From assembly GCF_000223985.1 (NCBI RefSeq), contig NZ_AFWV01000021.1, positions 1 to 64,000 of the forward strand: a stretch of 64,000 bases of DNA, in the 5' to 3' direction. Position 1 is the first letter of the stretch, and each line of letters begins with the position of its first letter. Positions 1-64,000 of this stretch are shown here, in pieces. The DNA comes from Thiocapsa marina 5811. Lineage in GTDB: Bacteria; Pseudomonadota; Gammaproteobacteria; Chromatiales; Chromatiaceae. The notes beneath the pieces were generated by a model. It was given only the letters and a program-made list of their open reading frames with translations. It searched no databases and was not told where the DNA came from. Made by a program: the position numbers and the translations under genes.

Positions 1-310
1 GACAGGTCGTGCGCCACGCGCTGATCTGCTCGGCGAACAGGCCCTTGCGTCGACAGTACGCGCCCAGCTCCAACTCGTTGAGAGTGGCGGTCTCCACCAC
101 CACGGCAAACTTCTCCTCGCTGTCGAGCGTGGCGTCAGGTACCGTCGATGCCCGCGGTCGACGGGCCCGACCCAGCGCCTCGCGCCGCCAGCCGTAGAGG
201 GTGTCGCGCGGGATGCCGGTTTGCGCGGCCAACTGCGGCACGCCGACGTTGTTGGGCGGCAGCAGCTTCGTCAGGATGCTGTCTTTCAGCTCACTCGAAT
301 AGGTCGTCAT
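1..310 (-). pseudogene. IS3-type transposase helper (OrfA-like), partial at window edge
   Basis: Reading from an ATG at 308-310 on the minus strand gives an open frame to the window edge beginning MTTYSSELKDSILTKLLPP, followed by a helix-turn-helix (VPQLAAQTGIPRDTLYGWRR, residues about 24-43) and a conserved tail (FAVVVETATLNELELGAYCR, about 69-88). This is the layout of the small DNA-binding OrfA of IS3-family elements, which binds terminal repeats and pairs with a DDE OrfB. The partner would lie left of the window, so completeness cannot be judged. No IS end was recognised immediately upstream; instead a palindrome and part of a different transposase follow. Confidence 0.7.
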
Positions 311-346
311 GTCGGTCGCCTTGTCATGCCTCGGGGCGCTTGCGTC

Positions 347-411
347 GCGCCCTCCGGGGTCAGCCGTTCAGTCGCCCTACGGGCTCCTTCCCGGCTGACC
401 CCGGAGGGCGC
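347..411. repeat. Large palindrome, 20-bp perfect arms
   Basis: The arm gcgccctccggggtcagccg (347-366) is repeated as its exact reverse complement at 392-411 around a 25-nt loop. Weaker outer pairing (cggggc 332-337 with gccccg 415-420) extends it. It lies between two transposase remnants. It could be a REP-like intergenic hairpin or a bidirectional terminator; there is no clear T-run. Confidence 0.7.
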
Positions 412-483
412 AAAGCCCCGGGTCGGTGATGCCCCATCCTCCCACACATCCTCCCAAAGGGAGGCGACATCTATCCTGACACC

Positions 484-952
484 TGGGGCCGCCGAGCAGG
501 TGGTGATGCTCAAGACCCTGCGCTGCCGGGTGCGCGTGGTCTGGGTCTACCGACGCACCCAATGGATCGCGCTGGTGACCACGGACCTGACCCTGACGGT
601 TGCGCAAATCATCGAAATCTATGGGGCGCGCTGGAAAATCGAAGCCGGATTCAGAGAAATCAAGCAGGAGATCGGCAGTGCCCAGACGCAGACCCGCAAT
701 CCCGATGCGGTCACCAACCATCTCCAGTTCTGCATGGCGGCCACCACCATCACCTGGATCTACGGGGCCAGCTTAGAGCAGGCCCCCGCGCGGCGATACG
801 CCGCCGCACGTCGTACCGAATATGCCTTCGCCGACCTGCGCCGAACGCTCGCCCATGATCTCGCCGACGTGGGTTTCGGGGTCGATTGCGGCGATCCCGG
901 CCACGGCGCCCGAAATCCCCTCATCGCTGCAGTCATGGGGCTGGTCGCCTGA
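484..952 (+). pseudogene. DDE transposase, C-terminal remnant
   Basis: The frame ending at the TGA at 950-952 encodes a transposase C-terminal half: LVTTDLTLTVAQIIEIYGAR, WKIEAGFREIKQEIGS, then NPDAVTNHLQFCMAATTITW and a tail RRTEYAFADLRRTLAHDL. The E-containing YGARWKIEAGFREIK segment corresponds to the last acidic residue of an IS4-superfamily DDE core. The catalytic N-terminal half is absent; upstream sequence in this frame (before about 484) is unrelated and overlaps the palindrome. It is a 5'-truncated relic, probably inactive. The exact IS family was not settled. Confidence 0.7.
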
Positions 953-979
953 GGAAAACGAGAAACTTCAGATCAACAA

Positions 980-1861
980 ATGATCCATCTCAAAGAGCCC
1001 TCGATACGGATGTTGTTGTTCTGTTGCCTGATCGGTTTCGCGATGGCGGCGCTTGCCGCGCCCGCCGATCCGTTGATCGCGAGTCTGCAAACGAAGTTGG
1101 CCGAGTCCGGCCACGACCCCGGCCCGGCCGACGGCGTTTGGGGCAAGAACACGGAACAAGCCTTGCGGGCGTATCAGCAGCAGGAGGGGCTAACGGTGAA
1201 CGGACGATTGGATCAGACGACCGCTCGGCGCCTCGATCTGGACCTCGGCGCCGTGGATCAGTCCCCCGGGGATATCGTCGACCTCCTCGCTGCGGGTAAG
1301 ATCACGGTCGAAACCGAGTGGAGCGGCATCCAACAGGTCCTGGTCAAGGTCAAGCCGCGGGTTCCCTATCCGGTCAGTGTGCGGATCCCGGTGGGTACCT
1401 TTTTCGTGTCGCGAAACGCTGCCTCGCAGAACATGGTAGCGACGGGAGCGGAAACGATCAGGCTCACCGACGATGACTGGGTGACGGTAGCGATGCCTGC
1501 GGCGTGCGCCAACCGTCCCAGGAACGTTCCGGACGGCGGAGACAGCTTTAGGGTTCGGCGGTCGCCCAAACAGGCCGACCTCGGCCGACTCATGCCGGTC
1601 TTGGACCGGGCGAAGGTTGGTTTCGCGGTGCGCCAGGCGGCGGTCTGGATCGTGACGGACAATGCCGATTACGCGGATCTCGGAATCTTGATCCAGAACA
1701 TGGGATCTCGGGCCATCGACGCTTCGGATGCCGCGCGCGCGATGCGCCTCTGCGATGAGGCCGGGATCGATGTGGAGCGCAAGGCGATCTGGCGCGACCG
1801 CAAACAGATCGCCGCGCAATTGGGCGATTCGGATCTAAAACGCTGGCTCGAGCAGAAGTGA
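980..1861 (+). CDS. Secreted peptidoglycan-binding-domain protein (paralogue 1)
   Basis: A 293-residue protein. The N-terminus has a basic region (MIHLKEPSIR) and a hydrophobic signal core ending AMAALA/A, so export is likely. Residues about 32-82 form a PG_binding_1 domain: DPLIASLQTKLAESGHDPGP, then DGVWGKNTEQALRAYQQQEG. The rest (about 95-293) is a separate conserved module with VRIPVGTFF, a DDWVTVAM segment, QAAVWIVTDNADY and a C-terminal IWRDRKQIAAQLGD. The same two-part architecture recurs in the gene at 12195-13091. No catalytic motif was seen; a role in cell-wall attachment is inferred. A second in-frame ATG at 1010 is an alternative start; neither has a strong ribosome binding site. 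Confidence 0.8.
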   Translation: MIHLKEPSIRMLLFCCLIGFAMAALAAPADPLIASLQTKLAESGHDPGPADGVWGKNTEQALRAYQQQEGLTVNGRLDQTTARRLDLDLGAVDQSPGDIVDLLAAGKITVETEWSGIQQVLVKVKPRVPYPVSVRIPVGTFFVSRNAASQNMVATGAETIRLTDDDWVTVAMPAACANRPRNVPDGGDSFRVRRSPKQADLGRLMPVLDRAKVGFAVRQAAVWIVTDNADYADLGILIQNMGSRAIDASDAARAMRLCDEAGIDVERKAIWRDRKQIAAQLGDSDLKRWLEQK

Positions 1862-1982
1862 TTTCGGCGATCTGACCGTGCCCGGTCGCTCTCAAGCGGG
1901 CGGGACGGGCACGCCCGCGCACCGTCGGGGATCGCCTTCAAGCACATCATGCGGGCTTTGCCCGTCCTACGAGAGCGACGCC

Positions 1983-4322
1983 ATGCTCAGACTCCGCGCC
2001 CCCGGGTTTGCCCCGCTCGGAGCGCCGTGCGCGCCGGTTCCGGGGTTGCTGCGCGCGCTGCGCGGGCGGCTCCCTGCCTCGGGCATGCGGCCGGTCCTCC
2101 GGCGGCTGCCCGCGGTGGCGCTCGTCGCCGCGCTGATCCCCGCGGCCGCGGCGACCGCGGCCGAGGCGTTGCGCATCACCTGGGATCGCGATCTCTACAA
2201 CCCGCAGGCCGAGGTGGACGACGTACTGGTGCCGGTGCCCTGCGGCGGGGCGATGGTGTTTCGCTGGGTGGCGGCGGACGGGACGGTGCCGGCGGGGTCG
2301 AGCGCGGCGACACGCGCGCTGTATGGGCTGCGCGGTCCGTTCGCGTATCGCGCCCCGGGCGAGGGGACGGGGCAGCCGGCGTTGCTGGTGGGCAAATACG
2401 AGGTGACCGCATTGCAGCATGCGGCGCTGCAGGCAGCCTCGGGCGGGTCCTGTCCGGCGGTCGATGCGGCCGGTCGTCGGGTGCAGGGTCGGGTGGCGTG
2501 GCAGGACGCGGTGCAGGCGGCGGCGGGGTGGAGTGTCTGGCTGGCCGAGCGGGCCGCGGGGGTGCCCGACTGCGCGAGCGCGCTCGTGCTGTGCGTGCCG
2601 CGGGTGGCGGACGGGGATCGGGTGATGGCGCGCCTGCCGACGGAGGCGGAGTGGGAGTATGCCGCGCGCGGCGGGGTGAAGGTCACCCCGGAGCAGTTTG
2701 CCGCGCCGCTGTATCCGATGCCCGAGGGGCTGCGCGGTCACGCCTGGTTCGCCGACAATGCCGACGGGCGGGTGCGCCCGATCGGCTATCGCGCGGCCAA
2801 TCCGCTGGGTCTGCATGATGTTTACGGCAACGTCGAAGAGCTGCAGCTGGGGCTGAATCGCGACCGGCGTTATCCCGGTCAGGTGGGTGCGGCGGTGATT
2901 CGGGGCGGGAGCGTGCACAGCGGGGCCGAGGACCTGCGTGCGGGTCGGCGCAGCGAGGTGCCGCTGTACGGTCCCGGCGGGGTGATTCGGGCCCCCGACA
3001 ACGGCTACCGGCTGGTGCTCGATCGCGCGCCCGGAGCGGTTGGTCCCATCGCACTGGCGAGCGGACTGGCGGCCCCGGGCGCGGCGCGCACGCAGCCCGG
3101 ACATCTGCAGGTCAACGTCGATGTCGCCGCCGAGGTCCGTCTGGACGGCCGTGCGGTCGGGCGTGCCGCGCCCGGTGCGCCGCTGGCGCTGCGCGGCCTG
3201 GCGCCCGGGGAGCATGCGCTCGAGGTGTCGGCGCAAGGGTATGGTCGGGTGCGCGAGTCTCCGACGGTGGAGGCGGCGCGCTGGACGCAGGTGGCGGTGG
3301 CGTTGCCGGCGGCGCGCGGTTTGTGGGGCTGGTGGGCCGATCTGTCTCTGGCGTCCGAGCGGGCCGGGCTGCCGTCCTGGCTGCCGTCGGGGATGGTGCT
3401 GCTGGTGCTGACGGGCGTGACCCTGCTGTGGCGCCGGCGTCGGTTGGTGGCGCGTGTCGGCGCGGGCGGCGAGGCGGGCACGGCGCCGTCCGTGGTTCGC
3501 GCGACCGAGCCGGAGGTGGCGGAGCGGAGCGCGCCGACTATCCTGAAGGTGGCAGCGCTCGAGCGACCGACGCTGATTAAGCCCACGCAAGCCTTCGAGC
3601 CCGAGATGATCGCGCTGCCGGGCGGGGAGTTCTGGATGGGCTCTTCGGAGTATGAGCGAGGGCGCTCAAGTGACGAGGGTCCACAGCATCGGGTGCGGAT
3701 CGCGCCCTTTGCGATCGGCAAGACGGCGGTGACGTTCGGTCAGTACGACGCGTTCTGTGAGGCGACAGGTCGAGACAACCCTTCGGATGCCGGTTGGGGA
3801 CGCGGCGAGCGTCCGGTCATCAATGTGAGTTGGGACGATGCGGCGGCCTATGCGCAGTGGCTGTCGAAAGAGACTGGCCTGGCTTATCGGTTGCCCACCG
3901 AGGCCGAATGGGAGTATGCGGCGCGCGCGGGGACGCGGACGCCATTTTGGACGGGGCAGTGTATTCACACGGACCAGGCCAACTACGATGGCAACCTTGA
4001 CTACGCCAACTGTGGTGCGAAGACCGGGGTGTGCCGAGTGAAGACGGTTCGGGTAGGGAGCTTGCCGGCGAACCCGTGGGGTTTGCACGAGGTGCACGGG
4101 AACGTCTGGGAATGGGTCCAGGACACCTATCACAGGAGCTATGCCGGCGCGCCTGCGGATGGGCGCGCCTGGGAGACAAGCGGCGAGTCCAATCGGGTGG
4201 TGCGCGGCGGCTGCTGGGGCGGCGACCCGAGGAGCCTGAGGGCGGCGTTCCGCCTCCGGTACCGACCCGAAGACCGCAGCCACTACTTCGGTTTTCGTCT
4301 CGCCAGGACCTTATCCCCTTAA
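1983..4322 (+). CDS. Double FGE-sulfatase-domain membrane protein with PEGA domain
   Basis: A 779-residue multidomain protein. After a hydrophobic, Ala-rich N-terminus comes a first, diverged FGE (formylglycine-generating enzyme, SUMF1-type) domain (about residues 80-350: LLVGKYEVTALQH, RLPTEAEWEYAARGG, LHDVYGNVEE). A PEGA-like domain follows (about 370-435, VNVDVAAEVRLDGRAVG), then one transmembrane helix (about 460-485, ending LLWRRRRL) and a second, better-preserved FGE domain (about 540-779: ALPGGEFWMGSSEYERG, RLPTEAEWEYAARAG, EVHGNVWEWV, VVRGGCWGG, FGFRLART). The canonical cysteine pair after RGGSW is not evident, so a non-catalytic, binding role (as in FGE-like conflict proteins) is plausible. 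The start at 1983 has GAGAG just upstream; 2085 (MRPVLRRLPAV, with a better signal-peptide shape) is an alternative. Confidence 0.85.
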   Translation: MLRLRAPGFAPLGAPCAPVPGLLRALRGRLPASGMRPVLRRLPAVALVAALIPAAAATAAEALRITWDRDLYNPQAEVDDVLVPVPCGGAMVFRWVAADGTVPAGSSAATRALYGLRGPFAYRAPGEGTGQPALLVGKYEVTALQHAALQAASGGSCPAVDAAGRRVQGRVAWQDAVQAAAGWSVWLAERAAGVPDCASALVLCVPRVADGDRVMARLPTEAEWEYAARGGVKVTPEQFAAPLYPMPEGLRGHAWFADNADGRVRPIGYRAANPLGLHDVYGNVEELQLGLNRDRRYPGQVGAAVIRGGSVHSGAEDLRAGRRSEVPLYGPGGVIRAPDNGYRLVLDRAPGAVGPIALASGLAAPGAARTQPGHLQVNVDVAAEVRLDGRAVGRAAPGAPLALRGLAPGEHALEVSAQGYGRVRESPTVEAARWTQVAVALPAARGLWGWWADLSLASERAGLPSWLPSGMVLLVLTGVTLLWRRRRLVARVGAGGEAGTAPSVVRATEPEVAERSAPTILKVAALERPTLIKPTQAFEPEMIALPGGEFWMGSSEYERGRSSDEGPQHRVRIAPFAIGKTAVTFGQYDAFCEATGRDNPSDAGWGRGERPVINVSWDDAAAYAQWLSKETGLAYRLPTEAEWEYAARAGTRTPFWTGQCIHTDQANYDGNLDYANCGAKTGVCRVKTVRVGSLPANPWGLHEVHGNVWEWVQDTYHRSYAGAPADGRAWETSGESNRVVRGGCWGGDPRSLRAAFRLRYRPEDRSHYFGFRLARTLSP

Positions 4323-4838
4323 CTCTTTACCCCTTGATAGCAGGAGCGTTTCAGGCATGCATCCGAATGGATTGGGGGTCCAGGGGGCGGAGCCCCCTGG
4401 TGGCCGCGTCGGCGTCTCGCGTACAGCCCGTCTTGTCTTGCGTAGGATTGGCAGAGCGGGAGCGATGCCCACCTTTCCGGCTCCGATGCGGGCCTTCTGT
4501 CCGCCCGGGCTCGCGCGTGGTTGCCGTTCCGGGGTCGCGCCGCATGGTGCCTGATTGGTGGCCGGGACGACGGGCACTGCTCTCGCTCTGCACGTCCTGC
4601 GGGCTGCGGTCAGATCAATCGATCGGTCTCGCTCGGGGCATTCCCATCCGGCTCCGCGATCCCTCGGGAGAGCTCTCGCGGGCGCCTGTGTTCAAGTCTG
4701 ATCCTCGATCGGAGGACCGAGCAGCATCGTCTCAAGTGCAGGGTGTACGACCGGGATCCCGGGCGGTGGCTATACTCTCTTCGGCGACGGCCCTTGGATC
4801 CCGACGTCGTCGGGGCGAGTCCGTCGCGGAGATCCGCC

Positions 4839-6755
4839 ATGACCGCAGCGCCCCGGCGCATCGCCTCCGAGTCACCTACCCGTCCGCGCTCGCCGCCCTC
4901 GGCGTCGCTGGCCTTCCGGGTCGGGCTTCTCGCTGGGCCGATCGAGTGGACGGACGGGACCGGGGTTGACCGGCTTGCGGGCATCCTGGGCGAGATCCTT
5001 GCCGCGGTGCGAACGGCCGTGGTCGACTTTCAGCGGGCCCATCCCGGACTCTATGCGGAGTCCGCGCCGACACTCCGGGCGGTCACGCGGCTCGCGCAGG
5101 GCGCGGACCGCGTCTTCGGCGAGCAGGCACTGGATCTGGGCTATGCGCTCTGCTGCGCCTTTCCCTTCGCCCAAGCGGAGTCCGAGGGTGACGCTCATGA
5201 TGCGCCTGAGCACCAGCCCGGATCACTCGGGTGCGTTCGTGCGCTGCTGGTGCGGGCGGAGGCCTGCGGCGGGTTGACCCGGTTCGAGCTGGAAGGTGAC
5301 AGGGCGGATCCGGCGGGGGCCCATCTCGCGGCGGGGCGCGTGGTGCTCAATCAATCGGATCTCCTGATCGCGGTGCGCGGCGATGGGCAGCCCCCTGGCG
5401 CGGAGGGGCTGGATGCCCTAATTCACGATGCGGTGCAGGCGCGGATCCCGGTGCTGTGGCTCGACCCACGCGCGCCCGCCGGCTGGCTGCTGGTGCGCAC
5501 ACACGCCGAGTTGGGGCGCGTGCCGAGCCTAGCTGGTCCCGCTGGCGTGTGCGTCGCCGAGGCACCCGATTGGACCGGGTTGGGGGCACTCGTGGACGAG
5601 ATCCTGGATTTGCCGCCGACCATGGGGCCGGCAACGCACTTGGACCACCCGGCCCACCGCGAGTCGCTCTTCGACTGTTATCGCAAGGAACGTCGACCCG
5701 TCCTGAATCTCGCGATCGCCTGGCGGGTCTTTCGCGAGCTGCACGGGGCGCATCGCTTGCGGGTGCCGCCGCTGCGGGTGCCCGATTTCGAGCAGGCGGC
5801 GCTGCGCGACTGGCCGGATGCGCCGGATGTGGCCGGCTGGGTGAACCGGCAGCTTCGACCGCACTACGCCTGGGCGGGCAAGCTCTCCGGGCTCTACGCG
5901 GATGTCTATCGAAGCTCCTATGTCCTGGCGTATCTGCTGGCCGCTGTGGCGGTGACCCTGGCCCTGCTGCCCGGCGCGGTGGGCGCCTATGTCGAGATCC
6001 CCGGGTTTGCGACCTTTGCAAACGGCGCCGAGCTGCTGGTGATAGGCATCGTGCTGATCCTGATCTTCGGTGCCCGGCACCGGCACTGGCATACCCGGTG
6101 GATGGACTACCGCTTGCTCGCCGAGATGATTCGGCAACTGCGTTTTCTCATCCCTCTCGCCGGGCACTGGCCGCTGCCGCGCATGCCTGCGCATTGGGAG
6201 ACCTACGGCAACCCGAGCCGGACCTGGATGGCCTGGCACATGCGCGGGATCGCACGCGCGACCGGTTTGCCGAATGCGCGGGTCGACCAGGTGTATCTCC
6301 GGAGCTGTCTCGCCTATCTCAAGCAGGTGATCGCCGGGCAGCGTGCCTTCCACGCGGACAGCGCCCGCCATTCCGAGGAAATCGACCACTCGCTGCATCG
6401 GTTCGCGCTCTGGTTGCTGATCGCGACCATCGTCTGTATCGTCGCCCACCTGATCCCCGCCCTGCATACCCTGGGGCCCATCCTGACCCTCGCCTGCGCC
6501 GGCCTGCCGGCCTTCGGCGCCGCTCTTCACGGGATCAAGAATCAGGGCGAGTTCTCGCGTATCGCCAAGCGCTCGCAGGCGATGGCCCGACAGTTGGAGC
6601 AGTTGCTCGGTGAGATCGCCGCCCTGGAGGGCCAGCCCGCGCTGCTTTCCGCGGACGTGACGCGGGTGGCGTACGATGCCGCCCGTCTGATGGTGGACGA
6701 GGTGCTGGACTGGCGGGTGATCTTCACCGATCGCCCGCCGGTGATTCCGGCATGA
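4839..6755 (+). CDS. SLOG-domain protein with SLATT-like multi-TM effector region
   Basis: A 638-residue protein, start chosen at ATG 4839 (cggag just upstream). The N-terminal half resembles the SLOG/LOG Rossmann-like nucleotide-binding fold: RVGLLAGPIEW at the start, TRLAQGADRVFGEQALDLGY followed by an alternating strand CCAFPF, and NQSDLLIAVRGDGQPPGAEG with VLWLDP. The C-terminal half has two pairs of hydrophobic helices: about 367-395 (YVLAYLLAAVAVTLALLPGA) with 405-415 (LLVIGIVLILIF), and 520-540 (LWLLIATIVCIVAHLIPA) with 545-565. HGIKNQGEFSRIAKRSQAMA follows them. This matches SLATT-type (SMODS and SLOG-associating TM) effectors. Inference: a nucleotide-sensing, membrane-perturbing conflict protein, possibly paired with the FGE protein upstream. 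A 516-bp spacer separates them, so co-transcription is not certain. Confidence 0.75.
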   Translation: MTAAPRRIASESPTRPRSPPSASLAFRVGLLAGPIEWTDGTGVDRLAGILGEILAAVRTAVVDFQRAHPGLYAESAPTLRAVTRLAQGADRVFGEQALDLGYALCCAFPFAQAESEGDAHDAPEHQPGSLGCVRALLVRAEACGGLTRFELEGDRADPAGAHLAAGRVVLNQSDLLIAVRGDGQPPGAEGLDALIHDAVQARIPVLWLDPRAPAGWLLVRTHAELGRVPSLAGPAGVCVAEAPDWTGLGALVDEILDLPPTMGPATHLDHPAHRESLFDCYRKERRPVLNLAIAWRVFRELHGAHRLRVPPLRVPDFEQAALRDWPDAPDVAGWVNRQLRPHYAWAGKLSGLYADVYRSSYVLAYLLAAVAVTLALLPGAVGAYVEIPGFATFANGAELLVIGIVLILIFGARHRHWHTRWMDYRLLAEMIRQLRFLIPLAGHWPLPRMPAHWETYGNPSRTWMAWHMRGIARATGLPNARVDQVYLRSCLAYLKQVIAGQRAFHADSARHSEEIDHSLHRFALWLLIATIVCIVAHLIPALHTLGPILTLACAGLPAFGAALHGIKNQGEFSRIAKRSQAMARQLEQLLGEIAALEGQPALLSADVTRVAYDAARLMVDEVLDWRVIFTDRPPVIPA

Positions 6756-6878
6756 CCGGTGCGGCGGGGCGGGTTCGGCGACGCCGGTGTGGCCAGACTC
6801 GGGCAGGGCCGGAAATCAGCGCGCCCGGACCCGCGGCCGATCCGACGCGGCGCTTGCCGCGCGGGGCAGCATCAGCGC

Positions 6879-6889
6879 CAGCCCACTAC
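6879..6889 (+). repeat. Dispersed 11-mer CAGCCCACTAC, copy 1
   Basis: Exact copy of an 11-bp word found four times in the window (6879, 7527, 8537, 18480), always outside recognised genes and always on the plus strand. Confidence 0.6.
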
Positions 6890-6987
6890 GAGGATCTGTC
6901 GAGGCGGCTCCCGGCGCCGGGCGTCTGACAACAAGGGATCAGGTCACGCGCCCCGATTCCACGCGATCCCCTGCTGGAGTGCATGCG

Positions 6988-7335
6988 ATGTCAAGATCCG
7001 TCCTGCTGGCCCTCGGTCTGACCCTGCTGCCTGCCGCGCAGGCCTGCGACACGACCTGGGACATCACCCTGGTAACCTTCGGCGAGGGGGTGTCGATCGA
7101 GCTGCGTGCCGGTTCCCCTGGAACCTCGCGCGTCCTGGCGACCCGCCAAAGCTCCGGCGGGCACGTCGTTTTCAGCAATCTGTGTGCCGGGGACTACTTC
7201 CTCGCCATCGGCAACAACGAGACGGTGAACGTGACGCCGGTGCGCACCTTCGAGGACGGCGCCGACTACCAGAGCCGCATCACCGTTCAGACCGGTTCCG
7301 GGAACGTGTCCACACGGTCGCGCAGCTCGCTCTGA
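6988..7335 (+). CDS. Small exported protein of unknown function
   Basis: A 115-residue protein starting at ATG 6988, with CTGGAG 10 bp upstream. It opens with a typical signal peptide (MSRSVLLALGLTLLPAAQA), and the mature part begins CDTTWDITLVTFGEGVSIEL, suggesting either one Cys near the mature N-terminus or a lipobox-poor secreted protein. The body is beta-rich (IELRAGSPGTSRVLATRQSS, HVVFSNLCAGDYFLAIGNNE), resembling a small transthyretin- or carboxypeptidase-regulatory-like beta-sandwich. That fold is inferred from the NLCAGDYFLAIGN strand-turn pattern only. No family recognised. It stands alone between the SLOG gene and a gene-poor stretch. Confidence 0.6.
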   Translation: MSRSVLLALGLTLLPAAQACDTTWDITLVTFGEGVSIELRAGSPGTSRVLATRQSSGGHVVFSNLCAGDYFLAIGNNETVNVTPVRTFEDGADYQSRITVQTGSGNVSTRSRSSL

Positions 7336-7526
7336 GGTTCACGCCTGCCGGCGCGGACGCGCGCGACGGTTCGCCGATCGCCCATCTGTCGACGTCGCGG
7401 GCCGCCAGGGGTTCCTCGGGCTGGGTCATTTGCGACCCCAACCGACAGGGTGTGCGCCATCACGGACACCCCCAGCACCGATAGCGACCTCTTCGCTCGC
7501 CGAGGCGCCGCGCGAAGCGTTGATCT

Positions 7527-7537
7527 CAGCCCACTAC
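7527..7537 (+). repeat. Dispersed 11-mer CAGCCCACTAC, copy 2
   Basis: Exact copy; preceded by TCT as in copy 3 (TCTCAGCCCACTAC). Confidence 0.6.
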
Positions 7538-7692
7538 TGATAAACGACAGATCCTGCCCTGGTCGTCCGCTGCCTCCCGTGAGAACGGCGCCCGCGGTCC
7601 CGAGTAGCGCAAACATCGAGTCGAGGCAGGCGTGATGTCGCGGACAGGTGCGAACCCCCCGAGACCGGGATCTTCAAGGCGTCGAGATCATA

Positions 7693-8094
7693 ATGCGAAA
7701 TGTATGGTTGGCCTGCTCCGTCTCCGCCGCGGTCCTGTTCATCTCGACCCTGCTGCTGTTTCCGTGGCGCGAGCCAGGAGCAGTCATTCGACTTTCGACG
7801 GGCGAGTTCTTGGCGACTCCGGATATCGTGACACTCTCGCCACTCATTCTTGGTCGACCGCTGCCCCGCGGAGAACCGGCTTTCGTGCTCCATCTCAAGC
7901 CGGATATGGACGATTACGCGAGTCAATTACCGCTCGGCGAGTCCGTCGCACTTGTCGCAACCAGTGTCGCGCGAAACGGCTATGGCGTCGAGTCACGAAA
8001 CGCCTCCGTCGCCTGGGGCGAATGGATCATGTCCCACGCTGCGCTTTCGATGGTGGTCGGATTGGTCGTGTATGGGTTGTTGCAGCGGCGTTGA
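7693..8094 (+). CDS. Small membrane protein, unknown
   Basis: A 133-residue protein beginning MRNVWLACSVSAAVLFISTL, a transmembrane or signal-anchor helix. A hydrophilic domain follows (about 25-105: RLSTGEFLATPDIVTLSPLI, FVLHLKPDMDDYASQLP), then a C-terminal helix (HAALSMVVGLVVYGLLQRR). The topology suggests an extracytoplasmic loop held by two helices. No family or catalytic motif recognised. Start chosen at ATG 7693 because it places the hydrophobic segment at the N-terminus; the ribosome binding site is weak (GTCGAGATC). Confidence 0.55.
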   Translation: MRNVWLACSVSAAVLFISTLLLFPWREPGAVIRLSTGEFLATPDIVTLSPLILGRPLPRGEPAFVLHLKPDMDDYASQLPLGESVALVATSVARNGYGVESRNASVAWGEWIMSHAALSMVVGLVVYGLLQRR

Positions 8095-8096
8095 CA

Positions 8097-8360
8097 GTGC
8101 TCGACGGTCTCTACTCATGCCGGCATGGATGCTATTTCGAGGGTCTGTCGGAAGGTCGAGATGAACAAAAATGGCGCTTTGAACGTGAATGCGAGGCGAT
8201 TTCCAAGGGGATGAGATGGACAGAGGCGCACAGGCGGTCGGGCGAGCCAGCCGCTACGCAGTGTCCGGCCGACGCGATCGAACGGTTTCATGCGGCCGGC
8301 ACGCTCATCTTCAGATCCTCCGAGCCGGTCAGACGCGCCAAGGTCGGAGCCGTCGGGTAA
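8097..8360 (+). CDS. Possible small protein, GTG start, unknown
   Basis: An open frame of 87 codons starting at GTG 8097, two bases after the stop of the preceding membrane-protein gene. It encodes a charged sequence (FEGLSEGRDEQKWRFERECE, then AISKGMRWTEAHRRSG). Its tight spacing to the upstream gene is the main argument. There is no recognised domain and no clear ribosome binding site, so it may be chance. Confidence 0.3.
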   Translation: MLDGLYSCRHGCYFEGLSEGRDEQKWRFERECEAISKGMRWTEAHRRSGEPAATQCPADAIERFHAAGTLIFRSSEPVRRAKVGAVG

Positions 8361-9813
8361 CCGTCGCAATGGGCAGGCGGATGTCGATGGGTTCGGGCGG
8401 CCGGTGTGCGCGCCTCAAGCGGTGCGCACGGTCTCGGCAGTTCATTCCGGTCACTCTTCGGCACGATCGTCATCCCGTTCGATGTGCCCATTCGCGGCAG
8501 GGGCAATCGATCGCGCTCCGACCGGCAGGAGTCTCTCAGCCCACTACGCGAGTTTGAGGGTCCAGGGATACACGGGTTACCCATACCGGGGGTGCGAGTT
8601 GGCCTTATGACGACCTGCACGCTCGTTCAACGCGAGGATCGATTCGATGGTGAGCTCGAACGGCTGGATCTTTCGTAACGAGGTCCGGAGCGGGATGGGG
8701 CATCCTCGCGGGAGCGAGACAGTCACTGCGTTCGCGAGGAGAAACAAGATCGGTTGCGTGACTTCGAGTCCCGAACCGCGGTGCGGGTCGCGGCTCCCGA
8801 TGGTTTCTATCGATCCGGCATCGCGGCAGAAGGCAGGCGCGGCCTTATTGGCCCCGGTGTGCGACGGCCTCGGGGCAACAAGCCGCAGGGAGGTCCGTCG
8901 GCAGGGATCGAATGTCGCGTTCTCGCTCGCGACAGAGGCGTCGCTTCGACCAACACAGATCGACACCAGCGTCGAATGGTGTAAGTATTTACAGACGGTT
9001 TATCTGGTTAATCCATTCATATCCACGGCAGCTTCGTCCCCCGCAACCATGCTCAATGACACACACAACAGCCCGCCACCAACACTGATCAGCGGTCAGT
9101 CCACGACCCTGGTTCTTCCCGGGCGTTGGGGTGTTTGCCGAGGCCCCCACGACCGCTCAGGCGGAGCACCCCGGCGGGTTCGGAGGTATCGGTTTGCGGT
9201 TCGTGGACACGCTCGCGCCGGACCCGTCCGAACGGGCGGGTCAAGACGACCTCATCGGCCAAGCGACCGAAGCGGCACTGCTGCGAAACCCGGTCGCCGA
9301 GATGGCCCTCCCGTTCTTGGTCTCCGCCTGGCCGATCGCGGCGCCGGAGTCCACCGACGTGCTCGAAGGGTGCTGGAGTTTGCTGGGCCGACCCGCCCTC
9401 GGCAACCAGCCCCTGCCGGTCAGTCCTCTGATGCCGCCATCCAGCGCACACCCACGGTTCTTCGTCGACAAGCAGCGGGCAACTGCGCCGCCGTGGAAAG
9501 CATCTTCCAGCGGCTACGGTTAATGAGCCAATAATCCAATACAACAGCACAACAACGAACAGAAATAGAAATAGCCATGCCTGCGAACATCGCCAAATTC
9601 GTAGAGGTCATTTTGGAAGCCATTGGCGACTTACGGGAAGGAATCTCCGGAGAGAGCCTTACTCTTAACGGGAGCCGTTTGCGAAGAGGACATCTTGATT
9701 GCTGGCTGCCAAGTGCCCTGGCCGAGTTGTTGTCGTAAGGAACCACTCGTCCGTTTCAACGCAATCTACCGCGCTTTCAAATCAACGACCGTTTTGCTCA
9801 ACGAGGTTCAATC
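8361..9813. other. Gene-poor stretch
   Basis: No convincing gene on either strand over about 1.45 kb. It holds copy 3 of the CAGCCCACTAC repeat (8537-8547). A plus-strand stretch at about 9131-9523 reads like protein (GFGGIGLRFVDTLAPDPSER, then LLRNPVAEMALPFLVSAWPI) but matches no family I recognise; it may be a decayed gene. Base composition falls from about 9530 on, marking entry into the lower-GC island. Confidence 0.4.
8537..8547 (+). repeat. Dispersed 11-mer CAGCCCACTAC, copy 3
   Basis: Exact copy; context TCTCTCAGCCCACTAC is shared with copy 2 upstream of the word. Confidence 0.6.
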
Positions 9814-10149
9814 ATGTCACAAGAAGAAGCTCAAGCACTCCTATTTGGCTTTGTAATTTTCTCTCTGATTGTAAGCGTTCTGCTATCGTCGTCCTCATCT
9901 TCTAAGGGTTACAGTGGTGGGCTGCTTTTTACGTACGGAATGGCATCGTTGTTTGGTCTCGGGCCGATCCTGTGGCCAATCGGGTTGGGGGTAGCTTTGA
10001 TCTTGATCACAGCGGCATTTTTCGCAAAGAATCTCAGCGAGATCAGCGATTCGGAAAAGCGAGAGATGACGCGTAAGAGCGTGAACCGTGCCGCATTGCT
10101 TATGACGATAATTGGCGGCGGATTTTTCATACTCGGTGTCATGGTCTGA
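9814..10149 (+). CDS. Small integral membrane protein, unknown
   Basis: A 111-residue protein, ATG at 9814 with AACGAGG upstream. Three hydrophobic segments are visible: about 10-26 (LFGFVIFSLIVSVLLSS), a central stretch about 36-67 (LLFTYGMASLFGLGPILWP, VALILITAAFFA) and a C-terminal one (LLMTIIGGGFFILGVMV). A short charged loop (KNLSEISDSEKREMTRKS) separates the last two. A serine run (SSSSSSKG) sits after the first helix. No family recognised. It lies at the left edge of an island with lower GC than the flanks, suggesting transfer. Confidence 0.65.
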   Translation: MSQEEAQALLFGFVIFSLIVSVLLSSSSSSKGYSGGLLFTYGMASLFGLGPILWPIGLGVALILITAAFFAKNLSEISDSEKREMTRKSVNRAALLMTIIGGGFFILGVMV

Positions 10150-10276
10150 GTGCGGCGTGGATAGTGCGACGAGAACTAAGGCTCTTAGCCGCCCCTGCGC
10201 TCTGGTTGTAAAAGGAAGAGATGTACCGAAACTTTAACCTTAAATTCATTTGGAAACAGCGGATCTCGAGCAGAAC

Positions 10277-12133
10277 ATGAATACTGTCGATCAAGCATTC
10301 GAAATCCATCGGCCGTCGAAACGTAATCGTCGAAATGGCTTTTGCAAAAGGCTGTCCGTCATTGGCATAGCCATAACGATCGGAGCGTCTGGAAATGCTT
10401 GCGGGGACCCAGGCTATGACCTCGTGCAAGCGGCCTTCGCCGGCGATGGGGCGGACGTTGAACGTCTGCTCGCCGCGGGAGTCCCAGTCAATGCTCGCGC
10501 CGGCGACGCCTCCACGGCACTCATCTCGGCTTCCCAAGCCGGACATACGGAAGTCGTCAAAGTACTCATCGCCGCCGGCGCAGAGCCAGACGCGAGAGCT
10601 AAGAAAGGCATTACTGCCCTAACCCAAGCGACCCAATCCGGCCATTCCGAGATTGTCGAGGCTTTATTAGATGCCGGTGCCGACCCGGATCTCGCCCGAG
10701 ATGACGGTACTACGCCGCTTTTAATCGCATCACAGTTCAATGATCTCGATGTCTTAGATGCTCTTCTCAAAGCAGGGGCCGACGTCAATGCGAAGCGGCA
10801 GGATGGCTCCGTCGCCCTCATTCCCGCGGCAGCTGCTGGAAATATCGAAGTCACAAGTCGGCTCCTTGATGCCGGTGCCGACGTCAAAGCGATGAACGGT
10901 AACGGCGCGACCGCACTGTACGCCGCCGTCAGCACCGGGCGGCCGGACCTTGTGAAACTCCTGATCGACGCCGGCTCCGACGTGAACACAAAAGCAAAAG
11001 GGGGCTTCACGCCCCTGATCCAAGCGGTACTGCGGCCCGGGAACCGCGGCGTCGTGGATCTTCTGCTCGGCAATGGGGCGGCCGTCGACGACACGTCTGA
11101 TGACGGCACGACAGCCCTCATGGCGGCAGCCCATTCCGGGGACGTGGAGGTCGTCACCGAATTGGTGCGTGCCCGGGCGAACGTCAATGCCAGGAGAAGT
11201 CACGGCGCCACCGCGCTACACAATGCAGCCGCTGGAGGACATTCAGAGATTATCAAAGCGTTGGTGGCCGCAAATGCCGACATCGACGCTAAAGCCGCGA
11301 GCTCCACGAAAGAAGGGAGGAACGAGGCCACAGCCTTGGAAGTCGCAGCGCATCTTGGTCACCGGGATGCCGTCAGAGTGCTCCTGGCTGCAGGGCCTGA
11401 TTTGACCGCCGCCTCAAACCCGATCCCGCTCGCCATCAACATGATCCAATCCAAACTCGTGGAAGGAGGGTTCGGCTCCTTAGTTGTCGACGGAGAACTG
11501 GGTTCCAAGACCCGAGATGCATTTGCGAGATATCAGAAAACAGCGGGCCTCGATGTGACTGGCGACCCTGACCCACCAACGCTTCGCCTCCTCTTCTTCG
11601 AATCGAAAGATGCAAGCGCCGCAGCCAATGGCGAGCAGTTGGCAAGCGCTTCCCATCCGTCGATAGCGAGGGATCAGCCGCAGAAACCGGACCAGGAGGT
11701 GTCGGAAGCTGAACGGCAGGTTATCTACTATAAAGCTATAGGAAAAGACCTGGTAGCGGCCGTGGAGCTTGGGAAGACGCTGCAGCGAATGGCTCCGCAG
11801 GTGAACCTATCAGTCAAAATCGTCGGGGACAAATTGATTCCGCTTGCTGCGGATCTCGAACGACCCGGCTCATATGGCGCTGATCTCCGTAAATTGGAAA
11901 AGCAGTTGCGGAAGGGTGCCAATCAGGCCCTCGTGGTCATTCAGGGCTTTAAGGCTCCCACAACCGCTCCTGACGGATATGATGCGTTGCAGTGGCGACT
12001 CATCCAAGGACCAGGAGAACCTGGGGAGGTCGTGCCCGCCTATCAGCGCGGGAGAACGCTCTTGTCCTACTGCGAAGCGAACGGGCTTGTCGAAGCGTGT
12101 GACTTACTAAGACAATTCCCCGGGCCAGACTGA
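10277..12133 (+). CDS. Exported ankyrin-repeat protein with PG-binding domain
   Basis: A 618-residue protein; ATG 10277 chosen (an upstream in-frame TTG at 10250 is less likely). A basic N-terminus with a hydrophobic stretch (SVIGIAITIGASGNACG) suggests export, possibly as a lipoprotein. Residues about 40-375 form ten or so ankyrin repeats with the usual pattern (GHTEVVKVLIAAGAEPDARA, GHSEIVEALLDAGADPDLAR, GRPDLVKLLIDAGSDVNTKA). Residues about 385-440 are a PG_binding_1-like domain (GSLVVDGELGSKTRDAFARY). The last 170 residues are a helical/alpha-beta region of unknown fold (LQRMAPQVNLSVKIVGDKLI, ALVVIQGFKAPTTAPDGYDA). The PG-binding module links it to the next gene and to the one at 980-1861. 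Likely a periplasmic protein-binding scaffold. Confidence 0.8.
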   Translation: MNTVDQAFEIHRPSKRNRRNGFCKRLSVIGIAITIGASGNACGDPGYDLVQAAFAGDGADVERLLAAGVPVNARAGDASTALISASQAGHTEVVKVLIAAGAEPDARAKKGITALTQATQSGHSEIVEALLDAGADPDLARDDGTTPLLIASQFNDLDVLDALLKAGADVNAKRQDGSVALIPAAAAGNIEVTSRLLDAGADVKAMNGNGATALYAAVSTGRPDLVKLLIDAGSDVNTKAKGGFTPLIQAVLRPGNRGVVDLLLGNGAAVDDTSDDGTTALMAAAHSGDVEVVTELVRARANVNARRSHGATALHNAAAGGHSEIIKALVAANADIDAKAASSTKEGRNEATALEVAAHLGHRDAVRVLLAAGPDLTAASNPIPLAINMIQSKLVEGGFGSLVVDGELGSKTRDAFARYQKTAGLDVTGDPDPPTLRLLFFESKDASAAANGEQLASASHPSIARDQPQKPDQEVSEAERQVIYYKAIGKDLVAAVELGKTLQRMAPQVNLSVKIVGDKLIPLAADLERPGSYGADLRKLEKQLRKGANQALVVIQGFKAPTTAPDGYDALQWRLIQGPGEPGEVVPAYQRGRTLLSYCEANGLVEACDLLRQFPGPD

Positions 12134-12194
12134 GAAGCCGGTTATCGCGGCAACGAAGCGGTGTTCCCTATTGCACCATCAGGGAGAAGACGGC

Positions 12195-13091
12195 ATGAAC
12201 GTTAGTAAGCTTATACTTCTGTGCGTAGTCGTGTCGGTTGTCGGCTTAACTTCGACCTTGGAAGTTCGGGCATCAGTGTCCGATCCGATCATTGCGGATC
12301 TTCAAGCAAAGTTGCTGATTGCCGGATTTAGTCCGGGACCAGCGGATGGATATTGGGGAGGAAAAACAGAAGCCGCCCTGAAGGCGTTTCAAGAAGCCGG
12401 TGGTTTGCCTTCTAGCGGGCGGCTCGATGCTGAAACTGCAGCGCGCTTGGAGATCGATATTCCGGGCACGGAGGGAACTCCTCAGGACATCCATGACTTG
12501 ATCGACGCCGGGAAGGTAGAGGTCAAAGCGTCCGCTCGGGCAATGGATCTAGTCGGCATCGAGCTGCGGTCAGGGAGGCCTTACTCGATCAGCGTACGTA
12601 TCCCACTCGGCACCTATTTTACCGCGGGGTCTCCAGATCTACAGAACATGCTGACTACCAAGGAGGTTATCCGCAGTCTTAACAGCGAGGACTGGGTTTC
12701 AATAAGTATCCAGGCTGCGAGCACAGACCGTCAAAGAGGAATTCCCGGGGGCGACGTGCGACTCAAGGTTCAGAAGCTACCGGGAACGTCCGAACTACCC
12801 AAACTGTTTCCTGTGTTCTCCTCCTCAGGGGCGTCATATCCGGTACTGCAGGCGGCGATCTGGATCGTCACCGACAATTCCACATTTGAAGAACTCGCGG
12901 TGTTGATTCAGAGTCAGGACGGTTTCTCTGCGACCCGCAGTATCAATGAGCCGGAGGTTGCAAGGGCGATGCGGATTTGTAGTGAGGCGGGTATCGACAT
13001 AAAAGCTAGAAAGATTTGGAGTGATCGAGCAACGATTCGGGGCGAGTTAGCCGACGAGACACTAAAGGAGTGGTTGGAACAGGACCCCTAG
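12195..13091 (+). CDS. Secreted peptidoglycan-binding-domain protein (paralogue 2)
   Basis: A 298-residue protein starting at ATG 12195 behind AGGGAG (12181-12186). Signal peptide MNVSKLILLCVVVSVVGLTS, then a PG_binding_1 domain (about 35-85: DPIIADLQAKLLIAGFSPGP, DGYWGGKTEAALKAFQEAGG). The C-terminal module is shared with the protein at 980-1861: YSISVRIPLGTYF, EDWVSISIQAAS, LQAAIWIVTDNSTFEELAVL and IWSDRATIRGELAD align along its length. It lies 61 bp after the ankyrin gene, so the two are probably co-transcribed. GC is lower than in paralogue 1, suggesting separate acquisition rather than recent local duplication. Function unknown. Confidence 0.8.
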   Translation: MNVSKLILLCVVVSVVGLTSTLEVRASVSDPIIADLQAKLLIAGFSPGPADGYWGGKTEAALKAFQEAGGLPSSGRLDAETAARLEIDIPGTEGTPQDIHDLIDAGKVEVKASARAMDLVGIELRSGRPYSISVRIPLGTYFTAGSPDLQNMLTTKEVIRSLNSEDWVSISIQAASTDRQRGIPGGDVRLKVQKLPGTSELPKLFPVFSSSGASYPVLQAAIWIVTDNSTFEELAVLIQSQDGFSATRSINEPEVARAMRICSEAGIDIKARKIWSDRATIRGELADETLKEWLEQDP

Positions 13092-13368
13092 CTTTTCGTT
13101 CCAGGAACAGGGAAGGGTTCCTTGGCTCGAACGTATTTCGGCAATGATGACTGGTTAGACGCGAATGCGGTAGTCGAATGGCTCTTCGCCAGCTTTGCGG
13201 AGATCCCGTGCGGCAAACGACCGGAGCTGAAAGGGACGGGATGCTTTGCGACATTGCTCGGTGATTCGGCCTTGATGTCGTGAACTTGGGTGTGCGTTGG
13301 CTCATTCCCATGAGCAAGGACGGTTCGTCCAGAAACTCTTTGATTAATCGGGGGTGTCGGGGAGAGCT

Positions 13369-14754
13369 ATGATTAAGTGCCTGAAGGTCTGTAGAATTAA
13401 TGGCGGCGCCCAAGGTGAGGATATTGGGCTGCTGATGGGGGACCTTATACTTAGCTACGACGGTGCTCCCGTTAGGACGAACCTGCAACTGTCCAATGCC
13501 GTCTATTCTGCTCAGCGAAGAAACAAAGACTCCGCAACAGTGATCGTTCGTCGTGATGGACTTCTGATCGCTTTGGAGGCGAATCCCCGCCGAGAACTTG
13601 GGATCGGCTGCGAGGAAGTGGACGTTGCAGACGACCTATCGGTTGGGAGTAGTGCTTTAGGGGGCACTCGAGATTTAACTCCGGGTCAGGCTCTGTCGGA
13701 TAAGAAGAAAGGGAGCAGTCCATTTAGGGAGTTGTTCGTAGGCGTTATTGCGGTTGCATTAGGGTGTTTATTTCTCTACATGAGCACGGTTTCCGCCGAA
13801 GGGTCGATGCAAGCCCTCCTTGGCGGCGTGGTCTTTTTAATTGCCGGATCTCTTTCTATCCTGGCTGGCGCCTCAAGGTTGTTGGACTCGCGATCCCGTC
13901 GCGGGGTAGCGGATCTTGATAAGGCCGCCGATCAAGCGGTGATGGCCGTGAGCAAGTTCGAGAAGGCTTGCGGAAAGTATGCGGAGGGAAATTACGATGA
14001 AGCACGGAGGCTTTTTCGGGAACAGGTGGATGAGAAGCCGGATTCCGATCTCGGAAAGGCAGCGAAAGTCCAGCTCAGGTTTCTTGGGGCAAACCCGTTG
14101 CCATGGCTACCTGTGTGGCCAATTGCGTTGATTGGGATACTCTTTTTCAGTAATGCCCCACGGGGTGTTTATTTAGCTCCAAGCATCCCCGACCTGTATA
14201 GGCTCGGCCCCTATTGGGTTGTTGGGATTCTGACACTCTATTGGCTGATTCATTCGTTCGTCTGGCCTACTGTGTTCGATGCTAGTCAGCGTTTTGCGAG
14301 CGCGGTTGGTTGGCTATGGTTCATCGGTATTTCGACTTTAATTATCGGACTCTTGGAAGCGGCTCAGATTATTGCCCTACTGGACCTCGCGCAGGAAGAC
14401 GTTGTGTACATTATAGCAACAGGGGCTGTGGTGCTGTTGGTAGCCTTGGCCGCAGGAAGAGCTCCGCCACTGGTTGGGCTTATGATATTGATCTTCGCAT
14501 CCCTGGCATGGGCCGTTGATACCGCCTTAGTCTTGTCCATAGTAGCCGTTTCGTTCGTTAGTTCACACGTCGCAGTTGAGCCAGTTTTCTATGGTTGGGC
14601 GGTTGTTCACTTAATCGCACTTTCGTCCTTATTGCGAGGCGTGGGCGGAGCCAGGGCGCTTTATGCTTTGAGTAGGGAATCATTCTCAGAAAACGCCTCT
14701 TGGGAGTTGGTAGGGGGCAAAGGCACGGGCACAGCCGGAGAAAAGAAGTATTAA
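13369..14754 (+). CDS. PDZ-domain polytopic membrane protein
   Basis: A 461-residue protein; ATG 13369 follows GGGGAGAG at ideal spacing. The N-terminus is a PDZ-like domain (about 5-80: LKVCRINGGAQGEDIGLLMG, DLILSYDGAPV, ATVIVRRDGLLI). A helix pair follows (about 120-170, FVGVIAVALGCLFLYMSTVS and a second), then a TPR-like cytoplasmic patch (FEKACGKYAEGNYDEARRLF) and six or more transmembrane helices to the end (WPIALIGILFF, YWVVGILTLYWLIHSFVW, TLIIGLLEAAQIIALLDL, AVVLLVALAAGRAPPLVGLM). No protease catalytic residues are visible. Gap 13092-13368 has no gene. It converges with the HipA relic. Confidence 0.7.
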   Translation: MIKCLKVCRINGGAQGEDIGLLMGDLILSYDGAPVRTNLQLSNAVYSAQRRNKDSATVIVRRDGLLIALEANPRRELGIGCEEVDVADDLSVGSSALGGTRDLTPGQALSDKKKGSSPFRELFVGVIAVALGCLFLYMSTVSAEGSMQALLGGVVFLIAGSLSILAGASRLLDSRSRRGVADLDKAADQAVMAVSKFEKACGKYAEGNYDEARRLFREQVDEKPDSDLGKAAKVQLRFLGANPLPWLPVWPIALIGILFFSNAPRGVYLAPSIPDLYRLGPYWVVGILTLYWLIHSFVWPTVFDASQRFASAVGWLWFIGISTLIIGLLEAAQIIALLDLAQEDVVYIIATGAVVLLVALAAGRAPPLVGLMILIFASLAWAVDTALVLSIVAVSFVSSHVAVEPVFYGWAVVHLIALSSLLRGVGGARALYALSRESFSENASWELVGGKGTGTAGEKKY

Positions 14755-14769
14755 ATAGGGACTGATCAT

Positions 14770-15350
14770 CATACGAGAATGCTGCGGTCGCTTCCAAACA
14801 CGCGGTCAGTCGGGGGTCGCACTGCTGACCTTTGGCCAGCATCGCCCGACTGGCCTCGCCGCCGGTGCGGTGCTGTGGGCAGATGTCGTAGGCCGGGGTC
14901 AGCCGATCGCTTTGGCCATTGCAGAAGGCTGCGTGATTGCGGGCACGCTCGTCGGTATTGTCTGAAACGACATTCATCACAATGCTCCATTCAGCTCCAC
15001 GAGTGCCTGACGCGAATCGGCGAATTCTCGGCGTACGCCGTGCGCCAGATCCTCGTAGCTGGCCAAGGGCGCTTCCATCTTGCGCAGGCCGATGAGAATA
15101 GGGGTGAAGAACATGATCCGGCGCTGCCATCCCGTGCGATCGCGGACGCGTTCGATACTCTCGACCAGTAGTATGGTGCGGTGCAGGGCCTGGGTCAGGG
15201 CAACCGCGCCAACGTCCGCGCCTGCCCGATCCGCCAGACGCATCGCCAGATGTTCGGCCTTGACCAGGTTGTACAGATCGGCCCGGCTGGAAAGCCTGGC
15301 GGTGAGTTCCAGACCCCGAAACGCCTGTTTGCAGTCATGAGCGCCCGGAC
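14770..15350 (-). pseudogene. HipA-family kinase relic, frameshifted and truncated at both ends
   Basis: Two adjoining minus-strand frames together read as the middle and C-terminal part of a HipA-type serine/threonine kinase toxin. Frame 1 (about 15350-14977) has LYNLVKAEHLAMRLADRAGA and LTQALHRTILLVESIERVRD, then FADSRQALVELNGAL and a stop at 14977. Frame 2 resumes at about 14990 with MNVVSDNTDERARNHAAFCN and LTPAYDICPQHRTGGEASRA, the HipA catalytic-loop region and the LTPAYD motif. Homologues read ELFGRIVxNxLVxNTDDHARNHA continuously, so a frameshift near 14980-14990 is inferred. The N-terminal third and the last ~60 residues are missing. No hipB was found. Confidence 0.7.
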
Positions 15351-17433
15351 GGCGCGGCCGGCTTGACGAGTCGAAACCCCAAATACCCGCGACAGACCGT
15401 GGGATGGTAATCGCAGCGGTTGCTGCACCGGGGATACTCCGGGGACAGGTTGTTCCAGCTTCCGCCCCGAGCGACCCGGGTGGCTCCTTGGTTTGGTCCT
15501 TGGGGGTCGAGGGGCCGGGGCGGATCGGTGGATTCCGACTGGTCCTCCCACCATTCATCGATCTCATCCGCCGGATGGTCCGCATTGTCCGCATCCACAT
15601 CCTGGTCCCGGGCGTTCTCATCGTCCGGGATTTCCGGCGCGTCTGGATCGAGGGCGTACCAATCCGCGCACCATTCCTCGACGTTGCCGCTCTGGTTGTA
15701 GGTCCAGTACCCGGAGACGCCGAGCGGATACCCAGAGACCGGACAGGTGGTGTGGCTGCCTCGGCTGCCGTGGTAGCGCACGCGTGTCGCGTCGCAGGCG
15801 TTGCCCCACGGAAAGCTCAGCCCCCGGGGTCCGCAGGCCGCCTTCTCCCATTGCGCCTCGGTCGGGAGCTGACACCCGGCCCAGTGTGCATAGGCGAGTG
15901 CATCATGCCAGGAGACGCAGACTACCGGATGGTCGGCCTTGTCTGCCGGGAAGCGGCGGCCCTGCCACACCGCCGGGGCGGCGCGAAGCTCGGAGTGGTC
16001 CGGTGGGGGGTGTCCGGTCGCCTCGACGAAACGCAGATACTGCGCGTTGGTCACTGCGTACACGCCGATCCAATACGCGGACAGCAGCACCCGACGGGGT
16101 CCGCATGGTTGGATCTGCATCCTGAGCTCCCCCGCCGGCACGAGCACCATGACCGAGCCATCCCGCACGTTGACCGCGAGGGGTGGTCTGATGACGGATC
16201 CGCGGCGCTTGCTATCTCTGAGGAGACAGCGGTCACCGCCTCGGGAGGCGACTCCGGCCGGCCGCGGCAGGACGCGCCTGCGGCCTTGCGGTGCGTGGAT
16301 CGGACTCGCGGGCCCGGCTGCCGTTGCCGCGACGGCATCGGCAACGACGGCATCGGCAACGACGGCTCGAAACGCATCGAGGATGCGCAGCAGGGCGTTG
16401 GTATCCGTGACATGCGACTCAGTAAGGGTTCCGGAGCCACTGCGAACACCTGGGCCAACAGCGTCCCGTCCTCGTCTTGCAACAATGCGAGGCGCGTGAG
16501 ATCACCCGTGATGAGGGTGTAGAGTGCCTCCAGCGCCGGTGTGGCCGCATGCCGCCCCTGCGTGGCGATCAGTCGCTCGAGCGCCCGCGACTCACATCGC
16601 GCCCAAGCGGCGAAGATCGCATCGTTCAGCAGTGCATCGTCCGGGCGGATCGCCCTGGCCAAGACGACCACCGCTCGCATCACGTCCGTCGCGGCGTACA
16701 TGACCGCCAGGTCCAGGATCGCGTGGGCGAGGGCGGTCGGGACCGGGCGTGGCGCCGGCCAACCAAGATCGGCGAGAACACTCGCCAACTGAGGCCGATG
16801 CCCGTCCGCGAGCTCCCGCCACAGGGCCTCGATCTGCGCGCCGTCTCGGGTCGGGGACAGTTGCAGCAGCAACTTGCCGGCTGGATGACCGGGTCTTCTG
16901 AGTGCGCGTGCGAGGGAAATCGCACCGGCGGGACCCGGCCGGCGATCCGGCTCGCTCAGCCGCGGGATGAGCTCGGACCACTGGCACCGCGTCCAGGCGA
17001 GATAGAGGCGATCGTTGGCCGCCAGATCGTCAGGCGGGATGGCGCCGGCGAAGGCAGCCCCTGCACGCACCAGGTTCACCCTGTATCTCAGGTTCGTCAA
17101 CACGAGAACGCGACGGACAGTTTCGAGCGGGGGCGGGCGTCGTGCGGGCCATCCGAGCTTGGCGAGGACGCCCGCCAGGGCGACGTCGGGACGGTCTGCC
17201 AGGGCGCCCCAGAGTGCCTCGATCTTGTCGGCGTCCGTTTCCGGAGACAGCCCGGCAAGCGCCTGGATGATCTCCGCCGAGCTCGGGTGCTTTTGCGCCA
17301 AGGCCTCGGCCAGGGTCAGCACCCCTGCCGGGTCCGGTGTCGCCATGAGCACGTCGATGAGCTTACGCTCATGAGAGTCGTCACCCTCAGGCGGGTCCTG
17401 TAGACGCCGTTCGCGAGCCTCGTCCAAGGTCAT
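15335..17433 (-). pseudogene. Helical-repeat protein with C-terminal FGE domain, frameshifted
   Basis: From ATG 17433 (GGGGGGCGAT upstream) about 330 residues form repeated alpha-helical units with a recurring phrase (IEALWGALADRPDVALAGVL and IEALWRELADGHRPQLASVL, each followed by LGWPA.RP.P). The frame then degenerates. A frame one nucleotide off carries on: DTNALLRILDAFRAVVAD, then RDGSVMVLVPAGELRMQIQP and a full FGE-sulfatase domain (VVCVSWHDALAYAHWAGCQL, LPTEAQWEKAACG, YNQSGNVEEWCADWY, ARGGSWNNLSPEYPRCSNRC, YLGFRLVKPA) to the stop at 15335. The shift lies at about 16405-16435. If real, the gene is split; a short separate FGE protein from ATG 16168 remains possible. The FGE part also has an acidic insert (DDENARDQDVDADNADHPAD). 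Confidence 0.75.
16336..16365. repeat. 15-bp tandem repeat inside the FGE fusion
   Basis: Two tandem copies of catcggcaacgacgg, encoding VVADA-VVADA-type repeats on the minus strand close to the frameshift. The unit is a multiple of three, so it does not itself explain the frame change. Confidence 0.7.
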
Positions 17434-17754
17434 TCGGATCGCCCCCCCGGAGATGCTGTAAGAAGACGCGATTCGCAACGCACGTGCGCCGCATGGTTCT
17501 GGTCCGGGTCTAGCCGGTGTCTGCAGGACGTGGCAAGCGCATGGCTGGTCTACGCCGTCAGCCGCGCAGAGTCACCCGAGCATCCGCCCCGAGGAGCTCG
17601 ATTCGAAGTGATCCGGTCTCGGAGGGAGACGACCCAACCACGAACGCAGGGATCGACCGCGAGGCGGCCACGATAGACTTAGCCCCAAATCGTAGACGGC
17701 CGGCTCCATCCATCCGCCGGAATCAGGCCGCGCGTCGCGTCGGGGTCTTCGGGT

Positions 17755-17890
17755 GTGGCACGCACGCACCACTTGCTTCACACGCACCGATCCAAGCGGC
17801 TTGGGCGTTTTCGATCGCCGCGGCCGCCTCGGCCGCGGTTCGACCCCGAGCTTCGTCCTCATCGCTCCAAGCGATCTCGATGAGATTGCG
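17755..17890 (-). pseudogene. Possible HicB-like antitoxin fragment
   Basis: A minus-strand stretch without its own start reads NLIEIAWSDEDEA followed directly by RGRTAAEAAAAIENAQAAWI. HicB-fold antitoxins have WSxED followed, after a stretch absent here, by a G-x-T-x-x-E-A helix. The similarity is short, so this is tentative. Confidence 0.3.
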
Positions 17891-17918
17891 GTTCGTAGGT
17901 TGTCTACGGACTTGCGGA

Positions 17919-18368
17919 TCATCCTTGGATATGCCAAGACGCTTTATAAGGCAGATCGAGCATCGTCATGGCGAAGGTCTTGATGTCGAGCGCGGAGTGG
18001 CTGAAGGGACTCTCGCCCGCGAATCGCATTAGGTACCAGTAGACGAACAGAAAATCGTAGGCGGCCGGGTAGCCCACGAAGACCGGCTTGCCGGGCAAGG
18101 CCTTGAGCCAGGCCACGTAGCGCGGCATGACCTCGGACGGCGCCGCCGGATCGAGTCTTGACTGCTCCCAAGCCGCGGGATTGCGTCGCCACCAGGCCAT
18201 GGTCTTCGGATGCCCGGATGCGCCGTCCAGCAGGGTCAAGTTGGCCGCAAAGGTCTCGATCAGGGTGCCGTCCGGCGTGAAGGCCGCGGACCCGAGGCTC
18301 AACATCGAATGGGGTCCGGGGATGGGTCCATCGGCTTCGATGTCGGTGGAGACATAGATTTCCTGCAT
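17919..18368 (-). pseudogene. DnaQ-fold 3'-5' exoribonuclease-like protein, C-truncated
   Basis: Starts at ATG 18368 behind GGAGGGTG. The N-terminal [20 protein letters not shown] contains the DxE motif (Exo I) of DEDD exonucleases, followed by [11 protein letters not shown] middle part follows: [40 protein letters not shown] (Exo II-like, ending Y-D) and [20 protein letters not shown]. The frame ends at [13 protein letters not shown], 149 residues. In relatives a further 40 residues with the HxAxxD (Exo III) motif follow; they are absent from all frames here. It is therefore probably inactive or a recent truncation. It is divergently oriented to the MoxR gene cluster, with about 270 bp between. 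Confidence 0.7.
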
Positions 18369-18479
18369 TTGCTTCACCCTCCGCATGTCCCCGGGTCACC
18401 CCGACTGTCGGCGCCGATCCAGATCCGACTTCGGCGCGACCGGCCGCTGCCTCGCGCGGTCGCGTCCATCGCTCTAATC

Positions 18480-18490
18480 CAGCCCACTAC
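18480..18490 (+). repeat. Dispersed 11-mer CAGCCCACTAC, copy 4
   Basis: Exact copy in the divergent intergenic region between the exonuclease relic and the AAA ATPase gene. Confidence 0.6.
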
Positions 18491-18636
18491 TCCGGGGCAT
18501 AAGGGCCCTCGACACCGGCCTCGGCATCTCCTGCCACGCACAATGTGGGGGATGGCGGTCCGGAATGCGCTGCTCGGCAGGCTGTCGAGTGGCACGGAGG
18601 ATGTCCATCCGAAGCCACGCCTCGGGAGCACGCCGA

Positions 18637-19530
18637 ATGATGACGAGCCGCATGACCTCGCTTTCCAGCATAGAGCTCGGGGGAAAGCACGTTTTTTTGA
18701 GCCCTTCCTATGATGCGGGCGCCCGGCACGCGGGAGATCTGATCGGCCACGAAGACGTGCTGCGCACCGTCCTGGCGGCCTGGCAACAGCAGCCGGGGAT
18801 GCCGCCGATGGCGCCGCTGCTGGTCGGTCCGCCGGGTGTGGGCAAGAACCATATCGTCTACGAGCTGGCCCGCATCACCGGCAAGCGGCTCTGGATCCTG
18901 CAAGGCCATGAGGACGTCACGGCCGATGATATCTCCTGTGCGGTGCGCAGCAGCGACGATCCGACACGCAAGTTCGACTATATCCTGGCGTCGCCGGCGA
19001 CCGCGATGCATGAGGGCGGGATCGTCTTGTTCGACGAGATCGGCAAGATGCGTCCACGCGCCCTGGCGCCGCTCGCCTCGGTCACCGACGAGCGCCGTAC
19101 CCTTTTCTCCAACCTGTTGGGCGACGGGATTCTCGCGCATCCGGGGTTTCGATTCATCGCCGCGACCAACTCGGTGGACTTGGATGCGGAGGGGCTGCCC
19201 GACTTCATTCGCTCGCGTCTGCAGCCGGTCATTCAGATCGGCCTGCCCGGACGGCGCGAGATCGGCCGGATCGTTCGCAGCCGGTTCGAGCGCATCGGCG
19301 CGAAAGACGAGCTCATGTCCCAGTTCTGGCGTCTCTGGGACGCCCATCGCGACGGAACCCTGCCGTCGCCGCGCGAGACACTCCATGTCTTCGGCCTCGC
19401 GATGGGGCTCGCGGATGTCGACGCGGGGCTGACGGATGAAGCGACCGACCGGGTGATGTTGATGGTGCAGCCGCGGCATCTCGAAGAGGCGTTCTTGAGG
19501 ATCTGCGTCAACACGAGGGCCACCACATGA
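18637..19530 (+). CDS. MoxR-like AAA+ ATPase with atypical P-loop
   Basis: A 297-residue protein; ATG 18637 has GGGAG (18624-18628) upstream. Domain order is that of MoxR/dynein-type AAA+ proteins. An N-terminal DLIGHEDVLRTVLAAW is followed by Walker A PLLVGPPGVGKNHIVYELAR (about residues 65-84), in which the usual Ser/Thr after GK is Asn. Walker B is GIVLFDEIGKMRPRALAPLA (about 128-147), sensor 1 is RFIAATNSVDLDAEGLPDFI, and the arginine-finger region is RSRLQPVIQIGLPGRREIGR. It overlaps the next gene by ATGA, so it heads a translationally coupled operon. MoxR proteins usually remodel vWA-domain partners; none is present here, the TraB-like protein taking that position. Confidence 0.85.
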   Translation: MMTSRMTSLSSIELGGKHVFLSPSYDAGARHAGDLIGHEDVLRTVLAAWQQQPGMPPMAPLLVGPPGVGKNHIVYELARITGKRLWILQGHEDVTADDISCAVRSSDDPTRKFDYILASPATAMHEGGIVLFDEIGKMRPRALAPLASVTDERRTLFSNLLGDGILAHPGFRFIAATNSVDLDAEGLPDFIRSRLQPVIQIGLPGRREIGRIVRSRFERIGAKDELMSQFWRLWDAHRDGTLPSPRETLHVFGLAMGLADVDAGLTDEATDRVMLMVQPRHLEEAFLRICVNTRATT

Positions 19531-21824
19531 ACGACAACGCGATCCGGCTCGAGATCCGCGGCGCGACCCTGCTTGCGGTGCCTGCCGTGCATTTTCGACT
19601 GCCCTTCGCCGAGGCGGTCAACGCCGTGTGCCGGGATCTGAGCTCGCGCCCGGATGCGATTGCGGTGGAGCTGGGCCCCGCCGCCACGGCGGCAGCGCGC
19701 GCCTGGCTTCAGGAGCTTGGGGTCGGACCCGAGCATCGGCGTCGGCTGCCCTGCATGCTCGGTCTGCATCGCGATAATCAGCTGCTGCACCCGGCGATGC
19801 GCGAGCGTGCACTGACCTTGCAGCGCGAGACCGGTCGCGAGCTGCACCGGCTGCCGCCCGCGCTGCTGCAGGAGGAGCTGAGCTTCACCGGATTGGCCGT
19901 GATGCAGCTGTCGCCGACCGACTCGATCGTCGAGGCCCTGCGGTGCGCCTGCGAGCTGAACGTGCCGGTCTACGGCGTCGATCTTGAGATCTCGGCTCGG
20001 AGCAACCCCAGCCCGGTGCTGATGGAAGATCCTTGGTTGGCCCGAGGCGCCATTCGAGACTATGCCGAGCGCAACGGGCGGCGGGCCCTGAGCGATACCG
20101 ACCCCCTGATCGACGGGCGTCGCGAGACCGTCATGGCCGCGCGGCTGCTTGCTGTCCTGGCCCGACACCGCCGGGTGTTGTTCACCTGTGGTCTGGGCCA
20201 CTGGGTCCGATTGGCCGGGCTGCTGCAGGATCCTTCGCTGGCACCTGCAACGGTCGGTCTTGAAGCCGATGACGCCGAGGTCGGCACCTGGCGAAGAACG
20301 CTCGTGCATCCCGGCATCGCCGTTCAGTCTATGGAATGGCCGACGATTACTTGGCTTTGGGAGCGCAATCGTCCGCATCCTCTGCGCGGCGGGCCGGCCA
20401 AGCAGGATCCGCCGTCGTGTCACGAGGCACTGCTCGGCAAGGCATTGGAGCACGTTTATACCCGTACCCCTGGGGCGTCCCAAGAGCAAGGCGGACAGGA
20501 TTGGCGCGCCTTGGGCCGTTTCACGCACATCCTTTCGGCCGAAATGCAGCTGACCTTGCGCCGGTTCCCGAACCTGGGCTTGGTGATGCGATGCGCCGAA
20601 GCGGCGCTCCCGAAACCGCTCTCGGACGCCTTGGGGCGCGCCTTGACGCGGTTCCCCTGGGCCAAGCCCGCCCAATTCCCGGACACCGAGCAACTGCTTG
20701 ACAACCGCGAGGGCAAGGAGGGGGATGTGACCTTGAGCGGGCGAGGGCGTCCCTTTCGAGCCGGGTTGGTCCAGGGGGGCGGGATCTTGGTGCCGAATCC
20801 GGGCCTCGTGCGTATCGCCGAATCGCACTGGGAATCTCATCGAGGCTCGGACGGGTCTGCGTGGTCGTCGATGCTCTCTTGGCGGCCCTGGGAGCGTTTG
20901 GCGACGGCCTTGAGCGCGCAGGCCAGCGGTCACGTCCGAAAAACGCAACGCGTGAGGGTGACGGAGTCCTTCACGGGACAGCTGCTCGATGGGATCGATG
21001 TGCGTCGGACACTGCGCGAATTCGCCCGTGGGCAGGATCGGCTGATGGTTCGCGACTCCCGCCTCGCGCCGACGCGTACGCCGACCTCCATGACCGATGC
21101 CTTTCCGGTTGTTTGGATCTTCGACACTGGGGGGCCGCGCCATGGGGAAATGACCGTTCTGCGTACACCTCTGACCTGGCTGCTCCATGCAGGTCGGGAC
21201 CGTGCAGCGCTGGAAGAACGACGGGATGGTGCGGGAGAAAACATGGCCGATCTCGTCTTGTTCACCGATGATCGGGGGACCGACCTCAGCGGCAATGCCG
21301 AGAGGAGCGGCATCTGGACCTACCTGACACGCGGCTGGCTGTTGTTTCGTCCGCAGTGTCCCAGTCTTCGCCAGGCCGCCGACTGGATCCTCCGAACCCG
21401 GTCCAGGCTCACCCCCATTTACAGCGATGCGTTCAGCAACGAGCTTCCGATGGAGCTTCGACATGCGCTTGCGCGCGATGGCGGACCCTGCCTCGCGGAT
21501 CTGTCCTGGCAGGATCGCTTGCTTCGGGTCGGGCTCGCATTCGGCGGCCGTACCCTGACGCTGGTGGCCCCGATTGATTTCAGCCCGGCGTCGGCAATCC
21601 GCGACCACGCCGCTCGCCGGGGCCAAACCATTGTTCGCGTTCCCATCACAGCCTTCTCCAAGGCCCATGTCGCGCGCGTGCGCCGGATCGAGATGGTCCC
21701 GGGGCGCGTTCAGGGTGAGGACTGCCGAATCGTCTACGACGGACACCCGGGCGACGTCCTGGGCGAGCCGGAAGACGCTTACCGCGAGCTGATCCCGACG
21801 GCGTGGCGGCATTACCTCTGGTAA
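19527..21824 (+). CDS. TraB/GumN-like large protein, MoxR partner
   Basis: A 765-residue protein whose ATG overlaps the stop of the AAA gene. The N-terminal 250 residues resemble the TraB/PrgY/GumN fold: RPDAIAVELGPAATAAARAW, LNVPVYGVDLEI, DGRRETVMAARLLAVLARHR and VLFTCGLGHWVRLAGLL (compare the E-x-G, GxD, RxxxMA and GxGH positions of that family). The next 500 residues are not recognised; they include WSSMLSWRPWERLATALSAQ, TDAFPVVWIFDTGGPRHGEM and ERSGIWTYLTRGWLLFRPQC. Some stretches suggest a second alpha/beta domain. It lacks signal peptide and transmembrane helices, so it is cytoplasmic. Inference: the substrate or effector of the coupled AAA ATPase. Confidence 0.7.
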   Translation: MNDNAIRLEIRGATLLAVPAVHFRLPFAEAVNAVCRDLSSRPDAIAVELGPAATAAARAWLQELGVGPEHRRRLPCMLGLHRDNQLLHPAMRERALTLQRETGRELHRLPPALLQEELSFTGLAVMQLSPTDSIVEALRCACELNVPVYGVDLEISARSNPSPVLMEDPWLARGAIRDYAERNGRRALSDTDPLIDGRRETVMAARLLAVLARHRRVLFTCGLGHWVRLAGLLQDPSLAPATVGLEADDAEVGTWRRTLVHPGIAVQSMEWPTITWLWERNRPHPLRGGPAKQDPPSCHEALLGKALEHVYTRTPGASQEQGGQDWRALGRFTHILSAEMQLTLRRFPNLGLVMRCAEAALPKPLSDALGRALTRFPWAKPAQFPDTEQLLDNREGKEGDVTLSGRGRPFRAGLVQGGGILVPNPGLVRIAESHWESHRGSDGSAWSSMLSWRPWERLATALSAQASGHVRKTQRVRVTESFTGQLLDGIDVRRTLREFARGQDRLMVRDSRLAPTRTPTSMTDAFPVVWIFDTGGPRHGEMTVLRTPLTWLLHAGRDRAALEERRDGAGENMADLVLFTDDRGTDLSGNAERSGIWTYLTRGWLLFRPQCPSLRQAADWILRTRSRLTPIYSDAFSNELPMELRHALARDGGPCLADLSWQDRLLRVGLAFGGRTLTLVAPIDFSPASAIRDHAARRGQTIVRVPITAFSKAHVARVRRIEMVPGRVQGEDCRIVYDGHPGDVLGEPEDAYRELIPTAWRHYLW

Positions 21825-21863
21825 GCATGCCCCGCCGAATTCCACCTGTCGGAGCGCCGATCC

Positions 21864-22826
21864 ATGCACCCGAACGATACCGAACCGAATCCGGGCCATC
21901 GCGAGATCCTGTTCTTCGATGACGCGCCTCTGGATGCCGTCCTGCACGGGGGGCCCGGCAGCGCCTCCTCGGCGGACCTCTTTGCCGTCCGGGCCGATGA
22001 GCGTGACGCGATCGCGCGGGCTTGGGCGGAAGGCCGGGTCCAGGATGCCTTGCGCCGAACCGACGACCTCCTTGCGAGCGGCGGTGCCTTGACCGAGCGG
22101 GAGACTCTCACGACCCTGTCGCGAATCTCGGGACTGATCCCCGAATGCGGTTGGCCGATAATCCCGGCCGGGTCTTATCCGTACGAGTCGATCCTCCGGG
22201 AGGTCTTCGAGCGTGCCTTGCGCGCCGGGCAAAACGGGTTGGCCGGGGAGGTCGGGCTGGTCCTCGCGCGTGCGCTTGAAGCCTGTGGACGATTCGACGG
22301 TTCCTCGGAGGTGTCCATGACCCTGCTGACATTGGCCCGGGTGCGCTCCAACCGCATCGAGATCGCCCAATACGCCAATAACCTCGGCTACGCACTCGCC
22401 CAGCGGGGCCTCTGGTCCGAAGCCGAGCGCTGCTGCGAGGAGGCCGTCGCCGGCTTCACGGCGATCGAGGCGCCGGGCCGTGCCAACAATGCGCGAGCCA
22501 ACCTACTGAGCGCACGCCTCGATCTCTACGGGTTCCCCGATGCGACGTCGCTGGAGCCAGAGATCGAGGAGGTCGATCGCTATTACGCGAGGGCTGCGGA
22601 CTGGCGACAGCGTAAAACGCTCGTCCTCCTTGCCAGGATCCGCGAGCACGTCGGAGATCTCGATCTGGCATTGAGGCTGATGGAGCAGGCGCTGCGTGTT
22701 GCGCGAAAAGTCAAGACTCGGCACCGTCTTGAGGATGCCGCCTATCGGCGGAAGCTCAGGTACAGGATCGCTCGCGAGGTTGACGGTCTTGACGAACAGG
22801 TGCGCGTCGGGGGGCTGCCGGCCTGA
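21864..22826 (+). CDS. TPR-like helical-repeat protein
   Basis: A 320-residue protein, ATG at 21864 with CGGAG 12 bp upstream, 39 bp after the TraB-like gene. The N-terminal 70 residues are variable. From about 75 on, paired helices of TPR character follow: VQDALRRTDDLLASGGALTE, LGYALAQRGLWSEAERCCEE, RANNARANLLSARLDLYG and IREHVGDLDLALRLMEQALR. No enzymatic motif. It is the third gene of the likely operon with the AAA and TraB-like genes; a scaffolding role is inferred. Confidence 0.7.
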   Translation: MHPNDTEPNPGHREILFFDDAPLDAVLHGGPGSASSADLFAVRADERDAIARAWAEGRVQDALRRTDDLLASGGALTERETLTTLSRISGLIPECGWPIIPAGSYPYESILREVFERALRAGQNGLAGEVGLVLARALEACGRFDGSSEVSMTLLTLARVRSNRIEIAQYANNLGYALAQRGLWSEAERCCEEAVAGFTAIEAPGRANNARANLLSARLDLYGFPDATSLEPEIEEVDRYYARAADWRQRKTLVLLARIREHVGDLDLALRLMEQALRVARKVKTRHRLEDAAYRRKLRYRIAREVDGLDEQVRVGGLPA

Positions 22827-22863
22827 AACGCGGGTCGGTTCGGTAAAACCCGGAGCTGAGATC

Positions 22864-24060
22864 ATGCGTGTTTCCGAGTGGTTGTTGCGGCATTCTCGAT
22901 ACTGTGTGCTGGTCGTCTCTCTGCCGATCATGGCTGTTGCAGCCGAGTCGAACGGGACCGACGGCGGCAGCGGAACCCCGGGATTGCACGCCGGCGGCAC
23001 CGCAGCCGTGATGGACCGCAATGACGATGACGGCACTGATCTCGCCGAATGGGCCGACGTGATTCAAGTCGCGGACGGCGCTCGGCACAGCGTCGGTCTC
23101 AAAGCCGACGGTACCGCCGTGGCGAGCGGAGACGATTGGTATGGTCAAATACATGTGAATGGCTGGAACGACCTGATCCAGGTCGCCGCAGGTGTTGGAT
23201 ACACGGTCGGACTCAAGTCGGATGGAACTGCAGTCGCCATCGGGGCCAACCGATATGGCCAGACCGACGTCGCCCAGTGGATGTGGAGCGCCTTGACCCG
23301 GGTCTCGACGGGCTGGTTTCACACGGTCGGCCTCAAGGCCGATGGGACCGTGGTTGCCGTGGGTCTGAACAACTACGGTCAGACCGATGTCGCCGATTGG
23401 AACGGCGTGACCCAGATTGCGGCCGGGGGACAGCACACGGTGGGGCTCAAGGGCGACGGCACCGCGATTGCGGTGGGCGACAACCGTTACCGGCAGTGCG
23501 AGGTCGCCGAGTGGCGCGACCTGGTGCAGATCGTGGCGGGTGGAGCCTACACCGTCGGGCTGCGGCGCGACGGTAGCCTGGTCAAGGTCGGCCGGAACAA
23601 CGACGGTGAAGGCGGTGCCGACTTTTGGAATCCGAACAGCGCGATCCCCTCCGGGATTCCTGATCCTTGGGACGCCGCCTATCGTGTGATGCTCGACGAC
23701 AGCTCGACACTCGGACTTTTGCGCAGCTACCGCGATCAAGTTCTGATGCGTTCCGAGCGCGGGCGGCACTATACCGAGCTGGCTTACAGCCATTCCGAAG
23801 AAGCCCTGAACGTCCTGCTGGACAATCCACGTCTAATGATCGTCGCCGGCGAGCTCATCGAGCTGAACCGCGATGTTCTTGCCGCAGCACTGGAAGGCGA
23901 ACCGGCAGAGGTTCGGGACGCCGGGGCAGTCGTGGACTTCCTGAAGAACTTCGCCGAAGAGGCGCCTCCGGTGCTCGGCGTGCTCGCGATCGGAATCGCG
24001 AAGGAGGTGAGTCATCGGCAGCGCGCGGGTGGAGAGATGTTCGGGTTTACGCTGCGTTAG
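22864..24060 (+). CDS. Exported RCC1-repeat protein
   Basis: A 398-residue protein; ATG 22864 follows GGAGCTGAGATC. The signal sequence is about 1-27 (RYCVLVVSLPIMAVAAES). Residues about 60-255 contain five RCC1/BNR-type repeats with a conserved phrase (HSVGLKADGTAVASGDDWYG, YTVGLKSDGTAVAIGANRYG, HTVGLKADGTVVAVGLNNYG, HTVGLKGDGTAIAVGDNRYR, YTVGLRRDGSLVKVGRNNDG), expected to form a beta-propeller-like solenoid. The C-terminal 140 residues are helical (LRSYRDQVLMRSERGRHYTE, VVDFLKNFAEEAPPVLGVLA) and unrecognised. It is close to the TPR gene (37 bp), so it may be the exported member of the cluster. The TAG stop is part of the 4-bp target duplication of the downstream IS, and the uninterrupted sequence would give the same stop, so the protein is intact. 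Confidence 0.8.
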   Translation: MRVSEWLLRHSRYCVLVVSLPIMAVAAESNGTDGGSGTPGLHAGGTAAVMDRNDDDGTDLAEWADVIQVADGARHSVGLKADGTAVASGDDWYGQIHVNGWNDLIQVAAGVGYTVGLKSDGTAVAIGANRYGQTDVAQWMWSALTRVSTGWFHTVGLKADGTVVAVGLNNYGQTDVADWNGVTQIAAGGQHTVGLKGDGTAIAVGDNRYRQCEVAEWRDLVQIVAGGAYTVGLRRDGSLVKVGRNNDGEGGADFWNPNSAIPSGIPDPWDAAYRVMLDDSSTLGLLRSYRDQVLMRSERGRHYTELAYSHSEEALNVLLDNPRLMIVAGELIELNRDVLAAALEGEPAEVRDAGAVVDFLKNFAEEAPPVLGVLAIGIAKEVSHRQRAGGEMFGFTLR

Positions 24061-24125
24061 CCCGTCTTCGACTATTCGCGCCCTTTTTGCGCGTAACCCA
24101 TTGTTCAGCATAAGCCGCAGGGGCG

Positions 24126-24142
24126 AAGGTCGGCACTACAGG
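24126..24142. repeat. 17-bp direct repeat flanking the transposase frame (copy A)
   Basis: AAGGTCGGCACTACAGG, identical and in the same orientation as 25962-25978. Copy A lies just after the transposase stop; copy B contains its GTG start region. Confidence 0.8.
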
Positions 24143-24145
24143 CGA

Positions 24146-25972
24146 TTAGTGTATGAGGGCTTGGAGCGCGGCGGTGATCCTCGGTGGCGGCTGCGCGGGC
24201 AGTTGCAGATTCAGCCGGTCGAGCAGCAGTTGCTGGTCGGGTTCCGGCTCGGTGTAGCGGCTCAAAATCAGCGTACGTCCATCGGTTGTCGGCAGATGCA
24301 CATCGACCATCTGGATGGCGGCGAATTTCTCCAAGGCAGACCTTGGGGTCAGACCTGGAGCGAGGGGGCGCAGACGGGCCTTCAGGGTGACTTGGAGACA
24401 ATAGGCGAGGAAGGTGACAAAAATGTGCGCTTCGATGCGCCGATCCAATTGATGATAGATCGGCCGAACACTCAGGTCACCCTTGAGTTCTTTGAACGCC
24501 TGTTCGACTTCGGTCAGTTGGATGTACCAGGTCCAGAGTTGAACGGGATCGTTGCTGGTGAGATTGGAACGTAATAAGTAGCGCCCCTCACGGCGGCGGA
24601 CCTGACGTAGCTTCTTGCGATTGAGCGAAAAGGTGAAGGTGTCGGCAGTGACGGATTCATCGGGTGCGGGCACCTGGATGCGCATCAATCCATAGGCGCG
24701 CCCGGCGTCTTTCTTGGCCGCGCCGAGTTTCAATAAGAGCTCGTCACGGCTGAGCGTTTGCCGTTGCAATTCCTTCAGGCGTTTGCATAAGCGCTTTAGA
24801 CGCCGCCGGCGCATGGCCCGTTCCTTGTCTTGGCGCCCAGCGCTCCGAGCCAGGACTTACAACTCGCCGTCCTGGTCCAGGAGCTTGACCGTGACCTGGT
24901 CACGCACCGCGGCCCGGGGCTTGGTCAGAAAAGACTTTTCCAGCTTGGTCAAGCGCCCTTTGGGAGTGCCTACCAGATAGTGCACCGGGGGATCCGATGC
25001 ACGCATCAGGGCCAGGATCTCCTCGGTCGGAATACCGCGGTCCATCACCCAGATGCGCTCGGCCTTGCCGTATTGGGCCTCGATCTTGGCGAGGGCGTCG
25101 GTGAGGGTTTGTTTATCCAGGGTATTGCCGGCGAGCACCTCGTAGGCCAGCGGAAAACCCTCCGGGGTGACGATCAAGGCGATGATCACCTGCACGCAAT
25201 CAGAGCGCTTATCACGGCTGTAGCCGAATTTGCGCTTGCCATGCTCCGGCGGGTCGCATTCGAAATAGGTACTGGTCAAATCGTAGAGGAGCAGGTCAAA
25301 GCGGGCATCGAACAAGAGCCGCCAGCGCTCCTGAAGGAAGGTGAACAAGGCCTGCTTGTGCTCCACCAGATGATCAAGGCAGCGATAGAGGGTGTGACTC
25401 TGAGCAATAGAGAAATCCTCGCCGAGCAGGTCACCCATGGCACTGTGATCGAACCAGTGACGGTGCAGGCGCCATTCACTGCCGGGGTCGATCAGGCGAT
25501 AGGCGACCAGCGTTTTGAGCACATTCAGCCAGCGCGTCCCTTTGCGGCTCGGTGGCAGTCGCGGCTGCCAGAAGGTGTCCAGTTGCAGTTGGTCCCACAA
25601 CTCGCCAGCCAACCAACACGCGCCCCATTGTCGGGGACGACGCAGCTGCAATCCGCTCAACTTCACCTGGACCACTGCGCAGGCCAGTTCCGGCGCCGGG
25701 CGGTCCTCCGGAAACAGCGCCAACTGCGTCGCAGTGCCCGTGTCCTCGTCGAACACGGCAATGGAGCGGCACCAGGCCGCGCGCTGCACGTCGTTGATCT
25801 CCCCGAGATACAACACATGGCGCTGCACCACCCGCCCATCCGCGACACGACGGTTCTCCACCACACTCCAATAGCGGTGCTCTTTGCCGTCTTTCTTGCG
25901 AAGTTTAGAGCGTAGGAACATGCCGATAGTGTCCTCGGCCCGGCCCTCTGGCTCAAGGACCAAGGTCGGCAC
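24146..25972 (-). pseudogene. IS1634-family transposase, single nonsense mutation
   Basis: A 608-codon frame on the minus strand from GTG 25972 to 24146, with one in-frame TAA at 24857-24859 after LLDQDGEL. The sequence resumes directly with VLARSAGRQDKERAMRRRRL, as expected if the lost codon was a tyrosine (TAC to TAA). DDE residues sit in LLLYDLTSTYFECDPP (first D), RIWVMDRGIPTEEILAL (second D) and WYIQLTEVEQAFKELKGDLS (E). Because the E motif lies downstream of the stop, neither fragment alone is catalytic; a restart at an ATG in the MRRRRLKRL region would give a 222-codon C-terminal product only. The mutation could also be an assembly error. Confidence 0.9.
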
Positions 25973-25978
25973 TACAGG
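25962..25978. repeat. 17-bp direct repeat flanking the transposase frame (copy B)
   Basis: Second exact copy of AAGGTCGGCACTACAGG; on the coding strand it reads CCTGTAGTGCCGACCTT, where GTG is the start codon of the transposase. Confidence 0.8.
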
Positions 25979-26215
25979 GGATTCGGCATGAATCGCTCTA
26001 ATACGATCAGAGACTTACACTAACGCTCGGGTCGATTTGGCCCGAAAATCGCGAAATCCAGGGTCGAATAGTCGAAGACGGGTTAGACGGTAATCACGGT
26101 ATTCTCGGTCGACACCCGGCGTAGATTCGGGCAACCATGATCACATACCGTCGACGGCAGACAGCCGATCGTTATCCATGGCATGGCGTATTCGGCACGC
26201 TTGCCGGGCATTTGC

Positions 26216-27442
26216 TCATGTCGCCAGCTCGGCATCGGTGACGTCGCTCCCGGCACACCAGTCCGCCCATTGCTGCATCATGGCGCGGCGCTTGTCGAAC
26301 AGATCGCCGCGTCGATAGGCTTTTTCGGCCTTGTTGCCGATGACATGGGCCAGGGCCATCTCGCAGACGTGGTTCGGGAAGCTGCTGACTTCACCGGCCC
26401 AGTCTCGGAACGACGAACGGAATCCGTGCGGAACCGCGTCGCCCCGCGTGCCGCCGACGCCGTACCCCAGGCCGCGCATGACCTGCAGCAGGGCCATATT
26501 GGAGAGCGGTCGACCATGCTTGGCGCCAGGAAACACGTAGGGGTGATTGACGATGCGCGGAAGGGTCTCGATGACGGCCATCGCGGCGTCGCTCAACGGG
26601 ACGCGATGCTCGCGATTTCCCTTCATGCGCGCTGCCGGTATCGTCCACACGCGGGCCGCGAGGTCGATCTCGGTCCATTGTGCACCCAAGACTTCGCCGG
26701 TGCGGCATGCGGTCAAGATCAGGATCTCGAGCGCGCGTGCCGAGACGCTGGTCAATCTGCGCAATTCCACCAGGAACGCGCCCACATCCTGATAGGGTAA
26801 AGCGGGCTGCTGCCGGACCGTTTTGACCCTGGTCGGTTTCGGCAGCAATTTGTCGAGATGGCCGCGCCAGCGCGCCGGATTCGCCGGATCGCGCCACTGC
26901 CGGGCAGCGGCAAAGTCGAGGATGTTCTCGATGCGCCCCTGGACGCGTTTGGCGGTCTCGGTCTTCGTGGTCCAGATGGGCTTGAGCACCGTCAGAATGT
27001 GCTCGGTCGTCACCTTGTCCACGGGCCTGTTGCCGAGGATCGGGCGGGCGTAGGTCTTAAGCGTGGCCGTCCACTGTCGTGCGTGTTTGCGATTGTTCCA
27101 GCCATGCCGGTTCAGCCGGATGAAGGCCGCGGCGGCTTGGGTGAACGTCGGAACAACCTCGGGTGCGGTTTCGGGGGCGAGCGCTTGCGCGCGGTGCTCG
27201 ATCGGGTCGATACCCTGTCGGCGAAGCTCTCGCGCTTCTGCGGCCCTTTGGCGTGCTTCCGCCAGCGTGACGGCGGGATATCCGCCCAGCCCCATCTCGC
27301 GCTGCTTGCCGGCGTTGCTGTAGCGAAAGACCCACAGGCGGGCATGGCCTTCGGGGTAGAGCCACAGATTGCCGCCGTCGCCGATCGGCTGAGTGGCGTT
27401 CTTCACCTGTCGATCGGTCAGACGATGGATGTTGCGTGCCAT
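26216..27442 (-). CDS. Tyrosine-type site-specific integrase (P4/DUF4102 type)
   Basis: A 408-residue integrase, ATG 27442 preceded by GGGGGAT. The N-terminal arm-binding domain (DUF4102-like) has LTDRQVKNATQPIGDGGNLW and LGGYPAVTLAEARQRAAEA. A SAM-like core-binding domain covers about 100-190 (VPTFTQAAAAFIRLNRHGW). The catalytic domain carries R in LILTACRTGEVLGAQWTEI, HxxR in VPHGFRSSFRDWAGE, H in CEMALAHVIGNKAEK and the nucleophile Tyr in AYRRGDLFDKRRAMMQQWAD, so all catalytic residues are present. It should recombine a circular element with the chromosome, commonly at a tRNA 3' end, but no tRNA or att duplication was found nearby. It probably mobilised the conjugation-derived segment to its right. 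Confidence 0.92.
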   Translation of the reverse strand: MARNIHRLTDRQVKNATQPIGDGGNLWLYPEGHARLWVFRYSNAGKQREMGLGGYPAVTLAEARQRAAEARELRRQGIDPIEHRAQALAPETAPEVVPTFTQAAAAFIRLNRHGWNNRKHARQWTATLKTYARPILGNRPVDKVTTEHILTVLKPIWTTKTETAKRVQGRIENILDFAAARQWRDPANPARWRGHLDKLLPKPTRVKTVRQQPALPYQDVGAFLVELRRLTSVSARALEILILTACRTGEVLGAQWTEIDLAARVWTIPAARMKGNREHRVPLSDAAMAVIETLPRIVNHPYVFPGAKHGRPLSNMALLQVMRGLGYGVGGTRGDAVPHGFRSSFRDWAGEVSSFPNHVCEMALAHVIGNKAEKAYRRGDLFDKRRAMMQQWADWCAGSDVTDAELAT

Positions 27443-27461
27443 GAGCCGATCCCCCAAGTCA

Positions 27462-27484
27462 TACCCACAAACGTACCCACAAAA
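27462..27484. repeat. Tandem TACCCACAAA repeats upstream of the integrase
   Basis: TACCCACAAA at 27462-27471 and again at 27474-27483, a 12-bp period, just before the integrase start. Such short direct repeats can be integrase arm-binding sites or an attachment-site core; this is a guess from position. Confidence 0.4.
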
Positions 27485-28672
27485 TGGTCTGTGCCTATGG
27501 TAGACGCTTTCGGATCTTGCTGCACGTGAAACTCGTCAAACTATTGTTTTTATTTTTACTTCTGGACTCATGAGGATATCTTTGATTGTCGTTATAGCGG
27601 ACTCCCTCTCCGCCACTAACATTAAAAAATATAATAAAAAAATCGTTTAGAAATCATTAAGCTCTGAAGTAAACATTTCGCCCCCAAAATTGCCCCCAAC
27701 CAAACTTTCTATCTGTTGAGTGGTGCATGGGGCATCGCGGATGCCGAACTCGGCTGATCCTCGCCTGATGTCTGCCTGACGGTCATGCTTGCCCCCGGCA
27801 CTCGGCGATGCCGCCGTAGCGGATCTAGCGTCCCCCCCACGTCGCGGCGAATCGGCATCGATCCCGATGTTTGGGGCAGCAACGAGACGACCTTTCCCTT
27901 AACGCATCAGTCTGACCGCGTGGCCTTCCGTGTAAGATTCCGAGCACGTCATGCGTTGCGCACCCTGCACGACAGGATACGGGGCCGCGACTCGTTCCAG
28001 AGTTCAGGTTTCGCGAAGATGACCTTCCAACGTCACTACCGCCTTGGGACGCTCGGGGTGTCCGCAACGGTTGAGTTGTGCGCCTCTCGCAGTTGGACGC
28101 CCGAAGCCAATCGGCGCCGCAGTTCGCCGACAGGATTCGTCGACACTTGCCTCGGTCGATCCAATGGTTCGAAGGCCCGGGAGCATTCGTTTCAATTGCC
28201 TCGTTGCGATTCGGAAACGCCGTCGAGCTATGACGCCGCCTCCCCGGGCGTGCTCGCGGGCTGCCGTGGATGCTTACTGCTAGGCGAGGAGAGCAGAACA
28301 GCCCCGGTAGGCGTGTGCGCTATCGGTGTTGCCGACCTGACGAAGGGGCGCAATCCCGGAGTCGGTGAAGTGGATGCAACCTGCTGCGCGCATCCGACAC
28401 GCCGCAAGCCATTCGAGGGTCCAGTCGAAGGACGCCAAGACGATCCTCGCGAAAGTCCCGCAGACAGCCGGTGAGCCAATGGCCTTTGCGCTCGACCGCC
28501 GTTTCGGTCGCGGTCTCATACCGGCTTCTCCCTCCCGTGTCCAAGCGGTCTGATTTCCTGTGCTTGTGTGCCGGTGGCGAGAGCGTTTGCCGGAAGCGCC
28601 CTCACGAGCAGTCGACATCCGTGTCGAAACACCCGGGAGAAGGCACGTGTCAACAACAGGGTCGATGCATCA
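27485..28672. other. Gene-poor stretch between integrase and dinB
   Basis: About 1.2 kb with no convincing gene. The first 200 bp (27540-27700) are markedly AT-rich (runs of A and T around 27625-27660), unlike the flanks, and include gcccccaa twice (27680-27700). The rest is high-GC without recognisable protein or RNA genes. Confidence 0.5.
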
Positions 28673-29851
28673 CTACGGCCGCCGAGAGAGTCCACGCTGA
28701 ATGCAGTGCCTGCCGAAGCGACGTCGGATCGCATCGAGCGTCGCGTCGAGGCGATCATCCGAATGATCCTGCTCTCGGGTATCCAGGTCCGCGAACAGAT
28801 CCGGCTGCACGGGCGCCTGCGCCCAGCCGGAGAGACCCAAACCGATCAGCCGCACCGCGCGACCTGAATGCGTGTCGGCCCGGTACAGGTCCCGGGCCGT
28901 GTCGAAGAGGATCCGATCGTCCGCGCTCGGTGCCGCCAGGGTCCGGGAGCGGGTATGGGTCTCGAAGGGGTGCAGGCGGATCTTCAAGGTGACCAGCGTG
29001 CCCTTGCGCGCGGCGTGTCGGGCCAGGTAGCCAACCTCCTGCGCGGCCCAACGCAGGGTGTCGTACAGCACGTCGCTGTCCACGACATCCTCGGCGAAGG
29101 TCGTCTCCTTGGAGATCGATTGCCGTTCGGTGGCCGGATGGACCCGGTCGTCGGCGATGCCGTTCGACTGCAGATGCACCTGGGTGCCGGTGCGTGCGCC
29201 CAAGCGTCGGCGCAGATCCGGGAGCGCCCGGGCACGCACGTCGCCGACCGTCCGCAAGCCGGCCCGTTCGAGTCGTCGGGCCGTCACGGCGCCGACGCCT
29301 CGCAGGGCGGCGAGCGGCAGCGGATCCAGAAAGGCGCGGACCTCCTCGGGGCGCACCACCAGGAGTCCATCCGGTTTGCGGACGTCCGAGGCGAGCTTGG
29401 CGATCAGGCGGTTCGGACCGATCCCCACCGAGGCGGTCAGCCCGACCGCCTCATAGATGGCCGCCTTGGTGCGCCGGGCGACGACCTCGGGCGGACCGAC
29501 CAGCCGCTCCAACCCGGAAACATCCAGGTACGCCTCGTCGATCGAGACGGGCTCGACCAGCGGGGAGAGGGTGCCAAGCACCCGCATGATTTCCCGCGAC
29601 ACCTCGGCATAGCGCGCCATATCCGGTCGCACGTAGACCGTCTCCGCCGGCAGACGGTGCACCGCCTCGGCGATCGGCATGGCCGAGTGCACGCCGAAGC
29701 GCCGCGCCTCGTAGGAGCAGGTGGCGACCACGCCGCGCCGACCCGGCTCGGCGCCGACGACGAGGGGACGTCCGCGCCAATCCGGGCGGTCGCGTTGCTC
29801 GACGGCGGCATAGAAGGCGTCGAGATCGACGTGCATGACGAGGCGGGACAT
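28673..29851 (-). CDS. dinB: DNA polymerase IV (Y-family, translesion)
   Basis: A 392-residue Y-family polymerase. It starts MSRLVMHVDLDAFYAAVEQR with the first catalytic Asp, then PLVVGAEPGRRGVVATCSYE, ARRFGVHSAMPIAEA, and the active-site motif VSIDEAYLDVSGL (SIDE/YLD). A helix-hairpin-helix follows (LPLAALRGVGAVTARRLERA), then the little-finger domain (SKETTFAEDVVDSDVLYDTL, RLIGLGLSGWA). The near-C-terminal PVQPDLF resembles a beta-clamp-binding motif (QxxLF). Length is normal. It performs error-prone synthesis past lesions. It sits alone on the minus strand between the integrase and a conjugation remnant; no LexA box was identified. Confidence 0.95.
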   Translation of the reverse strand: MSRLVMHVDLDAFYAAVEQRDRPDWRGRPLVVGAEPGRRGVVATCSYEARRFGVHSAMPIAEAVHRLPAETVYVRPDMARYAEVSREIMRVLGTLSPLVEPVSIDEAYLDVSGLERLVGPPEVVARRTKAAIYEAVGLTASVGIGPNRLIAKLASDVRKPDGLLVVRPEEVRAFLDPLPLAALRGVGAVTARRLERAGLRTVGDVRARALPDLRRRLGARTGTQVHLQSNGIADDRVHPATERQSISKETTFAEDVVDSDVLYDTLRWAAQEVGYLARHAARKGTLVTLKIRLHPFETHTRSRTLAAPSADDRILFDTARDLYRADTHSGRAVRLIGLGLSGWAQAPVQPDLFADLDTREQDHSDDRLDATLDAIRRRFGRHCIQRGLSRRP

Positions 29852-29920
29852 GCGGAGATGGACCCTCGGCGGGCGGGTTGCGGAGCGCGATCGATTCGAC
29901 CGACGTCGATCACCGTAATG

Positions 29921-30703
29921 TTACTCCACCACGTCGGCGAGCTTCATCGACACCCCGCGGTTGAGGATGAATTCCGCCCCGCGTCCGGCATCGACCTCGA
30001 TCACCGGCAGCAGCTGCTCGGCCATGTCCAGATAGTAGTTCGCCAGACGATCCATTGCCCCGCCGACGCCTTGTGCCGAGGCGGCACTCAGGGCTTGGGG
30101 CGTGAGCATGGACTGGAACTGCAGGTCCGTGCCGGTGCCGGTGTTGACCGGGATCGTCGGCATCCGGTTGAAGATCTGCGAGAAGGACTGCAGAAACCCC
30201 GCCTGCAGTGCCTTGGCGAGCAGGACACCTTGTTTGGAGACCACCCGCCCGCGCACCCCGACCTTGCCGTCCTCGCCCACGGCGTAGCCGTCGATGGGGA
30301 TCTCGATCACGCTGCCGTCGACTTGTGTCGAGGCGTTGGAGACGGTACTCACGACCGGGTCGGCAAAGGGCGTGACGATGCGGTTGAGGTGCCCGATGGC
30401 GATCTCGACCAGCACCGTGGTGCCCGGCGTGACGGTGAGGTTGCGCGGACCCAGCTCCAGGGTCACCGGCAAGTTCCCGCCGGTGCGCGGCGCCGGCGTG
30501 GCTCCGCCGCCCATGACGGTGCGGATCAGGCCCTCGGGCGACGCCTCGGAGCGCGACGGCCGCAGGACCGAGGAGACGGCACTCGGCGTGCACCCTGCGT
30601 CGAGCAGCGTGCAGGGGACCGGGGGAATCTCGAAGGTCGGATCGGCTTGTGCGCTCGACGCGGCCAGGACGGCGACCAGGATGGAAAGACGTCGGGTGAT
30701 CAT
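29921..30703 (-). pseudogene. In-frame TraK::TraB fusion (F-type conjugation)
   Basis: A 260-residue frame with a signal peptide (MITRRLSILVAVLAASSAQA). Residues about 80-130 match TraK, the secretin-like outer-membrane collar component (LTVTPGTTVLVEIAIGHLNR, IVTPFADPVVSTVSNAS). From about 136 on the sequence is TraB, the inner-membrane-anchored bridging protein: DGYAVGEDGKVGVRGRVVSK, then GGAMDRLANYYLDMAEQLLP and VIEVDAGRGAEFILNRGVSM. The junction at about codon 131-136 (near 30300) looks like a deletion that removed the rest of TraK and the N-terminal two-thirds of TraB while keeping frame. It overlaps traE by ATGA, preserving operon order L-E-K-B. Export remains possible, but a working pilus channel does not. 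Confidence 0.8.
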
Positions 30704-31296
30704 GTGTTCGTGTCCTCGGGGTGGGCATCGCGCGCGCTGCGCGGATCGCCGCGATACACCTCCAGGTGGGTGATCAGCGGTCGGTAGTTGCGGAACTCGA
30801 CCCGCAGCTCATAGGTGCGTCGGTTCAGCACGGGGGCGGCCGCCGGACCTTCGGTCTTGTGCTGTCCGGTGACGAAGACGGTGCGGGTGGCGGTGTCGTG
30901 GGCGATGGTTTGCGGGGCGAAGTGCATGGCGATGTTCTCGCGCTTGATCGCCTCGGTCTGATCGGCGATCGATTTCATGACTTCGCGGTGCAGGCCCCCG
31001 GAGAGCAGCGGATCCAGGACGCGCACTAGCCCGTCGACCGTGGTCGGGCCGACATTGCCGAGCAGCTGGGCGACGTAGACACCCCAGGACTCCTCGACGG
31101 CCTGGCTCGCGTACTCGCGCGCGATCGTGACCTCGCCTTCCAACACCGGCGGGACCAGCACCACGGTGCGCTCGACTTGGCCGACCAGTCCGACCAGGAT
31201 CAGGTTGGAGGCGACCAGGACCAGCACCGTGATGCGCCAGACGCGGTTCTCGAGTGTCGTGCCGCGCCAGGTGGAGAGAAAGTCGCCGAGGGTCAT
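30700..31296 (-). CDS. traE: F-type conjugative pilus assembly protein TraE
   Basis: A 198-residue protein from ATG 31296, overlapping traL by ATGA. MTLGDFLSTWRGTTLENRVW precedes a single N-terminal transmembrane helix (ITVLVLVASNLILVGLVGQV). The periplasmic domain has VAQLLGNVGPTTVDGLVRVL, VMKSIADQTEAIKRENIAMH, ATRTVFVTGQHKT and TYELRVEFRNYRPLITHLEV, the pattern and length of F TraE (a VirB8-like inner-membrane core component of the type IV secretion system). It appears intact but lacks all partners beyond TraL and the TraK::TraB fusion. Confidence 0.85.
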   Translation of the reverse strand: MTLGDFLSTWRGTTLENRVWRITVLVLVASNLILVGLVGQVERTVVLVPPVLEGEVTIAREYASQAVEESWGVYVAQLLGNVGPTTVDGLVRVLDPLLSGGLHREVMKSIADQTEAIKRENIAMHFAPQTIAHDTATRTVFVTGQHKTEGPAAAPVLNRRTYELRVEFRNYRPLITHLEVYRGDPRSARDAHPEDTNT

Positions 31297-31574
31297 GGCA
31301 CGTAGTGCCGTGCGAAGGGGTTGGGCGTGGAGCGTGCCCCGAGCGGCATGAGGCCGAACCAGTAGATCAGATGCAGCGCGTAGCCGTCGGCTTGGCGGTC
31401 GCGAAACCGCCGGTAACCGTGCGAGAGCAGGGCGCCGAGCAGCAGGGCGATGACGAGCTGTCCGGCGAGGATGCCGGCGACGAGCGCCAGCACCAGCGGC
31501 ATCAGATCGTCCATGTGCCACAACAGCAGCGTGGGCGGTTCGTCGATGTGGTGGGGAAGGTCGAGGGTCTCCAT
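31293..31574 (-). CDS. traL: F-type conjugative pilus assembly protein TraL
   Basis: A 93-residue protein from ATG 31574. The N-terminus METLDLPHHIDEPPTLLLWH and DDLMPLVLALVAGILAGQLV form the LDEP...W..DE.LPL pattern of TraL, with two hydrophobic helices and a C-terminal GYALHLIYWFGLMPLGARST. TraL is a small inner-membrane VirB3-like pilus-assembly component. It is the first gene of the surviving traL-traE-traK'::'traB fragment; no pilin (traA) gene was found upstream. Confidence 0.8.
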   Translation of the reverse strand: METLDLPHHIDEPPTLLLWHMDDLMPLVLALVAGILAGQLVIALLLGALLSHGYRRFRDRQADGYALHLIYWFGLMPLGARSTPNPFARHYVP

Positions 31575-31778
31575 CGGGGGCCTGTGGCGCGGTCTTCGCG
31601 TGAGCGCATGGTGCGTCACGCCAAAGCGGCCGACTACGGCGATAACCCTCCGAAAGCATACGCTTAGCCGCAGGGGGAACAGCGTCGCGTCCGCCGTCAC
31701 GGCGAGGAGGTGTCGCGACCCCGCGGTTTACAATGTACGGATGAGTTACGTACGATTATTGAAGAAACCGAGGACACC

Positions 31779-32060
31779 ATGATGCCGAGAGAAACGATCC
31801 GCACCGCCCGCTTCGAGGCCCGGGTATCGCCCGAGGTGCTGGCCGTCGTCAGGCGCGCCGCCGAGCTCCAGGGACGCAGTGTCAGCGATTTTGTCGTCGA
31901 CGCCGCTCGGGACGCGGCCCATCGCGCCATCGAGGAGGCCTGCATCATCCGACTGTCGGTCGAGGATCAGCATCGGTTCGCGGAGGCGTTGCTGAACCCG
32001 GAACCGCTCACGCCATCGATGGAGCGCGCCGTCGCGCGTTACCTTCGCCTGAACGCGTAA
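31779..32060 (+). CDS. DUF1778 (TacA-type) antitoxin
   Basis: A 93-residue protein; ATG 31779 behind ACCGAGG. The N-terminus MMPRETIRTARFEARVSPEV, with VVRRAAELQGRSVSDFVVDA, is the ribbon-helix-helix DNA-binding fold of DUF1778 antitoxins. The C-terminus (IIRLSVEDQHRFAEALLNPE, LTPSMERAVARYL) is the segment that wraps the partner GNAT toxin. The toxin gene follows 5 bp downstream. Complexes of this type normally repress their own promoter. Confidence 0.9.
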   Translation: MMPRETIRTARFEARVSPEVLAVVRRAAELQGRSVSDFVVDAARDAAHRAIEEACIIRLSVEDQHRFAEALLNPEPLTPSMERAVARYLRLNA

Positions 32061-32065
32061 CGCTC

Positions 32066-32578
32066 GTGGTCGGAGACGGATTTCATATCGAGCTTCTCGG
32101 AGCGCAGGATCGCGGGGCCTTTTGCAGCGGCGTCGACGCACTGGATCGGTATTTCAGAGAACGCGTGACGCAGGACGTCCGGCGTCGCGTGAGCAACTGC
32201 TTTGTGTTGCTGGACGCCGAAAACCAGATCGCCGGTTACTACACCTTTGCGGCGGCGGGCATCCTGCTGGCGGACTTGCCCGAGAGCCTGGCCAAGCGTT
32301 TGCCGCGTTACCCATCACTCTCTGCCGGACTGATCGGGCGCTTGGCCGTCGAGCGTCGTTATCAACGTCGGGGGCTGGGTGCACTCCTTGTCGTCGATGC
32401 CGTTGCCCGCGCATTACGGGCAGAACCGGCGATCTATGCGCTTGTCGTGGACGCAAAGGACGATCACGCGGCCGCGTTCTATGCTCGCCTGGGGTTTCAT
32501 CGCTTTACAAGCCAATCCAAGCGTCTCTTTATCCCGATCGGCGAGATTGCAAAGCGACTTTCAGGACAGGGAGAGTGA
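32066..32578 (+). CDS. GNAT acetyltransferase toxin (TacT/AtaT type)
   Basis: A 170-residue protein from GTG 32066, 5 bp after the antitoxin. It has the DALDRYFRERVTQDVRRRVS start typical of this toxin class, FVLLDAENQIAGYYTFAAAG, and an acetyl-CoA-binding motif A (LIGRLAVERRYQRRGLGALL, with R-x-x-G-x-G as RRGLGA). AFYARLGFHRFTS follows near the end. Family members acetylate the amino group of charged tRNAs and block translation. The length is full and the pair appears intact, unlike other toxin-antitoxin loci in this window. Confidence 0.9.
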   Translation: MVGDGFHIELLGAQDRGAFCSGVDALDRYFRERVTQDVRRRVSNCFVLLDAENQIAGYYTFAAAGILLADLPESLAKRLPRYPSLSAGLIGRLAVERRYQRRGLGALLVVDAVARALRAEPAIYALVVDAKDDHAAAFYARLGFHRFTSQSKRLFIPIGEIAKRLSGQGE

Positions 32579-32640
32579 CCATCGCGATCTACGCCTCGGA
32601 TGGATCCCGAATGGGTACGGGATCACAGGTTGAGTGAGGT

Positions 32641-32800
32641 TCCCTCGGTTTTTCGTCTTCCAAGGGCAGGGGTGCATGGGGCCTGCTTTTCGACTTCTCG
32701 AGGGCCGGTCAGAAATCGCATCGGGGAAGTGTAACCGAGGGTGAAATGCAGACGTTTGCGCTTGTAGAACAACTCGATGTGCTCGAAGGCGGTGTGCTCC
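32641..32800 (-). pseudogene. IS3-family transposase, C-terminal relic
   Basis: A short minus-strand stretch reads AFEHIELFYKRKRLHFTLGY followed by TSPMRFL, the terminal part of an IS3 OrfB (integrase core tail, usually YIEFYNRxRxHxxLGYxSP). The tail after it is unrelated. Only about 50 codons remain. Confidence 0.75.
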
Positions 32801-32883
32801 GGTGGCGGGTCGATACCGCCCGGCAGTGGCGTGCGGCGCTCGCGCACTGAGGCGCCGGTGGCGGGCGGAGCTTAGGCGCGGAC

Positions 32884-33339
32884 ATGGAAGGCTACTTCGG
32901 ACTCTTCAGTGCAGCCTTCATTGCCGCGACCCTGCTGCCGTTCTACTCGGAGCTCGCGTTGGTGGGGTTGCTGGCAGCCGGCTACGATGCGTGGCCGTTG
33001 TGGTTCTGGGCCACCGCGGGCAATACCTTGGGGGCGGTCGTGAACTACGTGCTGGGCCGCTGGCTGATGCACTGGCAGGACCGGCCCTGGTTCCCGTTCA
33101 AGCGCTCGCAGATCGGCCCCGCCGAGCGCTGGTATGCCCGCTGGGGCATCTGGTCGCTGCTCTTGGCCTGGCTGCCGGTCGGGGGCGATGCGCTGACCTT
33201 CATCGCCGGGCTGATGCGCGCGCCGTTCTGGCTGTTCTGCGTGCTCACCGCGGCGGGCAAGGGCGGGCGGTATGCGGTGGTGCTGGCGCTCTATGCGCTG
33301 GGTTCGGGGCCGCTGGGTCTTGAGCCGGCGACGCAGTAA
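32884..33339 (+). CDS. YqaA/DedA-family inner-membrane protein
   Basis: A 151-residue protein with several hydrophobic helices: LFSAAFIAATLLPFYSELAL, LWFWATAGNTLGAVVNYVLG, IWSLLLAWLPVGGDALTFIA and LFCVLTAAGKGGRYAVVLAL. The N-terminal FxAAFxAATLLPFYSE and the GNTLGAVVNYxLG motif match YqaA-like members of the SNARE-associated/DedA superfamily, proposed lipid scramblase-type proteins. Length is typical. It has no obvious operon partner. Confidence 0.88.
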   Translation: MEGYFGLFSAAFIAATLLPFYSELALVGLLAAGYDAWPLWFWATAGNTLGAVVNYVLGRWLMHWQDRPWFPFKRSQIGPAERWYARWGIWSLLLAWLPVGGDALTFIAGLMRAPFWLFCVLTAAGKGGRYAVVLALYALGSGPLGLEPATQ

Positions 33340-33589
33340 GCGCCTGGCGCCGACGACCGGCGCTTGCCGAGTGCTGCTGCGGATGGCCGGGACGGCCGTC
33401 CCGAGCCGCTCGCATGTTTCGCGGTCTCGAAGCTTTTGATCCGCAGTCTTTCGGGCATCACGAGCGCGTTTGGTTGCCGACCCCAATGAGAGAAACCGCG
33501 CTTGACCTTGCCGACGGGACGTGTCCTGCACTTGACGAACGCCTTGCGCCGGTGTCTGCTTCATTGATCGACCAAACAGGTATGCCGAT

Positions 33590-34075
33590 ATGACGCGATA
33601 CTTCGCCATCCTCGTTCTCGGGGTTCTCGTCGTCTTTGCGGGACAAGTCGGCGCGGTTCTGCCGCCGGATGCGGTGGATGGGCTCAAGGAAGACGCCGCG
33701 GCGGTGCTCGAGGTGAAGGTGTTGGAGGTGCAGAGCGCTGCGGATCAAACGGGGCGCTTCGACATCGTCTATCGGGTGGAGGTCGTCTCCGTGCTGCGAT
33801 CGACCACAAGGGTGGAGCCGGGCGAGACCATCCTGGTGCGCTCTTACGGCGTAAGCCAGGCACTCCTCGACCGCGGCTTCGTCGGACCCAAGATCCCGGC
33901 CCTCTTGGAGGCGGGCTGGATCGGCACGGTTTACCTCGACCCCGATCCGCAGGCCTCCGGCCTCGACGCCGGGCGCCGGTTCGTGATCGCCGCACACGGC
34001 GACAGCTTTGTCGAGCTGCCGCAGGGTCCGCCCTCGCTGGAATACACCGTGATGCCGCCCGAAGGCAATCGGTGA
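33590..34075 (+). CDS. Exported protein of unknown function
   Basis: A 161-residue protein with signal peptide MTRYFAILVLGVLVVFAGQV (cleavage near VGA). The mature part has VLEVKVLEVQSAADQTGRFD, VYRVEVVSVLRSTTRVEPGE and TILVRSYGVSQALL, a beta-rich sequence resembling small OB- or NTR-like domains in which VxxVxR and a 'pGxtIxVr' strand recur. No family is assigned with confidence. It is monocistronic, with no partner on either side. Confidence 0.65.
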   Translation: MTRYFAILVLGVLVVFAGQVGAVLPPDAVDGLKEDAAAVLEVKVLEVQSAADQTGRFDIVYRVEVVSVLRSTTRVEPGETILVRSYGVSQALLDRGFVGPKIPALLEAGWIGTVYLDPDPQASGLDAGRRFVIAAHGDSFVELPQGPPSLEYTVMPPEGNR

Positions 34076-34224
34076 GTCGACCGCCGCTCCGGGGCCCGAC
34101 CGCAACCCCGACGGGTCGGGTCGATGCCGAAATCCCGAGTGGCCGAGCCGTGAGAGTCAGGCTGCGCACGGGAGACAACCGCGTGCTCAAACCCGAGGGA
34201 AACGGTTGATCTACCCCGCGGACC

Positions 34225-34611
34225 TCAAAGCGTTTCCCGTGCGGTTAGGCCCGGCCGCTCCAGTCCGACTCGCCAGTCCTCCACGAATGTCTCGATCGAC
34301 TCGATGAAGTCCGGATCGTGCTCGGTCCGGTTGATGGTGCAATGCACGATCACCGCGTCCGACTCCGCCGTCACGGTCCAAGCCAGCGCGTTCGGGCAGC
34401 CGGGGAGGGTGAAGCGCACGCCGCCGCGGATCGGCTCGCGGCGCACCTCGAACTGCCCCCACAGGCAGTAAATCTCGCCCGCATCGAGATCCTCCCGCCA
34501 GTCCAGGACCCGATCGATCGCGTCGCAGCAATCGGCGAGCCGCGGTCCCGTGATCCGATCGCGCAGCTGATCAGGGGTGGCGAGAAGGCGGGCGGTGGCG
34601 AAAAACTCCAT
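34225..34611 (-). CDS. Conserved hypothetical cytoplasmic protein
   Basis: A 128-residue protein; ATG 34611 behind AGGAG at good spacing. The sequence MEFFATARLLATPDQLRDRI, CLWGQFEVRREPIRGGVRFT, LPGCPNALAWTVTAESDAVI and VHCTINRTEHDPDFIESIET has no signal peptide, helix or recognised motif. It contains four cysteines in scattered positions. Function not recognised. Confidence 0.65.
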   Translation of the reverse strand: MEFFATARLLATPDQLRDRITGPRLADCCDAIDRVLDWREDLDAGEIYCLWGQFEVRREPIRGGVRFTLPGCPNALAWTVTAESDAVIVHCTINRTEHDPDFIESIETFVEDWRVGLERPGLTARETL

Positions 34612-34803
34612 GCGTAAGGCTCCTGTCACGAGACGGCGGGATGTTCGGCGTTGCGACCCGGCGAGAATCGCATTGTCTGCGCGCGTGCCGCATCCGGCAG
34701 TCTTGATGGGGGCGTTCACTCCGGCGTTAAACCGCGTCCAGAGCGAGATGCCTTAAATCGCGTCGACTCAAACGGTCGTCAAGTCTGCCGGGGCCGATCC
34801 CGT

Positions 34804-36783
34804 CTAAAAACACGGCACACCGTGGTGGGCGTGGTCTAAGACCGGAAAGTTCAGTCGGACCTCCGTGCCCCTCGAGAGATCCGAATGGATGCGCATCTCC
34901 CCGCCGTGCTGCTCGACGAGTCGCCGCACGATGGCGAGGCCCAGCCCGGTCCCGTTGGTCTTGGTGCTGAAGAAGGGCTCGGTCAGACGTGCGAGCAGGT
35001 GCGCCGGGATCGGCTCGCCGCCGTTGTGCACGCGCAGCAAGATGCGCTGCTCCGGCGGCTGCAACTCGATGCTCCAAGTCACCGGCGTGCCCTCGGGTGC
35101 GGCCTGACAGGCGTTGTCGGTGAGGTTGACGAGGATCTGTCGCAGGCGATCCGCGTCCGCGAGGATCCGAACGGCTGCCGGTGTCGAGTCGATGCGGACC
35201 GGGTGTCGTCGGTCGCCGTCGGCATAGCCCGAAACGAAGTCGGCGAGTGTCGAGACCAGATCAACCGGCTGCAGATCCAGGCTCAGCGGCTTGGCGTAGA
35301 GGAGCATGTCTTCGAGCAGGCGCCGCATCCGCTCGGCCTCGCCCGAGGCCAGCGCGATGCGCCGCTGCGCGCGCTCCTCGAGCGGGAGTCCGGCGAGCGA
35401 CTCCAACGCCATGGACACCGTCGTGAGCGGGGTGCGCAGCTCGTGGGCGATGCCCGAGGCGAACTCCCCGATGGCCGCAAGGCGGCTCTGCTCGGCGAAG
35501 CGGGCAGTGCGCCCGAACGCCTGGGTCAGGAGCTGCGCGATGTTGCCCAAGAGGCGCCGCCGAGCGGCATCGAAGCCCTCGGGGCGACGGGTCGCAAACA
35601 CCACCACCGCCGGGACGGGCGTCTGCGTCTGCGCGGTGAGCGGCAGGAAGATCGCGTCCCGCATACCGAGCGCGACCAGGTGAGCGAGAAACTCGTAGGC
35701 CGGATTCTCGCGCACCCGGGCGACGGCATCGGCGACATGGATGGGTGCGGCCTCCGCCAGTGCGGACTCGAGCAGCGTGCCCTGCAAGCGGTAAAGCCGT
35801 CGATCGCTCGGCTGCGGCCCGCCGTCCAGCCAGCCGGTCTCCACGCGCGCGTTGGCGCGGGCATCGTCGATGAAGACGACCCCGATCCAGTCGAATCCGA
35901 GTAGATCCCGAAACTCGCCGCTCAAGAACCCCAGAAGCTCGTCGAGATCGCTGCCCTGCTGCAGGCGGCGAATGAGCTGGTGCAGCAGATCGAGCCGTAC
36001 CGAGAGGCGATTGAAGCTGCCGGTCAGCTCCCGGATCTCGGTGCTGCCCTCGACCGGCGTGCGATGCCCGAAATCGCCGTCGGCGACGCGTTGGAAGCCG
36101 GCGATGGTGCGGCGCAGCGGTGCGAGCACGCGGTAGCGCAGGATCAGCAGTAAGGCGGCCGCGACCAGGACCACCACGACCGCCAGACCGAGCGCGCCTT
36201 GGACGACCTTGCGATACTCGCTCGCGGTCCAGTCGCGCAGGGCCCGTGTCAGCCTTGCGGTGGCATCGCCGAGGACGGCATGCTCGGCGATGGCGTGCTC
36301 GGCCGCCCATTCCAGACGCGGCTCCTCGGTGTCCTCGCCGATCGCCTCGAAGAGTGCGCCACGCCAGGTCTTCCAGGCCTGCTCCAAGTCCCGGATGGCG
36401 AGCGTCACGCCGGTGCCCAGGCGCGGCATCATCCAGGGCAACGGGGTCGGCACCTCGTGGCTGAAGTCGCCCTTCATGAAGGCATCGACGACCTGATCGA
36501 AGGTCGCGACGTGGGTGGTCAGATCCCGGTAGTAGAGTCGGACATCGCGGTAGTAGGTGGGATAGTCGCGCGGGGCGTTTTGCTTGTAATTCATCGCCTG
36601 CGCGTGGATCTGCTCGGCGGCGAGCTCGAGCTGCCCGGCGATCTCGACCAGGGCGTCGTAGGCCAACTGGCGCTGAAAGGCGCCGACGGCATAGAGACCC
36701 GCACCGGCAAAGAGCAGCACCAGAGCGAGGAAGCCGGCGGTGAGCTGAAAGCCGAGGCTGGAGAGGCGCTGAGAAAGGGTCAT
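34804..36783 (-). CDS. Membrane sensor histidine kinase (HAMP-GAF-HisKA-HATPase)
   Basis: A 659-residue kinase. A first transmembrane helix (about 12-35, FQLTAGFLALVLLFAGAGLY) and a second (about 200-222, ALGLAVVVVLVAAALLLILR) bracket a 165-residue helical periplasmic sensor. A HAMP linker (RVLAPLRRTIAGFQRVADGD) and a GAF-like domain (about 290-425, LLGFDWIGVVFIDDARANAR) come next. The phosphorylated His lies in GEFASGIAHELRTPLTTVSM. The ATP-binding domain has the N box LVNLTDNACQAAPEGTP, and FFSTKTNGTGLGLAIVRRLV with EQHGGEMRIHS (G2). No response regulator is adjacent, so it is an orphan. It reports an unknown envelope signal. Confidence 0.92.
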   Translation of the reverse strand: MTLSQRLSSLGFQLTAGFLALVLLFAGAGLYAVGAFQRQLAYDALVEIAGQLELAAEQIHAQAMNYKQNAPRDYPTYYRDVRLYYRDLTTHVATFDQVVDAFMKGDFSHEVPTPLPWMMPRLGTGVTLAIRDLEQAWKTWRGALFEAIGEDTEEPRLEWAAEHAIAEHAVLGDATARLTRALRDWTASEYRKVVQGALGLAVVVVLVAAALLLILRYRVLAPLRRTIAGFQRVADGDFGHRTPVEGSTEIRELTGSFNRLSVRLDLLHQLIRRLQQGSDLDELLGFLSGEFRDLLGFDWIGVVFIDDARANARVETGWLDGGPQPSDRRLYRLQGTLLESALAEAAPIHVADAVARVRENPAYEFLAHLVALGMRDAIFLPLTAQTQTPVPAVVVFATRRPEGFDAARRRLLGNIAQLLTQAFGRTARFAEQSRLAAIGEFASGIAHELRTPLTTVSMALESLAGLPLEERAQRRIALASGEAERMRRLLEDMLLYAKPLSLDLQPVDLVSTLADFVSGYADGDRRHPVRIDSTPAAVRILADADRLRQILVNLTDNACQAAPEGTPVTWSIELQPPEQRILLRVHNGGEPIPAHLLARLTEPFFSTKTNGTGLGLAIVRRLVEQHGGEMRIHSDLSRGTEVRLNFPVLDHAHHGVPCF

Positions 36784-36888
36784 TGTCGAGGATGGCTCCC
36801 CAGGCGCGGCACGCGATGTTTTTGGATGGAATCGGCCTCGGCAGACTTGACGAACGCTCGAGTCGGAGCGGGGATGCCGACGCCTCGC

Positions 36889-37671
36889 TCAGAGCATTGT
36901 CCCGAGCAAAACCCCCCTGGTGCGCAGATCTTCCATCAATCCCGCCCCGAAGGCGATGACCTGATCCGGATCCGGATGGCCGAGCTCCGCTGCGATGCGC
37001 ACGAGCACCTCGCGCCCGGTCGCGTGGCGCGTCTGCTCGTCGAGCAGGATCAACAGGCGCTGTGTCACGGCGTTGATCTCGAGGAAGGCGATGTCGTCGC
37101 CCGGCGTACGATAGACCACCAGATGGGTCGGCTGGTCCGGGGGTGCATCCGGTCGGCAGTCCGGCCCGATGCGATGGACCGGGAAGCGATAGCTGAGATT
37201 CCAGGCCAGCGGCGAGACCACGGGGCACCCCTCGAGCAGGTCGCCGCTCGGATCGATACAGGCTCGATCCGGCTCGGCGTCGCTGATCTGCAAGGCCAGC
37301 TCGACCCATTCGTAGTGCGCCAGCTCCAGAAGAAAGGGCGGATCCCGAGGATTATCCGCGCGCGAGGTTTGCAAAAAGTCTAGAAACTCCTGTCCCAGCT
37401 CGAGGAAAAGCGGCGTCTTTGCGCGATGACGGACGAAGAAGTCCCGGATCAGGTCGTCCCAGTGCGCGTCGGGAAGGATCCGACGAATCACCGGAAAGTT
37501 GCCCGCGAGCAAGGCAGAGGCGTTGTTGAACACCAGGTCGCGATAGATCGCCATGCGGCGATCCTCGACATCCTCGGGTTTCGGGACCCGTGTCGGATCG
37601 CGCAGATGGGCGGCGAAGGCGCGCTGGCGTCGGATGAAATCGGGTTGAACGACATCGGCGTGCTCAGGCAT
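36889..37671 (-). CDS. HvfC/DUF2063 partner of a DUF692 enzyme
   Basis: A 260-residue protein from ATG 37671, overlapping the upstream DUF692 gene by 8 bp. The N-terminal part ([60 protein letters not shown]) is the helical DUF2063 domain. The C-terminal part ([40 protein letters not shown]) is a winged-helix-like, RRE-type domain. In characterised relatives this protein presents a cysteine-containing precursor peptide to the DUF692 multinuclear iron oxidase. No precursor gene is visible in this operon. Confidence 0.85.
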
Positions 37672-38521
37672 CGGCCGCGCTCCGCGCCGATCGCGCCGCA
37701 TGGGCCTGCTGGATCTGTTTGATCCGATCGACCTCGCGAACCAGCTCGTCGATTGGCGGGATGTTGAAGTCGCGCTCCAGGAGCGTCGGGAAGACCCCGA
37801 AGCGCGCATAGGCCAGATCCAGCAGCTCCCACACCGGGTCGATGACGTCCGCGCCGTGGGTGTCGACCCGCAGATCCTCGGCCTCCACGTAGTGACCGGC
37901 GATGTGGCCGTAGCGGATCCGCTCCCCCGGCAGGGCGCCCAGGAAGGCGAGCGGGTCATAGCCGTGGTTGACGGCGTTGACATGGATGTTGTTCACGTCG
38001 AGCAGCAGATCGCAGTCGGCTTCGGTCAGTACGGCGTTGATGAAGTCGATCTCGGACAGCTCTTGCCCCGGCGCGCCGTAGTAGGAAACGTTCTCCAGAG
38101 CGATGCGCCGCTCCAGGATCTCCTGCACCCGACGCACGCGTCCGGCGACATGCCGCACGGCATCTTCCGTGAAGGGGATGGGCAGAAGGTCGTAGAGATG
38201 GCCGTCGTCGGAGCAGTAGCTCAGATGCTCGGTGTAGGCGCGGATGCCGTGCTCATCCAGGAACGCCTTGACCTGCCGCACGAAGTGCAGGTCGAGCGGG
38301 GTCGGGGCGCCGATCGAGAGCGAGAGTCCGTGACAGACGAAGGGATGGCGCTCGGTGAGCGCGCGCAGGCGGCGCGCATTCACGCCGCCCATGCCGATCC
38401 AGTTTTCCGGGGCGATCTCGTAGAAATCGACCTCTGCCGGAGACTGCTCCGCCAGTGCACTCAAAAAGGAGCGCCGCAGGCCGAGACCGGCGCCGTGAAC
38501 GGGGTAGGGTTGTGGAGTCAT
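37664..38521 (-). CDS. DUF692 multinuclear non-heme iron oxidase (MNIO/HvfB)
   Basis: A 285-residue TIM-barrel enzyme from ATG 38521. Family hallmarks: [106 protein letters not shown] (two metal-binding His/Asp clusters) and [11 protein letters not shown]. Enzymes of this family install modifications such as oxazolone/thioamide or thiooxazole on peptide cysteines using two or three iron ions. Coupled to HvfC. An in-frame extension upstream of 38521 is not protein-like and was excluded. Confidence 0.9.
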
Positions 38522-38829
38522 GCCGTCAATGGGCTCCGGATGGGATCGTGATACGGATAGAGACCGCGCGATCGGAGGCGTTCTTTCGGTCGGGATCGAC
38601 TCGACCGCCGCCGCGACGATCTCTGCGAGCACGGTGTCGGCGCCATGTGTTCGGTGCTCCGGCCAGGACGGTCGTGTCGCCGCATCCCGAGTGTGCCTGA
38701 TTCCGGGCACCACCTCCGGTGCCGTTCGGCAGACGGTTTCCAGTCGATCCGACAATAATCGTATCGGGGCCGGCTTGATCAAGACCGCATCGACGGCATC
38801 GGCCGGGCTCATCCCCGCTCCACCAAACG

Positions 38830-38964
38830 TGCGCGCAGCGTTTGGCGCGCGTTCTCGCGCCGCACGATCGTGAAGAGCCAGCCCTTCACGGCCTCGCGGT
38901 TCTGCGGTGTGTTCAGCGAGCGCCAGGCCCGCAGCAGCCCGCTGAATCGGTGGGCTAAGCACAT
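38830..38964 (-). pseudogene. ECF sigma factor relic
   Basis: A minus-strand stretch from about 38964 reads [40 protein letters not shown], the end of region 2 of an ECF-type RNA polymerase sigma factor (compare RAWRxLxxxRDPxAxKGWLxxIxRxxxR). Neither the start of region 2 nor region 4 is found. It lies upstream of, and in the same orientation as, the DUF692 pair, a context in which ECF sigma factors often control such genes. Confidence 0.6.
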
Positions 38965-39088
38965 TCAACGCTTTGGTGGATAGAAATCCTCCGATCTGCC
39001 AACATCGTTTGCATCACGCCATCTCGGCAGTCGAAGGCACCCCGTTGGAGAGCTTCATCCAGACCCACGAGGCGACGATGCGATCGTG

Positions 39089-39202
39089 ATGCTCGACTTC
39101 GTGATCTGGGCTCAGCACTTGTTGTTTCATGCCGTGCCCGCGCTGTGGCGACTGCACCGGGTCCATCATGCCGACCCGACTTACCCGATTCATTCAACCC
39201 TA
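39089..39202 (+). pseudogene. Fatty-acid hydroxylase/sterol desaturase fragment
   Basis: The frame from 39089 encodes MLDFVIWAQHLLFHAVPALW followed by RLHRVHHADPTYPIHSTLRR. QHxLFHxVPxLWRLHRVHH is one of the conserved histidine boxes (HxxHH) of the fatty-acid hydroxylase superfamily. The fragment runs into the hydrolase gene leader, so both ends of the original gene are missing. Confidence 0.65.
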
Positions 39203-39215
39203 CGGAGACCAATGC

Positions 39216-40118
39216 ATGAACCCTCGTCTTTACAGCGCCGGGCTTGCGCTCGCCACGGCATTGGCTGCCGGCACTGCAGCGGCCGAAGAGGTCACCCTGA
39301 CCAACCGAGGCCTCACCCTGAACGCCAACCTGGAGACGACCGGCGCCCAATGGCAACAAGGCCCGGTGGTGCTCATGACCCACGGCACGCTCGCCCATGG
39401 CGGCATGGAGATCATGCAGACCCTGCAATCGGCCTTGCAGGAGCGCGGGATCAGCTCGCTGGCGATGACCCTGAGTCTGGGGCTCGACAACCGCAGCGGC
39501 ATGTATGATTGCGCCGTGCCTCATACCCACCTGCACACCGACGCCGTGGGCGAGATCGGCGCTTGGCTCGACTGGCTGCAGAGCCAAGGGGTCGAAGAGG
39601 TGGCCCTGCTGGGACATTCGCGCGGCGGGAATCAGTCGGCCCGTTTCGCGGCCGAGCATCCGGACGCGCCGCTCGACGCCGTGATCCTGATCGCACCGCA
39701 GACCTGGAGCGAGGCCGCTGCGGCGCAGGACTACGCGAAGCGCTACGGCACGTCGTTGGAGTCCCGGCTCGAGCGGGCGCGCCAGCTCGCTTCGGACGGT
39801 CGCGGCGCGGAGATGCTCGAGCCGATCGACTTCATCTATTGTACGGAGACCGCCGCAACCGCCGCCGCCTTTCTCTCCTACTACGCACCCGATCCCCGCA
39901 TGGACACCCCGAGCCTAATCCCGGAGATCAAGGCCTCGGTGTTGGTGATCGCCGGCAGCGAGGACGATGTCGTCGACGGACTGGTCGAGACGGTTCAGCC
40001 GATAGCGGACGGCGAGCGCGTCAACCTGATCGTGTTGGACGGCGCCGATCATTTCTTCCGTGATCTTTATGCCGAGGAGATTGCCGACGATGTACAGATG
40101 CTGCTCGGCGACAATTAG
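39216..40118 (+). CDS. Exported alpha/beta hydrolase
   Basis: A 300-residue protein from ATG 39216 behind GGAGA. Signal peptide MNPRLYSAGLALATALAAGT, cleaved near AAA/EE. Alpha/beta hydrolase features: VVLMTHGTLAHGGMEIM (oxyanion region), the nucleophile elbow VALLGHSRGGNQSARFAAEH (Ser in GHSRG), an acid in VLVIAGSEDDVVDGLV and the catalytic His in LIVLDGADHFFRDLYAEEI. The substrate is not predictable from sequence; esterase- or peptidase-like activity in the periplasm is likely. It is monocistronic. Confidence 0.85.
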   Translation: MNPRLYSAGLALATALAAGTAAAEEVTLTNRGLTLNANLETTGAQWQQGPVVLMTHGTLAHGGMEIMQTLQSALQERGISSLAMTLSLGLDNRSGMYDCAVPHTHLHTDAVGEIGAWLDWLQSQGVEEVALLGHSRGGNQSARFAAEHPDAPLDAVILIAPQTWSEAAAAQDYAKRYGTSLESRLERARQLASDGRGAEMLEPIDFIYCTETAATAAAFLSYYAPDPRMDTPSLIPEIKASVLVIAGSEDDVVDGLVETVQPIADGERVNLIVLDGADHFFRDLYAEEIADDVQMLLGDN

Positions 40119-40379
40119 AGGGGCGGCGATGGCGCCGGCCGGCTCCGATGTCGGATCGACGAGCGGTCGCCTCGGCGCCGCCGCCCGGGTCTAGCCAACC
40201 GCAACAGTCAACCCGCGGAGCTCCTACGGCGAATATTGACAGCATCTGTACGGTAGTAAAATCCCCGCGATCGCCTAAATTTGTAGCCTGTGCAAGGGCG
40301 GGGCACGGACTCCATCGGGTCACGCGTACAGCATCCACCGTTTTTACTTGTCCTGTAGCCTCTGTCCAATTTGGCGACG
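40119..40379. promoter_or_regulatory. Intergenic region with a possible -35 box
   Basis: A consensus-like TTGACA at 40236-40241 lies 138 bp before the next gene, in locally AT-richer sequence (gaatattgacagc). No good -10 hexamer at 16-18 bp spacing was found, so the promoter call is weak. Confidence 0.25.
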
Positions 40380-41267
40380 ATGATCAAAGCTCACTCTCAA
40401 CGCGTGTTGCAGCCGTACTCGGCTCAAGTGCAAATCGCCGAATCCGATGATGCGCGAGCGCTTTCGATGGATGGCGATTTGTGGGAGTTCCATTTTATTT
40501 ATTCAAACGCTCGCGGCGGAAAAGCAAGCGTCGGTCGACAGCAGGGCCGCTTTACCAGGGCAGCGCACATTAGGCGGTGCGATCTCGAGCGGGTGATCGA
40601 GAACCCGGTCACGGACGATGGCCGAGTTGACGAGCGCATCCTTGAGTTGGCGAGGTTTCTGATCGGAGCACGACTGCCGTTCGAGGCGGCCGATCGGTAC
40701 GAGTACTGGCTCCTCGACTCGAAGGACCAATCGCCGCTCGCCTTGATTTTCTCTTGCGTCGACGCCTCGGAGATGGCGTCTTTTCCAAAACTCACCGATT
40801 GGGCGGCGCTTCCGGCTGCTGTCATGCCGATCGAAACGAGCGAAGCCGAGCGCAGCAGGTCACATGGACCCGTAAACTACAGATTGGAACGTTGCGTCGC
40901 GGAGCGTGCGGGTAGCAAACCGAGAGCGCAATGGTTCACCCGGAGGTACCACGAGACCGAGGATTTTCCGCCGTTCTTGGTCCGCGAGGACTGGGAGAGC
41001 GAAGAACACGGGGATCTTTGTCGACGTTACCTGCAACGCCAAGCCCCGCGTTTGTTGATGCTGCATGGAGTTAGTCTCGAGGAGCGGCGCAGAATGGAGT
41101 TGGCGGCACGCGCGAACGCGCTCGATGTGGCGCGTTTCTATCCGCTGTATCCGGAAATCGCCGATCCCGAGGTGATGGATAAATTGCGGATCGAAGCCCG
41201 GCTGCGGATGGCGGCAGGCGAAACAGCCTATTCGATGGGACGACGGGATGGCGTTCTATACCAATGA
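40380..41267 (+). CDS. Hypothetical protein
   Basis: A 295-residue soluble protein from ATG 40380 (an in-frame TTG at 40371 is possible). Visible features: AESDDARALSMDGDLWEFHF, RFTRAAHIRRCDLERVIENP, LELARFLIGARLPFEAADRY and EYWLLDSKDQSPLALIFSCV in the first half. The charged C-terminal half has DLCRRYLQRQAPRLLMLHGV and ERRRMELAARANALDVARFY, helices and a tail of basic residues. No transmembrane segment or catalytic motif and no recognised family. Codon use is like that of the neighbouring chromosome. Confidence 0.65.
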   Translation: MIKAHSQRVLQPYSAQVQIAESDDARALSMDGDLWEFHFIYSNARGGKASVGRQQGRFTRAAHIRRCDLERVIENPVTDDGRVDERILELARFLIGARLPFEAADRYEYWLLDSKDQSPLALIFSCVDASEMASFPKLTDWAALPAAVMPIETSEAERSRSHGPVNYRLERCVAERAGSKPRAQWFTRRYHETEDFPPFLVREDWESEEHGDLCRRYLQRQAPRLLMLHGVSLEERRRMELAARANALDVARFYPLYPEIADPEVMDKLRIEARLRMAAGETAYSMGRRDGVLYQ

Positions 41268-41926
41268 TGCAGACGCCTCTGACCTCTCGGTATTGCAGCG
41301 AACGATTGCCACCGCGTTGAAATCGATCATGAACTTTCAGGCCGGCAGTCGCGGAGCCGAGATCGGGCGGTCTGGATCCGCGTCGCACCGCCGGCTTCGG
41401 CCTCTGCCTTCTGCGATGACTCCGCCGTCCCCGTGTCGATAGACGCCCGAATCCGGCGCCGCTCGAGTGGGCGATCCGACGCGGGGAAGGGTTTGCCGCG
41501 CCGACATCGTCTTTGCGTCGGGTCGTTCCCGGGCGACACAGGTCGTATCGGCGCTCGGGGGGCCGTCGATGATCGGGCCGGATCTCTCGCCAGCGGCGCG
41601 TGGAGTGGGTGCGATATGCGACGGAACACGAGGGGGGAATGGAAAACCCTTCCGAATCAAAAAGGTCTTTCTCTTTTTCCCATGGACGGCCGGCTCATAA
41701 GTAGCAGTTATGCGGCCCGAAAATGTCTGAGTCGCGCAGCATGTACTGAAACCCTTATACTCCAGCCCCAGTGTCGCCGGGAGGTGCGGAAAATAAGCCG
41801 CTGTCCCGGTGGAGCGGTTCGAAATCCGTTCCTTCGGCATCGCCACTCGACCTGATGCTGGGGCGGATCGGGTCACCGTTTCCTCGAGGTAGCCGAGGCT
41901 CACCACCTGTATGGAGTCACCTTCCA
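41268..41926. other. Non-coding leader region upstream of apr
   Basis: About 660 bp without a convincing gene on either strand. As it precedes a highly expressed energy-metabolism operon it should contain the apr promoter; no clear -35/-10 pair was picked. A pyrimidine-rich run (ctttctctttttccc) is at about 41663-41680. Confidence 0.4.
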
Positions 41927-42790
41927 ATGATCGCAAGTAACCCATTCGCGATTGTGTCCGAGAACCTTTCGCTTGATCCGGGCGTCATGCAAGCGTACGT
42001 CGTTCTGATGGTCATTCTGGTCATCGGCGGCACGCTGCTCGACGTCCTGCATAAAAAGAGTGCCAAGTACTTTTTCGAGAAGGGGCAGTCGCTGAAGAAG
42101 ATTGCCAAGCGTGAAGTCGGGGCCGGCGAGAAGCTCGGTGTCGCGCTGAGCACGGTGACGAACGAGGTGTTGACCTCGAGCGAGTTCAAGAACCCCGACC
42201 GTCGTATCTCGCATCTGTTCACGATGTACGGCTTCGTCTTCTTCGTGGTGACGACGGCCGTGATGATCTTCGGCCTGCCGGTTGCCGAAGGCGAGGGCTC
42301 GGGTTTGGCGCCGCTCCTGTGGCACTTGGGCGCGCTGTCGATCTGTATCGGCGGTTACTGGTTCTGGTTCAAGATCCGCGTCGACGTGCGCTCCGAGGGT
42401 AACGAGTGGTACAACGTTCATCAGTCCGACATCTTCATCGTCTCGCTCTTGCTGATGGCGACCTTCGCGTTGATCTGGTCCTTCCTGCAATCGACGTCCG
42501 GCGCGACCTCCGCATTGAGCATCATCGCGTTTGTTGTCTTCATCGCCGCATCCACGACGCTCTTCAGCACCATCCTATGGTCGAAGTTTGCGCATATGTT
42601 CTTTAAGCCCGCGGCTGCGTTCCAAAAGAAGGTTGCGGTCGCAGACGGATCTCGCGACAAATTGCCCGAGATCCCGGACTTGTCCAGCACCGAGTGCAAA
42701 GAGCGCTATCCGGACATCCCGGAGTACATGGGCGCCAATCCGCCGAACATGGGGCTCGGCATCAAACGCGAAGCTCCGGCCCACTACTGA
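41927..42790 (+). CDS. aprM: APS reductase membrane anchor AprM
   Basis: A 287-residue membrane protein from ATG 41927 (TGGAGTC upstream). Hydrophobic helices: about 20-40 (VMQAYVVLMVILVIGGTLLD), 98-116 (LFTMYGFVFFVVTTAVMIFG), 130-150 (LLWHLGALSICIGGYWFW), 168-190 and 197-220. Soluble parts: HKKSAKYFFEKGQSLKKIAK and the C-terminal tail ERYPDIPEYMGANPPNMGLG. AprM is the alternative to QmoABC as the partner passing electrons between AprBA and the quinone pool in sulfur oxidizers. It is immediately upstream of aprB (39 bp) in the order M-B-A. Confidence 0.93.
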   Translation: MIASNPFAIVSENLSLDPGVMQAYVVLMVILVIGGTLLDVLHKKSAKYFFEKGQSLKKIAKREVGAGEKLGVALSTVTNEVLTSSEFKNPDRRISHLFTMYGFVFFVVTTAVMIFGLPVAEGEGSGLAPLLWHLGALSICIGGYWFWFKIRVDVRSEGNEWYNVHQSDIFIVSLLLMATFALIWSFLQSTSGATSALSIIAFVVFIAASTTLFSTILWSKFAHMFFKPAAAFQKKVAVADGSRDKLPEIPDLSSTECKERYPDIPEYMGANPPNMGLGIKREAPAHY

Positions 42791-42829
42791 TCTCGCCTTG
42801 CGAGCTCAGGTCACGAAGAGGAACACAAT

Positions 42830-43312
42830 ATGCCAACCTTCGTCTACATGACGCGCTGTGACGGCTGCGGTCAGTGTGTCGATATTTGCCCCTCGGATAT
42901 CATGCACATCGATCCGGTGGTGCGCCGCGCCTACAATATCGAGCCCAACATGTGCTGGGAGTGCTACTCCTGCGTGAAGGCTTGTCCGCACAACGCCATC
43001 GACGTCCGCGGTTATGCGGATTTCGCCCCGCTCGGTCATTCGGTCCGGGTGCAACGTGACGAGGAAAAGGGTGTCATCGCTTGGCGGATCATCTTCCGCA
43101 ATGGCGAAAAGGACATGAATCTCCTGGCCCCGATCACGACAAAGCCGTGGGGAAAGCACATTCCTCAATTGTCAGACGCGCCTGCTCCAAGTCAGGAGAT
43201 GCGCGACGGCGAACTTCTGTACAACGAGCCGAAGTACCTCCGATTCGATGACGGTGGTTTGCACACACTCGAAGCCGCCGGGCTTCAACTGAAAGTAGGG
43301 GTGTACGAATGA
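42830..43312 (+). CDS. aprB: Adenylylsulfate reductase beta subunit
   Basis: A 160-residue iron-sulfur protein from ATG 42830 with GAGGAA upstream. The two ferredoxin-type motifs for [4Fe-4S] clusters are MTRCDGCGQCVDICPSDIMH and NMCWECYSCVKACPHNAIDV. The C-terminal extension (VQRDEEKGVIAWRIIFRNGE, LRFDDGGLHTLEAAGLQLKV) wraps the alpha subunit. The protein transfers electrons between AprM and the FAD of AprA. It overlaps aprA by ATGA (43309-43312). Confidence 0.97.
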   Translation: MPTFVYMTRCDGCGQCVDICPSDIMHIDPVVRRAYNIEPNMCWECYSCVKACPHNAIDVRGYADFAPLGHSVRVQRDEEKGVIAWRIIFRNGEKDMNLLAPITTKPWGKHIPQLSDAPAPSQEMRDGELLYNEPKYLRFDDGGLHTLEAAGLQLKVGVYE

Positions 43313-45195
43313 TGGGCTACAAGACAGTCGTTGAGGACGGCATCGACATCCTGGTTTGCGGTGCAGGGCTCGGCGGTACCGGTGCCGCCTTCGAGGCCCG
43401 CTACTGGGGCAAAGACAAGAAGATCGTCATCGCCGAAAAGGCGAACATCGATCGCTCCGGCGCGGTGGCTCAGGGTCTATACGCCATCAACTGCTATATG
43501 GGCACCCGTTTCGGGGAGAATAACCCCGAAGACCACGTTCGTTACGCGCGCATCGACCTGATGGGCATGGTCCGCGAAGACCTCCTGTTCGATATGGCAC
43601 GCCACGTCGACTCGACTGTGCACCAGTTCGAGGAATGGGGTCTGCCCTTGATGCGCAACCCGAAGACGGGCGCGTATCAGCGCGAAGGGCGCTGGCAGAT
43701 CATGATCCACGGCGAGTCGTACAAGCCGATCGTCGCCGAGGCTGCCAAGAAGTCTGCCGACAAGGTCTTCAATCGTGTCTGCGTGACCCATCTGTTGATG
43801 GACGAATCCAAAGAGAACCGCGTTGCCGGGGCCGTCGGATTCAATGTACGCACCGGCAACTACCACGTGTTCAAGTCCAAGGCAGTGGTCGTTGCGGCAG
43901 GCGGAGCGTCGAACATCTTCAAGCCACGTTCCGTCGGCGAGGGTGCCGGCCGCGTTTGGTATGCACCTTGGTCTTCGGGCTCCGCCTATGGGCTCATGAT
44001 CGGTGCCGGCGCTAAGATGACCCAGATGGAGAACAGAATCGTTCTCGCGCGCTTCAAAGACGGATACGGTCCGGTCGGTGCGTACTTCCTGCACCTCAAG
44101 ACCTATACGCAAAACGGCATGGGCGAAGAGTACGAGTCCAAGTGGTTCCCCGCCCTGGAAAAAATGGTCGGTAAGCGCTATCTGGACGTCGAGGCGTCGC
44201 ACCTTTCGCATCGCCCGATTCCCACCTGTCTGCGGAATCACGCGTTCATCAACGAGGTCAACGCGGGCCGCGGTCCGATCCACATGGTGACGATGGAAGC
44301 GTTCCAGGACCCGCATCTCGAAGAGATCGGCTGGCACAACTTCTTGGGCATGACCGTCGGCCAGGCCGTGTTGTGGGCAGCGACGGATGTCGACCCCAAG
44401 TACGAAAACCCGGAGCTCACCACCTCCGAACCTTACGTGATGGGCTCTCACGCCACCGGTTGCGGTGCCTGGTGCTCAGGTCCCGAAGACATATCCCCGC
44501 CGGATTACTTCTGGGGCTACAACCGAATGACGACCGTGGAAGGTCTGTTCGGTGCCGGTGACGCTGTCGGTGGTACGCCGCACGCATTCTCCTCCGGCTC
44601 GTTCACGGAAGGCCGGCTTGCAGCCAAGGCGGCCTGCAAGTACATCGATGACGGGAAGGCCGAGGGTATCCGCGTCTCCGATGAGCAGATCAATCGGCGC
44701 AAGGAAGAGGTCTACAAGCCGATGGAGCACTACAAGATCTATCGGAACGAGATCACCGCCGGCTCGGTCAATCCGAACTATATCAACCCGCGTCAGGGGT
44801 TGGATCGCCTGCAGAAGCTGATGGACGAGTATTGCGGCGGAGTGACGGTCAGCTACATGACCAACGAGAAGCTGCTGAATATCGGTCTCAAGAAACTCAA
44901 GCTCCTGGAAGAGGACCTCGAGAAGATCGCTGCGGAGAATGTTCACGAGCTGCTGCGGGCTTGGGAGCTGAAGCATCGCCACCTCACTTCCGAGGCTGTC
45001 ATGCATCACACGCTGTTCCGCAAAGAGACCCGCTGGCCCGGCTACTACTATCGCGGTGACGCGATGAAGGTGGATGACGATAACTGGCATGTGCTCACCG
45101 TCTCCCGCCGGGATCCCGAGACCGGCGAGTACACGATGGAGAAAGCACCGTGCTATCACCTGATCGAGGACAAGCACGAAGCTAAGGCTGCATAA
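43309..45195 (+). CDS. aprA: Adenylylsulfate reductase alpha subunit
   Basis: A 628-residue flavoprotein. The FAD-binding fold begins IDILVCGAGLGGTGAAFEAR (Rossmann GxGxxG), followed by KKIVIAEKANIDRSGAVAQG, NCYMGTRFGENNPEDHVRYA, AVVVAAGGASNIFKPRSVGE and SHATGCGAWCSGPEDISPPD. In sulfur oxidizers the enzyme combines AMP and sulfite to form APS, with electrons leaving through AprB and AprM to quinone; APS is then converted to sulfate with ATP or ADP gain. Length and motifs are complete. A strong hairpin terminator follows 11 bp after the stop, ending the operon. Confidence 0.97.
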   Translation: MMGYKTVVEDGIDILVCGAGLGGTGAAFEARYWGKDKKIVIAEKANIDRSGAVAQGLYAINCYMGTRFGENNPEDHVRYARIDLMGMVREDLLFDMARHVDSTVHQFEEWGLPLMRNPKTGAYQREGRWQIMIHGESYKPIVAEAAKKSADKVFNRVCVTHLLMDESKENRVAGAVGFNVRTGNYHVFKSKAVVVAAGGASNIFKPRSVGEGAGRVWYAPWSSGSAYGLMIGAGAKMTQMENRIVLARFKDGYGPVGAYFLHLKTYTQNGMGEEYESKWFPALEKMVGKRYLDVEASHLSHRPIPTCLRNHAFINEVNAGRGPIHMVTMEAFQDPHLEEIGWHNFLGMTVGQAVLWAATDVDPKYENPELTTSEPYVMGSHATGCGAWCSGPEDISPPDYFWGYNRMTTVEGLFGAGDAVGGTPHAFSSGSFTEGRLAAKAACKYIDDGKAEGIRVSDEQINRRKEEVYKPMEHYKIYRNEITAGSVNPNYINPRQGLDRLQKLMDEYCGGVTVSYMTNEKLLNIGLKKLKLLEEDLEKIAAENVHELLRAWELKHRHLTSEAVMHHTLFRKETRWPGYYYRGDAMKVDDDNWHVLTVSRRDPETGEYTMEKAPCYHLIEDKHEAKAA

Positions 45196-45205
45196 GCCTC
45201 TGCGC

Positions 45206-45246
45206 AAGCCGAGGCCCCGGAACCGGGGTCTCGGGCTTCTTCTTTC
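45206..45246 (+). terminator. Rho-independent terminator of aprMBA
   Basis: Arms aagccgaggccccgg and ccggggtctcgggctt around an AA loop form a long GC-rich hairpin, followed by CTTCTTT. Confidence 0.85.
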
Positions 45247-45416
45247 GGTACGACCACGCTTGTTGGACGAGCGCCAGGCTGAGAGGTATGGGCGCTCGTG
45301 TAGTCGCCACCCAAAATGCCCGGTGTCTATCCGAGTCGTTCGATCGCTGTAAAGCCGGCGGCCGAGGCTTCAGCTCCTAACAAGATTGCCGAGACGCACA
45401 CCGATGGCGATGCGAA

Positions 45417-45767
45417 ATGAACATTAACGATAAATCGGACGAGGAGATACTCGAGATCGCTCATCCGATGTGGGACGAGCTGGTTCAGTTCTCGAACAAG
45501 GGGCAATACGGAAAATTTATCAGGAAGTTCTCGTACGAGCTGCTGCTCGGTTTAAACGAGGTCGAGCTTGGTAAGCAGTTCGCGCACAGCGAATTGTCCA
45601 GAAACCTGGTCGAAGAGCGCGACTTTCTTGGTCTTATTCGGCGTGGCGAGCATGTCACTGTTCTCTATCGCATGCGAAGTACGACGAAGGAAGGGGAGTG
45701 GCTGGGACGAATGGTTCTCGGCTATGAAAAAGGCGAGGTGCGTATTTTCGCCGTGTCGATTTTCTGA
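45417..45767 (+). CDS. Small NTF2-like-looking protein of unknown function
   Basis: A 116-residue soluble protein from ATG 45417. The helical first half (SDEEILEIAHPMWDELVQFS, NKGQYGKFIRKFSYELLLGL) is followed by a strand-rich second half (RGEHVTVLYRMRSTTKEGEW, LGRMVLGYEKGEVRIFAVSI), an order that recalls small cone-shaped NTF2-like domains; this fold suggestion is from the pattern only. It is 5 bp before the SlyD-like gene, so the two are co-transcribed. Function unknown; the apr neighbourhood hints at a sulfur-related or redox-related role. Confidence 0.75.
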   Translation: MNINDKSDEEILEIAHPMWDELVQFSNKGQYGKFIRKFSYELLLGLNEVELGKQFAHSELSRNLVEERDFLGLIRRGEHVTVLYRMRSTTKEGEWLGRMVLGYEKGEVRIFAVSIF

Positions 45768-45772
45768 GAGTC

Positions 45773-46282
45773 ATGACAGATATCATCCAACATAACAAGT
45801 ACGTCGAGCTCAAGTACCGAGTCGTCGACGCCAAGAGCGGCCAAGTCTTAACGGCTGTCGATTTTCCGTTGGGCTATGTCCACGGTGTCAACGACGTGCT
45901 CTCATCCCAAGTCATGGCAGAGCTCGAGGGCAGAGCAGTCGGTGATGCGATAACGGTCGAGCTCGACAGCAACACCTTGTTCGGTTCTCGGGACGAGTCT
46001 CTCGTCGTAACGGACTACATCGAGAACGTTCCCGAAGAGTACCGAGAGGTCGGTACCACGATTCTCATGGAGAACGAGCAGGGCGAGACGAAGACGTTCC
46101 TGGTCACGCGAGTCGACGAGAAGACAGTGACCATTGACGGCAATAATCCGTTGTGTGGACGAGACGTCGTGTTCGAGCTTGAGATATTGTCGGTCCGCGA
46201 TGCCACGGAGGCAGAGGTGGCAGCCGGCGGCAAGGTCGAAATGCCGCCTGCGGTAACGGGCATGAAATCCGTATCCCTCTAG
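45773..46282 (+). CDS. SlyD-type FKBP peptidyl-prolyl isomerase
   Basis: A 169-residue protein from ATG 45773. It has the split FKBP domain of SlyD: YVELKYRVVDAKSGQVLTAV, DFPLGYVHGVNDVLSSQVMA, ELEGRAVGDAITVELDSNTL, FGSRDESLVV, an insert-in-flap (IF) region with ENEQGETKTFLVTRVDEKTV, and TIDGNNPLCGRDVVFELEIL, the last being the conserved DGNHPLAG-like motif with Pro-Leu-Cys. The His-rich metal-binding tail of E. coli SlyD is absent. Predicted folding catalyst/chaperone. A related but more distant copy lies on the opposite strand at 47133-47630. Confidence 0.9.
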   Translation: MTDIIQHNKYVELKYRVVDAKSGQVLTAVDFPLGYVHGVNDVLSSQVMAELEGRAVGDAITVELDSNTLFGSRDESLVVTDYIENVPEEYREVGTTILMENEQGETKTFLVTRVDEKTVTIDGNNPLCGRDVVFELEILSVRDATEAEVAAGGKVEMPPAVTGMKSVSL

Positions 46283-46334
46283 CGAACCAGCGAAAAAGAC
46301 GAGAGTCAGAGCTTCCCCCTATGAGTAAAAAAGA

Positions 46335-46655
46335 ATGCAGCTGAACCTCGATCCGACGCTATTTGACGAACAGCAATTCATCCTCGTCCGCGAGCTGGTT
46401 CAGAGTATCAGAGTCAAGTTGCAGGAAGCGGGCTTGAGTGGTGAAAATCTGGAAGACGCGACAGCGAGCATCGCGTTCAGTGTCGCCAGTACGCTCGATG
46501 ACACGGCGGCGATTGAAGTCGACGGGATGGAGGTCCATCCGTATCTGACATTTCGCACGTCGGATGAAGAGTTAACGCACTGCGGTGAAAACTCGTACAC
46601 GCATGAGTTCGTGTATGAGGCCCTGCAAATTCTGTCCAAAAGACCAACCGAATGA
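46335..46655 (+). CDS. Small protein of unknown function
   Basis: A 106-residue acidic protein from ATG 46335. Sequence LNLDPTLFDEQQFILVRELV, AGLSGENLEDATASIAFSVA and STLDDTAAIEVDGMEVHPYL, then FRTSDEELTHCGENSYTHEF. No recognised domain. It follows the SlyD-like gene by 53 bp and may belong to its operon. Upstream, ATG AGT AAA AAA GA at 46321 opens a seven-codon frame overlapping the start, offset by one nucleotide; an A-run slip there would add four residues. Confidence 0.7.
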   Translation: MQLNLDPTLFDEQQFILVRELVQSIRVKLQEAGLSGENLEDATASIAFSVASTLDDTAAIEVDGMEVHPYLTFRTSDEELTHCGENSYTHEFVYEALQILSKRPTE

Positions 46656-46836
46656 TCATGCTTGGGTCGCGGTTCATTTCGAGTCCGCTGCAAGGCTGTC
46701 GTCGATGCGCCCTCTTCGCGAGGGATCGCACGGGTCGCGGCCAGTCAAGTGTTGATATTGGTTCCCTGACCGGCGCCCGCGGTATCGTTGGCGCGCTCCG
46801 TTCAGTCCACAGTGGCATGTCTAGAGAAGGTGACTT

Positions 46837-46998
46837 ATGAGCGAACAATCCAAGACCAGACCAAAGGTTCCGGAAGGTAAGGTGCGTTTCCACAGGACCA
46901 AGCAAATGGAACCCAACGAGAAGGGTTTTGTCGGATACCAGACGATCTGGGAAACGCTTCAGAAAGAGGTCGAGTACAAGGCCCCGAAGCGGCCCTAG
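46837..46998 (+). CDS. Small 53-residue basic protein, unknown
   Basis: ATG 46837 follows AGAAGGTGACTT and reads MSEQSKTRPKVPEGKVRFHR, TKQMEPNEKGFVGYQTIWET, LQKEVEYKAPKRP to TAG at 46996-46998. Codon use is normal and the sequence looks like a genuine short soluble protein with a basic N-terminal half. No family recognised. It is the last gene of the plus-strand run after aprMBA. Confidence 0.65.
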   Translation: MSEQSKTRPKVPEGKVRFHRTKQMEPNEKGFVGYQTIWETLQKEVEYKAPKRP

Positions 46999-47132
46999 TC
47001 TTCTCCGGGGCATGAGGCTTGCCGGGTTGTCGGCGGCCTCAAACCCCCCGCGGCCTCACACCCCCGCGAGGATCAAGCGGTCGGGGAACTCCTTCAGTCT
47101 GTTTCGGTGTCTCGATCGTCCAAGCCGACAAA

Positions 47133-47630
47133 TCATCCCTCGGGAGTTTCCTCGGCTTTCCCCCCGTACGCTTTCTCTTCGTCCGTCGCATCGCGAACCA
47201 ACAGGACTTTCACCTGGTAGATGACCTCCCTGCCGCAGAGCGGGTTGTTGCCATCGAACGTGATCTTGTCCCCTTCGATTTTGGTCACCAAGAAACTTTT
47301 CATTTGACCGAGATTGTTCTCCATCAGAATCCGGGTGCCGACCTGGCGATACTCGCGCGGCACGAGAGCGACCTTCTCGGTGACAACGAGTGATTCGTCC
47401 CTTGCACCGTACAACGCATTGCAGTCGACCAGTAGGTCGACCCGTTGACCTTGAGTCTTGCCCACAAGCTCGCGGGTGATGATCGGCGCCAATATCTCGT
47501 TTACCCCGTGAACGTAGTTGAGCGGGCGCGAGATCTCCGTCAGGACATCTCCGGTTGTGCTGTCGCGCACGAGGTAGGTCAGCTCGACATACTTGCCGTC
47601 GGTAATGGTATTGGTGCTGGTTTCGGTCAT
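47133..47630 (-). CDS. SlyD-type FKBP peptidyl-prolyl isomerase, second copy
   Basis: A 165-residue protein related to the one at 45773-46282: YVELTYLVRDSTTGDVLTEI, PLNYVHGVNEILAPIITREL, VGKTQGQRVDLLVDCNALYG, ARDESLVVTEKVALVPREYR, MKSFLVTKIEGDKITFDGNN and PLCGREVIYQVKVLLVRDAT. Both share the unusual PLCGR variant of the C-terminal FKBP motif and both lack the His-rich tail. It lies on the opposite strand, so the pair probably arose by duplication with inversion or by separate recruitment. Confidence 0.9.
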   Translation of the reverse strand: MTETSTNTITDGKYVELTYLVRDSTTGDVLTEISRPLNYVHGVNEILAPIITRELVGKTQGQRVDLLVDCNALYGARDESLVVTEKVALVPREYRQVGTRILMENNLGQMKSFLVTKIEGDKITFDGNNPLCGREVIYQVKVLLVRDATDEEKAYGGKAEETPEG

Positions 47631-47814
47631 GGTGAGGTTCGCTCGTTCTTTTGTGTTTCAACGACAGGGTCATGCGGCCGGTTTGAAGTCATACGCTCCG
47701 CCGCTCATGATGACATGCGAACGACTTGTTTTCGATTGAGCCGATGCAACGCCGCTCATGGCGGAATGCCTGAGACCCGGTCGGTCGGCCGGGGTAATGG
47801 TCGGCAAGGCGGCC

Positions 47815-48819
47815 TCAAAGATAGCGCTGGGCGGCGGAAACGAAGTCCTCCTGGTGGGGCAGCTCTCGCGGGTCGATCGCGACCGGCAGGACGACGGCGC
47901 GCGCACCGAGGGCGCTTTGGAGCTCGTGGAGGACCATGACGCGAGCCGAGGGGTCGTCGGGATCACGCAGGATGTTCATTGGTCCCAGGCAGAGCTGGAT
48001 GTCCTCCGACCACACCTGATGCTCGGCCTCTGCGAGACGGTCGGCAACAATCTCCAGATGGGCCTTCAATAGACCCGTGTCTGCGCCGAGCATCTGCAAG
48101 TGTTGCGAAACGGCGTCGAATTCGGCTTGGATTCCGGCCGCGTCCGGGTCGTCCGGACTCGGTTGATCGAAACTCAGCGTCCCGCGTTGCATGTTGCGCA
48201 GCTGACGCCGCAGCAGATCGCACTGGCGTGTGAGATCCGCACGCTCGACCTGTGCCTCGGCGATCCGGGCTAGGGCGAGGGCGAGCAGATGATCGAAGGC
48301 ACGCCGCTTGAGAAAGCGCCTGCACTCCTCGTCCATGGCCCGGGGCTCCAGCAGGTGGTGTCCGGAGAAGCTGACCGTCACTTGGGCGACGTCGCGGCGC
48401 ACCTGGTCACCCACCACGTCCATCCCGAGGATGTTTCTCTCCTCCCGACGCGCCATGAGAAGGGCCGTCACCCGCTCGGCACCACGCCCCTCGTTCCCGG
48501 AAAGATACTCCGACAGGGCCCGGTCGCGGGCGAAGACTTGCAGCATCTCCTCGCCAGAGGCGAACAGCGCCGAAAGCCGCGGATCGTTGCGATAGTCGCC
48601 GAGTCCGGCCGCCACGGTCGCAGGGATGCCGTCCACGAGGGCCACTACATGGTCGATCGCGTGGATGACGGGTTTTCGCAGCCGCTTGCGGTAACCGGGG
48701 ACCAGTCGCAACCGGGGGTCGGTGCCGTCCACGGTGCGCTCGATGGCCATCTCGATCAGAGACTCGGGATAGTGTCCGACGGCCTCGCGGCCGCCGAAGA
48801 TGGATTGAAAGAGCTTCAT
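47815..48819 (-). CDS. Conserved hypothetical, translationally coupled to SulP
   Basis: A 334-residue cytoplasmic protein; its ATG at 48819 overlaps the SulP stop (ATGA). It is predicted to be mostly helical: YPESLIEMAIERTVDGTDPR, LVPGYRKRLRKPVIHAIDHV, a coiled-coil-like segment EAQVERADLTRQCDLLRRQL, and a C-terminal MVLHELQSALGARAVVLPVA with IDPRELPHQEDFVSAAQRYL. No domain recognised. Coupling to the transporter suggests a regulator or cytoplasmic subunit of anion uptake. Confidence 0.75.
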   Translation of the reverse strand: MKLFQSIFGGREAVGHYPESLIEMAIERTVDGTDPRLRLVPGYRKRLRKPVIHAIDHVVALVDGIPATVAAGLGDYRNDPRLSALFASGEEMLQVFARDRALSEYLSGNEGRGAERVTALLMARREERNILGMDVVGDQVRRDVAQVTVSFSGHHLLEPRAMDEECRRFLKRRAFDHLLALALARIAEAQVERADLTRQCDLLRRQLRNMQRGTLSFDQPSPDDPDAAGIQAEFDAVSQHLQMLGADTGLLKAHLEIVADRLAEAEHQVWSEDIQLCLGPMNILRDPDDPSARVMVLHELQSALGARAVVLPVAIDPRELPHQEDFVSAAQRYL

Positions 48820-50495
48820 CGGTTCTCTTCCGGTTGGGCCGTCTGCGACCGGTAGCGCTCCACGGCCATCTGCAGATTGAACAGCATGCGCTCGCGGCCG
48901 AGGGTCTCGCCGAGAGGCGAGCGCTGCACCATGCGCAGGACCTCCGGGTTCAACGCCACGAGCCAGAGCGAGGCACCGCGCTCGCGCAGACGCTCTTCGC
49001 CCTCGATCAGCATCTTGAGTGCCGAGTACTCGATGTCGGGCACCGCGCTGAAATCCATCGCGACCACCTTGGGCTCGGCCGCGTCGATCAGCGGCAAGAG
49101 TTGTTCGCCGATGCGTTGGGCATTGGCGAAGAAGATGCGTCCTTCCGGGCGCACCATCAGGAGACCGGGGAAGGTCTCGTCGTCCGGATGTGTCGCCGAC
49201 TCGGGGCGAAAGACATCGGTGCCGGGCTTGCGGCCCAGGACATAGAGCCGTGGATGGGCGGCCTGATAGGCGAGGGCGACGAGCGAGACGATAACCGCCA
49301 CCAGGATCCCCTTCAGGGTCCCGAGCACCACGACACCGGCGAAGGCCACCAGTGCCCAGACGAACTCCATGCTCCGGATGCGCAGGATGTCGCGAAACTC
49401 GGCCGGTTGGATCAGGCCGATCGAGTAGACGATCACCACGGCGGCCATGGTGGCCTGGGGCATCAGCCCCATCAGCGGCGCGAGGAAGATCAGCGTCGCG
49501 AGCGCGGCGATCGCCGTCACCAGGCCCGCCACCCGGGTGCGGGCTCCGGCACGCCGGTTCACCGCCGTCTGAGAGGTGCCGCCGCCGGCGGGCATGGCGC
49601 CGAACAGTCCGCCGGCCACATTGCCGAGCCCGGTCGCCAAGAGCTCTCGGTTCGGCGCGGGGCGCGGCTCACCCGGACCGGCAAAGGCCCGCGCCGCGGC
49701 GATGGACTCGGTAAAGCTCATCAAGGCGATGCCCAGGGCGCCGGGCCAAAGTTGGGCGATGAGGTCGAAGTCGGGCGCAACGAAGGCCGGCAGCCCCGAG
49801 GGGATATGGCCCACGGTCTCCACGCCGTGCGCCTGGAGTGCAAAGAGACCCGAGGCGGCAATCCCCAGCCCGACGGCGACCAGCGGCGCGGGGGCGCGGG
49901 GGAGGAATCGCTCCATCCCGCCCAGGATGACGAGCATCGCCACGCCGACGGCCAGGGTGACGAGCGAGGTCTCGGGCAGATGCTGCACCAGCGCGAGCAG
50001 ATTCTGCAAAAAGCCGCCTTTTTCGAAATGGATGCCCAACAGCTTCGGGACCTGATCGAGGACGATGACGAGCCCGATCCCCGCCTTGAAGCCCGTCAGG
50101 ACCGGTTCCGAGATGAAACTCGCGACGACCCCGAGACGCAGCACCGAGGCCAGGATCAACATGATCCCGACCAGGACGGCTAGCGTCGCGGAGGCGCTCA
50201 ACAGTGCCGCCGGATCCCCGCTCGGCACGACCAGGGCAAGCTGGGTGCCGGTCAGGATCGCGAGCGTTGTGGTCGTGCTGACGCTGAGCGGCCGCGAGGT
50301 CCCGAGGAGCGCGTAGATCACCATCGGCACGAAGGCCGTGTAGAGCCCGATCTCCACCGGCAGGCCGGCGACCGTGGCATAGGCCATGGCCTTGGGCACC
50401 ACGACCGCTGCCGTGGTCAGACCGGCGACCAGGTCCAATCGCAGCCACTCCCCTCGGTCACCGTCGAGCCGCTCAAGCATCTTTGTACCCCTCAT
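48816..50495 (-). CDS. SulP-family inorganic anion transporter with STAS domain
   Basis: A 559-residue transporter starting at ATG 50495. N-terminal LDLVAGLTTAAVVVPKAMAY and ATVAGLPVEIGLYTAFVPMV is the SulP signature, followed by about ten to twelve membrane helices (LVIVLDQVPKLLGIHFEKGG between, AFAGPGEPRPAPNRELLATG and AMPAGGGTSQTAVNRRAGAR in the conserved core). The C-terminal STAS domain spans about 430-545 (FANAQRIGEQLLPLIDAAEP, VVAMDFSAVPDIEYSALKML). Substrates of the family include sulfate, bicarbonate and other anions; sulfate or bicarbonate is plausible here. Followed by a coupled hypothetical gene. Confidence 0.92.
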   Translation of the reverse strand: MRGTKMLERLDGDRGEWLRLDLVAGLTTAAVVVPKAMAYATVAGLPVEIGLYTAFVPMVIYALLGTSRPLSVSTTTTLAILTGTQLALVVPSGDPAALLSASATLAVLVGIMLILASVLRLGVVASFISEPVLTGFKAGIGLVIVLDQVPKLLGIHFEKGGFLQNLLALVQHLPETSLVTLAVGVAMLVILGGMERFLPRAPAPLVAVGLGIAASGLFALQAHGVETVGHIPSGLPAFVAPDFDLIAQLWPGALGIALMSFTESIAAARAFAGPGEPRPAPNRELLATGLGNVAGGLFGAMPAGGGTSQTAVNRRAGARTRVAGLVTAIAALATLIFLAPLMGLMPQATMAAVVIVYSIGLIQPAEFRDILRIRSMEFVWALVAFAGVVVLGTLKGILVAVIVSLVALAYQAAHPRLYVLGRKPGTDVFRPESATHPDDETFPGLLMVRPEGRIFFANAQRIGEQLLPLIDAAEPKVVAMDFSAVPDIEYSALKMLIEGEERLRERGASLWLVALNPEVLRMVQRSPLGETLGRERMLFNLQMAVERYRSQTAQPEENR

Positions 50496-50864
50496 GCGGA
50501 TTCAGATGGCCCATGCTTCCACTCGCTTCGGGTTGGTCGACGCCCACCGCGCCCTTCGACCCTGACGACCAGAGGAATCAAGGCAGCAAGAAAACGGCCA
50601 AACCTCGCGGAGCGATCACCGTTGGCAGGGTGCGCTGAAAGGTCATCATTCGTCAAAGGCTTGATCTTACCGCTACCGACACAGTTCATCTTGGCCCGGC
50701 ACTCCCTGCTCCGGAATATCGGAGTCTCTACGACTTCTCGGAGGCGTGCGCGGCGAGATTGATCCGGATGCAGACAGCAAGGTGTCTATAGGGTTAGCAT
50801 CGGTTCTCACGCCGGGGCGGCGTACGACGACATCATCCTTCGATCCCCGCAGCGGAGCCGCGCC
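50496..50864. other. Intergenic, no gene seen
   Basis: About 370 bp between SulP (minus) and the DUF433 gene (plus). Divergent promoters are expected; none was picked with confidence. Confidence 0.4.
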
Positions 50865-51092
50865 TTGAGTTACCGAGAACGTATCACCCTCGAGCCCGAC
50901 AAGCGTTCGGGACAGCCCTGTATCCCGGGGCTGCGCATCACCGTATACGACATCCTCGGTTACCTTGCCGCCGGGATGACCGAGGCCGAGATTCTGGAGG
51001 ACTTCCCTGATCTCGAAGCGGCGGACATCCTCGCCGCGCTGGCGTTTGCCGCGGATTTTGATCGACGGCTGCTGATCGTGCCGAATCTGTGA
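50865..51092 (+). CDS. DUF433 antitoxin-like protein
   Basis: A 75-residue protein. The sequence YRERITLEPDKRSGQPCIPG, LRITVYDILGYLAAGMTEAE, ILEDFPDLEAADILAALAFA is the full DUF433 fold (RITxxPxxxxGxPxIxGxRI, then a helix-turn-helix-like YLAxGxxxxEIxxDFPxL). Such proteins are antitoxins or DNA-binding partners of DUF5615 PIN-like toxins. Its stop overlaps the next GTG (GTGA at 51089-51092). Intact, but its partner is broken. Confidence 0.88.
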   Translation: MSYRERITLEPDKRSGQPCIPGLRITVYDILGYLAAGMTEAEILEDFPDLEAADILAALAFAADFDRRLLIVPNL

Positions 51093-51229
51093 AGCTCCTG
51101 CTGGACCAGAACCTCTCTCCGCGACTGACCGATTTGCTCGCAGACATCTATCCGGAATGTATCCATGTCCGTGAGCTCGGGATGGCAAGGGTCGTGGATG
51201 CGCCAAACGTCGAGCTCATTCGAAAGTGA
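51089..51229 (+). pseudogene. DUF5615 PIN-like toxin, truncated
   Basis: From GTG 51089 the frame reads VKLLLDQNLSPRLTDLLADI, YPECIHVRELGMARVVDAPN, VELIRK and stops at 51229, 46 residues. The N-terminal LLLDxNLSPRL, with its catalytic-position Asp, and IHVRELG match DUF5615 proteins, which are about 110 residues long. After HVRELGM the family continues with a DxxIWxxA segment and a second acidic cluster (SKDxDF); both are missing, so the nuclease fold is incomplete. Confidence 0.75.
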
Positions 51230-51270
51230 GCATCTCGCTCTGATTCGACCTGGCGCCTCCTCTCGGCAGG

Positions 51271-52017
51271 CTAACGGGCGGTATCCATCGGCCTCCCGGG
51301 GAAGTCGTGGAGCCAGGCCAGAAACAGCTTATAGCCGAGCACCAGGACGACCGCACCGACGAACAGCCCGATGATGCCGGAGGTGATGAAGCCGCCGATC
51401 GCACCGACGAAGATCACCGCCATGGGCACCTGCACGCCGCGCCCGAGCAGGATGGGCTTCAAGAAGTTGTCGATGCTGCCGACGAATAGGCTCCAGATCA
51501 CGAAGAGTATCGCCGGTACGGTATCCGCCGTCGCCAGGACATAGATCACGATCGGGATGGTGATCGGAAAAACGCCGATCTGGACCGTGCTGAGCAGCAG
51601 ACACAGCAGTGCCCAGAGCCCGGCGCCGGGTAGGCCGATGGCCATGAAGCCGATGCCGGCGAGAATGGATTGGATCAGCGCGACACCGAGGATCCCGCGG
51701 GTGACGCTGCGGACCGTCGCCTCGGCCAGTTCAGCGAAGTCCGCTCCTCGCTCGCCGGCCAAGCGGACGGCGAGCGTTCGGGCGAATGCTCCGCTCGCCT
51801 TAGCGTTGGCGAGGAACACCCCGGCGATGATGATGGCGACGATGAACTGAAGGATGCCAAAACCCGCGCCGGCCGCGGTCGACAACAGCCATCCACCGAC
51901 GGTCTTCAGTTGCGGCGCGATCTTCTGGACCGCCGCCATGAGGTTCCCGGATGCCTGGGACCAGAAGGTACTCAGAGCCTCTCCGACCAGTACCGCGTCG
52001 ACCCCAAACGTCGTCAC
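51271..52017 (-). pseudogene. AI-2E family transporter, N-terminally truncated
   Basis: A 248-residue frame from ATG 52017. It matches the C-terminal two-thirds of AI-2E/PerM-type permeases: LQFIVAIIIAGVFLANAKAS, SVTRGILGVALIQSILAGIG, FMAIGLPGAGLWALLCLLLS, VLATADTVPAILFVIWSLFV, GSIDNFLKPILLGRGVQVPM and GAIGGFITSGIIGLFVGAVV. Family members are about 350 residues and begin with two more membrane helices; no such sequence precedes 52017 in any frame. The next 400 bp (52018-52442) hold nothing recognisable. Probably a deletion relic, though the remaining part has an open frame. Confidence 0.7.
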
Positions 52018-52442
52018 AATACTCGCGGATGGAGCGGTCCGACGAGCACTTTCCGCCGCGGGCGGTGTTCAGGATCGTGCCCGTGGCGTCTGCCGAGTAC
52101 ATCGAGAAGCTGACGCCGTCCGACGCGGATCGGCACCGAGCGGGTAGGGTTGGCCGCGTTCTACGGTATCGCTCATCGGATCACTCCACAGGAAAAGGCC
52201 GCGGATCCCAAGGGAAGGGAGTCGCCAGGCTCACCCTCTCGGGAAGGCCGAATAATCCACCGTGATCGTTTGCATCGATCCCCCTTCGCTGGGGTGTCAG
52301 TCTGTCCGGATATGCGCCCGAACCCATTTCCGGCGATTGCCGACAGTGCCGTGATCGGCCAGAATCGGAGAGTTCGACGATTCGCCCGCGCCAAGCCCAC
52401 CGGCTTGCCGATGAGGTAGGCGGTTTCTCGGAGGTCCACACC

Positions 52443-53009
52443 TTGGAAGCGAAAAAGCTCCGTACGATCGACGACTTGCTGCGGTCCCCCGAAGAGCGCG
52501 TCGAGCTGATCAACGGCGAGATCGTCAAGCGGCCGATGGCCCGCTCCGATCATGCGCTGGTCCAATCCGGCCTCTCCGACGAGGTCGCTGTTCTGAAGAG
52601 AAAGAATGGCCCCGGCGGCTGGTGGATCATGCCCGAGATCAGCGTCAACTACAGTGAGACCCAGTGCCCGAGCCATGACTTGGCGGGATGGCGACGGGAG
52701 CGCGTACCGCGCAGGCCTACGGGCGTCATGGAGATCCTGCCGGATTGGGTTTGTGAGATTACCTCGCCGGGGCATGAGCGGAAGCACCTCTTTCACCACT
52801 TCATGCTCTTGCAGCGCCACGGAGTCCCCGACTACTGGATCATTTCCCCGGAAGACAAGGCGCTGATCGCCTATCGACTCGTGGACGGAAAGTATCATGT
52901 CGTGTTCTCGGTGGAATACGGCGTCGAGGCGGCGGCTGACCGGGTACGAATCCCTCCGTTCGAAGAGATCGAGATGGACCTCCGCTATGTCTTCGGGGGC
53001 GAAGACTGA
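52443..53009 (+). CDS. Uma2-family (DUF820) restriction-endonuclease-fold protein
   Basis: A 188-residue protein, start at TTG 52443 (no in-frame ATG before residue 32). RTIDDLLRSPEERVELINGE, IVKRPMARSDHALVQSGLSD and GWWIMPEISVNY match the Uma2 fold, with E in the YELINGE-like strand, HxxV and an E in MPEISV. The catalytic D-E-(x)K pattern continues in WVCEITSPGHERKHLFHHFM and HGVPDYWIISPEDKALIAYR (VPDYWIIxP is a family hallmark). The proteins are PD-(D/E)XK nuclease-like with unknown natural role. Confidence 0.9.
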   Translation: MEAKKLRTIDDLLRSPEERVELINGEIVKRPMARSDHALVQSGLSDEVAVLKRKNGPGGWWIMPEISVNYSETQCPSHDLAGWRRERVPRRPTGVMEILPDWVCEITSPGHERKHLFHHFMLLQRHGVPDYWIISPEDKALIAYRLVDGKYHVVFSVEYGVEAAADRVRIPPFEEIEMDLRYVFGGED

Positions 53010-53030
53010 CCCCGACTGACGGAGATTGCC

Positions 53031-53414
53031 TCAGATGTCGCCCGGTTCGTCGGGGACATCTTCCGGTAAAGTGAATGGCGTCGCGAACAGCAGCGGGGTC
53101 ATGAACAGCGCACCACCGCCGGGGCGATGGATGTCGGCCTGCTCGTAGATGCGATCGAAGAGTGCTTCCGCGTCGTCCCCATCGGCGACGATCCGGACCA
53201 TGCGCACCAGGGACGGCTCGGGCAGTTTGCCCTTCCGCGTGACGGCCTCCCGCAGCACTGAATGTCCGCGACAGTAGACGCTCTCGGCCCGGGTAATGCC
53301 CTGCTCGCGCAGCCAGGTAAGCAGCCGCCGCTCGGTGCCGTCGTCGGGCAGGATGCAGGAGATGAGCTTGGCCGGCTGGCCGGGAACCCGCGGGGCTGCT
53401 TGGATCGGACTCAT
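53031..53414 (-). CDS. P-II-like signal protein (second copy)
   Basis: A 127-residue protein from ATG 53414, overlapping the preceding gene by ATGA. GQPAKLISCILPDDGTERRL, LTWLREQGITRAESVYCRGH, SLVRMVRIVADGDDAEALFD and RIYEQADIHRPGGGALFMTP follow the ferredoxin-like ACT/P-II order, with a C-terminal PGGGALFMTPL loop as in P-II B-loop-region relatives. The classical T-loop uridylylation Tyr is not evident. It is a diverged partner of the P-II-like gene just upstream. Confidence 0.75.
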   Translation of the reverse strand: MSPIQAAPRVPGQPAKLISCILPDDGTERRLLTWLREQGITRAESVYCRGHSVLREAVTRKGKLPEPSLVRMVRIVADGDDAEALFDRIYEQADIHRPGGGALFMTPLLFATPFTLPEDVPDEPGDI

Positions 53415-53785
53415 GCCATGTCCCCATGGTCCGAAAGCGTTGCGAGAACCTCGCGCGGGATATAGGTGGCCATCCGCTCGACCGGCGTGATGTAGGCCAT
53501 GCCGGCGCCGGGCGCATGGAGGTCCGCGGCGCGGTAAACCGCCTCGAAGACCACGTCCTGATAGTCGGTAGCGACCAGGATGCTGACCACATCCTTCTCC
53601 GCCTCGATCGCGATCCCGAGGAGCCCGAGCCGCTCCCGCGGGCCGATGCCCCTGGCATGATGGACCAACGCACCGGCCGCTCCCATGGCCCTGGCGGCGG
53701 CGATGACCGCATCGCCGCGCCCGGTCGCGACGACGCAGGTAATCAGCGCGACGTCGGTCAAATAGGTGATCTTCGCGTCTTTCAT
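53411..53785 (-). CDS. P-II-like signal protein (first copy)
   Basis: A 124-residue protein from ATG 53785, overlapping the DUF1538 gene by ATGA. VALITCVVATGRGDAVIAAA, RAMGAAGALVHHARGIGPRE, KDVVSILVATDYQDVVFEAV, YRAADLHAPGAGMAYITPVE resembles P-II proteins in overall beta-alpha-beta layout and the final GxGxAYITPV strand. Coupled to a DUF1538 membrane protein, as AmtB-GlnK pairs are; a gating role for the transporter is inferred. Confidence 0.8.
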   Translation of the reverse strand: MKDAKITYLTDVALITCVVATGRGDAVIAAARAMGAAGALVHHARGIGPRERLGLLGIAIEAEKDVVSILVATDYQDVVFEAVYRAADLHAPGAGMAYITPVERMATYIPREVLATLSDHGDMA

Positions 53786-55569
53786 ACCAGTGCCTGGACC
53801 TCTTGCTCATGATGGATGGCCGCCTCGCCGTCGGCGGCCCTTGCCTGCCGGCCGGCCTGCATGCGCGCCCACAACCCCGTCAGCAGGACGCTGATGATCG
53901 GGCCGATGGAGGCCAGGCAGAGGATGCCGAAGCCTTCGACGGCGTGGGTGGCGTTGCCGAGCCCGAGCCCCATTGCCAGCACCAGCGGCACTGTGATCGG
54001 CCCGGTCGTGACGCCGGCGCTGTCCCAGGCGACGTTGACGAAGGCCTCAGAGGACAGGGCCGTCAGCGCGGCGGCGAGCAGATAGGGCGGGACGATGAGC
54101 CAGACCAGCGGCAGGTCGAAGACGAGTTTGGTCACGCCCAGCGCGATTCCGCAGGCGACCCCGACCGACACGGCCAGGATCAGCGTGCGTTTCTTGAAGA
54201 AACCGTTGGTGAGCTGCTCGGCGGTGACGCCCAAGGCGTTCAGCGCCGGCTCGGCGATGGTGGCCCCGAATCCCAGCACCCAGGCGAACGCCAGCGCGAT
54301 CGTGACACCGACCGCGTAGCGGTACAGCGGTGAGCCGTCCGCGCCCGGGATCTCCATGAAGGCGGCAGGGACCAGCGACCCCGCGCTCCCCCCGAGATTG
54401 GAGAGCCCATAGGTCAAGCCGAGGTTGAAGAGGCACATGCCGATCACCGTCAGTCCGATCCCGAGCATCATCTCGCGCGGGCGGGGCAGGCGTTCCTTCA
54501 GTACCAGCTTCAGGATCAGCAGCAGGAACAGCACCAACGGCAGGATGGCGCGAATCCCCATCACCACCTCCAGACCGGGGCTGCGCCGATACCAGGGGAG
54601 GGGGCCGGTATCAGCCCCCGTCGCCGCGGCGGCGGCAACGATCTCGGCAGGGGTGACCGTGCCGGCGACGTAAAGGCTCAACAGCAGGACGCCGATGATC
54701 GGAAACAGCGAGGCCAGGGTGACGATACCGAAGCCCGAGAGACCGGAATCGGCCCGACCTGCGGCGGCCGCGATACCGATACCGAGCGCCAGCACCAGCG
54801 GCACAGTGACCGGGCCGGTAGTCACCGCACCGGCATCCCAGGCCAGCCCGAGCACCGTCGTCAGCTCCGGATCGGCCGAGGCGTACAGAGTCAGGCCGAG
54901 CACCGGCACCAGGGAAGCGTAGATCAGCGGCTTCAGGCTCCAGCCGTACAGGAAGCGCAGGGTCCCCACTACTGCGGCGAGCCCGACGCTCGCACCGATC
55001 ACGAACACCAGTGCCATCGTCCATTCGTTGAGCAGCGCCCACAAATAGGGCGCCTGCTCGGCCGAGACGTTCTGCCCGGCGGTCTTCAGGGCCCCGATGG
55101 CCGGCTCCGCGAAGGTCACGCCGATGCCGAGCAGCAGCGTGATGAAGAGCACCAACGGCAGCGGCGACTTGCGGGGCAGGGTGTGCCCGATCAGCTCGCC
55201 GAACGGCATCAACCCCAGCTTCAAGCCCTCCATGAAGAACATCAGACCGAGGATGACGGCGAAGAGTCCGCCGGTGACGAGCCAGGAGTCGTCGATGAGC
55301 TGGCGAAGGATCAGGATCTGGAACAGTGCCAGATAGAGCGCCAAGGGGACCACCGCCTTGAACTGCTCCATGAAGCGCACGGAGAGATAGGGCCGCAGCA
55401 GGGCCGCGATCTCGTCTGGGTGCAGGCGGATCGGGCCCGGGGCAGGGGGCGGTACGGCCCGTCCTTCCGCGTCCCGTCCGACCGGCGGTGCGATGGCGTT
55501 GAAGCTCAGCTCCCGACGTCCGGCACCGATGGTCTGAAGATAGTCGGCGTAACGTACTGTCGGTTTCAT
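53782..55569 (-). CDS. DUF1538 membrane transporter, two-fold internal repeat
   Basis: A 595-residue polytopic protein from ATG 55569. After a 60-residue hydrophilic N-terminus come two DUF1538 halves, each with the same signatures: GVTFAEPAIGALKTAGQNVS with WDAGAVTTGPVTVPLVLALG in half 1, and GATIAEPALNALGVTAEQLT with WDSAGVTTGPITVPLVLAMG in half 2, followed in each by a GFGIVTLAS / GFGILCLAS helix. The inverted-repeat-like layout suggests a transporter of unknown substrate. It heads an operon of three genes with ATGA overlaps (DUF1538, P-II-like, P-II-like). Confidence 0.88.
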   Translation of the reverse strand: MKPTVRYADYLQTIGAGRRELSFNAIAPPVGRDAEGRAVPPPAPGPIRLHPDEIAALLRPYLSVRFMEQFKAVVPLALYLALFQILILRQLIDDSWLVTGGLFAVILGLMFFMEGLKLGLMPFGELIGHTLPRKSPLPLVLFITLLLGIGVTFAEPAIGALKTAGQNVSAEQAPYLWALLNEWTMALVFVIGASVGLAAVVGTLRFLYGWSLKPLIYASLVPVLGLTLYASADPELTTVLGLAWDAGAVTTGPVTVPLVLALGIGIAAAAGRADSGLSGFGIVTLASLFPIIGVLLLSLYVAGTVTPAEIVAAAAATGADTGPLPWYRRSPGLEVVMGIRAILPLVLFLLLILKLVLKERLPRPREMMLGIGLTVIGMCLFNLGLTYGLSNLGGSAGSLVPAAFMEIPGADGSPLYRYAVGVTIALAFAWVLGFGATIAEPALNALGVTAEQLTNGFFKKRTLILAVSVGVACGIALGVTKLVFDLPLVWLIVPPYLLAAALTALSSEAFVNVAWDSAGVTTGPITVPLVLAMGLGLGNATHAVEGFGILCLASIGPIISVLLTGLWARMQAGRQARAADGEAAIHHEQEVQALV

Positions 55570-55600
55570 AGGCTGTCGGTGATCTGCGTTCGTTATCCGG

Positions 55601-56830
55601 TCAATGTCCGCCGAAGACCAGGACTTGGAACGGGATCAGCAGCGCCTGGATGCGCAGGATGATGGCGTGTACCAGACCGACGGTGTCGATGGCATGCAGA
55701 CCGAGGGCGTGCCAAAAGCCGATATCCGGATCCTGCAGTGCCTCGTGATTGTTGGTATAGAGGTTGGCAATGCAGCTGCCGCCCATGGGAAGGCTGTCGA
55801 GTTGGCCGGCGTAGAGCGGCTCCATGATGACGGAAATGCTGCCGGGATGTCCCAACTGCCGAATATCGAGCAGGGTTTCGGTCGGTTTTACCTGGCCTGA
55901 AGCGATGACGGGCTGGACCTCGGTCACCACCATCGGGACGATCTGCCAGGGCTTGGCAAGGCAGGCGACCTCGCCGATCATGCCCTTTTTGATGACCTGC
56001 GATTCGATCTGGCCAAAACCGGCCAGGAGTCCTGTCGTCGGGCGCTCCGGCACCAAGATGCCGGCCGGTCGCAGCATCGGATTGACGATGTCACCGGGGC
56101 GCAGCGCGAACTGCTGCAGCATCCCGTGCGTCCCGGCGACCACCAGCGTCTTGCTCAGGGCGACCTCGGCCTCCGCCAGCGCCGCCTCGGCAGTGGCCTT
56201 CTCGGCCGGGAGTTGAAACTCCCTCTGCGAGGCGATGGCATCGCGGCTCGCCAGGGCTGCGTCGAGAGCGCCTTGCGCGGTATCGACCTGCACCCGCATC
56301 CGCTCGACCTCGGCCTCGGCGATCGAGCCGGGACTGCGGCCCTGCACCTCCATTCGTCGGGCGAGCTCGTCGCTGGCCTGGGCGAGCGCGCCGCGTGCTT
56401 GAACGATGCGCCCCTCCGCTTCCGCGAGCTGGGATTTCGCCGTCACCATGGCGGCCTCGATCTCCGCGATCTTGCGCTTGGCCGTCACGACTTTCGCCTC
56501 CTGTGCCGTGCTGTCGAGCCGGAACAGAGGCTGCCCCTCCACGACCCGTTCATTGATCTCGACAAAGGTTTCGGCGACCCGGCCGATCCCCTCGGTCATC
56601 AGCGTCACGGTGCGGAATACCGAGGAAGCGGACTTGGTCGAGGGGTGAAAGTAGAACACGGCCGTGATCAGGCTCACGGTCAGGATCAGGCACAGCGTGA
56701 TGCCCCAGCGCAGCTCGTACCAGACGGTAAACAGAGTGATCTCGCGGCCCAACCGTCTGTCCTGGACGAAGCGCCGGTACAGGAAGTCGGGCAGGATCGT
56801 GAATGTCGAGCAGAGCAGAAGCTCAAGCAT
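55601..56830 (-). CDS. HlyD-family membrane-fusion adaptor (YibH-like)
   Basis: A 409-residue protein from ATG 56830. The N-terminal hydrophobic hairpin region (DFLYRRFVQDRRLGREITLF, ITLCLILTVSLITAVFYFHP) anchors it. Lipoyl/beta-barrel strands (VEINERVVEGQPLFRLDSTA) flank a long coiled coil (IAEIEAAMVTAKSQLAEAEG, RAQGA-type repeats to about 260). The C-terminal part (LRPGDIVNPMLRPAGILVPE, IEPLYAGQLDSLP-like) matches membrane-fusion proteins of the EmrA/YibH type. No outer-membrane channel or MFS partner is adjacent; only the small protein encoded upstream is in the operon. Confidence 0.85.
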   Translation of the reverse strand: MLELLLCSTFTILPDFLYRRFVQDRRLGREITLFTVWYELRWGITLCLILTVSLITAVFYFHPSTKSASSVFRTVTLMTEGIGRVAETFVEINERVVEGQPLFRLDSTAQEAKVVTAKRKIAEIEAAMVTAKSQLAEAEGRIVQARGALAQASDELARRMEVQGRSPGSIAEAEVERMRVQVDTAQGALDAALASRDAIASQREFQLPAEKATAEAALAEAEVALSKTLVVAGTHGMLQQFALRPGDIVNPMLRPAGILVPERPTTGLLAGFGQIESQVIKKGMIGEVACLAKPWQIVPMVVTEVQPVIASGQVKPTETLLDIRQLGHPGSISVIMEPLYAGQLDSLPMGGSCIANLYTNNHEALQDPDIGFWHALGLHAIDTVGLVHAIILRIQALLIPFQVLVFGGH

Positions 56831-57311
56831 GTCCGCCGCCTCCGGCTTGCGACGAGGGTCCACTGCCGGCCGGTGCAGATGCCGCCGGTGTCTGTGACGG
56901 CGACGCCTCCGCCGGTGTCGCAGCTGTCGGGGCCGCTGCACTCTTCGACGGCGACGGCGCTGCTTCGGGCTTGCCGGCGATGCGCTCGAGCGAGGCGGCA
57001 ATCGAGGACAGCGGCGTCGTGAAGTCCGGCAGCGGGACCAGGGCGAGCAACAGGCCGGCGACCCAAAACGCGTGGTTATGAGTGAAGAGCGCGAGTAGGG
57101 CCAGCACCGCGACGATCTCGAACTGAATCTTCTGTCCGCGATGCGCCATTTGCTCCGGTAGTGCGTGGAGCTTGAAATAAAAGACGCCGATGCCGACGAC
57201 GGCGACCAGCAAAAAGATCGCCATCGCCACGAGCAGCACGTCGGTCTCTCCCGGTGCCGTGACGAAGGGTGGTAAGTGGTGGATCGCGGCCGGGTGAATC
57301 GGCTCCGACAT
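56823..57311 (-). CDS. Small inner-membrane protein (YibI-like), operon partner of HlyD adaptor
   Basis: A 162-residue protein; ATG 57311 with AGGAG upstream (an in-frame GTG at 57320 is possible). Two or three hydrophobic helices (VLLVAMAIFLLVAVVGIGVF, FEIVAVLALLALFTHNHAFW, VAGLLLALVPLPDF) are followed by a 45-residue Ala/Pro/Ser-rich tail (KSAAAPTAATPAEASPSQTP). DUF3302/YibI-like proteins occur next to YibH adaptors, as here; the genes overlap by 8 bp. Role unknown. Confidence 0.8.
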   Translation of the reverse strand: MSEPIHPAAIHHLPPFVTAPGETDVLLVAMAIFLLVAVVGIGVFYFKLHALPEQMAHRGQKIQFEIVAVLALLALFTHNHAFWVAGLLLALVPLPDFTTPLSSIAASLERIAGKPEAAPSPSKSAAAPTAATPAEASPSQTPAASAPAGSGPSSQAGGGGHA

Positions 57312-57562
57312 CGTGCACACTCCTGCTATTTGCTGAAATCCGGGTCGGTGCGGGTGGGCCGTGGATCGTGAATCGTGGAGTCAATATACCGCTCGCGCAG
57401 TGATCCGAGGATGGATTGGCTCGTCGACCCTCTAGGCGGCAGGAGATCCTCGCTGTTCGTCCCGGGGAAAGGCGATGGCGCGCCACGGTGGAGTCGACAT
57501 CCGATCCAGACCGGCGCTCGGCCTGATCGGATGATCCGATGCGGCGTTGTTCATGATCCCGA

Positions 57563-57644
57563 CCGTAGGGTGGACGAGCGAGAGCGAAGTCCACCCAACC
57601 CGCGCCGGCGCTGGTGGACTGCGCTGCGCTTGTCCACCCTACGG
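57563..57644. repeat. Long imperfect palindrome (intergenic repeat)
   Basis: Arms beginning ccgtagggtggac (57563) and ending gtccaccctacgg (57644) match each other over about 32 bp with four differences, around a 16-nt centre. Palindromes of this type (GTAGGGTGGAC...GTCCACCCTAC) are dispersed in many proteobacterial genomes. A MITE-like or REP-like origin is likely; it can also fold as a transcript hairpin. Confidence 0.8.
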
Positions 57645-57860
57645 CTACGACCAGCGACGTGGCCGAGTTTATGAGCAAGCCCATCCGATGCCTTGAAAGG
57701 GTTGGTGGGCGGGGGGGCTCGAAACCACACGGATTGCTCCGCTGGAATCCAAATCCAACGCACGCCTTCCTATCCACTTAATATCCATACATTAGCGCAT
57801 GCTGCCCTGCGCTATCGCGACTCGACGGGACGTGTCGTGCCGGTCGATGCCTGCGTTGCG

Positions 57861-58061
57861 TCACGTTTTCGCCACGCTGTTTCGGCTGTGCATACCCAAC
57901 CCGAGCATCATAATCCTATCGTACTCGGGCCCGATTTCGATAGCATTCTCCACCCGCTCGGCCGTCTGCGGATGGGTGCGCAACAGCGAGGGCTCGGGCA
58001 GACGTCGACCGGGCAGCAACAGTTGCTCCCGGGACGCGCGCTCGGTCTGCTCCAGCTTCAC
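57861..58061 (-). pseudogene. M48 metallopeptidase C-terminal relic
   Basis: The minus-strand frame reads KLEQTERASREQLLLPGRRL then PEPSLLRTHPQTAERVENAI. LLPGRRxPEPSLLRTHPxTAERV is the conserved C-terminal end of HtpX-like M48 peptidases. The HExxH catalytic region is absent. Confidence 0.65.
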
Positions 58062-58069
58062 TTAGCCAG

Positions 58070-58399
58070 TTGATGGAGCTGATGGGCGCGTCCTTGGCGA
58101 TGATCCAGGAAGGGAGCGTGCGCGAGAACGCCGAGCTGACGAAGACCGCCGCAGACAGGATCCTGAAGCATCCCGCGCCCAAGCATCAGCCTTGGACGAT
58201 CATAGCCGACGCCGATCAAGCGGCCTTCAAGCAGAGTCTTTTGTCCTACGACTAAGTGCTCGACAGCGAAGCGACACGGGTCGCGGATGCGGCGGCCGCG
58301 GGCGACTGGCTCGGGGCGAGCCAGTCGGCCTACGCACTCACCACTGCCTGCATCACCTGCCATGTCATGTGGAAGAAGAAGGTGGTCCCCGCGCAGTGA
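58070..58399 (+). pseudogene. c-type cytochrome-like protein with in-frame stop
   Basis: One frame from 58070 to 58399 is interrupted by TAA at 58253-58255. Before it: MMELMGASLAMIQEGSVREN and AELTKTAADRILKHPAPKHQ; after it: VLDSEATRVADAAAAGDWLG and SAYALTTACITCHVMWKKKV, with a CxxCH heme-binding motif near the C-terminus, as in cytochrome c-prime-type four-helix cytochromes. The sequence reads through naturally, so a nonsense mutation (or assembly error) is inferred. No signal peptide remains upstream, so the 5' end is probably lost too. Confidence 0.7.
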
Positions 58400-58725
58400 T
58401 CGTGCCGGCCGCTCGTCTTCGAGCGGCCGATCACAAGGACACAAGGAGAAATCCCGTCGCCGAGCGTCGGGGCATCGGTACGCCAACCTGGCGTAAGGGC
58501 GATCCGGAGACATGTGCAACCCTCGGGGAGCGCGACCACGCAGGGCCAGCGCGTCGACGGCATCCGCATCGGCACCGCTGCCCGGAATCCGGAGCGCCAG
58601 CGCGACCGGATCTCGGTCGATCGCATGCTCACCGACGAGGCGTTCGGGGAGAGCGTTGACGAGGTCGGGGTCGGCGCTCGCATCGTGCCGATCGTCGACG
58701 GGAGGCTGTCATCACGCCCGCAAGG
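58400..58725. other. Intergenic, no gene seen
   Basis: About 325 bp downstream of the cytochrome relic. One plus-strand frame reads without stops (RVDGIRIGTAARNPERQRDR) but matches nothing I recognise and has no ribosome binding site. Confidence 0.3.
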
Positions 58726-59157
58726 CTAGGGCTTGATATCGAGAACCGGCGTGTCGGGGAAGGCGTCGATGTCGTCGATCTCGATGACGTTGTCCCGAAC
58801 CGAAAGCACCCTGCAGCGGCTCAACGCGATCGGATTCGGACGCACCGGGGCGCGGGTGGCGAACACGCCGCGTAGCGGGTTGTCGGGGTTTGCGCGCGGG
58901 TGCACCTGCAGGATCGAACGCTTGTCCGGAGTGTCGTTGCGGTCGAACCAGTACAGCACCCAGATCGCCTCGAGCTCGCCCACGCCCAACAGGGCGGGTT
59001 GGTAGCGCCGCTCCAACTCGATGATCGTCCGGCCTTCGGTCTTCTTGATCCAGCCGATGGGGCTGATTTCGTACACGGGCGTCGCCCCCTCGTCGGAGGC
59101 CCCGGTACCGGCAGCGGCAGCGGCCAATAGGAAGACGAGACCACTGAACAACCGCAT
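58726..59157 (-). CDS. Exported TrmO/TsaA-fold protein
   Basis: A 143-residue protein from ATG 59157. A clear signal peptide (MRLFSGLVFLLAAAAAGTGA) precedes a TrmO (YaeB/VirR) beta-barrel domain: VYEISPIGWIKKTEGRTIIE, LLGVGELEAIWVLYWFDRND, VHPRANPDNPLRGVFATRAP, VRPNPIALSRCRVLSVRDNV, IEIDDIDAFPDTPVLDIKP. GVFATRAPxRPNPIxLS and DxxDGTPxLDIKP are the hallmark motifs of this SAM-binding family. Ordinary TrmO proteins methylate tRNA in the cytoplasm, so an exported version is unusual; the longer reading frame upstream would remove the signal position. The AGGAGG-like sequence lies too close to the ATG. Confidence 0.75.
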   Translation of the reverse strand: MRLFSGLVFLLAAAAAGTGASDEGATPVYEISPIGWIKKTEGRTIIELERRYQPALLGVGELEAIWVLYWFDRNDTPDKRSILQVHPRANPDNPLRGVFATRAPVRPNPIALSRCRVLSVRDNVIEIDDIDAFPDTPVLDIKP

Positions 59158-59421
59158 CCTCCGGCTGCGGCGCCGCCCAGCGGACAGATGCGCGCACGAC
59201 GTCGGTTTCGGGGACACGAAGAGCGTCGGCATCTCGGAAGATTCGCGGATCTCACCCATGGCCATGCCGGTGGTGAAGATGGCGCATCGAGGCGATCGGC
59301 GCGGTGCCTGAACAGGTGTCATGAGCGATGGCGCTTCAGTGTTGTCGGGAAAAAGCCGATTGACCGTCGGTTTTTCGTGAAGGATACTCCGTCTCCTACC
59401 GCTTGCCCGGGGTTTTCACGC

Positions 59422-59826
59422 GTGTCGTTTGCGACAAGGCCGTATCTGGGGGTGCTTGAGCTGGCCGTTCTCGAGGGATTGTGGGGGCACGGCGGGCGGG
59501 ATGCCAAGTCGGTGCACGCCGAGATCGGTGTGCGCCGCGGCATTTCGCTCAACACCGTACAGTCGACGCTCGAGCGCCTGTTCCGCAAGGGCCTGCTGCG
59601 GCGCGAGAAGGTGAGTCACGCCTACCTCTACAGCCCGGCACTGCAGCGCAAGGAGCTGATGGAGCGGCTGATCGGCGACGTGGTGGAGACGTTCTCCGAC
59701 GGCCGCCCGGAGCCCATGCTCGCGGCCTTCGTGGACCTTGCGGCCCGGGTGGACGAGGAGAACCTGGCGCGGCTGGAGCGCTTGCTTGCCGAGCGGCGCG
59801 CGCAGGGCGCGGAGGATGCGCCATGA
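59422..59826 (+). CDS. BlaI/MecI/CopY-family transcriptional repressor
   Basis: A 134-residue regulator, start GTG 59422. Winged-helix domain: PYLGVLELAVLEGLWGHGGR, DAKSVHAEIGVRRGISLNTV, QSTLERLFRKGLLRREKVSH, AYLYSPALQRKELMERLIGD, with the NTVxxxLxRLxxKGLL signature. The C-terminal helix (FVDLAARVDEENLARLERLL) is the dimerisation and protease-sensitive part. It overlaps the M56 peptidase gene by ATGA (59823-59826). It should repress its own operon and be inactivated by cleavage or metal signal. Confidence 0.9.
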   Translation: MSFATRPYLGVLELAVLEGLWGHGGRDAKSVHAEIGVRRGISLNTVQSTLERLFRKGLLRREKVSHAYLYSPALQRKELMERLIGDVVETFSDGRPEPMLAAFVDLAARVDEENLARLERLLAERRAQGAEDAP

Positions 59827-60821
59827 GTGGGGGACTTGGCCTGATCCCAGCCTCGATGCTGGTCTTCGCCGCGGCCGCCCTGTTCCTGTCTCTTCTCGGC
59901 TGGGCCCTCTATTCGCCGATGCGGCGCGTCCTTCGCGGCTTGCCGCCGGCCGCCGAAGCGGAGTGGTTGCTCGCCTTCGCGGGCGCACCCGCACTGGCCG
60001 GGCTCGCGTTGGTCTTCTTGGCGCTGTCGCCCTCCCTGGCGCATCTCCTCGGAATTGGGATCGACCACTGCCACGAGCACGGGCACCACATCCATTTCTG
60101 CGTAATCCATTCAGAGCTCTGGACCGGCAGCGCAACGGACTGGCTAATCCTGCTCTTGTCCGGACTCGCTGTCGTCACAGTTGCCGGCGATCTGCCGCAA
60201 CGGCTGTGGCGAGCGCACGGATTCGCCCGGACACTGGAGGCGCTGGCGCTTCCCACCTCGGCCCCGATGCCCTGGCGTGCGGTCGAGATGGACGGCCCGC
60301 TCGCACTGACGGCCGGCCTGATCCGTCCGCGGATCTTCATCTCCACGCGTCTGCTCGAGGCCCTCTCGCCCGCGGAGCTGGCCGCTGTCCTCGGGCATGA
60401 GCAGGCCCATCGGCGTCGCCGCGATGCCCTGCGACTGTTGATCGCGGAGGTGCTTGCCCGGCTGCACCTGCCGCCGGTCCGCCGACGCCTGCTGGCGGAT
60501 CTGTCGCTGGCCTGCGAGTGCGCCTGCGACGAGGACGCGGCGCTTTCCGGCACCGGGCGGCTCGGTGTCGCCGGGACCATCCTCAAGGTGGCCCGTTTGA
60601 CTGCCGCGCACCACCGGCCGACAGACGCACTGCTTCCGACCATGACCGGGGCGGATCTGGAGGCACGGATCCAGGCCCTGCTGCGACCTGCCCCGGATCG
60701 GCACGTCGCGCCCTGGTCGCTGCTGATCCCCGGTGCCGGCGTCATCCTGGCGTTTGGCTGTCTCTATTCGGACCGGCTCCATCACAACGTCGAGTCGGCC
60801 CTGCACCTGCTGATGTCCTGA
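59823..60821 (+). CDS. M56 family (BlaR1-like) membrane metallopeptidase
   Basis: A 332-residue protein from ATG 59823. Membrane helices: about 7-27 (IPASMLVFAAAALFLSLLGW), 44-66 (LLAFAGAPALAGLALVFLAL), 100-115 and the C-terminal SLLIPGAGVILAFGCLY. The zinc-protease motif is VLGHEQAHRRRRDALRLLIA (HExxH), with ECACDEDAA downstream as a second ligand region. A His-rich loop (HCHEHGHHIHFC) sits between helices 2 and 3 and could sense metal. It lacks the beta-lactam sensor domain. Its role is to cleave the BlaI-type repressor in response to a signal. Confidence 0.88.
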   Translation: MSGGLGLIPASMLVFAAAALFLSLLGWALYSPMRRVLRGLPPAAEAEWLLAFAGAPALAGLALVFLALSPSLAHLLGIGIDHCHEHGHHIHFCVIHSELWTGSATDWLILLLSGLAVVTVAGDLPQRLWRAHGFARTLEALALPTSAPMPWRAVEMDGPLALTAGLIRPRIFISTRLLEALSPAELAAVLGHEQAHRRRRDALRLLIAEVLARLHLPPVRRRLLADLSLACECACDEDAALSGTGRLGVAGTILKVARLTAAHHRPTDALLPTMTGADLEARIQALLRPAPDRHVAPWSLLIPGAGVILAFGCLYSDRLHHNVESALHLLMS

Positions 60822-60828
60822 TCCTGCC

Positions 60829-62622
60829 ATGACCCATTCCTTCCTCCGTTCGACCGAAAAACCGACCCTGGGTCGGTCTTTCCCCCGGGCGTCCCGCCAG
60901 GCGCCCGGCGTCTTGTTGGCCGCGGCCATCCTGACCTTAACCGGATGCGATCTGCCGCACGGCCCGGGCTTGGGCCATGGTCACGACCACGAGCCCGGAA
61001 GCGGGCACGACCACGGCGCCGAACAGGCTCCGGCGCACGACGACCATGGCACCGCCGGGCACGATCAGGCGGCGGATCACGACCCGGACCACGACGACCA
61101 CGGCGGTCATGACCAAGCGCAAGAGGCTCGCGACGACGAGCAGGGTCACGGGCATGATCCGGGGGCCATCGCGGTCACCCACTTCACCGCGCTCACCGAG
61201 TTGTTCGTCGAGTTCCCGCCGCTCACGGTGGGGCAGGCGTCGGGATTCGCGGCCCATCTCACCCGGCTGGAGGACTTTCGCCCGGTCGCCGAGGGAACAG
61301 TAAGCGTGCGCCTGTCCGGGGGCGGACTGCCGGATGAGGTCTTCAGCATGGATGCCCCATCGATCCCCGGCATCTTCCGCCCGGTGGCGATCCCCGAGCA
61401 TGCCGCGGAGCGTCGTGTTGCGTTGACCCTGGAGTCGCCGGGGCTGACCGCCACACACGATCTCGGGACCTACCGAGTCTATCCCGACCGGGAAAGCGCC
61501 TTGGCCGACCAGCCCCCCGAGGAGGAGGCGGGCGAGGAGATCGGCTTCCTCAAGGAGCAGCAGTGGAAGGTGGATTTCGCCACGGCGGCGGTGCAGCGGC
61601 GAGCGCTCCATGCCTCGGTTCGGGCCACCGGCGTGATCAAGGCCCGCAAGGACGGCGAGGCGGTGGTCGGCGCCCCGACCGCCGGACATCTGCTGGCGAG
61701 CGACGCCTTTCCCCGGATCGGGACGCGCGTGTCCGCCGGGCAAGCGCTGGCGACCATCCTGCCCAAGGTCGCGGGCGACCAGGTCGACGTCGCCTCCCTG
61801 GAGCTGGCGGTGGAGCGCGCGCGCTCCGAGCATGAGTTCGCCCGGCGCGAGCAGGAGCGCCTGAAGCAGCTCGTCGCCCAGCGCGCGGCGTCCACGCGGG
61901 ATCTGAACGAGGCCGAGAACGCCGAGCGCGTGGTCAAGGCGGAGCTGGTCGCGGCCACCGAGCGGCTCGCCCGCCACCGGCGCGCCCTGGGCGGCGATGG
62001 CTCGACCGAAGACCTGGGCATTCAGGTGCGCGCGCCGATCGCCGGCACGCTGGCCGAGATCCTGGTCACCGCCGGCAGCTACGTGGACGAGGGCGACGAG
62101 ATGTTCCACATCGTCGACACGGAGCGCCTTTGGTTGGAGGCGAGCGTCGCGGAGGCCGACGTGGGCCGCCTGCGCGACCCGCAACGGGCCTGGTTCTCGA
62201 TCGAGGGGTTCCAAGGGAGCTTCACCGTCGACCCGGCGACCGGCGGGCAGCTCGTCGCCTTCGGCACCCTGGTCGATCCCGTGCGGCGGACCGTGCCGCT
62301 GGTGTTCGAGCTGCCCAATCCAGAGGGTCGACTGCGGGTCGGCATGTTCGCCGACGTGCGCGTCTCCACCGGCGAACATGCCGAGGGCACGGCACTGCCG
62401 GTCTCCGCCATCGTCGAGGAGGCGGGCCAGGACGTGGTCTACGTGATGCTCGGCGGCGAGTCCTTCGAGCGGCGCGTGGTGCGCTTGGGGCTTCGCGACG
62501 GCGATTTTGTCCAAGTCGTCGAGGGCGTCGCACCCGGGGAGCGGGTGGTGACCCGCGGCGCCTATCTGGTTCGGCTCGCCGGGACATCCCCGGCGGCGGC
62601 CGGCCACGGCCACGCGCATTGA
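60829..62622 (+). CDS. RND metal-efflux periplasmic adaptor (CzcB/CusB type) with His-rich N-terminus
   Basis: A 597-residue lipoprotein (LTLTGCDLPHG lipobox near residue 40). Residues about 45-105 are a His/Asp-rich metal-binding stretch (GHGHDHEPGSGHDHG, HDDHGGHDQAQE). An adaptor core follows: beta strands (VQRRALHASVRATGVIKARK), a hairpin coiled coil (LAVERARSEHEFARREQERL), lipoyl parts (IQVRAPIAGTLAEILVTAGS) and the barrel (FTVDPATGGQLVAFGTLVDP, LPVSAIVEEAGQDVVYVMLG). It links the inner-membrane pump to an outer-membrane channel. The gene is 7 bp after the M56 gene, in the same operon. Confidence 0.92.
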   Translation: MTHSFLRSTEKPTLGRSFPRASRQAPGVLLAAAILTLTGCDLPHGPGLGHGHDHEPGSGHDHGAEQAPAHDDHGTAGHDQAADHDPDHDDHGGHDQAQEARDDEQGHGHDPGAIAVTHFTALTELFVEFPPLTVGQASGFAAHLTRLEDFRPVAEGTVSVRLSGGGLPDEVFSMDAPSIPGIFRPVAIPEHAAERRVALTLESPGLTATHDLGTYRVYPDRESALADQPPEEEAGEEIGFLKEQQWKVDFATAAVQRRALHASVRATGVIKARKDGEAVVGAPTAGHLLASDAFPRIGTRVSAGQALATILPKVAGDQVDVASLELAVERARSEHEFARREQERLKQLVAQRAASTRDLNEAENAERVVKAELVAATERLARHRRALGGDGSTEDLGIQVRAPIAGTLAEILVTAGSYVDEGDEMFHIVDTERLWLEASVAEADVGRLRDPQRAWFSIEGFQGSFTVDPATGGQLVAFGTLVDPVRRTVPLVFELPNPEGRLRVGMFADVRVSTGEHAEGTALPVSAIVEEAGQDVVYVMLGGESFERRVVRLGLRDGDFVQVVEGVAPGERVVTRGAYLVRLAGTSPAAAGHGHAH

Positions 62623-62629
62623 GGCGGCC

Positions 62630-64000
62630 ATGATCGCAAACATCATCCGCTGGTCGTTGAAGAACCGCCTGTTCGTGCTGACGGGCTCTCTGCTGCTGCT
62701 CCTGTGGGGCGGTTACGAGACGCTGCGGATGCCCGTGGATGTCTTCCCCGACCTGACCGCGCCGACGGTCACCGTCGTGGTCGAGGCCCACGGCATGGCG
62801 CCCCAGGAGTTGGAGACCCTGGTCACCTTCCCCATCGAGACGGCGCTGAACGGTGCCTCCGGGGTCCGCCGGGTGCGCTCCTCCACCGGGGTCGGCATCG
62901 CCGTGATCAACGTCGAGTTCGAGTGGGGTACGAACGTCTACCAGGCGCGCCAGGTCGTCGCCGAGAAGCTCCAGCTGGTCCGCGGCGCGCTCCCCCCGGA
63001 GATCCCGCAGCCGATTCTGGCCCCGGTCACATCCATCATGGGCGAGATCATGTTCATCGCCCTGACCTCGGACCGGCATGACGAGATGGAGCTCAAGACG
63101 ACCGCCGATTGGACCTTGCGCCGGCGCCTGCTGGCCGTTCCGGGTGTCGCCGAGGTGATCTCCACGGGCGGCGAGACCAAGCAGTTCCAGGTGGTCATCA
63201 ATCCCGCGCGGCTGGCGGCCTACGGGATCGCCGTCGACGAGGTCATCGAGGCGCTTGCGCGCTCCAACGAGAACATCTCCGCCGGCTTCTATGCCGAGGG
63301 CGGGCAGGAATTTCTGATCCACGGGCTGGGACGGGTGCAGTCCCCGGAGGATATCGCCGAGACCCTGGTGGCCATGCGCGGCGGCGAGCCGGTGCTGGTC
63401 AAGCACATCGCCAAGGTGCGCATCGGGCCGGACCTCAAACGCGGCGCGGGGGCGACCAACGGCCGGCCCGCCGTGGTGATCGGCATCCAGAAGCAGCCGA
63501 CGGCGAACACCCTGAGCCTGACCCGGTCCATCGACGCCGTGCTGGCGGACCTCCAGACCGCTCTGCCCGAGGGCATGCACATCGAGACCCATGTCTTCCG
63601 CCAAGCGGACTTCATCGGCCTCGCTATCGACAACCTGGTGCACGCCCTGCGCGACGGCGGCCTGCTGGTGATCCTCATCGTCTTCGCCTTCCTGGCGAGC
63701 CTGCGCGCGACCCTGATCAGCCTGATCGCGATCCCCCTGTCGCTCGTCACCGCGCTGCTCGCCATGAGCGCCATGGGTGCGACCATCAACACCATGACCC
63801 TGGGCGGCATGGCGATCGCCCTGGGCGCCCTGGTCGACGATGCCATCATCGTGGTGGAGAACATCGTGCGCCGGCTGCGCGAGCGCCAAACCCTGCCCGA
63901 GGGCGAACGGCCCGCGGCGCTGGCAACCGTCTACCACGCGACCCGCGAGATCCAGGGCTCCATCGTCTTCGCGACCCTGATCATCATGCTGGTGTTTCTG
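62630..64000 (+). CDS. Heavy-metal RND efflux pump (CzcA/CusA family), partial
   Basis: ATG 62630 starts 7 bp after the adaptor; the frame runs off the window at 457 codons of an expected ~1,040. N-terminal helix and porter domain: MIANIIRWSLKNRLFVLTGS, MPVDVFPDLTAPTVTVVVEA (the VFPDLxxPxVxV signature of heavy-metal RND pumps), HGMAPQELETLVTFPIETAL, NGASGVRRVRSSTGVGIAVI. Transmembrane segments: GLLVILIVFAFLASLRATLI and TLGGMAIALGALVDDAIIVV (GxLVDDAIxxVEN, the proton-relay region with two Asp), then VFATLIIMLVFL. It exports divalent metal ions or copper; specificity cannot be decided from this part. Confidence 0.95.
   Translation, partial: MIANIIRWSLKNRLFVLTGSLLLLLWGGYETLRMPVDVFPDLTAPTVTVVVEAHGMAPQELETLVTFPIETALNGASGVRRVRSSTGVGIAVINVEFEWGTNVYQARQVVAEKLQLVRGALPPEIPQPILAPVTSIMGEIMFIALTSDRHDEMELKTTADWTLRRRLLAVPGVAEVISTGGETKQFQVVINPARLAAYGIAVDEVIEALARSNENISAGFYAEGGQEFLIHGLGRVQSPEDIAETLVAMRGGEPVLVKHIAKVRIGPDLKRGAGATNGRPAVVIGIQKQPTANTLSLTRSIDAVLADLQTALPEGMHIETHVFRQADFIGLAIDNLVHALRDGGLLVILIVFAFLASLRATLISLIAIPLSLVTALLAMSAMGATINTMTLGGMAIALGALVDDAIIVVENIVRRLRERQTLPEGERPAALATVYHATREIQGSIVFATLIIMLVFL

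Follow-up and report, generated by a model that had tools for sequence, protein, structure and literature searches.

As far as the available text of the reports goes, the oxazolin hvf operon of nontypeable Haemophilus influenzae holds HvfA, HvfB, HvfC and HvfX in one operon (PMC13419390), and the cysteines of EGKCG motifs become copper-binding 5-thiooxazoles through HvfB working with HvfC (PMC13419390, PMC13097082). Bufferin operons, in the accessible part of their description, comprise a DUF2282 precursor, an MNIO and a DUF2063 protein, some of them with a sigma-factor gene, and precursor genes lying away from MNIO genes have already been reported there, with the suggestion that they are acted upon from another locus (PMC12452194).

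The locus described here lies in a stretch of 64,000 nucleotides (the window) on contig C42 of the 62-contig draft genome of Thiocapsa marina 5811 (G000). Like H. influenzae hvf, it involves the same HvfB, HvfC and HvfX families by NCBIfam and precursors in which EGKCGEGKCG repeats accompany a signal-like N-terminus; unlike that single operon, as its available text presents it, the present system is split, with the enzymes, both precursors and HvfX on three different contigs (PMC13419390). It likewise shares with fontiphorin and other captophorins (MNIO-PME1 clusters) an MNIO and a DUF2063 partner for EGKCG repeats and a DoxX-type gene, but their genes are clustered, whereas the present system is dispersed and known from genes alone (PMC13097082). 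With the bufferin operon it has the MNIO and DUF2063 architecture in common, and G000 carries such a set on contig C30; however, the window enzyme falls below the BufB cut-off and its candidate precursors carry EGKCG, not DUF2282 (PMC12452194). What goes beyond the unlinked precursors in the accessible text of that source is that one can see here how the split arose, from enzyme relics beside a precursor and reciprocal losses between species (PMC12452194). Among literature titles we found none on duplication and reciprocal loss as the cause of unlinked MNIO precursors, which is not proof of absence. The dispersed Thiocapsa set adds good documentation to a phenomenon already known, of which it is a modest variation.

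The HvfB/HvfC pair and its probable distant precursors

On the reverse strand of the window, an intact HvfB-type MNIO (DUF692) gene, hvfB (37664..38521, 285 aa), is followed by the intact gene of an RRE-type partner protein (DUF2063), hvfC (36889..37671, 260 aa). The hvfB stop codon at 37664-37666 and the hvfC ATG at 37671 make the genes overlap by 8 bp, so that the ORF coordinates bear out this part of the preliminary description. The enzyme matches PF05114 in a profile search (E 3.7e-105) and reaches 441 bits over residues 10-271 with the HvfB model NF003818 (cut-off 360), as against 262 bits with the BufB model NF050167 (cut-off 310). Its partner reaches 314 bits with the HvfC model NF050145 (cut-off 142), also carries PF09836 plus PF22106, and matches 3dee weakly. 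These profile scores assign the pair to the HvfB/HvfC branch, with substrates that carry EGKCG repeats, as opposed to the bufferin branch with DUF2282. The HvfB stretches HGLSLS, EN, DVNNI, HIAGH, DTHG and LERDFN align with 3bww and may include the residues that bind iron in the active site of an MNIO. A genome-wide search returned the window copy as the only hvfB of G000, besides the BufB-type MNIO on C30.

The pair had been described as having no small precursor gene beside it, and indeed no ORF of at least 30 aa with an EGKCG motif occurs in the 64-kb window; scans of it with Rfam and for tRNAs gave no matches, and the final 4.4 kb of C42 were covered by the genome-wide searches alone. A genus-wide DNA pattern for EGKCG located two hvfA genes with EGKCG repeats in G000, both unlinked to the pair: hvfA1 at C45:60544-60858 and hvfA2 at C58:257530-257820, each with six motifs (C45:60697-60815 and C58:257549-257667) and encoding proteins of 104 and 96 aa, respectively, with an N-terminus that appears signal-like by eye. 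These proteins score 66 and 64 bits with NF050137, which models KCGExKCG repeats (cut-off 19.5), and 41 and 53 bits with the strict HvfA equivalog NF050188 (cut-off 95); they are HvfA-family members by the repeat-domain model and not as NF050188 equivalogs. With hvfA on C45 and C58 and hvfBC on C42, the adjacency of the three genes seen in an hvf operon is missing from G000. The earlier suggestion that the precursor was either lost or located elsewhere can be narrowed to its second half: precursors persist elsewhere in G000, the pair has not died, and action of the enzymes in trans is most likely. A side observation concerns G008, in which hvfA2 ends early, after the first EGKCG motif (L075:1437-1649), on a contig of 3.6 kb.

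We propose, with a probability of about 0.83, that a working HvfB/HvfC maturase serves two HvfA precursors in trans, following operon duplication and complementary decay. By analogy with the characterised HvfBC, the iron oxidase and its partner would convert the EGKCG cysteines of HvfA to copper-binding 5-thiooxazoles, and the peptide system of the window is, on the same analogy, probably a copper-binding one.

Two loci across Thiocapsa genomes

A full set of the three genes (full-length hvfB, near full-length hvfC and at least one intact EGKCG gene) was found in eight of 11 Thiocapsa genomes, and the remaining three contain no intact hvfA, hvfB or hvfC. No hvfC match, EGKCG motif or HvfB was found in G002 and G007, the former having one MNIO that is 36% identical, and G005 has a lone EGKCG motif that is not near an hvfA. 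In the same genome, parts of hvfA, hvfB and hvfC were brought together by deletions in a single open frame of 220 aa (L030:6499-7158). Among the eight full-set genomes, hvfB lies beside hvfC in seven and beside hvfA in two, and all three genes are adjacent in one (G010). The comparison of synteny in relatives advised earlier was informative: hvfA is directly upstream of hvfB in G003 (L026:7414-7734) and G010 (L029:8424-8684), which argues that the lone hvfBC pair is the derived state.

The genes occupy two places. At the first, hvfA stands between a LysR gene and a gene for a CoA-binding protein in G000 (C45), G003, G006, G008 and G009; further genes lie in between in G004, and only the LysR side is common in G001. 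In G010 the order is DUF302 - hvfA - hvfB - hvfC, and the genes after it are shared with the region that comes after the first place in G000 and G003. In every one of the six genomes with a second-place hvfB (G000, G001, G004, G006, G008 and G009), the first-place hvfA is followed by a 5' part of hvfB of about 56 to about 286 nt, in two pieces in G008 and G009, beyond which the match jumps downstream or breaks off; the breakpoints differ between genomes, except that G000 and G006 share theirs. Six of the eight full-set genomes thus have hvfA plus a 5' hvfB stub at the LysR side and hvfB-hvfC at a second locus. That second place reads sigma - receiver - DUF302 - hvfB - hvfC - kinase in G004, with its elements matched in G008 and, apart from most of DUF302, in G009; the regulatory genes are present as tiles in G000 (the window) and G001, and G006 keeps one short tile before hvfB. 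The opposite split is seen in G003, in which hvfA-hvfB stayed at the first place and the second place lacks hvfB, with hvfC beside a receiver/DUF302 tile. Because the stubs follow first-place hvfA in six of six cases, mostly with different breakpoints, there must have been two hvfB copies, either present together or one taking the place of the other.

In the history that we favor, an ancestral operon of the order sigma - receiver - DUF302 - hvfA - hvfB - hvfC would have been duplicated within the genus. At the first place, flanked by the LysR and CoA-binding-protein genes, deletions would have taken hvfB and hvfC and spared hvfA. At the second, hvfA would have gone and serial deletions would have worn sigma, receiver and DUF302 to short tiles, while hvfB-hvfC would have remained under purifying selection, so that the window pair would now act in trans on HvfA1 and HvfA2 encoded elsewhere in G000. 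Since no hvfA relic was seen in second-place loci with surviving sigma, receiver and DUF302 genes (e.g. G004), we infer the loss of hvfA from the second copy from the G010 gene order only.

The LysR tree groups G006 with G004, even though G006 has its hvfB breakpoint in common with G000; at least one first-place deletion must therefore have been shared, repeated or exchanged. Neither the hvfB tree nor the hvfC tree has an inner branch with support, which leaves the order of duplication and loss unsettled and makes gene exchange possible. Both this lack of resolution and the breakpoint common to G000 and G006 would suit a history with no duplication within the genus, in which hvfBC moved as a block or was returned by transfer after hvfB had been lost from the first place, the action in trans being unchanged. 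We nevertheless consider such a history unlikely, for G003 and G009 are sisters in the LysR tree (99/97), and their opposite losses, together with the tile beside the lone hvfC of G003, require both copies in the ancestor unless transfer was repeated.

Wider samples place this arrangement in context. In a family-level sample of 146 genomes, 51 had an HvfB over the cut-off; hvfA lay within 458 bp in 37 of these, only elsewhere in five (G000, G001, G004, G009 and G112, four of them Thiocapsa), and was not found in nine. A second sample held 80 named loci, five of them too short upstream and left out; 58 of the 75 others showed two or more xG[KR]CG motifs sharing a frame at most 1.5 kb upstream, and the 17 that did not include three Thiocapsa loci (L076-L078).

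Selection on the pair, and a separate bufferin set

Compared with full-length orthologues, the window genes are 83-95% (hvfB) and 75-89% (hvfC) identical, with dN/dS of 0.10-0.20 and 0.19-0.29, respectively. Over 28 pairs the median dN/dS is 0.115 for hvfB, 0.221 for hvfC and 0.185 for hvfA1, and it is on account of these low values that all three genes look kept by selection. If the pair were instead an orphan without substrate, a decaying remnant of a lost pathway, the decay of the neighbouring sigma, receiver and DUF302 genes would fit; but both genes of the pair have kept their full length, at dN/dS values close to 0.1 (hvfB) and 0.2 (hvfC), and two precursors persist in G000, by which such a reading is already largely refuted and can be considered very improbable.

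A search of the whole genome for DUF2282 gave matches on C30 only, to one gene. This gene is part of a separate bufferin-type set (L004:6354-9699) composed of the DUF2282 precursor, a BufB-type MNIO, a DoxX/HvfX-like gene and a divergent sigma-like gene, and its MNIO scores 379 bits with NF050167 (cut-off 310). DUF2282 was rejected as the partner of the window pair, given that its only copy adjoins BufB on C30, and the expectation that the pair would modify a DUF2282-type precursor has to be given up, the enzyme scoring as HvfB and below the BufB cut-off. The presence of one DUF2282 gene in G000 could also be taken to mean that the window pair is a spare maturase for the bufferin of C30. However, an MNIO that passes the BufB cut-off (379 vs 310) already accompanies that gene, whereas the enzyme of the window, at 262, stays below this cut-off and exceeds that of HvfB, and we give this idea marginally less credence still than the orphan reading.

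The eroded upstream region and its regulatory genes

Upstream of hvfB, the preliminary description had noted a truncated ECF sigma factor. A relic it is (38812..38938, reverse strand), consisting of a region-2 tile (38844-38938) joined to C-terminal codons (38812-38850), with the middle and the 5' part deleted. The 51-aa ORF at 38809-38964(-) matches sigma-70 region 2 (PF04542, E 4.4e-4) and NF009170 (E 1.7e-10), below cut-off in both cases, and it ends in codons that correspond to the C-terminus of a relative's intact sigma gene; the gene is therefore 5'-cut and internally deleted and not merely truncated, and it forms part of a collapsed row of tiles. The row, bordered by an intact alpha/beta hydrolase gene (39213..40118, forward strand), further comprises two tiles of a fatty-acid-hydroxylase gene (38922..39176, forward strand; middle 39080-39176, 5' end 38922-39082) with DNA matches to L025 and L028 and a PF04116 match below cut-off (E 2.6e-4); a lone receiver-domain relic (38644..38812, reverse strand), in which the first codons (38790-38812) are separated by a deletion from a C-terminus (38644-38797) that runs into the 5' end of the DUF302 gene; and the 3' end of that DUF302 gene (38548..38639, reverse strand), matched to L023:6385-6476. 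The tiles in 38548-39176 are collinear, in the order hydroxylase middle, hydroxylase 5' end, sigma region 2, sigma 3' end with receiver start, receiver end with DUF302 start, DUF302 end and hvfB, and about seven deletions would be needed to produce them. DUF302 proteins beside the operons (L023:5960-6424, L029:8911-9363) have a signal-like N-terminus, and the NCBIfam CrcB model matches them below cut-off over the DUF302 part.

The tiles measure about 50-160 bp and are 73-91% identical to relatives; similar tiles of the same genes, with other breakpoints, are seen in other Thiocapsa genomes. The perfect overlaps at the deletion junctions range from 0 to 8 bp, and with the register of J7 set by hand and relatives standing in for the true parents, their sum over seven junctions (25 bp vs a random mean of 10.5) was reached in one of 2000 draws, or, by a looser identity measure, in 77 of 2000. 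That the mosaic is an assembly artefact is scarcely credible, as no supporting sign was seen beyond the draft state of G000, the tiles are collinear with relatives, and similar, differing patterns occur in G001 and G003, which are assembled into 1 and 2 contigs.

The other copy of the sigma gene that was to be looked for does exist: a complete gene lies at C58:252666-253187, is 94% identical to the G004 copy and adjoins a receiver gene, a DUF302 gene lacking its 3' end, and HvfX. The longest sigma tile of the window is 92.6% identical to this copy and 89-91% identical to those of three relatives, values too close for the copy to be dated.

Downstream of hvfC, on the same strand, lies a lone histidine kinase gene (HAMP-GAF-HisKA-HATPase; 34804..36783, reverse strand), which occurs in four of the 11 Thiocapsa genomes and adjoins hvfC in all four. 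A lone sigma-54-type response regulator (Sigma54_activat) is encoded at C58:256027-257397, beside hvfA2 in G000, G004 and G009, and lies about 15 kb from hvfBC on one contig in G008. Kinase and regulator, on different contigs in G000, are present in exactly the same four genomes, to which the complete sigma gene is likewise limited. Allowing up to one mismatch, no sigma-54 promoter of hvfA2 or hvfB occurs in the seven stretches scanned, and none of 11 hvfA genes scanned has a sigma-54 site upstream; linking kinase and regulator to hvfA is for this reason a guess from position and co-occurrence. It is conceivable, though on balance doubtful, that one HvfB/HvfC pair serves two precursors under separate control, HvfA1 being encoded at the old LysR site and HvfA2 next to the regulator, whose kinase would be the one encoded beside hvfC. 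The dispersed pathway for the copper peptides may in that case be switched by a two-component system with its halves encoded apart.

An MNIO maturase that lacks an apparent precursor is easily set aside as a puzzle; here the cause can be read: duplication would have been followed by complementary decay, with one full set kept in each of eight species. The genus lends itself to testing, in a natural setting, whether several unlinked precursors are modified by one HvfBC pair, and it carries a warning that neighbourhood-based mining misses dispersed sets of precursors and enzymes.
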